IMG/VR virus record: IMGVR_UViG_3300033182_000028
Coordinates: 1-25,789 of that record
DNA length: 25,789 bases
Direction: 5' to 3' (one strand)
Origin: a virus
Shown here: piece after piece, positions 1 to 25,789 of the stretch
Layout: each line of letters opens with the position of its first letter
Numbering within the stretch: position 1 is the stretch's first letter
The notes under the pieces: model-generated
Seen by the model: only the letters and a program-made list of their open reading frames with translations
Databases searched by the model: none
Told to the model about the DNA's origin: nothing
Made by a program: the position numbers and the translations under genes

Positions 1-51
1 AACTTCTGGTTTCTTTTCTTCTGTGATGAAAGTAGAAAATGATTGTGCCAA
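1..51 (-). CDS. Possible 5' end of a gene running off the window, with a capsid-targeting-like N-terminus
   Basis: Directly after the regA stop codon comes TTG, in the same frame, followed by an open frame to the window edge reading MAQSFSTFITEEKKPEV. A purine-rich AGAGGG lies about nine bases upstream of the TTG, inside the end of regA, which fits a ribosome binding site. No ATG or GTG start is available in this stretch. The F-x-x-F-I-x-E pattern resembles the cleavable capsid-targeting peptides of T4 internal proteins, which gp21 cuts after (L/I)-x-E. That resemblance is inference from 17 residues. The rest of the gene is outside the window, so product and reality are uncertain. Confidence 0.35.
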   Translation of the reverse strand, partial: MAQSFSTFITEEKKPEV

Positions 52-456
52 TTAGACTTCCCTCTTCTTACCGATGTTATATTTAGTTTCCAACTCCCAA
101 TCATTTTTCTCTTTGAAAGAAATAACTTTAATTTGGGATAGAGGAGCCTTTGGTTCTGCACTACCAACAATCTCAACAAGTCCCCAATCACCCAATAGTG
201 CGGCGATAGAGTTTCTACGAGAGATATCATTCTCGTTAATATTTGTATCCTTCCCATCAAGAGCAAACAACTCTTTGAAGTGAACGATAAAATATCTACC
301 TTGTTTGTGTAGGATGTGACATGATTGGTATAGTTTTCTCTCTTTGCGAGATGCGACACCAATTCTAGATAATGTCTCACGAACCTTTAGAAAATCGTCT
401 GGTTCCTTCAATCTTATTTCTAGCATCTTCTCTGGATGCCATTCTGTTTCATTCAT
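52..456 (-). CDS. regA: RegA translational repressor
   Basis: RegA is the T4-family RNA-binding protein that represses translation of early phage mRNAs, including those for clamp and clamp-loader genes, by covering their start sites. The 134-aa product matches T4 RegA (122 aa) along its length: a KEPDDFLKVRETLSRIG segment near the start, YQSCHILHKQGRYFIVHFKE at about residues 43-62, then DWGLVEIV and the C-terminal VISFKEKNDWELETKY block. It is the last gene of the 45-44-62-regA cluster and its ATG overlaps the gene 62 stop (ATGA), which suggests translational coupling. An AAAGGTGG site precedes this ATG. An internal ATG at residue 11 would give a T4-length protein and is the alternative start. 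Confidence 0.95.
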   Translation of the reverse strand: MNETEWHPEKMLEIRLKEPDDFLKVRETLSRIGVASRKERKLYQSCHILHKQGRYFIVHFKELFALDGKDTNINENDISRRNSIAALLGDWGLVEIVGSAEPKAPLSQIKVISFKEKNDWELETKYNIGKKREV

Positions 457-842
457 TTTTTTCCACCTTTGTTCAAACTATCTTTGATAGCAGTTATCTG
501 AGCATCATTTAGGATTGAAAGTGCAGACTTGGCCTTTTCATTGCTGTATCCATAATACTCTTTTATATACTCTAAGTCTTTCAACTTACTCGCTTTCACC
601 CAAGGAGCATAACGCTTCCTAGACCTAATACTATTTAGTAAAAAGTCATATTGTAACTTAGAGTCAAGGTGGTGTCTCTGGTTCAACTCATTAACCAACA
701 TAATGGTATCATTAAAAGGTGCTAGACACTTGTTAATGATAAAGGGAGAATACTTTTTCTCCCACATGGGGTCATCCCCATCCATTAAGTTTTCTTTTGT
801 TAGGTTAATAGAATTTAGGTAATCCTTTAGTTCATAACTCAT
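453..842 (-). CDS. 62: Clamp loader small subunit (gp62-like)
   Basis: This 129-aa protein takes the position of T4 gene 62, between gene 44 and regA. Gp62 forms the sliding-clamp loader with gp44 (one gp62 to four gp44) and opens the gp45 ring at primer junctions. The call rests mainly on synteny and on the overlapping start and stop codons with both neighbours (ATGA at each junction). The sequence has a short N-terminal MSYELKDYLNSINLTKENLM segment and a lysine/arginine-rich middle (about residues 73-92), and no enzymatic motif. It is much shorter than T4 gp62 (187 aa); to my knowledge shortened versions are usual in marine T4-like phages. Stoichiometric expression with gp44 is likely from the coupled overlaps. 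Confidence 0.8.
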   Translation of the reverse strand: MSYELKDYLNSINLTKENLMDGDDPMWEKKYSPFIINKCLAPFNDTIMLVNELNQRHHLDSKLQYDFLLNSIRSRKRYAPWVKASKLKDLEYIKEYYGYSNEKAKSALSILNDAQITAIKDSLNKGGKK

Positions 843-1777
843 TTGAACTTCACCTGTGTCATAATCTCAATCATAAATGCAAGCATATTGATTTCTTGGT
901 CAGCAACAAACGCAGACTTATACTGATAATCTGCAACTGCAAGAACCAAGTGAGGCACAGTTTGTGGTTCAATCTCTTCGTAAAGGATATCATAGATTTT
1001 ACGATACACACGAGTTGGGTCGTTGTCTAGATTGTTCGCAACCCACTTACGAATAGATTTGAAGTCTTTCTCTTTCAAGAAACGAACTAAGTCCTTCATG
1101 TTTGTTTCTGAAACATTTACAAGAATACCAGCATCAATCATACCAGATGCAGAGTATCGTTGTAGTTCGTTAAGAACTCGTCTCCAATCTGGAAAGTGTT
1201 TCTCAACAACACCAGCAACTGCTTTCGGTTCGAACTGCACCTTCTCTGTGGTCAAGATGTCTTGAACTCGTTTGAAGAACTGTCCAGCAAGTTTTGGTTT
1301 GTCAGATGTAGGTATCTTGAACTCTACGACAGAACATCGTGAGTGTAGAGGTTCGATGATACGATTCTTGAAGTTACAAGTCAGAATGAATCCACAGTTC
1401 TTGTGGAACTCTTCCATAAACCCACGCAACGCTGGTTGTGTAGATTGTGGATTGAGATAATCTGCCTCATCAAGAATAACAAACTTGCGTTTACCATCCA
1501 TAGAGACAGTGGAAGCAAAGTTCTTAATCTTGTTACGCAGAACATCAATACCCGATTCTTCTGAACCATTTATCATCATATAGGTGGCACCGATTTCGTC
1601 TAACATTGCTTTCGCAACAGTAGTCTTACCAACGCCCGGCCCACCAGACAAAAGAAGGTTAGGAATATAACCCTCATCCACAAATGTCTGGAAAGTCTTT
1701 TTCAAATCATCAGTGAGGATTGTATCACTGATTTTGTTTGGACGGTATTTCTCCACCCAAAGTATCACATCATTCAT
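839..1777 (-). CDS. 44: Clamp loader ATPase large subunit
   Basis: This is the AAA+ ATPase of the phage replisome, which loads the gp45 sliding clamp onto DNA for the polymerase. Visible motifs are Walker A GGPGVGKTT (residues 45-53), Walker B VILDEADY (about 100-107) and an SRC sensor (HSRCSVVEFK, about 145). These are the standard RFC/gp44 set. The length of 312 aa is close to T4 gp44 (319 aa). The ATG is preceded by AGGAG with nine-base spacing. It lies downstream of gene 45 across a 71-base gap with an inverted repeat, and its stop overlaps the gene 62 start. RegA repression of this start is known in T4, but an operator here is not obvious by eye. Confidence 0.96.
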   Translation of the reverse strand: MNDVILWVEKYRPNKISDTILTDDLKKTFQTFVDEGYIPNLLLSGGPGVGKTTVAKAMLDEIGATYMMINGSEESGIDVLRNKIKNFASTVSMDGKRKFVILDEADYLNPQSTQPALRGFMEEFHKNCGFILTCNFKNRIIEPLHSRCSVVEFKIPTSDKPKLAGQFFKRVQDILTTEKVQFEPKAVAGVVEKHFPDWRRVLNELQRYSASGMIDAGILVNVSETNMKDLVRFLKEKDFKSIRKWVANNLDNDPTRVYRKIYDILYEEIEPQTVPHLVLAVADYQYKSAFVADQEINMLAFMIEIMTQVKFK

Positions 1778-1800
1778 AATATATGTCTCCTATTGTGTTC

Positions 1801-1848
1801 AAAATACTTTACAATGTTCAAAAAAATAAACAAAATGGAAAGTATTTT
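1801..1848 (-). repeat. Ten-base inverted repeat between genes 45 and 44
   Basis: AAAATACTTT (1801-1810) and AAAGTATTTT (1839-1848) are perfect inverted copies separated by 28 AT-rich bases, starting right after the gene 45 stop. Within and beside it, TGTTCAAAA occurs twice in direct orientation (around 1796 and 1815). It could form a long-loop hairpin in the gene 45-44 transcript or be a protein site. There is no T-run after the distal arm, so it is not a normal intrinsic terminator. Confidence 0.45.
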
Positions 1849-2508
1849 TTACGCAGCTTCTAGTGCAATAAAGTATTCAACAGGTTTGTCAACATTCACG
1901 AAATGTGAAATACCCTTAGTTGAAACTTCTACTTTATAGTTACCAGATAGGAGTTTTAAGTTTTCTACTTTGAAATAATGTGTAAAGTCAGATGTAGAGT
2001 TCTCACCAACTTTAATACTGAATTCGTTTGAAGTATCGTTCTTACGGTCAGTCACAGTTAGATTGATGTCACCACCAGTTGTTCCTTTTAGGACAACATC
2101 AGGCACACCAAGAACAGCAGACGCTTTGAGAATCTGATTGAATGTGTCTTGAGTGAAAGTAAACTCGACATCCACAGATGGCATCTGAATCTCAGTCTTT
2201 GGTGAAGTCACCACAGATGGGTCTGAGAAGAAGTAGTTCACTGCACTACCACCACCCTCTTCATTCAGTTTAACTGATTGGTCTTTGAAGTCCAGAGTTG
2301 GATTCTTGAACAAAGACAATGCAGATAGAAACTCATTCAAATCATAGATTGCGAATTCGTTTGCAAATGTGTCTGGGATTGTTGCCTTCGCTACAATGTT
2401 CTTCATCGCAGACATTGTGTTAATCACATTACCACTTTTGACCAAAAGATTCTGGTTAATAGTGGAGAAGTTCTTTAGAACATCTTTTGTATCATTACTA
2501 AGTTGCAT
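1849..2508 (-). CDS. 45: Sliding clamp (processivity factor)
   Basis: Gp45 is the trimeric ring that tethers the phage polymerase to DNA and, in T4, also activates late transcription by contacting gp55/gp33 on RNA polymerase. The 219-aa product (T4: 228 aa) begins MQLSNDTKDVLKNFSTINQN and shows the alternating strands and acidic loops of the clamp fold, ending in VDKPVEYFIALEAA. I chose the ATG at 2508 because AGGAGAG lies eight bases upstream; an in-frame start at 2532 would overlap the preceding gene and lacks such a site. It is followed by genes 44, 62 and regA in the canonical order. The presence of TATAAATA promoters here suggests that its late-transcription role is conserved, which is inference. 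Confidence 0.93.
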   Translation of the reverse strand: MQLSNDTKDVLKNFSTINQNLLVKSGNVINTMSAMKNIVAKATIPDTFANEFAIYDLNEFLSALSLFKNPTLDFKDQSVKLNEEGGGSAVNYFFSDPSVVTSPKTEIQMPSVDVEFTFTQDTFNQILKASAVLGVPDVVLKGTTGGDINLTVTDRKNDTSNEFSIKVGENSTSDFTHYFKVENLKLLSGNYKVEVSTKGISHFVNVDKPVEYFIALEAA

Positions 2509-2509
2509 A

Positions 2510-2827
2510 TTATTTACTCTCCTGTGAGTCATGATTGTGTAATGCCATTATACCGTAATGGATTACTTTAAGCAAATCCTTTCGGTTTTTACCCTCTTTC
2601 TTTCCGTATCGTTGTGCATACTTCAAAATGTTACCGATACAGAAACCTTCTCCATGGCCCGAGTCCATGATGAATTCTGTTGCTTGAAATTTGTTTTGGG
2701 AATAATGCTCACCATATGTTGCATCAATATATTCGGCGAGTTCTTTGAGGATTCTATCCTCTGAGTATTTGTAGTTGATGTCACCAGTTGATTTACCAGA
2801 GACTTCTGCGTATGTCAATTCTTCCAT
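2510..2827 (-). CDS. DUF3310-like small phage protein
   Basis: A 105-aa soluble acidic protein of unknown function. The C-terminal half, GFCIGNILKYAQRYGKKEGK followed by RKDLLKVIHYGIMALHNH (about residues 60-100), has the G-N-x-x-K-Y-x-x-R-x-G and D-L-x-K-x-x-x-Y pattern of DUF3310 (SaV-type) phage proteins. The family call is by eye and is not certain. No catalytic motif can be named. The gene lies immediately upstream of gene 45, two bases from its start, so it is probably cotranscribed with the clamp genes. AGGAT lies upstream of its ATG. Confidence 0.7.
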   Translation of the reverse strand: MEELTYAEVSGKSTGDINYKYSEDRILKELAEYIDATYGEHYSQNKFQATEFIMDSGHGEGFCIGNILKYAQRYGKKEGKNRKDLLKVIHYGIMALHNHDSQESK

Positions 2828-2862
2828 AATGTATCCTAGTTCAAGTTACACATAATAATATC

Positions 2863-2892
2863 AAAAAAGGATGCCTCTGTCAAGAGGCACCC
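2863..2892 (-). terminator. Intrinsic terminator after hsp20
   Basis: On the minus strand GGGTGCCTCT, loop TGAC and AGAGGCATCC form a strong stem with one G-U pair, followed at once by six T. It begins 12 bases after the hsp20 stop and ends before the next gene (2827), so it closes the hsp20 transcript. Confidence 0.85.
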
Positions 2893-2904
2893 TCACCTTT
2901 ATCG

Positions 2905-3345
2905 TTACTTGATTTCAATCAAACGAGGTTTTTTCGCCTCTGGAATGATTCGCTCAAGTGTGATAACTAACAACCCATTTTCATAGGATGCACCTTTCAC
3001 CTCAACATCATCTGCAATAGTGAATGAACGAGTGAATGCACGAGCAGAAATACCTTTATGTAGATATTCAACTTCGTCTACAAGTTCACCGTCTTTCTCT
3101 TTTGATTTGACAACAAGAGTATTCTCTTTTGTCTCAATTTCAATATCATCTTTATTGAAACCAGCAACTGCTACTTGAATTGCGTAGTCAGTGTCCGATG
3201 TCTTAATGATATTGTAAGGTGGATAGTTAGGATGAGTATTGGCACCAGAGGTCACCTCATCAAACAATCTATCAATCATTCTGTCAAAACCGACAGAGTA
3301 AGTGCGAACCCTAGTAGGGTCTAAAGCAAGAGCTGTATTTGTCAT
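2905..3345 (-). CDS. hsp20: Small heat-shock protein, IbpA-type (Hsp20)
   Basis: A 146-aa alpha-crystallin-domain chaperone, expected to bind unfolding proteins in the host cytoplasm and hold them for refolding. The N-terminal SVGFDRMIDRLFDEV, the core ARAFTRSFTIADDVEVKGAS and NGLLVITLER, and the terminal IPEAKKPRLIEIK with the I-x-I-type tail closely follow bacterial IbpA/B. I chose the ATG at 3345, with AGGAG seven bases upstream, rather than the longer frame from 3483, because homology begins here and the upstream part reads as a folded leader. The gene stands alone between its own sigma-70-like promoter and its terminator. Hsp20 is common in marine T4-like phages; its phage role is not known to me. 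The long leader suggests post-transcriptional control. Confidence 0.95.
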   Translation of the reverse strand: MTNTALALDPTRVRTYSVGFDRMIDRLFDEVTSGANTHPNYPPYNIIKTSDTDYAIQVAVAGFNKDDIEIETKENTLVVKSKEKDGELVDEVEYLHKGISARAFTRSFTIADDVEVKGASYENGLLVITLERIIPEAKKPRLIEIK

Positions 3346-3382
3346 TTTGTTTCTCCTATTAAGCAAGATACAGTTAATAAAA

Positions 3383-3507
3383 CCTTCACTCCCATAAGGC
3401 AAGTAAAGGTGATAGGTTTTTAGGGAGAACCTATCAGAAACTCTAGTTTCGTGACACAGAGTAGGTATATTCGGATGTGTCAACAGGAAGACTTACGAAC
3501 TGCTCCC
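3383..3507 (-). promoter_or_regulatory. Highly structured 5' leader of the hsp20 mRNA (candidate RNA switch or thermometer)
   Basis: Between the predicted start near 3509 and the hsp20 AUG lie about 160 noncoding bases with four consecutive hairpins: TGACACA/TGTGTCA (3476-3482 with 3452-3458), GAAAC/GTTTC (3446-3450 with 3437-3441, 4-nt loop), GATAGGTT/AACCTATC (3428-3435 with 3411-3418, 9-nt loop) and an 8-bp stem with one G-U pair (3402-3409 with 3383-3390). The loop of the third hairpin contains CUCCC, which can pair with GGGAG at the extreme 5' end (3503-3507) or with GGGAG in the last hairpin (3389-3393). The fold is read by eye only; function is inference. Confidence 0.6.
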
Positions 3508-3515
3508 TACTATTA

Positions 3516-3544
3516 TATATAAGGATTAGGGGCTGAAAAGTCAA
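3516..3544 (-). promoter_or_regulatory. Sigma-70-like promoter of hsp20
   Basis: TTGACT (3539-3544), a 17-base spacer and TATATA (3516-3521) on the minus strand, with an overlapping TATAAT at 3512-3517. A start near 3509 is expected. There is no TATAAATA late box, so early expression by host sigma is likely. Confidence 0.7.
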
Positions 3545-3549
3545 CCCCT
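3528..3549 (-). terminator. Hairpin after DUF932 gene, possible weak terminator
   Basis: AGGGGTTGA and TCAGCCCCT pair over nine bases (one G-U) around a four-base loop, 11 bases after the DUF932 stop. No U-run follows on the minus strand, so termination would be weak. The hairpin contains the -35 box of the hsp20 promoter. On the plus strand a T-rich run follows, but the stem there has a C-A mismatch. Confidence 0.35.
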
Positions 3550-3559
3550 TTTCCTTTTT

Positions 3560-4519
3560 TTATGCAGCCTCAGCGTATTGCAACGCCTTGTCTAGTGCAT
3601 TCAGTTTAACCTTGCGGTTACGTCCATACCAAGCAGACTGCAAACGAGAGTCCCCTTCACGACCTTGCAAGTGGTCAGTCATGAAAGTGACTGCGTTAAA
3701 CGCCTGCCACCATGTTCCTTCGGCAAAGTTTGCACCAGGCTGAGTTTGCAGATTTTCCATCGCAATCTTAGCGTTACGAGAAGTGAAAGGAATCACATTG
3801 TCAACCTTTTCTTTCGCAGGCGCACCAAACACCTCATTGAAGTATTGGATAACATTATCACCAGTGGCACGCTTTCCACCAAGGAATTCTGCCATTGATT
3901 TATATTGTTCCATCTTCTCACGAGCAATACCCATCTGTTCTTTCACCATGTCTGGGTCAAATGCCTTACGGTGGTTTACAGAAACCATCTGGTCAGCATT
4001 TTGTGACAGAGACAGTGTTAGAGTATTGTTACATACCACACGAATCGGTGTCATACGAATGTTGATGGATTTACCAAACTGGTGAGGATTGGTGAACAAG
4101 AAGTAGTTCTCAGTCACATCACCATTGAAGAGTTCAAAAGACTCTTTGGTTTTTGCGAGTGCCCATACCATCTGTCCATTTTTCAACGAACCAGCAGTGT
4201 GCATCTCCATATCACCAGCCATTACATAGTCATTAAAAAACTCAAACGCTTCTGAGTTCTGACAAGGTTCCCAACCTTTACCAACAACATCCAATACTGA
4301 ATTGTCCGATGAACGAACCAGTGCTTGTTTGTTCTTGATGATAACACCAGACTCGGTTGTGATATTCTCTTTACGAACATCCCAATCCAAACCAGCGGTT
4401 ACCATAAATTGGTCTGGGGTCAAATCAGCAGGAACTCGTTTACCTAGTCCATGCCATGGAACCTCACCGACATACGCCATCTGCGCTTCACCATTCACAA
4501 TCTCAAGTTCATGAGCCAT
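3560..4519 (-). CDS. DUF932 phage/plasmid-like protein
   Basis: A 319-aa soluble protein of the DUF932 family (phage/plasmid-like protein TIGR03299), whose molecular function is not established. The family signature near the start, MAYVGEVPWHGLGKRVP (about residues 14-30), is present, followed by RKENI, SVLDVVGKGWEPCQNSEAF, a central RMTPIRVVCNNTLTLSLSQ stretch (about 157-175) and the C-terminal GTWWQAFNAVTFMTDHLQGR. The length is near the family norm. The ATG has AGGAG nine bases upstream. It is transcribed from its own sigma-70-like promoter overlapping the end of the preceding small gene. Family membership is confident; any role in host takeover or DNA metabolism would be a guess. Confidence 0.88.
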   Translation of the reverse strand: MAHELEIVNGEAQMAYVGEVPWHGLGKRVPADLTPDQFMVTAGLDWDVRKENITTESGVIIKNKQALVRSSDNSVLDVVGKGWEPCQNSEAFEFFNDYVMAGDMEMHTAGSLKNGQMVWALAKTKESFELFNGDVTENYFLFTNPHQFGKSINIRMTPIRVVCNNTLTLSLSQNADQMVSVNHRKAFDPDMVKEQMGIAREKMEQYKSMAEFLGGKRATGDNVIQYFNEVFGAPAKEKVDNVIPFTSRNAKIAMENLQTQPGANFAEGTWWQAFNAVTFMTDHLQGREGDSRLQSAWYGRNRKVKLNALDKALQYAEAA

Positions 4520-4552
4520 AATATAATCTCCTATTTCTCAGTTTGTATAGAT

Positions 4553-4581
4553 ATCATAACCTGTTTTCGAAACAAAGTCAA
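4553..4581 (-). promoter_or_regulatory. Sigma-70-like promoter of the DUF932 gene
   Basis: TTGACT (4576-4581), 17-base spacer, TATGAT (4553-4558), start expected near 4546 and a leader of about 27 bases. The -35 box overlaps the stop codon of the preceding 60-aa gene. Confidence 0.75.
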
Positions 4582-4760
4582 GATGTTTTTACAACTTTTT
4601 CACAATAATTTGCGTAGGCCTCAAATAGTTCACCTCGTTCCCTACGAGAGTAACCCCACGCTTCACCCAATGCACGAACGGCATCTAATGCATTCCAACC
4701 ATCTAACTTAACCTTCTTGTAGATGTCTTCCAACAATACTTCACTAAATTCCATTATCAT
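4578..4760 (-). CDS. Small hypothetical protein, 60 aa
   Basis: Unrecognised. It is the last of four tightly packed small genes. Its ATG overlaps the stop of the upstream gene as ATGA; a second ATG two codons later (MEFSEVLLEDIYKK) is an alternative start. The protein is helical-looking, with WNALDAVRALGEAWGYSRRE in the middle and no membrane segment or cysteine pair. Its stop overlaps the -35 box of the next promoter. Overlaps with its neighbours and an open frame with ordinary composition support it as a real gene. A host-takeover role is plausible for early-expressed tiny genes, but nothing in the sequence shows it. Confidence 0.65.
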   Translation of the reverse strand: MIMEFSEVLLEDIYKKVKLDGWNALDAVRALGEAWGYSRRERGELFEAYANYCEKVVKTS

Positions 4761-4921
4761 TCTCCAACATAAAATGTTTTAGGGATGGGGCCGTTATACG
4801 ATTCCCATGCTTCTGCAATCTCTTTAATAGATGCTCGCATCACTGCCATTGGAGAACAATCCTCGTTAATCAAATCAATCTCCATACGGCGAACTGCTTC
4901 TTTAGTAAATTTCTTTTCCAT
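4757..4921 (-). CDS. Small hypothetical protein, 54 aa
   Basis: An unrecognised 54-aa frame that fills the space between two other small genes. It starts MEKKFTKEAVRRMEIDLI, contains an EDCSPMAVMRASIKEIAEAW helix-like stretch and ends TFYVGE. GAGG lies five bases before the ATG, an ideal site. Its stop overlaps the next start (ATGA), so translation is probably coupled. It has no known motif. Perfect packing with its neighbours and the strong ribosome site are the main evidence. Confidence 0.7.
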   Translation of the reverse strand: MEKKFTKEAVRRMEIDLINEDCSPMAVMRASIKEIAEAWESYNGPIPKTFYVGE

Positions 4922-4930
4922 AATAACCTC

Positions 4931-5158
4931 TTACATCAAACCACAAACATCATCCCAAAGTTTATCAAACTTAAACTGGGATTCAAAACCAAACTCATCT
5001 GCAAAGTTGCAAGATGAAGATGCATACACAGCAGGAGCGAAACCACCATCTTTAATAGCGGCATCAACCAACGTGTTTACATCATTAGAGGCAACTACGA
5101 GAGTAGAACAATCATACATCTCAAGTTTACCATTATTCGCTGCGATAAAGTTAATCAT
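4931..5158 (-). CDS. Small hypothetical protein, 75 aa
   Basis: Unrecognised. It begins MINFIAANNGKLEMYDCSTL and continues VVASNDVNTLVDAAIKDGG, ending FDKLWDDVCGLM. Acidic and soluble, with three cysteines that do not form a clear metal-binding pair. The ATG overlaps the stop of the upstream gene (ATGA), and the next gene follows after nine bases. It belongs to the four-gene operon driven by the promoter at 5372-5400. Confidence 0.68.
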   Translation of the reverse strand: MINFIAANNGKLEMYDCSTLVVASNDVNTLVDAAIKDGGFAPAVYASSSCNFADEFGFESQFKFDKLWDDVCGLM

Positions 5159-5340
5159 ACCAAAACTCCTGCTTCTTTCATCATATCAATTGCAAGTAAC
5201 TCTTCTGCGTTTTCCATCTCGTATTCGTAGATTTTCTCTTCTAGTTCTTTGATACGAGCTTCAAACTGTAGACGAAATGGATGGTCATAGTCTTCTTTCT
5301 TCAACCACTCAACTTCGTTTTTCATCTCTTCTAGTGTCAT
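5155..5340 (-). CDS. Small hypothetical coiled-coil-like protein, 61 aa
   Basis: First gene of the small-gene operon. I chose the ATG at 5340 (MTLEEMKNEVEWLKKEDYDH) with GAGAG nine bases upstream; a TTG two codons earlier is possible but less likely. The protein is very rich in Glu/Lys with heptad-like leucines (LQFEARIKELEEKIYEYEME), so a short coiled coil is probable. No family is recognised. Its leader is only about 25 bases and carries a palindrome that may be an operator. Confidence 0.68.
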   Translation of the reverse strand: MTLEEMKNEVEWLKKEDYDHPFRLQFEARIKELEEKIYEYEMENAEELLAIDMMKEAGVLV

Positions 5341-5361
5341 AATCAATTACTCTCTCACTGT

Positions 5362-5400
5362 CTATACTAATAGTATAGTTGTTCTGAGAACATTTGTCAA
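5362..5400 (-). promoter_or_regulatory. Sigma-70 consensus promoter with two palindromes
   Basis: TTGACA (5395-5400), 17-base spacer and TATACT (5372-5377) read toward the small-gene operon, with a start near 5365. GTTCT-G-AGAAC (5381-5391) sits in the spacer, and CTATACT-AAT-AGTATAG (5362-5378) is a perfect 7-bp inverted repeat covering the -10 box and start. Both positions are where repressor operators usually lie. Confidence 0.78.
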
Positions 5401-5422
5401 GTCTTTTTTTCAAAAAAATTGC

Positions 5423-5448
5423 AAAAAAAATCCCTGTAAAAACAGGGA
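5423..5448 (-). terminator. Intrinsic terminator after peptide deformylase
   Basis: On the minus strand TCCCTG, loop TTTTTA, CAGGGA and then eight T. It starts ten bases after the deformylase stop, so it ends the 55-47-46-deformylase transcript. Confidence 0.88.
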
Positions 5449-5458
5449 CTTAGAAAAT

Positions 5459-5992
5459 TTATGCAACTTTTTTCAATTTTTTCATCTTTTTTTGGGCCTT
5501 CTTATACCCTCGTTCCAACTTGAGTTTGGACGCCAACATGGTGAAATTTCTACCTTCCATGTGGTCATATTCGTGTTGGAAAATCCTAGAGGTGAGACCT
5601 TTCCAGACTCGTTCCTGTCGTTCTCCATTTATATCGGTATAAGAAACTTTGATGGTATTTGGTCTCTTGATATCCAAGAATAGGAATGGGTAGGTAAGAC
5701 ATCCTTCTGTAAAGAGAACCATGTCATCTAGTGACTCTGCTTCAATCTTGGGGTTCAACATGAACTCAACTTCTTTCTTATCAAAATCTGTATACATCAC
5801 GAATGCACGAATAGGTAATCCTACTTGGTTTGCAGACAAACCGATACCACCAGTTGCAGCCATGGTTCCTTTGAGGTTGTCATACAGTTCTTGTATAGTG
5901 AGTTTGTGTTTCTCTTGTATCTCTTCTGGTGTGGTCTCTGGTAACTCCACATAAAGTGATGGTGAGTCTGAGGGTAATAGTTTATAAATCAT
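5459..5992 (-). CDS. def: Peptide deformylase
   Basis: A 177-aa metalloenzyme that removes the formyl group from N-terminal methionine of new proteins. All three family motifs are present: GIGLSANQ (49-56, with Ser where Ala is usual), EGCLT (96-100, metal Cys98) and HEYDH (140-144, two metal His and the catalytic Glu). The C-terminal tail is strongly lysine-rich (KKAQKKMKKLKKVA). Phage deformylases are known from marine T4-like phages, where they are proposed to support processing of host or photosystem proteins. The ATG overlaps the gene 46 stop (ATGA), so it is the last gene of the recombination operon, before a strong terminator. The catalytic set is intact, so an active enzyme is expected. 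Confidence 0.95.
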   Translation of the reverse strand: MIYKLLPSDSPSLYVELPETTPEEIQEKHKLTIQELYDNLKGTMAATGGIGLSANQVGLPIRAFVMYTDFDKKEVEFMLNPKIEAESLDDMVLFTEGCLTYPFLFLDIKRPNTIKVSYTDINGERQERVWKGLTSRIFQHEYDHMEGRNFTMLASKLKLERGYKKAQKKMKKLKKVA

Positions 5993-7716
5993 TCTGCAAT
6001 CCTTGAAAAGTTTTTAACCTTCTGGAACCGAACTACACTTCTGAATTTGTCAAACAAGATATCTTGTTTGTGTGAAATGACAAACACATTCTGGTCATGG
6101 AATGTATTCAGAATCTTTAGGAAGTCATCGGTTCCTGTTCCATCCAACGAACTATCAAAGATTTCGTCTAAGATAAGAAGGTTAGTGTTCGTTGAGTTTT
6201 TCATCTTAGCGATTGCTCTCCAAGTGAAGAGTAGTGCCAAGTCGATTCGCATCTTCTCACCTTCTGAGAATGATGCATATGAGAACTCATCACGAAAACG
6301 TGATTTGATTGTCTCGTTAAAGTTTTCGTCCAAGTGGAACTGAACAAAGAAGTCCATTGAACTAAGATATGTATTCACCAACTTATTCATAATAGGTAGG
6401 TATTGTTTTACAATCTTAGTTTTGATACCAGAGTCTTGCAACAAGTTCTTTGCAACATCCATATAGAACTTATCTTCTTTCAGTTTACTCTTGTTCTCAT
6501 CAATCAGTTCCATCTTTCCTTTGAGTTTTGCAAGTTTCTCTTTGTCTTCCTCTGATACAGAACCTTGTTCGTATGTTGCAATTGTCTCTTCTAGTTTCTT
6601 ATTGAACGATTCCAGTTCTTTAATAGAGACTCGAATCTTTGCAATCTCAACATCATGTTTACGAATCTGTTCTAGGTCTGCAAGGATAGAATCTAATCGT
6701 CCTTGTTCTTCACGTTCAAGTCGTTCAATATCTTTGATAGCGGTTCCAATTTCTCTGATTTTTGTGTTTGAAAGTTCAATCTTCTCCGACTTTGTTGCAT
6801 CATTGATTGTCTGTGTGCAAGTCGGGCACTCATCTGATTCCGAGAAGAACTGAATTTGTTGCTCATGATGTCCTCTTTTGTTATTCAGTGCAGCTTCTGC
6901 TTTACTGAGTTTTGTTAGTTTCTGTTCGATTTTAGTCTTTTCTGTTGCATCAACAGTCAGTTCACTTTTCTTAGTTTCCAGTGTATGAATCTTCTCAACC
7001 TTATCTTCAATGTTGAAATTGTTGTCATAGATTTTTTGTTGGTTCTCTGCAATGATACCAGACTTGTTCTCCATTACCTCTTTAATAAACTTCTGTTGCA
7101 GTTTAATCTTGTCTTTGGTCAAGTCTAACTGGTATTCTACATCACGCAATTCTTCATTGATTTGTTTGGTCTTACCTTTCAATAGGAAATTCATCAATGA
7201 GAAAATTTTGATGTCAAGAATGTCTTCCACAACCTCACGTCTTGCTTTGGTTGGAAGTTGCATAAATGGAACAAAGGTAGATGAACCCAAGATAACAACC
7301 TGAGTGAATGAACGATAGTTCAACCCCATAATCTGTTGTTCTAAGTATTTCTGATAGTCTCGTGCGTTTGCATCTTGATTAATCATCTTGTCATTAACAT
7401 AGACTTCAAACTTGTTTGGTTTGATACTACGAACAACCTTTACATCTTTACCAGACACATTGAATTCTACCTCTACAACAGTAGAACCATTGTTGACTGA
7501 GTTCACCAACTGTTTCTTTGAGATGTTTCGGAATGGTTTATTGAACAAACCAAAACACAGTGCATCAAGGATGGTAGATTTACCAGCACCGTTCTCACCA
7601 ATGATTAGTGTAGTTGGACTTCTATCCAACTGCATTTCTGTAAAGTTGTTACCAGTTGAAAGGAAGTTCTTCCAACGCACATACTTAAAGGTAATCAAAT
7701 TATAACTCCAAATCAC
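5989..7716 (-). CDS. 46: Recombination endonuclease subunit, SbcC/Rad50-like (gp46)
   Basis: Gp46 is the ATPase partner of gp47 in the phage Rad50/Mre11-type complex that resects DNA ends for recombination-dependent replication and degrades host DNA. The 575-aa product (T4: 560 aa) has Walker A GENGAGKST (40-48), long coiled coils on both sides of a CPTC zinc hook (297-300), the ABC signature SFSEGEK (482-488) and Walker B LLILDEIFD (513-521), ending with the ISHKQD switch region. Its start overlaps the last 17 bases of gene 47, and its stop overlaps the deformylase start. The order 47-46 is canonical, and both are probably produced in equal amounts by coupling. Confidence 0.97.
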   Translation of the reverse strand: MIWSYNLITFKYVRWKNFLSTGNNFTEMQLDRSPTTLIIGENGAGKSTILDALCFGLFNKPFRNISKKQLVNSVNNGSTVVEVEFNVSGKDVKVVRSIKPNKFEVYVNDKMINQDANARDYQKYLEQQIMGLNYRSFTQVVILGSSTFVPFMQLPTKARREVVEDILDIKIFSLMNFLLKGKTKQINEELRDVEYQLDLTKDKIKLQQKFIKEVMENKSGIIAENQQKIYDNNFNIEDKVEKIHTLETKKSELTVDATEKTKIEQKLTKLSKAEAALNNKRGHHEQQIQFFSESDECPTCTQTINDATKSEKIELSNTKIREIGTAIKDIERLEREEQGRLDSILADLEQIRKHDVEIAKIRVSIKELESFNKKLEETIATYEQGSVSEEDKEKLAKLKGKMELIDENKSKLKEDKFYMDVAKNLLQDSGIKTKIVKQYLPIMNKLVNTYLSSMDFFVQFHLDENFNETIKSRFRDEFSYASFSEGEKMRIDLALLFTWRAIAKMKNSTNTNLLILDEIFDSSLDGTGTDDFLKILNTFHDQNVFVISHKQDILFDKFRSVVRFQKVKNFSRIAE

Positions 7717-8764
7717 TGGCCTCTAGATAGAGACCTTTCATCATATTTGTCAATCGTTTCTTGTCTAAGTCTACATCAAGTTCTTCAATGTATCTTTCTA
7801 ACAAAGTTACTGTGTCTTCTGCATTCTCTACGATTGCATCATCCACATTCTCTGGGTCAAGTTCCGAGAAGTCCTCAACAATCTTAACCTCATGAGCACC
7901 AGACTCAGATAGAACTCTATCAATGAATCTGTCAAACTTGTAAAAGTCTTTCTTGTTGACTACGACTATCTTAACATACTTTTCACTCAATGTCGAGACA
8001 TCAAATGTATCGTAGTCAACAGTAGAGTCATCATAGTGAACCTTTGCAAAGATTGTAAATGGGTTTACAACTCGTTCTAGTTCTCGTGTTTCAGTATCAA
8101 AGACATGGAAACCTTTAGGACAATTGTTGTCTGCCCATGTCATCTGATAGGTATTACCCAAGTAGTAGATATGTCCATTGTCAGACTTCTTGTGGAAGTG
8201 TCCAGAGAATACAGTATCGAACTTCTGTAGGAAGTTACCATCCATACCATTCTCTGCGAAATGACCAGCGTGCATCTCAAAACCATTGATTTCAAAGTGA
8301 CCAAAACAAACTTGTGCGTTAGTCTCTTTGATATGGTTCATTGTGTCTGCATAGTTGTCTGCACAAATCCAAGGAATAAAACATAATGGAGTTCCATCAA
8401 AGTCTACCGTAGTAGGTGATGGGTATACCTCAATACCAGAGTATCGGTCTTGAACCAACTCTGATAGAGAGTTTACATCATTTGTATTCTTGTAGAAGGT
8501 ATCGTGATTACCCACCAACATGTGTAGGTTAATTCCCTTGTCTACAAACTTTTGGATAAATCGTTGACGAAAATCTTGTGCAATCTTGTAAGAGACAAAC
8601 TTGCGTCTGTCCATTACATCACCTAAGTGAATAACGGTATCAATACCATGTGATTCAAGATATGGGAAGAATGTAGTTTCCCAAAACTTGTAAAAGTATT
8701 CGTTAAATGCTAGATTGTCGTTGCGAGCACCAAAGTGTGAATCAGTTATCAGTGCTATCTTCAT
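7700..8764 (-). CDS. 47: Recombination endonuclease subunit, Mre11/SbcD-like (gp47)
   Basis: This is the nuclease of the gp46/gp47 complex, a calcineurin-like metallophosphoesterase. The 354-aa product (T4: 339 aa) shows the dimetal motifs in order: TDSHFG (residues 7-12), HLGDVMDRR (about 46-54), VGNHD (about 84-88), FGHFE (about 154) and SGHFHKK (about 186-192). The C-terminal 100 residues are acidic and likely form the gp46-binding region. Its ATG lies 23 bases inside the end of gene 55, with GAGG upstream within that gene. No key metal ligand is missing. Confidence 0.96.
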   Translation of the reverse strand: MKIALITDSHFGARNDNLAFNEYFYKFWETTFFPYLESHGIDTVIHLGDVMDRRKFVSYKIAQDFRQRFIQKFVDKGINLHMLVGNHDTFYKNTNDVNSLSELVQDRYSGIEVYPSPTTVDFDGTPLCFIPWICADNYADTMNHIKETNAQVCFGHFEINGFEMHAGHFAENGMDGNFLQKFDTVFSGHFHKKSDNGHIYYLGNTYQMTWADNNCPKGFHVFDTETRELERVVNPFTIFAKVHYDDSTVDYDTFDVSTLSEKYVKIVVVNKKDFYKFDRFIDRVLSESGAHEVKIVEDFSELDPENVDDAIVENAEDTVTLLERYIEELDVDLDKKRLTNMMKGLYLEASDLEL

Positions 8765-9314
8765 CTACTTCAATATCCTCTTCAATTTCTTCATCATAAA
8801 ATTTCTCTAGTCCTTTGGGTTGTGTCTTCTTCTTCTTGGGTTTATACACAGCCTCGTCTGGTAGATAGTTTGCTTGTAGGTATTCAACGAATGCAGCCTG
8901 TTCTCCTTCTGCATCACCACCCATCATGTCTACAGTCATATTCTCAATAATCTTGTGTTTGACATGTTGTTGTTTCTTTTCTTTTTGAATCCTACGAATA
9001 AACGCATAGTAGATTATTTGCGTGAAATAAGCAAAAGGATTATTAGATTTGTCTGGATTAAAATTACTTGCGTATTGCAGACAGTTTTCAATACCATCAG
9101 AAATCATTTCATCTCTGTAGGTATAGTTGATAAAATTAGGTCTATAGGATAGGTGATTTGCAATCTTGAGGAAACATTCGCCAATATAGTTAGAAACTGG
9201 TGGTTGTGGGTCACCCGATTCCTCTGCGGCAGCACACTTCTGCTTCCACTCTTTCATTGCTTCTAAGAACTCTTTATTGTTGACATAATGAGTTCCTTTT
9301 TCTTTTTTAGCCAT
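8742..9314 (-). CDS. 55: Late transcription sigma factor (gp55)
   Basis: Gp55 is the small sigma factor that directs host RNA polymerase to TATAAATA late promoters. The 190-aa product (T4: 185 aa) carries the sigma region-2-like block YRPNFINYTYRDEMISDGIE, then FNPDKSNNPFAYFTQIIYYA and FIRRIQKEKKQQ, all close to T4 gp55. The C-terminal tail is highly acidic (EEIEEDIEVDEDSTDN), consistent with clamp/coactivator contacts. I chose the ATG at 9314, with GGAG five bases upstream, rather than an upstream in-frame start at 9341. It is transcribed from a consensus sigma-70 promoter, so it is expected before late genes. Seven exact TATAAATA boxes in this window are its likely targets. Confidence 0.95.
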   Translation of the reverse strand: MAKKEKGTHYVNNKEFLEAMKEWKQKCAAAEESGDPQPPVSNYIGECFLKIANHLSYRPNFINYTYRDEMISDGIENCLQYASNFNPDKSNNPFAYFTQIIYYAFIRRIQKEKKQQHVKHKIIENMTVDMMGGDAEGEQAAFVEYLQANYLPDEAVYKPKKKKTQPKGLEKFYDEEIEEDIEVDEDSTDN

Positions 9315-9334
9315 AATAACTCCACATATTTTGA

Positions 9335-9351
9335 TGCACACAGAATGTGCA
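9335..9351 (-). other. Hairpin at the 5' end of gene 55 mRNA
   Basis: TGCACA and TGTGCA form a perfect 6-bp stem with a five-base loop, about five bases after the predicted transcription start and about 20 bases before the gene 55 ATG. It could protect the 5' end or be an operator; function is not shown. Confidence 0.5.
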
Positions 9352-9362
9352 ACTATTCATAC

Positions 9363-9390
9363 ATTATACTGAAAACACAGGAAATGTCAA
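9363..9390 (-). promoter_or_regulatory. Consensus sigma-70 promoter of gene 55
   Basis: TTGACA (9385-9390), 16-base spacer and TATAAT (9363-9368) on the minus strand: both boxes are perfect. The start is expected near 9356, giving a leader of about 42 bases. Confidence 0.85.
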
Positions 9391-9417
9391 GAAGTTTTAC
9401 TAATTTAGAAAAAGGTC

Positions 9418-9446
9418 TTGACAAGCCCTTGACAAACCTGTATAAC
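9418..9446 (+). promoter_or_regulatory. Plus-strand sigma-70-like promoter over tandem TTGACA repeats
   Basis: On the plus strand TTGACA (9418-9423), 17 bases and TATAAC (9441-9446) form a good promoter pointing away from gene 55. A second TTGACA lies at 9429-9434 because CTTGACAAGCC/CTTGACAAACC is an 11-base tandem repeat. A transcript would start near 9453 and run antisense to the 136-aa gene and uvsW. The same bases read on the minus strand give an imperfect stem followed by five T, which may be the uvsW operon terminator. Either or both may be real. Confidence 0.45.
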
Positions 9447-9477
9447 AGCTATGCTGGGTTTGGAAATAAGAATATAT

Positions 9478-9888
9478 TTAGTGATATACCTTTGATGGTG
9501 TATCTAATTCTTCCATTAGTTCTTCTTGTTCCTCTTCCCACATCTCTTCTTCAAGTGCAATTAGTTCTTCATCAGAAGGGTCATCATATAGGTCATACTC
9601 ACCTTCTATCTTTTTAAGACAATACTCGTAGAAACGAGAGAGTCCAACAGTTGCATTGGCCATACCCAATACTTGTGTTTTAGGAATGGAGACTTCTTTT
9701 TCTTCTGCAAAGTGAATCCAACGAGTCAAAGAGATTTGTTCTTCCAAACCACCCTCAGACAACTTTGGGACTGTCATTAGTTTTAATGGAGATTCAACCT
9801 TCCAATCTCTTGGATGGTCTTCTGATAATCTAGAGATAATTTCTTCACCGCTTGACAGTTTCATAATTTTAATTTTGTTCTCTGTCAT
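9478..9888 (-). CDS. Conserved T4-like phage protein, possibly Sm-like, with acidic tail
   Basis: A 136-aa protein without a firm family. The N-terminal half, KIMKLSSGEEIISRL followed by PLKLMTVP and SLTRWIHFAEEKEVSIPKTQ, has the look of a small Sm-like beta barrel (K-L-x-x-G-E-E-I-I opening strand). The last 40 residues are strongly acidic (EELIALEEEMWEEEQEELME). It lies between uvsW and gene 55, a position where marine T4-like phages, to my knowledge, keep a similar small protein. The ATG overlaps the uvsW stop (ATGA). The fold assignment is inference; RNA or protein binding is possible. Confidence 0.7.
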   Translation of the reverse strand: MTENKIKIMKLSSGEEIISRLSEDHPRDWKVESPLKLMTVPKLSEGGLEEQISLTRWIHFAEEKEVSIPKTQVLGMANATVGLSRFYEYCLKKIEGEYDLYDDPSDEELIALEEEMWEEEQEELMEELDTPSKVYH

Positions 9889-11360
9889 TTGAGTTTTATC
9901 CTTGTAATCTCATAATCAAATTGTTCTTCATTGTATATACTTATGCGTTCTAAAAAGTGAGATAAAGTATAGTTGCGTTTGGATTTATAAGACAAATCAT
10001 CGGCTATATCGTAAAGGGTAGCACTATCTTTAGACTCGCCCCTACGCAAACCTCTTCCAATGGATTGCAGTGTCCTAACTCTGGACTTACTTGGACTACT
10101 GAACACGATGTTATGAAGATGACGAATATTAATGCCAGTAGAGAAAGTGCCGTAAGACGCAACAATGATTGCATCCTTTTCTTTCTCCGTGATTGCCCTG
10201 ATTTCTTCACGAGTCTCAGTATCCGTTCCACCGAACACAAAGAATGTTTTTCGTTCTGTGTCATTCTTGATTAAGTCATAGAGAATATTGCCGTGTTTCT
10301 CTACGAACTGGAATAATACCAGTGTGTTTCCTTTTAGATTAAGTGTTAGATTCTTTATGAACTCATTGCGTTTTGCATGAGTCACAATATAATCTATTTC
10401 ATCTTGATACTTCATATCCTTGACCAGTTTACACTCTGATTCTGGATATGTCAATACGATAGACCGTATCTTAAATTCTGCGAGGGTCTTGTTGTCAATC
10501 AACTCTTTTGTAGTGACAACTTTATTTAGGGAACCAAAGAGCCCTTCAAGAACCAAGCGGTGCGTTTGCATACCATCTAGTGTTCCTGTCAAACCGAATC
10601 GGTATTTACAGTTTTGCATCTTGGTTAGAATCGTAGTAAGAGACTTTGCTTTGAACAGGTGTGCCTCATCCCCTACTACCATTCCAAACTGGTCAAAGTA
10701 TTTCTTAGGAAACTTGTAGATGGACTGCCATGTAGAAATGACAACTGGTTTGGTAACCTCTTTGTCATGTCCACTGTAAATCTTTTGCATGTATTTCTCA
10801 TCCCAACCATAGTCGATAAAATCAGAATACATCTGTTCTACTAGAGATGTTGTGGGAACAAGAATAAGAATCTTATCAGAGGGTCTATCTCTGAGTAAGA
10901 ACATGTAGTAACGAATCAGAACATAGATAATGAGTGACTTACCAGAAGCAGTAGGACTAAGAAGAAGGGCACGATGTTTTCTGATTGCAGTTGATATCGC
11001 ATTGAACTGATAGTCACGAACATCAATGTCCTTTCCCAAAGATTTGATTTTAAGACTGTCAATGAATTCCAGTAAGTTTTCTTTTTTAAGTTCCTTTTCA
11101 TCTTCTAACTCCTTTTCAATAGTGTATGGTTCGTCAAAGTCATCCAAACACTTCAATAGATAGGATAGTAATCCGAGGTATAGTTCACCATTCATTGGTG
11201 AGAATAAACGAATCTTACCATCCCATACACGGTTTCGATACGCAGGCATGAACTTAGCGCCTGGCACCTCAAATGTAAAAAACTCCGAAAGATAACGTGC
11301 AGTAGATGGTTCAGTATCTACTTGTAGATATACTTCATTCTTTTTTGTTATATGTGTCAA
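9885..11360 (-). CDS. uvsW: UvsW RNA-DNA/DNA helicase
   Basis: UvsW is the superfamily 2 helicase that unwinds R-loops and branched recombination intermediates and helps the switch from origin-based to recombination-based replication. The 491-aa product (T4: 503 aa) shows Walker A SPTASGKS (135-142), the DEAH box (231-234) followed by a GLTGT motif III-like turn, and motif VI QSIGRGLRR near residue 430. The N-terminal about 110 residues form the substrate-recognition domain seen in T4 UvsW. It begins inside the end of uvsY (ATGA overlap), so uvsY-uvsW-136 aa is one operon. In T4 uvsW is late-expressed, which agrees with the upstream TATAAATA at 11906. Confidence 0.96.
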   Translation of the reverse strand: MTHITKKNEVYLQVDTEPSTARYLSEFFTFEVPGAKFMPAYRNRVWDGKIRLFSPMNGELYLGLLSYLLKCLDDFDEPYTIEKELEDEKELKKENLLEFIDSLKIKSLGKDIDVRDYQFNAISTAIRKHRALLLSPTASGKSLIIYVLIRYYMFLLRDRPSDKILILVPTTSLVEQMYSDFIDYGWDEKYMQKIYSGHDKEVTKPVVISTWQSIYKFPKKYFDQFGMVVGDEAHLFKAKSLTTILTKMQNCKYRFGLTGTLDGMQTHRLVLEGLFGSLNKVVTTKELIDNKTLAEFKIRSIVLTYPESECKLVKDMKYQDEIDYIVTHAKRNEFIKNLTLNLKGNTLVLFQFVEKHGNILYDLIKNDTERKTFFVFGGTDTETREEIRAITEKEKDAIIVASYGTFSTGINIRHLHNIVFSSPSKSRVRTLQSIGRGLRRGESKDSATLYDIADDLSYKSKRNYTLSHFLERISIYNEEQFDYEITRIKLK

Positions 11361-11785
11361 ATATCACCGTCCATGAATTTTCTCCATGCAATTGCATTCT
11401 TAATGTTCCACTGTCTATCAGAAACATTCTTTAGAATTCGTTCGCATGTATCCACACCCATCTCATAGTATTCAAGAAGGGCCTGAGATTTCCTATACTC
11501 ATCATCTGCTTCGATGTAGATATTAAGGTCTGTTTTGAGAACTTTATGGTCAAAGGGTTTATCACGATATACCTCTGGGTCTGACTTACCAGAATAATAC
11601 TCCCACTTTTGGAAATATAGGTATTTGTGTTTTGCCTTCTGTTGAATCAGAAGTCCCTTGTAGTGATTGAGGAAGTTGAGATATTTTTGATGTAAAGACG
11701 CATTTCTTAGAGACTCGTCTGCGAGTTCTAAGTCATCCATCTTCAAATCTTTTTCTGCGAGTTTTTGCAGTTCATCTAATTGCAT
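11357..11785 (-). CDS. uvsY: UvsY recombination mediator
   Basis: UvsY loads the UvsX recombinase on single-stranded DNA coated with gp32. The 142-aa product (T4: 137 aa) has the expected KYLNFLNHYKGLLIQQKAKH region (about residues 33-52), a KWEYYSGKSDPEVYRDKPFD segment and the C-terminal CERILKNVSDRQWNIKNAI helix. It lies immediately before uvsW with overlapping codons, as in related phages. AAGGA is 11 bases before the ATG. About 115 bases upstream lies an exact late promoter, and between the two is a strongly paired RNA segment, so its translation may depend on that leader. Confidence 0.94.
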   Translation of the reverse strand: MQLDELQKLAEKDLKMDDLELADESLRNASLHQKYLNFLNHYKGLLIQQKAKHKYLYFQKWEYYSGKSDPEVYRDKPFDHKVLKTDLNIYIEADDEYRKSQALLEYYEMGVDTCERILKNVSDRQWNIKNAIAWRKFMDGDI

Positions 11786-11814
11786 AATGTTTCACATCCT
11801 TAATAATAAAAAGA

Positions 11815-11900
11815 GAGCAGAATCGGTTGACTTGCTTTTCTAAGTTATCCCACAGTGAGGACTCAAACAATCAACTGTTCAAGTTTTACCTCATCTGCTC
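11815..11900 (-). ncRNA. Candidate structured RNA between the tail-tube paralogue and uvsY
   Basis: The 123-base gap upstream of uvsY holds an 86-base segment enclosed by a perfect 7-bp helix, GAGCAGA (11894-11900) with TCTGCTC (11815-11821), followed by a T-rich run with five T. From the TATAAATA box at 11906-11913 the usual late start is base 11900, the first base of the helix. Inside are further complementary arms: TGAGG/CCTCA (5 bp), an AACT/AGTT hairpin, and GTTGA/TCAAC (5 bp, extendable past a bulge); the first and last would form a pseudoknot if both exist. It may be a small late RNA or the leader of uvsY. It does not fit a tRNA. Confidence 0.5.
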
Positions 11901-11905
11901 AAGTA

Positions 11906-11913
11906 TATTTATA
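11906..11913 (-). promoter_or_regulatory. T4-type late promoter upstream of uvsY
   Basis: Exact TATAAATA on the minus strand. It overlaps the stop codon of the tail-tube paralogue (TTA TAA ATA). The predicted start is at 11900. A 7-bp hairpin, ACGATTT/AAATCGT, lies just upstream within the coding end. Confidence 0.8.
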
Positions 11914-12478
11914 ATGTCACGATTTCGTATAAATCGTAACTCATCGTTACTGTTGCAGTTAATGGAGTTGCATCTGCATCCTGTGTTGTAAATGATAGTC
12001 CACTTAGAGATGTTGGATAACAGTTTCTAAAGTTGACTTGTATAACAGGGTTGTTTTTATTTGTCAAGAGTGTTAATGTTGCATCTGTTGTGAGAACAGA
12101 TGGGTTTGCAAGACCACCTTTAGTCACAACACCCTTCTCTTCTGAAGCTTCTGCAATTGCATCTGCATACTGTTTTGTGTCTTTAGGGAAACCGATACCA
12201 CTCATCCAATCATGGATTTCTCTCCAGTTGGACAAATCTTCTTGAACCATAAAGGTTAGTTCCAATGGACTATAATCCAAAGTATCACCCATGAATGGCA
12301 TAGAAGTATAACGAGTATTCAGAATCGCATCACCACCAAACGCAATGCCTGGAAGGTTTGCTTCTGTAACATGATACTCAGTATTAGGAATCTTTAGAAT
12401 TGAAAAACGAAACTGAGTCGTTCTTGCAAAGTCAAGATTACTAGGTTGACGATTTAATACATTAGTGTTTACAGGCAT
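11909..12478 (-). CDS. Tail-tube-fold structural protein, gp19 paralogue
   Basis: A 189-aa virion-type protein with its own late promoter, between gene 23 and uvsY. It resembles this phage's own gp19: it shares a front segment on precision targeting of the tube fold (LPGIAFGGDAI against LPGQTIGEIAV), an IHDWMSGI/MERWLNGI block, and NCYPTSLSGLSF near the end against NCWPTGVTQIDL. Both end in a strand of the type VTMSYDLYEI/VTWRYTSF. The alanine-rich AIAEASEEKGVVTKG loop in the middle is absent from gp19. Its role may be a tube-initiating or baseplate-tube junction protein (T4 gp54/gp48 position is elsewhere), or a neck component. Paralogy is by eye; the role is inference. Confidence 0.75.
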   Translation of the reverse strand: MPVNTNVLNRQPSNLDFARTTQFRFSILKIPNTEYHVTEANLPGIAFGGDAILNTRYTSMPFMGDTLDYSPLELTFMVQEDLSNWREIHDWMSGIGFPKDTKQYADAIAEASEEKGVVTKGGLANPSVLTTDATLTLLTNKNNPVIQVNFRNCYPTSLSGLSFTTQDADATPLTATVTMSYDLYEIVTL

Positions 12479-12499
12479 AGTTTCATTCCTTTATACCTT

Positions 12500-12507
12500 T
12501 ATTTATA
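12500..12507 (-). promoter_or_regulatory. T4-type late promoter of the tail-tube paralogue
   Basis: Exact TATAAATA on the minus strand. Predicted start near 12494, only 16 bases before the ATG at 12478. It follows the gene 23 terminator, so this gene is an independent late unit. Confidence 0.85.
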
Positions 12508-12513
12508 ACGCAC

Positions 12514-12544
12514 ATAAAAAAAGAGAGTCCCGAAGGACTCTCTT
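12514..12544 (-). terminator. Strong intrinsic terminator after gene 23
   Basis: AAGAGAGTCC, loop TTCG, GGACTCTCTT (perfect 10-bp stem with a stable UUCG tetraloop), then a run of T. It lies 34 bases after the major capsid stop. Confidence 0.95.
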
Positions 12545-12578
12545 AAAAGATTGGTGAACCCAATTCTTTTTATTAAAA

Positions 12579-13862
12579 TTACATGATGTTTGTAACTTTA
12601 ACTCTACGGTAGTAGGTGTTTGCGTTAGCAGTCAATGCACCGCCACCAGCAGTAGTTCCTTCTGCGAAAGGATTAGCAGTTAGACCGTAACGAGTCTTGA
12701 AGCCAATCTTAGGCTGGAAGGTATTTTCACCAACAGCACGAACCATCTGTAGTGGAACATATGGGCAGTAGAATAGACCTGCATCGTAAGGCGAAGTGCC
12801 TTTGTAACCTACAGTGTAGTATTGAGATGCAGCGCTGTTTGCACTGTATGGGTCAATATACACTTTGTAACGGCCGTTTAGAACACCAGCGAAAGTGTTA
12901 CCAGCATCGTCAACATTTAGGTTGTTGTTAAGAGCAGGTGAAGTATCAAGAACACCAGCCATTTGAAGTGCAGAAGCAACGTCAGATGAACAGATGATGA
13001 TGTTACCTTTACCACGGCGAGTCTGTTGTGCGATTGCGTTTGCATCACGCTCAACTTGGAACATCAATCCCTTGAACTTCTCAACTGACCAACGGCCGTT
13101 AGAGTCAACATCAAGGTCAAAAGTGCCAGCAGTCGCAGTATCAGTCTGAGCACCAGCCTTTGCAGTGGTGTAGATTGTGCGAATTACTTCACGGTTGATT
13201 TCTGCAAGAATTTCAGCAGAAAGGATGTTAGCAAGTTCAGTCTCAGCGTCAAGACCATGAATTGCTTTAAGGTCTTGTGCAAGTTCCATTGTGTATTCTG
13301 CCTTAAGAGCACGAGACTTTGCAGTTACAGTCTGCTTCTCAATTGAGAAGGCCATTTCTGCGAAAGAGTTACCAGCAGAGTCACCCAATGCTTCTGCAGC
13401 TGCAGTAGACATACCAGAACCGTTAGTGTAAGTTCCAGCAGGTGAGTCGTTAAGAACAGCAGGGTTAGTTCCAGCCTGTGTGCCAGTTCCAGAGAAGTCT
13501 GAATCTGCTTCGTTGTAGAACGCTTCTGTGCCAGACTGTGATGTGTAACGAGAACGCATCGCAAAGATAAGACCAGTAGGGCCAGTCATAGGCTGAACGC
13601 CTGCAACATCATATGCGATTAGGTTCGGCATTGCACGGCGAACAAGTGAAATCATGATTGGATCCCAATTGTCAACTGAGGCACCTGTTGCGTTAGTTGG
13701 AGCAGCTTCGCCGAGGAAACCTCTGTCTTCACGAAGTGCTTTTTCTTGGTTTTCTAGGATTACTGTGGTTACAGCCTTACGATAAGAGTCTTTGATTTCA
13801 GGCAAATCATTGTGCTCTAGGACTGGCTGCCACTTTTCCTGTAGATGTTCTGTTTGGAACAT
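12579..13862 (-). CDS. 23: Major capsid protein
   Basis: Gp23 forms the hexamers of the head shell and is cut by gp21 during maturation. The 427-aa product is shorter than T4 gp23 (521 aa), as in marine relatives. Recognisable blocks are WDPIMISLVRRAMPNLIAYD (about residues 67-86), VAGVQPMTGPTGLIFAMRSR, EMAFSIEKQTVTAKSRALKA and AEYTMELAQDLKAIHGLDAE, and the C-terminal GFKTRYGLTANPF. A likely gp21 cut is after FLGE (about residue 51), which fits the L-x-E rule. AGGAG lies seven bases before the ATG, and an exact late promoter and a very strong terminator bound the gene, as expected for the most abundant virion protein. Confidence 0.97.
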   Translation of the reverse strand: MFQTEHLQEKWQPVLEHNDLPEIKDSYRKAVTTVILENQEKALREDRGFLGEAAPTNATGASVDNWDPIMISLVRRAMPNLIAYDVAGVQPMTGPTGLIFAMRSRYTSQSGTEAFYNEADSDFSGTGTQAGTNPAVLNDSPAGTYTNGSGMSTAAAEALGDSAGNSFAEMAFSIEKQTVTAKSRALKAEYTMELAQDLKAIHGLDAETELANILSAEILAEINREVIRTIYTTAKAGAQTDTATAGTFDLDVDSNGRWSVEKFKGLMFQVERDANAIAQQTRRGKGNIIICSSDVASALQMAGVLDTSPALNNNLNVDDAGNTFAGVLNGRYKVYIDPYSANSAASQYYTVGYKGTSPYDAGLFYCPYVPLQMVRAVGENTFQPKIGFKTRYGLTANPFAEGTTAGGGALTANANTYYRRVKVTNIM

Positions 13863-13895
13863 TTTATTTCTCCTTATAGGTTTCTTTTATTACAA

Positions 13896-13903
13896 TATTT
13901 ATA
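13896..13903 (-). promoter_or_regulatory. T4-type late promoter of gene 23
   Basis: Exact TATAAATA on the minus strand, predicted start near 13890, leader about 28 bases to the gene 23 ATG. Confidence 0.88.
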
Positions 13904-13944
13904 CAATTTAGATTTTTGAAAGAGGAATTCTTCCGCAGTCCAAA

Positions 13945-15141
13945 TTATTTTGCTCGCTTTACATTCTTGCTAATGGCATTCATGTAAGCGGCCATTGCAC
14001 CAGTTGTATCGTAAGAATCCGAACCATCAGATTCAGAGTCTACAGATTCAGCGATAGTGGTTGCTTTGGGGAAGTAAGATTCCTTAAGCTGGTTAAGTTT
14101 TTCAGTGAAAGACTCTTCACCAGAAAACTCTACTTCTTCTGCAAGAGACTTAAACTTCTCGACTTCTGTATCAGCCAAGTCCTTTGAGACTTCTGCGAAG
14201 ACCGACTCACGAACTAACTTATCGTTTGCCTTTTTCAATTCAGCAGACTTTTCGATTTGCTCGTTAATCTTAGACTCTAGTTCATCAATCTTTTCAGACT
14301 GTGCTTCTAGAATGTCATACTTTTCGTCTGGAACATCAATGTAATGTTCTTCAAAAAGTGCCTTGAGACCAGAGATGAAGTCTTCTGCGATTTCACCCTT
14401 GAGACCACGCTCAATTGCGATTTCGTTTTCTTTCATCCACTCTTCAACAACATAGTTCATGTATGCGTCTACTTTTTCAGTCAACTCTGCTTTCACAGCT
14501 TCAACTTCTTCAGCAACTTCTTGAGTTTTTTCAGACTCAATTCTTGCAACTTCTGAACGAAGTTTAGACTTAACCGCAGCTTCGAAAATAGTTGCAGCCT
14601 TATCTTTGAATTCCTCAGATAGTTCTTCACCTTCTGTAAGTGCAGAAACATCTTCCGAAACATCTACAGATGATAGACGGTCTTCCAAAGTAGATTCGTC
14701 AACTGACTCCTCTTCTTCTTCCTTGTCTGTCATCATTGCATCGTATGCTGCTTTAAGGTCAACTGCTTTCATGCCTGACAATTTTTCAATCATCGCATTA
14801 GTCATTGCTTCCTTAGTCATACGAGCTTCTTCCAAATCCTCTCCATCATGGTCAATTTCATGACCTGCTGCTAGAGGTTCTTTAACTTTGGTAGGTTCTT
14901 CATCACCACCGGCGTCTTTTGCACCCTTGTTCTGAGCGTCTTTGGTCTGTTTTGTTGCTTTCGCAGCATCAGGCCCTTTCTTCTCTTCTGGGTCAACAAC
15001 AGTCTTGCCTAGGTCTTGAACTTCCCCTTCCACTTTTTCCATAGAGTCACCTTTCGCATTACCGCCTGGTGCAGTTGCTTCTTCAAGCTCTGCCTGGACT
15101 TCTGCTTCTAGTTCCTCAATTGTCTTGTCTAGTTCTGACAT
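13945..15141 (-). CDS. 22: Prohead core scaffold protein (gp22-like)
   Basis: Gp22 is the main internal scaffold of the prohead, degraded by gp21 before DNA packaging. The 398-aa product is highly charged (long Glu/Lys/Ala stretches) with coiled-coil potential, for example EEVEAVKAELTEKVDAYMNY and DELESKINEQIEKSAELKKA, and ends SYDTTGAMAAYMNAISKNVK, a conserved C-terminal block. It is longer than T4 gp22 (269 aa), mainly through an N-terminal acidic, low-complexity part (about residues 20-105). It lies between genes 21 and 23, has its own late promoter, and no Cys. Many L-x-E sites for gp21 are present. Confidence 0.9.
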   Translation of the reverse strand: MSELDKTIEELEAEVQAELEEATAPGGNAKGDSMEKVEGEVQDLGKTVVDPEEKKGPDAAKATKQTKDAQNKGAKDAGGDEEPTKVKEPLAAGHEIDHDGEDLEEARMTKEAMTNAMIEKLSGMKAVDLKAAYDAMMTDKEEEEESVDESTLEDRLSSVDVSEDVSALTEGEELSEEFKDKAATIFEAAVKSKLRSEVARIESEKTQEVAEEVEAVKAELTEKVDAYMNYVVEEWMKENEIAIERGLKGEIAEDFISGLKALFEEHYIDVPDEKYDILEAQSEKIDELESKINEQIEKSAELKKANDKLVRESVFAEVSKDLADTEVEKFKSLAEEVEFSGEESFTEKLNQLKESYFPKATTIAESVDSESDGSDSYDTTGAMAAYMNAISKNVKRAK

Positions 15142-15175
15142 TGGGACTTTCTCCTATTGAGTTGTTTTATGAACA

Positions 15176-15183
15176 TATTTATA
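15176..15183 (-). promoter_or_regulatory. T4-type late promoter of gene 22
   Basis: Exact TATAAATA on the minus strand, just downstream of the gene 21 stop; predicted start near 15170, about 29 bases before the gene 22 ATG. Confidence 0.87.
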
Positions 15184-15187
15184 ATGA

Positions 15188-15835
15188 TTAAAGTTTTGAC
15201 AAGAATTTTGCAAACGCCAGTGCGGAAATCTTATCATTCCGACTACGAATACCTTTTTCAATGTCTTCTTTGATTTCTGATACCTCTACTTCCTGTAGAA
15301 TACCGTTGTTCCATACCCATTCTTTACCTTCCATAATACCTTCAACGAAGGCTTGAGGTGCAGATGGGTCTGCAACGATATCTGCCGCAGTGGCAAGATA
15401 AAAGTCATCTTTCACATAATTCGCACCACTACGAGACTCTAGTGAACCCATGCCTCTTGAAGAGACACCGAGTTTACCACCGTCTTTAATGAGTGCTTTC
15501 GCAATTTCCCCCATCGGAGTAGAGAGCAATTTTGCCTCACCAACGAAGTTCTTTCCATCAGCTTCCAGTTTAGTTATCATGTGCGATACCCTGTCAAGAT
15601 TGACTGTAGGGCCTTCTGGGTGACCGAGTTCCCCAAATGCACGACCTTCTGCAACAAATTCTTTGTTATATCTCTGCACTTCTTTATTAAGAACTGCAAA
15701 GGGGTAGACACGACCATTTCGGTTCTTTTGGTCTGCCTGCATAAAGATTCCACGAATCTTCATTTCTTTGGAACCACCGTCTTTTTCTTCAACGATGTAT
15801 TCGACATCTTGTATCTGTTCTGCTATAAGTTTCAT
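15188..15835 (-). CDS. 21: Prohead core protease (gp21)
   Basis: Gp21 is the serine protease that cleaves the scaffold and capsid proteins after (L/I)-x-E during head maturation. The 215-aa product (T4: 212 aa) begins MKLIAEQIQDVEYIVEEKDG, then GIFMQADQKNRNGRVYPFAV, a hallmark of the family. The likely catalytic His is in GELGHPEGP (His72), and the Ser in GVSSRGMGS (Ser125/126); DRVSHMITKL lies between. The order 20-67-68-21-22-23 is canonical. AGGA is eight bases before the ATG. It lies ten bases after the gp68-like gene, so both share transcripts from the portal region. Confidence 0.96.
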   Translation of the reverse strand: MKLIAEQIQDVEYIVEEKDGGSKEMKIRGIFMQADQKNRNGRVYPFAVLNKEVQRYNKEFVAEGRAFGELGHPEGPTVNLDRVSHMITKLEADGKNFVGEAKLLSTPMGEIAKALIKDGGKLGVSSRGMGSLESRSGANYVKDDFYLATAADIVADPSAPQAFVEGIMEGKEWVWNNGILQEVEVSEIKEDIEKGIRSRNDKISALAFAKFLSKL

Positions 15836-15845
15836 TTTATTATTC

Positions 15846-16097
15846 CTAAATCGCTGTTAAAACTTCTCTTTCAAAGTAGTCCATAAGTTGATTATGCGGA
15901 ACTCCGAACTTCTTAGAAACAGTTTGTATTGTTTTCTCAAAAGTATTTAGGAAATCGGAAGGTTTAGACTCCATCTCCTTGAAAATAGCATCCACAGCCT
16001 TCTGCATCTTGGGAGATAACTTCTTATACTCCCTAGATGTTTTGTGTTCATCTTTCTCTGGTAGTTCTTGTTTGAACTGTGAAAGAGTCTTACTCAC
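15846..16097 (-). CDS. Prohead core protein, gp68-like by position
   Basis: An 83-aa basic, helical protein between the gp67-like gene and gene 21, where T4 has gene 68 (head-core protein affecting head length). It reads MSKTLSQFKQELPEKDEHKT, then SREYKKLSPKMQKAVDAIFK and ends LMDYFEREVLTAI. There is no ATG; I chose the GTG at 16097, overlapping the end of the upstream frame, with TTG at 16109 as the alternative (87 aa). The gp68 label rests on synteny, charge and size. The N-terminal SQFKQE could be a gp21-cleavable targeting peptide, which is inference. Confidence 0.6.
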   Translation of the reverse strand: MSKTLSQFKQELPEKDEHKTSREYKKLSPKMQKAVDAIFKEMESKPSDFLNTFEKTIQTVSKKFGVPHNQLMDYFEREVLTAI

Positions 16098-16269
16098 TAT
16101 CTTCTTCAACCTCTGAAATGTGGTCAGTTACAAAAGTTTTCGCAACTTCCACTCTTTTAGTTTCCAATGCATCACCCACCTTGTGAGCAAGTGCTTGGTT
16201 AAAATGAGTCTCTGCATCCATGTTTTTACCAGATGCAATAGAATCAACAAAGTTTCTTACATTTTCCAT
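16090..16269 (-). CDS. Small prohead core protein, gp67-like by position
   Basis: A 59-aa frame that exactly fills the gap after the portal gene. It starts MENVRNFVDSIASGKNMDAE, contains THFNQALAHKVGDALETKRV and ends DHISEVEEDSE. Its ATG overlaps the portal stop as TAATG, with AGGAG upstream, so it is translationally coupled to gene 20. Position and the acidic tail match T4 gp67 (80 aa), a core protein cut by gp21. The central HKVGDALE motif also occurs, to my memory, in small head proteins of related phages. No independent promoter is seen. Confidence 0.68.
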   Translation of the reverse strand: MENVRNFVDSIASGKNMDAETHFNQALAHKVGDALETKRVEVAKTFVTDHISEVEEDSE

Positions 16270-17798
16270 TATTTATCTCCTAATTTTGGGTCATTCTGTG
16301 CGTAGAATCCGTCTCCGTCTTCTCCTTCATCACCACCTTCACCTTCATCTTTGATTTGATTGTCAATTTCTTCAATCTCATCATCAGTCATTCTAAGAAC
16401 CTGTTTCTTCACATACTCTTTAGAGAAGTATGTTCCGACATAAGATTCAATCTGTCCTAACATATCTAGTCGTTCTCTCAGAATCTCTGCATTCTTCAAT
16501 TCTGTGAAGTGACCATCTTGTAAGAAGTCAAACTGAATGTGTTCTTTGAATGTATCCCACTCTTCTACTGCAATAACACCTTTCAACACAAGTTGTGTCT
16601 TCAACATATCTGCAAATAGAATAGAGAACTTCTTACGAAGTCTCTGAACGAACTTAGTAAACTTGAGCTCGTCACGAGTGATGTTATCAGAACGACCAAT
16701 CTGGAATCCAGTTTCTTCTGCAAGTCTGGATACAGGGACATTCAATGAACGAAATAGTTTTTTCTGGAAGTATTGAATATCATCAATCTCTCCCAAGTTA
16801 GAACCGCCAGGCAGAGTAGTAATCTCTGTTCCTCTACCACCTTCTCTACGAGGTAACCAGAAATCTTCCAACATGGACATGTGGTTTCTGTCATCTCTGA
16901 TTTCACCAGTTCTCGCATCGTATACCAATTTGTTACGATAACGATTCATCACATCTTTAAGATATGACTCTGCCTTCATTTTTGGAAGGTTACCCACATC
17001 AATGTAGAAAATTCTTCTTTCTGGGGCTCTTGAAATACGGTAAATAACCAATGCGTCTTCAATCATACGCAACTGGTTTACTGGTTTGATTGCTTTGTTC
17101 AGATACGAAAGAACAGTGCCTTTATGCATATCTACCAAACCAGAAGGACAATATGTAATAGAATCAGCAGTAATCTTTACACCACTGTTGGTTCCTACAT
17201 TTGAATCATATCCTTTATCATTGAAAAGGTAGAAGTCATCGACTCCAGTTACGACATCAAGACCAGTTTTTTGGTCAACATCTTTTTTCGTCTCACGAAC
17301 TTTTTTAATCTTGCGAGGGTCGATATATCGAACTTCTTTCAATCCCTTACGAGGTTGTTTTGGGTCGATAATCTTATGGTAATAAATTCTACCATCTACA
17401 TACCACCGTCTAAAAATGTCGTGTCCTTTTGCATTGAAGTCTAAGAGTCTTAGAACCTCATTAAATTCTTCACGAATCTTTACTTTGATTTTAGGTGATA
17501 CATCTAATCTGTCTAATGAAACAGAAACCGATTGGTCTCTTTCATCTGAAACGATTGCTTCATTAACAATGTCTTCAATTGCACTATCGCATTCTGCTTG
17601 TTGTGCAATGTCACGATATCTGCGAATTAAGTCAAGCTCATTACGGTCACGACCATCCATATCAAGAACAGAGGCATAGTGTCCCCCACCCGATACAACA
17701 TCAAGTGTTCCGTCATCAGTAGAGGGAGCAGTGAACCCTCGTTCACTACCCCCATCTTTAGTCGCTTTCGTAATTCTGAAACCGAAAAGTTCAGCCAT
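16269..17798 (-). CDS. 20: Portal vertex protein
   Basis: Gp20 is the dodecameric portal through which DNA is packed and to which the neck attaches. The 509-aa product (T4: 524 aa) shows typical blocks: ELDLIRRYRDIAQQAECDSA (about residues 54-73), IEDIVNEAIVSDERDQSVSV, RRWYVDGRIYYHKIIDPKQP, EDALVIYRISRAPERRIFYI (about 246-265), VYD-type GEIRDDRNHMSMLEDFWLPR and GSNLGEIDDIQYFQKKLFRS. The glycine- and acidic-rich C-terminus is typical. AGGAG lies eight bases before the ATG. It follows gene 19 after a 52-base gap that contains no exact late promoter. Confidence 0.97.
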   Translation of the reverse strand: MAELFGFRITKATKDGGSERGFTAPSTDDGTLDVVSGGGHYASVLDMDGRDRNELDLIRRYRDIAQQAECDSAIEDIVNEAIVSDERDQSVSVSLDRLDVSPKIKVKIREEFNEVLRLLDFNAKGHDIFRRWYVDGRIYYHKIIDPKQPRKGLKEVRYIDPRKIKKVRETKKDVDQKTGLDVVTGVDDFYLFNDKGYDSNVGTNSGVKITADSITYCPSGLVDMHKGTVLSYLNKAIKPVNQLRMIEDALVIYRISRAPERRIFYIDVGNLPKMKAESYLKDVMNRYRNKLVYDARTGEIRDDRNHMSMLEDFWLPRREGGRGTEITTLPGGSNLGEIDDIQYFQKKLFRSLNVPVSRLAEETGFQIGRSDNITRDELKFTKFVQRLRKKFSILFADMLKTQLVLKGVIAVEEWDTFKEHIQFDFLQDGHFTELKNAEILRERLDMLGQIESYVGTYFSKEYVKKQVLRMTDDEIEEIDNQIKDEGEGGDEGEDGDGFYAQNDPKLGDK

Positions 17799-17850
17799 AC
17801 TATAGTCTCCTAAGTTTTACCCAACTATTTAGTCGGTTTGTAAAACTTAA

Positions 17851-18375
17851 TTATACTGCGCTTGGAGAGAATGAAGTGTATCTCCAAGTTACATCAAAAG
17901 TTTCGATTTCGTTTGCCGTGTCGTAAGACAAGTCAATCTGAGTTACGCCAGTTGGCCAACAGTTCTTCAATGTATACGATTTTAGAATGTTGTCATCTCT
18001 GTCTAGTTGTTCCACTGTAATGTCAGCAGTATAATCTGAGACATTAGTTAGACCAGTGTTTGCATCTAGGTCATTGATTCCATTCAACCATCTTTCCATT
18101 GCGTTACGAATCATGAAGTCTGTATCGTTAATAACGGTAGTTGTCCATGTTTCGAACTCTCTGTCGCCCGCCAAGTAGAGATTACGACCTCTAAATGGAA
18201 CTGCGATTTCACCGATTGTTTGCCCTGGCAGTGAAGTTGCCTTAACCAAGAAAGACGCACGATTGATATCCAAACCAGTTGTAATCGCTGGTGGAGTTGT
18301 AATAATCACACGATATTGGTTGGCACGAGCACCACCGCCGATAAGGTTACTCTTAAATTCATCAATACTAGCCAT
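17851..18375 (-). CDS. 19: Tail tube protein
   Basis: Gp19 is the hexameric-ring subunit of the inner tail tube. The 174-aa product (T4: 163 aa) reads MASIDEFKSNLIGGGARANQ, YRVIITTPP, then KATSLPGQTIGEIAVPFRGR, FETWTTTVINDTDFMIRNAM and LKNCWPTGVTQIDLSYDTAN, a very typical tail-tube pattern. It lies 11 bases after the sheath gene, in the canonical 18-19-20 order, with AAGGAG upstream of the ATG, and is probably transcribed from the gene 18 late promoter. A diverged relative is encoded at 11909-12478. Confidence 0.97.
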   Translation of the reverse strand: MASIDEFKSNLIGGGARANQYRVIITTPPAITTGLDINRASFLVKATSLPGQTIGEIAVPFRGRNLYLAGDREFETWTTTVINDTDFMIRNAMERWLNGINDLDANTGLTNVSDYTADITVEQLDRDDNILKSYTLKNCWPTGVTQIDLSYDTANEIETFDVTWRYTSFSPSAV

Positions 18376-18386
18376 TTTCTATCTCC

Positions 18387-20540
18387 TTATCCGCCAATCT
18401 CACTGAACGCCACACCTGTGCGAACAGCAATGAAGTTTAGTGTAATAAAGTTAATCGAACGAGCAGGTTTGATGTAGATATCTGCAACAAACTCATTACG
18501 GTCAATAACTTCACCAGTATTATTAGTCTCATCTGCAACAACAGAGAAGTCTGTAATACCTCTACGACCTTGAACATCTCTTAGGAATGGTTCAACTAGG
18601 TTTCTAAACTGAGCACGAGTGAACTCATCGTTGAATTCAAACAACTGGTATTTCGCAGCAGTCGAAATCGCTTTCTCAAGAACAATGAACAATCTACGAA
18701 CATTGATTCTGTCGAATGCAGAAGGACGAGAAAGAGCAGTCTTATCACCAAATAGAACTGTTCCTTGGCCTGGGAATGTGCAGACAGGATTAACTCTCTT
18801 AGGATAGATAATATCTCTTTGTGCTTTAGTTGGGTTGTATGCAAGTTTAACTGCACCACGAACCTGACCTCTGTTGTAACCAGCAGGTGAGAACCAAGGG
18901 TCAGCAACATTATCAGTGTTTGCAGCAAGACCAGCAATGTCACCATTCAATGGGACATAACGGTATACATCGTTGTATTTGTCATACATGTATTTGTAAC
19001 CAGAGTCAAATACTGCGTAAGACGAACTTGCAAGGTTATCAAAGAAATCAGTAACATTAGTTGTCTGTGCAGCTGAAGTAGTAACACCAACGACATCTGC
19101 TCTACGAGGAGAGATGAATGCAACACAGTCTTTGCGAAGTTCACAAAGGTCAATCATGTTAGTTGCGTGTGTGATACCATCAGTTGAGTCTGGTGATTTA
19201 CCAGCCATAACTAGGTTAATATCTACAGTGTCAACATCTGCAAACAAGTCGTATGCAAGGTCTAGTTCACCAACAGTAGGTGATAGGTCATCTGCACCAG
19301 TTGATAGAGTGTCTACCATTGGAAGATGAGCACCATCAAATGTAGTGTCAGAACCAGCAGAAGTTAGGTTTGAACCCCAATCTGTTGCATCAGCAGAAGG
19401 GAAATCCATCCACCAGATGTGTGCAGAGTCTCTGTTTACGGTTGTAGGGTAGTATGCAGTTCCACCAGAAGGTGTTTTTGCATTTGGGTGTTTAGACAAG
19501 AATGCGTGAGTTTCAATAACTGCACCACCTCTGTTTCCAGCAATATCAATGTCATAACCAGTGATTTCACCAGTTGTGTCATAGACTACAACATGAAGTT
19601 CGTCTTCTGCGGTTGCAGAAACATTTGCCTTTGCCCAGTTAGATGTGCTAGGTGCAGCATCAAACAAGTCATAGAATCTCCAACGTCTACGAACTGTAGT
19701 GTCATCTGCGATTGCAGATTTTAGTCCACCACCATTTGGGTTGTCAAGTTGACGAATGGTTAGAGTGTTTGTTGCGATTGCAGTAACTTCATACTGAGAA
19801 CCATCAGACTCTTGGAAGTGAACAATGTCACCCACTTGGAAAGCAGTTCCATCGTCAACATCAATTGTTGTGTCACCAGCTGCGGCTGCACCGTCAACTT
19901 GGTTAGAAGAACTTAGTGTTTCTTCAAATGCTTCAGCAGAAGCACAGATTGATACACCGATTGAGTTACCCCATGCGCCTGGGTATTTTGAAGCCCATGC
20001 ACCAACTGATGCTTGACCAGCAGAGTAATTGTCATCGTAATCTGTATCGTTTAGGATTTTTAGACCTAGTTTTGCATCTAGAACTGCACTTGAAGCAGGA
20101 GCAGTTGTAAATGATAGTGTTGTGCCTGATACTGTGAACGCAGTAGTAGCGACTCCATCTACAGTTACCTCTAGTAAATCTGCATCAGATACAGATTGTG
20201 ATAGAGTAAAGTCCGTAGTAGAACCGTCACCAGTGTCGGTCAGTAAGTCAGCACCACCAGACGCAATAGCGTTTCTCGCACCAGTTTCGGCACGAACAAC
20301 ACGCAATGCGTTTCCGTATTGTAGGAAGTTGGCGGCAGTAAACCAAGTCTCAAAGTTTGATGAGTTGGGTTTACCAAAGATTGACACGAGTTCTTGCTCA
20401 GAACCAATCGGAATAATTTCGTTCATTGGGCCTTTTGAAAAAGCACCAGCAATCGCACCGATAGATGTTGCAACAGCAGGAACAACATTGGTCAAATCAA
20501 TCTCTTTGACGAGAACGCCTGGGGATACTTGAAATGCCAT
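18387..20540 (-). CDS. 18: Tail sheath protein
   Basis: Gp18 is the contractile sheath subunit. The 717-aa product (T4: 659 aa) starts MAFQVSPGVLVKEIDLTNVV and GAIAGAFSKGPMNEIIPIGS, the standard N-terminus, and has the C-terminal domain with GYNRGQVRGAVKLAYNPTKA, GTVLFGDKTAL and RINVRRLFIVLEKAIS. Between them lie two compact beta modules: GDGSTTDFTLSQSVSDADLL to about residue 157, and VDGAAAAGDTTIDVDDGTAF to about residue 270. They look like add-on domains, of a type found in phage fibre and decoration proteins, exposed on the sheath surface. AAAGGAG precedes the ATG. Its own late promoter drives at least genes 18-19. Confidence 0.97.
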   Translation of the reverse strand: MAFQVSPGVLVKEIDLTNVVPAVATSIGAIAGAFSKGPMNEIIPIGSEQELVSIFGKPNSSNFETWFTAANFLQYGNALRVVRAETGARNAIASGGADLLTDTGDGSTTDFTLSQSVSDADLLEVTVDGVATTAFTVSGTTLSFTTAPASSAVLDAKLGLKILNDTDYDDNYSAGQASVGAWASKYPGAWGNSIGVSICASAEAFEETLSSSNQVDGAAAAGDTTIDVDDGTAFQVGDIVHFQESDGSQYEVTAIATNTLTIRQLDNPNGGGLKSAIADDTTVRRRWRFYDLFDAAPSTSNWAKANVSATAEDELHVVVYDTTGEITGYDIDIAGNRGGAVIETHAFLSKHPNAKTPSGGTAYYPTTVNRDSAHIWWMDFPSADATDWGSNLTSAGSDTTFDGAHLPMVDTLSTGADDLSPTVGELDLAYDLFADVDTVDINLVMAGKSPDSTDGITHATNMIDLCELRKDCVAFISPRRADVVGVTTSAAQTTNVTDFFDNLASSSYAVFDSGYKYMYDKYNDVYRYVPLNGDIAGLAANTDNVADPWFSPAGYNRGQVRGAVKLAYNPTKAQRDIIYPKRVNPVCTFPGQGTVLFGDKTALSRPSAFDRINVRRLFIVLEKAISTAAKYQLFEFNDEFTRAQFRNLVEPFLRDVQGRRGITDFSVVADETNNTGEVIDRNEFVADIYIKPARSINFITLNFIAVRTGVAFSEIGG

Positions 20541-20597
20541 CTTTTGTTTCTCCTTTATGGATTAAATAATCTAAGGTTATCCTCAAATTTACACATA

Positions 20598-20605
20598 TAT
20601 TTATA
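20598..20605 (-). promoter_or_regulatory. T4-type late promoter of gene 18
   Basis: Exact TATAAATA on the minus strand; predicted start near 20592, leader about 52 bases to the gene 18 ATG. It is 42 bases from a divergent plus-strand copy. Confidence 0.88.
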
Positions 20606-20647
20606 AAAAGACTGTTCTCCAGACAACTTTTTATAGGTTAGGCTGCA

Positions 20648-20655
20648 TATAAATA
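20648..20655 (+). promoter_or_regulatory. Plus-strand T4-type late promoter
   Basis: Exact TATAAATA on the plus strand, the only one found in this orientation. With the usual six-base offset the transcript begins at 20661, which is the A of the ATG of the small plus-strand gene. Confidence 0.8.
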
Positions 20656-20660
20656 ACTAT

Positions 20661-20960
20661 ATGTCGGAGCATTATCAGAAATACAAAGATACTATTAAGA
20701 GAGTATCACAGAGAAACTACAGGAAACGCAAGATATGGGTTAATGAATATCTTGGTGATAAAGTCTGTGGTTACTGTGGTGAATCTGAAACAGCCTGTCT
20801 CCAGTTTTATCCTCACGAGAAGGAAATCCGTAAACGCACAAAAAGAAAAGGATTAAATGAGGAATCCAGACAAGAAGTCATGGGTTTAATCAAAGAATCT
20901 AAAGTCGTTTGTGCGAATTGTTTTCTTAAATTAGAAAACGATATTATTGATATTATGTAG
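20661..20960 (+). CDS. Small HNH-like zinc-binding protein, only plus-strand gene
   Basis: A 99-aa basic protein with the cysteine framework of HNH endonucleases: CGYCGESETACLQFYPHEK (Cys36, Cys39, Cys46, His52) and VVCANCFLKLEND (Cys84, Cys87). The usual HH pair is reduced to one His and the CANCH-type His is Phe, so nuclease activity is doubtful; it may be a DNA-binding remnant or a divergent enzyme. It lies between genes 17 and 18, opposite to all other genes. It has no ribosome site upstream, and the late promoter would start its mRNA at the AUG. Its stop is 14 bases from the convergent gene 17 stop. Confidence 0.8.
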   Translation: MSEHYQKYKDTIKRVSQRNYRKRKIWVNEYLGDKVCGYCGESETACLQFYPHEKEIRKRTKRKGLNEESRQEVMGLIKESKVVCANCFLKLENDIIDIM

Positions 20961-20974
20961 GTATTCGGAGTTTT

Positions 20975-22633
20975 CTACCACTCTGAATCATAGGAACGAA
21001 CTACTGGTGACCATCTGGTTCCATATTCATCAATAACAGTCTCACCGTAAGGGTCTTGTAAACCATCATCCATAAAACCAAATGGAGCCATGTCTTGTTC
21101 TAATTGATGTTGTTGTTCTTTGAACAATCTAGCACGAATATCATCGTCTGTCAACTCTTTAAAGTAGGTTTGTTGAACCATCCATCCAAACAATACACAA
21201 CACATTGCAAGGTCATCAGTGTGTCCCTCTTCTGCCTCGTATGATTGTCCTTTTTGGATGAATGTAGAGAATTCATTGATAAGGTCATAGTCTTGCACTA
21301 TGAGTTTATCTGTTTCAATAATTTGTTTAAGATTAGAACATCCAAGAGCCTTTACTGCTTTAGTTGTTCTGACACCAAGTTGCGCTTTACCACCAGAGAA
21401 ACCACCACCCAATACCTGTCCAGCACGACCACGCATAGACGCCATGATTAGGTTTTCGTATTCTAAATCAAACTGTAATGCAGATGCAACCTGTTCACCG
21501 ATATCATTGACTTCCACCATAACATGTGCCATGTTGTATGCGTTTGCAACCTCATAGATAACATTAGGGAATAGTAACGGTTTAATATCATTGTTTCTAT
21601 ACTTTGCAACAATACGGTAAGGGACTGTGGACACATCAAACACTAGGAATGCAGAGTAGTCGTTTTGAGTTCCCCTCGCAACGTCACATACAATTGCATA
21701 TTGAGTTTGTGGTTTTGGATTCTCATAGACATCCAATCCAGCATTACTCTTAATAGGATTGACATATGCCATCGTTTTAATCTTGGATGGGTGAATCAGA
21801 GTATTTGCAGAACCTAAGAACTCACACTCAAATTCCCTTTGGAACTGTTCCACTGAGGTGTTTGCAATGGTTTCTTCTTTCCACTTCTCATCCCTGCCTG
21901 GCACTTGACTCCAGTGAACATCTACGATATTATACGAGTTTCGTCCATTCTCTGCATCAGTCCATAACTTGTAGAACAAGTTCATACCGTTTGGAGTTGA
22001 TACGATAACAACTTTGGTAGACTTACCAGATGAGATTGTAGGGTATACCGAACTAAAGAAGTCCTCTGCAACATTCTGTGGAACGAATGCAAATTCATCT
22101 AGGAACAACATGTTGTATGAACCACCACGAACGGCAGATGAAGATGTAGATGATGCAACCACACGAGAACCATTCTCTAAGTCTACAGAACCTTTGTTCC
22201 ATGATACAACACCTTGTTGCAACCACTTAGGTAGGTTTTCGTATGCGAGTTGAAGTCTTCCTAAGATATCCCTTGCAGTTGCAGCCTTGTTCGCAAGTAT
22301 CGCCACATTCATGTTCGCATTGAAGAGAACATAGTGTAGAACATAAGATACGAGTGTGGTAGACTTACCAGACTGTCTAGGGAGTTTACAGATAGTAAAA
22401 CGATTGTCGTGAATCGTATTTACAATATCTTCTTGGAAGTCATACATCTGGAAGGGGACAAGTCCCTCATCCAGAGATACGATTCTGATATAATTCTTGA
22501 TGAAGTATATGGGGTCTTCCATACACTTCTGATATTCAAGAATCTGTTCTTTTGTCCACTCTTGAGGGACATTGGCCCGCTTCAAAAGTGGGTTGTTCAA
22601 ATAAGAACTTCTTGAATCTAATAATTCCGACAT
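20975..22633 (-). CDS. 17: Terminase large subunit
   Basis: Gp17 is the ATP-driven packaging motor and headful nuclease. The 552-aa product (T4: 610 aa) has an N-terminal adenine-binding FQMYDFQEDIV region (about 61-71), Walker A RQSGKST (86-92), Walker B LFLDE (176-180), coupling motif VIVSTPNG (about 207-214), and the RNase H-type nuclease with CDVARGTQNDYSAF (about residue 317), VMVEVND and the late Asp in GHTDDLAMC. It starts three bases after the homing endonuclease stop, with AGGA 11 bases before the ATG, within the endonuclease gene. No intron or frameshift is seen. Confidence 0.97.
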   Translation of the reverse strand: MSELLDSRSSYLNNPLLKRANVPQEWTKEQILEYQKCMEDPIYFIKNYIRIVSLDEGLVPFQMYDFQEDIVNTIHDNRFTICKLPRQSGKSTTLVSYVLHYVLFNANMNVAILANKAATARDILGRLQLAYENLPKWLQQGVVSWNKGSVDLENGSRVVASSTSSSAVRGGSYNMLFLDEFAFVPQNVAEDFFSSVYPTISSGKSTKVVIVSTPNGMNLFYKLWTDAENGRNSYNIVDVHWSQVPGRDEKWKEETIANTSVEQFQREFECEFLGSANTLIHPSKIKTMAYVNPIKSNAGLDVYENPKPQTQYAIVCDVARGTQNDYSAFLVFDVSTVPYRIVAKYRNNDIKPLLFPNVIYEVANAYNMAHVMVEVNDIGEQVASALQFDLEYENLIMASMRGRAGQVLGGGFSGGKAQLGVRTTKAVKALGCSNLKQIIETDKLIVQDYDLINEFSTFIQKGQSYEAEEGHTDDLAMCCVLFGWMVQQTYFKELTDDDIRARLFKEQQHQLEQDMAPFGFMDDGLQDPYGETVIDEYGTRWSPVVRSYDSEW

Positions 22634-22636
22634 AAT

Positions 22637-23308
22637 TTAACAATTCCTGTGGTGTGTGCTAAAATGACATGTCCATATTCCTTCTGTGGTATTACCATCT
22701 GTCGGTTTATGACACTTTATACAACACACTCTGGGTCTATATTTCGCAACCTCAGATAATTTCTTTTTGGTTTCTTCCTTCAAACCACCATAGTTGGGAT
22801 GATTTTCACCACGCAATATTGGTGGTTTTATCTTCCCCTCTTTATATAGTCGTCTCATTTTCTCTGCATGTTCTGGGCGTTTCCTTCCAGTATTCTTTAT
22901 TCTTGCACACTCAGATGCATACAGAGCATTTTCTCTCTTTTCTTTTGAAGTTTTACCAGTTAGTGATTTTGATATTCTTTCTCTATGTTCGTCTGAAAAC
23001 ACTTTGTTTGCAGAAACATGCCAATTGTTACATACATTGAGAAAATCTTTCCTTTCGCCAGCATTAACCTTTGTGAGAAACTTATGTTCCCACTCAATCG
23101 CAGAATTACGATTATTAAAGGTTTTTCTTATAGAGATGATATCTGGGTCACCATGTTCAATTCTATACTTTTTAACATAGTTGGACGAGGTGAAGTATGA
23201 TTTCCAAAGTTCTTTTGGATTACAATTCTTAGCATACCTTACACCATAATATTTCATTCCTGTGGAAGACCACTCAATAAGGTAAGTATACGGTTGATAA
23301 ATAGACAT
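22637..23308 (-). CDS. GIY-YIG homing endonuclease with NUMOD3-like and zinc-ribbon parts
   Basis: A free-standing mobile endonuclease of 223 aa. The GIY-YIG domain covers about residues 7-90: YTYLIEW (first motif, YLI for GIY), MKYYGVRYAK (YYG for YIG, Arg24) and SAIEWEHKFL with the catalytic Glu. It is followed by a NUMOD3-like helix SDEHRERISKSLTGKT (105-120), a second RPEHAEKMRRL copy and a Cys/His ribbon CCIKCHKP to CHFSTHHRNC at the C-terminus. I chose the ATG at 23308 because AGGGAG is seven bases upstream; a longer frame to 23365 has no such site. It lies between a fibre gene and gene 17, with its own late promoter. It likely cleaves related phages at this locus. Confidence 0.9.
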   Translation of the reverse strand: MSIYQPYTYLIEWSSTGMKYYGVRYAKNCNPKELWKSYFTSSNYVKKYRIEHGDPDIISIRKTFNNRNSAIEWEHKFLTKVNAGERKDFLNVCNNWHVSANKVFSDEHRERISKSLTGKTSKEKRENALYASECARIKNTGRKRPEHAEKMRRLYKEGKIKPPILRGENHPNYGGLKEETKKKLSEVAKYRPRVCCIKCHKPTDGNTTEGIWTCHFSTHHRNC

Positions 23309-23312
23309 GCTG

Positions 23313-23329
23313 ATGCTCCCTAATAGCAT
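23313..23329 (-). promoter_or_regulatory. Hairpin holding the homing endonuclease ribosome site
   Basis: ATGCT/AGCAT pair over five bases around the loop ATTAGGG, so part of the AGGGAG ribosome site is in the loop and part in the stem, four bases from the ATG. A similar arrangement limits translation of T4 I-TevI from early transcripts. Here it is inferred. Confidence 0.45.
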
Positions 23330-23374
23330 TAGAGTTGGTAGGAATTGCAGTTCCGTGACCAACACCTTTTTTCA

Positions 23375-23382
23375 TATTTATA
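23375..23382 (-). promoter_or_regulatory. T4-type late promoter of the endonuclease-gene 17 unit
   Basis: Exact TATAAATA on the minus strand, predicted start near 23369, about 60 bases before the endonuclease ATG and downstream of the fibre terminator. It is the only visible promoter for gene 17. Confidence 0.85.
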
Positions 23383-23401
23383 ATAATAAAAGTCTCAGAG
23401 T

Positions 23402-23423
23402 AAAAACCCCTCACAGAGGGGTT
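23402..23423 (-). terminator. Intrinsic terminator after the fibre-like gene
   Basis: AACCCCTC, loop TGT, GAGGGGTT (8 bp), continuing into TTT. It begins seven bases after the stop codon of the 718-aa gene and separates it from the endonuclease-gene 17 unit. Confidence 0.88.
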
Positions 23424-23429
23424 CTACTA

Positions 23430-25586
23430 TTATTTAATCCAGAATGTTACTGCGTTACTGTAATCATTACGAGTGGAGTTCTGTCCTTCTTGACCAGTTC
23501 CAACATCATAATGAGCAGGGCCGTGATTGTCATCATAACCAAATAATTGTGATGCATCCGTATCTTGTCCAGATTGACCACCAGTTGCATGAACTGACCA
23601 TTTAGCATCACTACCGCCGTGAAGTTGTTGCATATTTGATGTTGGTGTGAATAATGCACGAGGAATCAAACCACAATTACCATAAGCACCATCAGAAATT
23701 CTATGTCCTACATAAGAACTATTAGTCCAACGAGAACCTTTGAAAGGCCCATCCTCTGCACCAGCACAAGTCTGTCCGTGTTTATTATCATATGTCGCAG
23801 AAAGTTGTTGGAAGTTTGTGTGTGAAGTATTAAATTGTAATCCTGACCAAGACCCACTAGTATTAAACAACCAATCACACCACGACTTTCTATCAGATGG
23901 GACATAATAAATCCAGTTTACAGAAGTTCCAGTTCTATTTGCAAAATCGGATGCACCCCATACCATAACACGACCATTTTGTTTACCATACCATTCATAA
24001 CCACCGAAGTCAGCACTCCATGCGTTTGCACCACTCTGAGAAATATCTGTCAATCCACGAACTGAGTTTGCTTGGTTTGTAACCTCAGAACCAGCATTTG
24101 CTTTATATCTTGCAACCAACATCCACCCAGCACCACCAGCATTCAAACAGTAAACTTGTTGAATACCACCATTGGGTGTTAGAATATAACGAGCACCATC
24201 TGAAAAACTATTATCAATACTATAAATGTAATTGGCACTTGGCGCTGGTTGAGAAGAACTAGTTCCATCCATCCATTTTCTTAGGATATTAAATACACGA
24301 GTTGTGGTGTTACCAGTTCCATCAGATGCATCAACTGAGAAGTTGTGTTGAACACCAGAAGAAGAATAAGTTCCATTCTGGTCAACTTTACTTGCAGATA
24401 CACTTAGTGTTGAATCTGCACTATTATAAGACAAAGGACTAATTACACTACCAGTAGAACCAGCAGCATAAGTTACAGTGGAACCTTCTGGGTCAGTAGC
24501 AGTTAATGCACTATGGGTGATTGTTTCTGGAGCAAGTGTAATAACTAGACTGTTATATCGCCCATAGTTTGCAGATGTATGTTCTGTATGAAAATCCAAA
24601 TATCTATACTTTGTAGTATCAGAAATAGATTCACTAAATGCAGTGTCATTAGATGAACTTGGGCTTGGATTTGTATAGAGTGTTGTCCAAGTTGACAAGT
24701 CATTAGACCCTCTCCAGTTCATTACTGTTCTATTACCATCTCCATCACGAACTGCCCATGCGATATTTGTAATCTGTCTAGGAATTTTTAGATCAATTCT
24801 CCAGAATCTAGCACCAGCATCGTATGATTCTGCATATCCAGTTGCAGAAGATGGGCCACCCGTATCGGTTAGAAATTTCAAAGAATCATATGTAGTCCCA
24901 CTAGCAAGACCAACTGGGTTAGTAGCCCATACATCGTAATCTGTTGCGTTTGTAGAATCAATAGTTGTTGCATAAGAAGAATCTTCATATACTGTTGTAA
25001 CACTGGTCAATGCCGCAGTTGTAAAAATAGGAGTTTCATCAATTGCAATCGCATCTTCTAAAACTGCATTAAGACCAGAACCGTTACTTACCTTTACATC
25101 AAGTGGTTCTGAAACAGTTCCGTCCAATGTATCTCCACCAGAATAAACAATAGTAATTTGCGAAGAAGAGTTTCTGGTAGAAGTAGTTGGTGTTTTTGTT
25201 ATTCCATTACCATCAACCAATACGGCAGTAGCAGTTGAGTCAAAATTCTGTCCAGTGATAACGATTGTCTGAGGGTCATCAGTTTCATCTAAACTAGTAA
25301 CATCAGTTGATGAAATTGTTGGGGGAGAAGAAATTCCTTGCCATCCAGACTGTGCTGTATATTGTTCCATCTGGTCTAGTTGTGAATTGAAACGAAGGTC
25401 ACCAATTTGTGCATTTGCTCTTTGAGCAGTTGTTCCAACAGGCATCTTTGCTGCTTCTGTTCCACTGATTTCTGTGTTGACAAAGAGACTATCTGTTTTA
25501 GTTAATGTAACCGCACCATCTGCTAGTTTTGCAGTTGTGATACCACCATCGGCGATTGAACTAAGTTTGAATTTGGTTAATGGCAT
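23430..25586 (-). CDS. Multidomain fibre/adhesin-like virion protein
   Basis: A 718-aa mosaic protein. The N-terminal about 90 residues have the fibre-type pattern ITTAKLADGAVTLTK and GTTAQRANAQIGDLRFNSQL with EQYTAQSGWQGI. Then come an IPT/TIG-like domain (about 88-184, PTISSTDV to VKVSNGSG), a discoidin-like beta domain (about 190-355, ARFWRIDLKIPRQITNIAW, NWRGSNDLSTWTTLY), an Ig/cadherin-like domain (about 356-440, DPEGSTVTYAAG) and a fibrinogen-like C-terminal domain (about 441-718: QQVYCLNAGGAGWMLVARYK, TSHTNFQQL, YGNCGLIPRA, ending NAVTFWIK). All are carbohydrate- or surface-binding folds. It starts one base after the gp16 stop. Probably a receptor-binding or surface protein; domain calls are by eye. 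Confidence 0.82.
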   Translation of the reverse strand: MPLTKFKLSSIADGGITTAKLADGAVTLTKTDSLFVNTEISGTEAAKMPVGTTAQRANAQIGDLRFNSQLDQMEQYTAQSGWQGISSPPTISSTDVTSLDETDDPQTIVITGQNFDSTATAVLVDGNGITKTPTTSTRNSSSQITIVYSGGDTLDGTVSEPLDVKVSNGSGLNAVLEDAIAIDETPIFTTAALTSVTTVYEDSSYATTIDSTNATDYDVWATNPVGLASGTTYDSLKFLTDTGGPSSATGYAESYDAGARFWRIDLKIPRQITNIAWAVRDGDGNRTVMNWRGSNDLSTWTTLYTNPSPSSSNDTAFSESISDTTKYRYLDFHTEHTSANYGRYNSLVITLAPETITHSALTATDPEGSTVTYAAGSTGSVISPLSYNSADSTLSVSASKVDQNGTYSSSGVQHNFSVDASDGTGNTTTRVFNILRKWMDGTSSSQPAPSANYIYSIDNSFSDGARYILTPNGGIQQVYCLNAGGAGWMLVARYKANAGSEVTNQANSVRGLTDISQSGANAWSADFGGYEWYGKQNGRVMVWGASDFANRTGTSVNWIYYVPSDRKSWCDWLFNTSGSWSGLQFNTSHTNFQQLSATYDNKHGQTCAGAEDGPFKGSRWTNSSYVGHRISDGAYGNCGLIPRALFTPTSNMQQLHGGSDAKWSVHATGGQSGQDTDASQLFGYDDNHGPAHYDVGTGQEGQNSTRNDYSNAVTFWIK

Positions 25587-25587
25587 C

Positions 25588-25789
25588 TTATTCTTTTCCC
25601 TTTAACATTTTTTGTAATTCGGCCGTGCTACCAACAAACAATGCATTAGTAACATTCTTAGGTGCAGAGTTAGGAACCTCTTTCAGTTTCTTCATCTTAC
25701 CTTGTAAGTCACCTAGTTTCTCAGTGACCTCTGCAACCTGTTTAATTAAGTTCCCAGCAACCTCATAGGTTCTAGGATGTTCTGATTCT
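25588..25789 (-). CDS. 16: Terminase small subunit, C-terminal part (gp16-like)
   Basis: The last 66 residues of a gene that enters from the right edge. They read ESEHPRTYEVAGNLIKQVAE, VTEKLGDLQGKMKKLKEVPN and KNVTNALFVGSTAELQKMLK, ending GKE. The coiled-coil helix followed by N-V-T-N-A-L-F-V-G-S-T-x-E-L-Q-K-M is the hallmark end of marine T4-like gp16. Gp16 forms the ring that recognises DNA and stimulates the gp17 motor. In T4 genes 16 and 17 are adjacent; here the fibre-like gene and the endonuclease lie between them. Its start is outside the window. Confidence 0.8.
   Translation of the reverse strand, partial: ESEHPRTYEVAGNLIKQVAEVTEKLGDLQGKMKKLKEVPNSAPKNVTNALFVGSTAELQKMLKGKE

What the first reader, a model, noticed from the sequence alone, without database searches (positions are those of the whole stretch)
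3346..3515. Hsp20 mRNA has a long multi-hairpin leader with switch-like alternative pairing
Seen: from the sigma-70-like promoter to the AUG there are about 160 noncoding bases with four consecutive stems of 5-8 bp, two of them perfect at 7-8 bp. The CUCCC in the loop of the third can pair with GGGAG at the extreme 5' end (3503-3507) or with GGGAG at 3389-3393 in the fourth. A weak UCUU/AGGA pairing can also form at the ribosome site. Known: bacterial small heat-shock genes are often controlled by RNA thermometers (ROSE, fourU), and other leaders act as riboswitches. Inference: a phage-borne temperature or metabolite sensor on hsp20. I know of no described example in T4-like phages.
Basis: partly seen in the sequence, partly recalled or inferred. 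Interest (0 to 1): 0.72.

Follow-up and report, generated by a model that had tools for sequence, protein, structure and literature searches.

The report
Phage heat-shock gene with RNA thermometer
The messenger RNA of a marine phage's small heat-shock gene carries, at its ribosome-binding site, a two-hairpin element with the hallmarks of a known bacterial RNA thermometer (shared with other marine phages and with SAR11 bacteria), and in front of it a second, conserved, pseudoknotted RNA that matches no described family.

Summary
The leader is real and is two elements, not one switch. Element B (3410-3343, minus strand, at the hsp20 ribosome site) has a stable hairpin plus an SD-sequestering hairpin with the U(U/C)GCU motif and a bulged G, the architecture of short ROSE RNA thermometers. 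A covariance model built without the window finds it there (35 bits, E 1e-7; next hit 11 bits). It lies before hsp20 in pelagiphages, methylophages and cyanophages, and in 23 of 23 SAR11 chromosomes tested. Rfam ROSE_3 places its best genome-wide hit on the hsp20 start in seven phage records, always below its cut-off. Both hairpins covary. Element A (3510-3410), just downstream of a sigma-70-like promoter, is a P2-P3-pseudoknot RNA conserved with compensatory changes in methylophage- and pelagiphage-type contigs, one copy per genome, absent from the cyanophages tested and without an Rfam match; function unknown. So a temperature sensor is the best-supported reading of the proximal part; a metabolite switch is not. 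Thermal melting is inferred, not shown. I found no earlier report of a ROSE-type element in a phage.

The parts
3516..3550 (-). Sigma-70-like promoter of the leader: -35 TTGACT 3544-3539 inside an inverted repeat (AAGGGG...CCCCT), 17-nt spacer, -10 TATATA 3521-3516; predicted start about 3509
   Evidence: Sequence; same arrangement, with the repeat arms changing sequence but staying complementary, in nearly all 17 printed Melnitz-type leaders (L131 lacks it). Transcription start not measured.
3410..3510 (-). Element A: about 100-nt conserved structured RNA (P2 - P3 - H-type pseudoknot)
   Evidence: Model R2: 90.5 bits here (window is in the training set); the same model finds untrained pelagiphage elements, one per genome apart from a marginal second hit in one record. 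No Rfam match.
3485..3508 (-). P2 hairpin with a 12-nt loop CAGUUCGUAAGU (conserved UUCGUAAG; GUAA can be closed by C3497-G3492)
   Evidence: 6 bp plus the C-G closing pair, 98% paired in 35 sequences, 3 pairs with compensatory change; paired fraction reached by 0/1000 shuffles
3452..3482 (-). P3 hairpin, 7 bp, loop with conserved CUACUC/CUUACUC
   Evidence: 4 pairs with compensatory change, 0/1000 shuffles reach it
3410..3443 (-). H-type pseudoknot: S1 GAG 3443-3441 with CUC 3427-3425; S2 UGAUAGGUU 3436-3428 with AACCUAUCA 3418-3410; A-rich linker 3424-3419
   Evidence: S1 changes in step between relatives (GAG/CUC, GGG/CCC, CGG/CCG, AAAGAG/CUCUUU, CGCUGU/ACAGCG); score reached by 0/1000 shuffles in the window and by 0-4/1000 in 13 others
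3382..3410 (-). Element B, hairpin I (SL1): 10-bp lower stem, bulged G3400, C-C/G-G upper stem, loop UUAU
   Evidence: SL1 with the bulged G found in 154 of 164 candidate hsp20-type leaders (several of the 10 misses are truncated or not hsp20); lower stem uses nearly all pair types across 89 sequences
3352..3368 (-). Element B, hairpin II (SL2): UCUU(G)CU - UAAU - AGGAGA, U(U/C)GCU motif against the Shine-Dalgarno, bulged G3364. A window-specific alternative pairs UUUUAUUAA 3382-3374 with UUAAUAGGA 3362-3354; both cover the SD
   Evidence: Outer pair covaries over 90 leaders (U-A 27, C-G 23, A-U 12; 0.70 paired against 0.41 shuffled, 0 of 2000 shuffles); fold
3353..3357 (-). Shine-Dalgarno AGGAG
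   Evidence: Sequence
3343..3407 (-). Element B as found by a model trained without the window or its two nearest relatives
   Evidence: 35.2 bits, E = 1.2e-7; next-best window hit 11.2 bits
2905..3345 (-). hsp20 coding sequence (146 aa)
   Evidence: Pfam PF00011 HSP20, E = 1.8e-19
3560..4519 (-). Upstream neighbour, DUF932 protein
   Evidence: Pfam PF06067, E = 6e-40

Best explanation
The hsp20 mRNA of this Melnitz-like marine phage starts with two RNA modules. The RBS-proximal module B is a short ROSE-like RNA thermometer: hairpin I is a stable 5' hairpin, and hairpin II hides the Shine-Dalgarno by imperfect pairing with UCUUGCU (one bulged G). At low temperature the SD is closed; on warming hairpin II should open and Hsp20 be made. 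The upstream module A is a separate, compactly folded pseudoknotted RNA starting at its own sigma-70-like promoter; most likely it is an independent phage RNA (or a stable 5' cap on read-through transcripts), not part of the sensor. Shown by sequence comparison: both structures, their conservation, position and distribution. Inferred: melting and translational control by B, the promoter, and any role for A.
For: Model R1, trained on 51 leaders without the window, finds B at 3343-3407 with 35.2 bits, next 11.2, and only one strong site (hsp20) in the Melnitz genome, 52.6 against 13.8 bits. Rfam ROSE_3 matches the same site in Melnitz over its full length, 34.1 bits, E = 7.8e-6 against all 4227 families; in a genome-wide search its best hit covers the hsp20 start in 7 of the 8 records with a hit (in the eighth, G005, it does not). 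Both hairpins carry the unpaired G as in the ROSE_3 consensus. SL1 covaries; SL2's outer pair covaries: ACUUUGCUU always with GGAGGU (48 of 48), AUCUUGCUU with GGAGA in 46 of 48. The same element precedes hsp20 in 23 of 23 SAR11 loci tested, 30-57 bits. Short two-hairpin ROSE elements with U(U/C)GCU against the SD are proven thermometers of the sHSP gene ibpA in Pseudomonas, and deletion of G39 represses (PMC3669281). Predicted SD opening in the window rises from 0.02 at 5 C to 0.20 at 37 C. Element A.
Against: No Rfam ROSE model reaches its gathering score anywhere, and ROSE_3 gives no hit in the window itself even at E = 10. Computed SD opening is gradual, not a sharp switch. About a quarter of the leaders (for example the UUGCUUGGAUAGG type, L017, L024) are predicted to leave the SD partly or mostly open. 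SD closure at hsp20 is not exceptional within a genome: rank 16 of 156 AGGA..ATG sites in Melnitz, 4 of 40 in the window. SL2's SD-facing pairs hardly vary, so its covariation rests on the outer pairs. No expression or probing data.
Confidence: 0.72

Rival explanations
1. Element B is a translational operator for a protein (for example phage RegA, another RNA-binding protein, or Hsp20 itself) that recognises the motif bulged G - C-Y...R-G-G present in both hairpins; temperature is not the signal.
For: SL1 apex and SL2 share GCY...RGG with the bulged G; in one sequence class they read almost alike (UGCUUGGAUAGGA and UGCUUAAUAAGGA). regA lies directly upstream of hsp20 in some cyanophages.
Against: SL1 loop and upper stem vary freely, including UUCG in cyanophages; the match to the ROSE architecture and to sHSP genes is specific; SAR11 chromosomes carry it too.
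Confidence: 0.15
2. The whole 160-nt leader is one switch (riboswitch or conformational switch) with CUCCC choosing between two GGGAG partners.
For: The complementary stretches exist in the window; conserved unpaired residues in element A could belong to an aptamer.
Against: 5' GGGAG/CUCCC pairing: no compensatory change, mismatch at one pair in nearly all of 35 relatives. CUC belongs to the conserved pseudoknot. In most relatives a late promoter separates A from B, and in Mosig A lies about 1.4 kb upstream. No riboswitch family matches.
Confidence: 0.04
3. Element A, not B, is the important feature: A is a trans-acting phage small RNA and the hsp20 leader structure is an incidental result of read-through.
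For: A has its own promoter-like sequence, about one copy per genome, and sits apart from hsp20 in some phages.
Against: B is conserved more widely than A (cyanophages, SAR11) and always at the hsp20 ribosome site, so B has its own function whatever A does.
Confidence: 0.06
4. No function: chance hairpins in an A+T-rich leader.
For: Fold energy alone is weak (z = -2.0); SD closure is not exceptional within the genome.
Against: Covariation and model scores in independent sequences.
Confidence: 0.01

Closest known systems
Short ROSE-like RNA thermometers of Pseudomonas ibpA (PMC3669281) and Rfam RF02523 ROSE_3
   Same: 5' UTR of a small heat-shock gene; two hairpins; hairpin I stable; hairpin II pairs U(U/C)GCU with the SD imperfectly; in the RF02523 consensus also the unpaired G before the CC/GG stem of hairpin I
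   Different: Phage and SAR11 carriers; A+U-rich hairpin II; a T4-type late promoter motif just upstream in most relatives; scores below the RF02523 cut-off (34.1 against 43 bits at best); window not recognised by RF02523
Other Rfam ROSE families (rhizobial, enterobacterial)
   Same: U(U/C)GCU against the SD, sHSP genes
   Different: three to four hairpins; no Rfam ROSE match other than ROSE_3 was found at the hsp20 starts scanned
fourU thermometers
   Same: the window can also pair UUUU 3382-3379 with AGGA
   Different: not predicted in the other leaders folded, so probably local to this sequence
Phage lambda cIII RNA thermometer
   Same: a phage mRNA whose ribosome site responds to temperature (described in PMC4166951)
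   Different: two mutually exclusive folds, opposite sign (closed when warm), unrelated gene
SAM-II / SAM-V riboswitches (for element A)
   Same: H-type pseudoknot in marine bacteria
   Different: element A has two further hairpins, is not at a ribosome site, and matches no Rfam family
Glutamine riboswitch and two-piece tmRNA reported in Melnitz (PMC9004378)
   Same: structured RNA in the same phage group
   Different: a different locus (tmRNA annotated at 44732-45184; element A at 136521-136620)

Membership tests
ROSE-like RNA thermometer (class) | In the 5' UTR of a small heat-shock protein gene | tested here: met
   PF00011 gene; the strong R1 hits are at hsp20 starts
ROSE-like RNA thermometer (class) | U(U/C)GCU motif paired with the SD in the 3'-proximal hairpin | tested here: met
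   UUGCU 3366-3362 with AGGAG; outer pair covaries
ROSE-like RNA thermometer (class) | Imperfect pairing with a bulged or non-canonical G | tested here: met
   G3364 unpaired in SL2; bulged in most predicted folds of relatives
ROSE-like RNA thermometer (class) | At least one further stable hairpin 5' of it | tested here: met
   SL1, covarying
ROSE-like RNA thermometer (class) | SD released and translation raised on warming | not testable with these tools
   Computed opening rises only gradually; experiment needed
Rfam RF02523 ROSE_3 | Score at or above the gathering cut-off (43 bits) | tested here: not met
   Best 34.1 bits in Melnitz; window no hit at E up to 10. So not filed as an RF02523 member, only as ROSE-like
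fourU thermometer | Four U paired with AGGA, conserved | tested here: inconclusive
   Possible in the window only, not in the relatives folded
Metabolite riboswitch | Match to a known aptamer family, or a conserved aptamer joined to an expression platform | tested here: not met
   No Rfam riboswitch; A and B usually separated by a promoter motif
MotA-dependent middle promoter (TTGCTTA box) | Box about 30 bp upstream of a start, followed by a -10 | tested here: not met
   Box lies directly before the SD; a start downstream of it would lose the SD

The most novel reading that the evidence does not exclude
Marine T4-like phages carry a ROSE-type RNA thermometer shared with SAR11 bacteria to time Hsp20 by temperature; and methylophages and pelagiphages encode next to it a new class of pseudoknotted non-coding RNA (element A, in some pelagiphages part of a larger structured region) acting independently of hsp20.
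Probability: 0.5. Interest if true: 0.8.

Novelty: new variant of a known kind. Interest (0 to 1): 0.7.

Why it matters
A thermometer on a core gene of abundant ocean phages would tie phage protein production directly to water temperature, in a way that can be tested with a reporter in E. coli. It would be, as far as I could find, the first ROSE-type element in a virus and the first candidate in SAR11, and Rfam's ROSE models miss it at their own cut-offs. Element A adds a new, well-conserved phage RNA family of unknown function.

Tried and rejected
Plus-strand RNA ending at the inverted repeat 3528-3550: this strand folds slightly better, but the conserved promoter, genes and element B all lie on the minus strand. 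Element A as a tmRNA or tRNA piece: ARAGORN and Rfam negative. Element A as a coding gene: Melnitz annotates a 34-aa ORF there, but I saw no conserved start or frame in relatives (by eye). MotA-box reading of TTGCTTAA: rejected (position). MAFFT alignments put the pseudoknot and SL2 out of register between types, so those counts used structure-indexed parsing; where the parse was chosen by pairing I give shuffles of whole sequences rather than pair counts alone. R-scape was not available.

Full report
What is there. On the minus strand the hsp20 gene (3345-2905; Pfam HSP20) follows a DUF932 gene (4519-3560). Between them lies a sigma-70-like promoter (TTGACT, 17 nt, TATATA) and about 160 noncoding bases.

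Relatives. Searches with Hsp20 proteins gave about 270 viral loci and named phages: Melnitz on OM43, Mosig and HTVC008M on SAR11, and many cyanophages. Reading their leaders shows two separate conserved elements. A T4-type late promoter motif TATAAATA lies between them in most relatives, but not in the window, L006 and about ten others, where hsp20 must be read through element A or from elsewhere.

Element B. Directly before the start codon, 154 of 164 candidate leaders have a hairpin with a bulged G (SL1) followed by (A/U)CUU(U)GCUU-loop-AAGGAG; some of the ten misses are truncated or are not hsp20 leaders. SL1's lower stem is built from nearly every pair type. In SL2 the SD-facing strand is fixed, but the outer pair changes in step: 70% paired against 41% after shuffling; ACUUUGCUU occurs only with GGAGGU (48 of 48) and AUCUUGCUU with GGAGA in 46 of 48. 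Folding predicts the SD closed in about three quarters of leaders at 15 C.

Element B and ROSE. An Rfam scan at relaxed threshold placed ROSE_3 on the hsp20 start of three loci, two cyanophages and phage C48C1. In Melnitz it matches over its full length with 34.1 bits (E = 7.8e-6), aligning both hairpins and both unpaired G residues. A genome-wide search gave its best hit at the hsp20 start in Melnitz, C48C1, Sf-FR1, S-RIM44, P-SSM4 and two viral contigs; in one further contig (G005) the hit is elsewhere. It never reaches the cut-off of 43 bits, and the window itself is not hit. My own model R1, trained without the window, finds the window at 35.2 bits, Melnitz only at hsp20, and 23 of 23 SAR11 chromosomal hsp20 leaders at 30-57 bits. 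Rfam's ROSE models did not see the SAR11 leaders among the loci scanned. Several other alphaproteobacterial hsp20 genes printed have U(U/C)GCU-like motifs before the SD. Two-hairpin ROSE elements of this form are proven thermometers in Pseudomonas (PMC3669281). I found no report of one in a phage or in SAR11; the library held is open-access only.

How B probably works. SL2 covers AGGAG at low temperature through six pairs interrupted by G3364; its A-U and G-U pairs should yield on warming. The window can also close the SD with UUUUAUUAA 3382-3374. Computed opening is gradual (0.02 at 5 C, 0.20 at 37 C), and the ROSE_3 consensus itself is computed as closed even at 50 C, so such computation cannot decide. 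Melting is therefore an inference from architecture.

Element A. From 3510 to 3410 lie P2 (loop CAGUUCGUAAGU), P3 and an H-type pseudoknot. In 35 Melnitz-type sequences P2, P3 and S2 (S2 counted in 20 of them) have 3, 4 and 4 compensatory pairs. S1 changes in step between relatives; in a cleanly aligned pelagiphage subset one S1 pair changes U-A to A-U and one S2 pair G-C to C-G. The pseudoknot score is matched by 0 of 1000 shuffles in the window and 0 to 4 of 1000 in thirteen others. Model R2, built from Melnitz types only, finds the pelagiphage types, generally one per genome, and none in the four cyanophage records or C48C1. In Mosig it lies about 1.4 kb before hsp20, next to the S21 gene. 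Pelagiphage types add an outer stem (e.g. TTTTACGCC...GGCGTAAAA) around P2. Rfam has no match. Function unknown; I favour an independent phage RNA, with a stabilising 5' cap as alternative.

CUCCC does face GGGAG at 3503-3507, but over 35 relatives that pairing has no compensatory change and one of its five pairs fails in nearly every sequence; CUC is instead the 3' half of S1. The second partner, GGGAG at 3389-3393, is part of SL1, which covaries on its own. A fold of one sequence suggested a switch; comparison does not.

Verdict. Observation confirmed with corrections; the temperature-sensor reading is supported for the proximal element, the metabolite and switch readings are not. Element B is filed as ROSE-like by architecture, not as a member of RF02523, whose threshold it fails.

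Noticed in passing
window 2894-2855 and 3550-3512, minus strand: Both ends of the hsp20 unit carry a hairpin whose loop holds the -35 (TTGACA, TTGACT) of the next promoter; the downstream one is also a terminator with a T-run. The upstream repeat changes both arms in step across relatives.
   Followed up: partly
L003 1080-1160, and L204, L207, L218, L246, L276: A further structured RNA next to element A in Mosig-type pelagiphages (GGGCTCATTGGTCTTTG...GGTGAGACCTACCCCAGCCC), with a second pseudoknot-like stretch in L003 at about 1255-1305; arms appear to covary. No Rfam match.
   Followed up: no
L204 1802-1872, L080 5789-5859, L004 1673-1743: tRNA-like genes (L004 called tRNA-Gly by ARAGORN) with T-loops lacking the usual UUC and unusual D-loops; Rfam tRNA hits. 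Possibly non-canonical tRNAs.
   Followed up: no
L002 4062-4166 (Melnitz gene QZI94502.1): Annotated 34-aa hypothetical protein lies on element A and is probably not a gene.
   Followed up: partly
L285 (P-HM2) 313-367: Weak element B match (16.6 bits) inside the annotated hsp20, suggesting the true start is about 70 bases downstream of the annotated one.
   Followed up: no
L299 (Rhodobacteraceae MAG, Water_Bin34): hsp20 leader almost identical to that of viral contig L141; probably phage sequence inside a bacterial bin.
   Followed up: no
pelagiphage-type element A, e.g. L080, L039: The outer stem's 5' arm (UUUUACG) could pair with the P2 loop (CGUAAG) instead of its 3' arm; a promoter-like TATATATATTAT lies between the arms. 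Unexplained.
   Followed up: no
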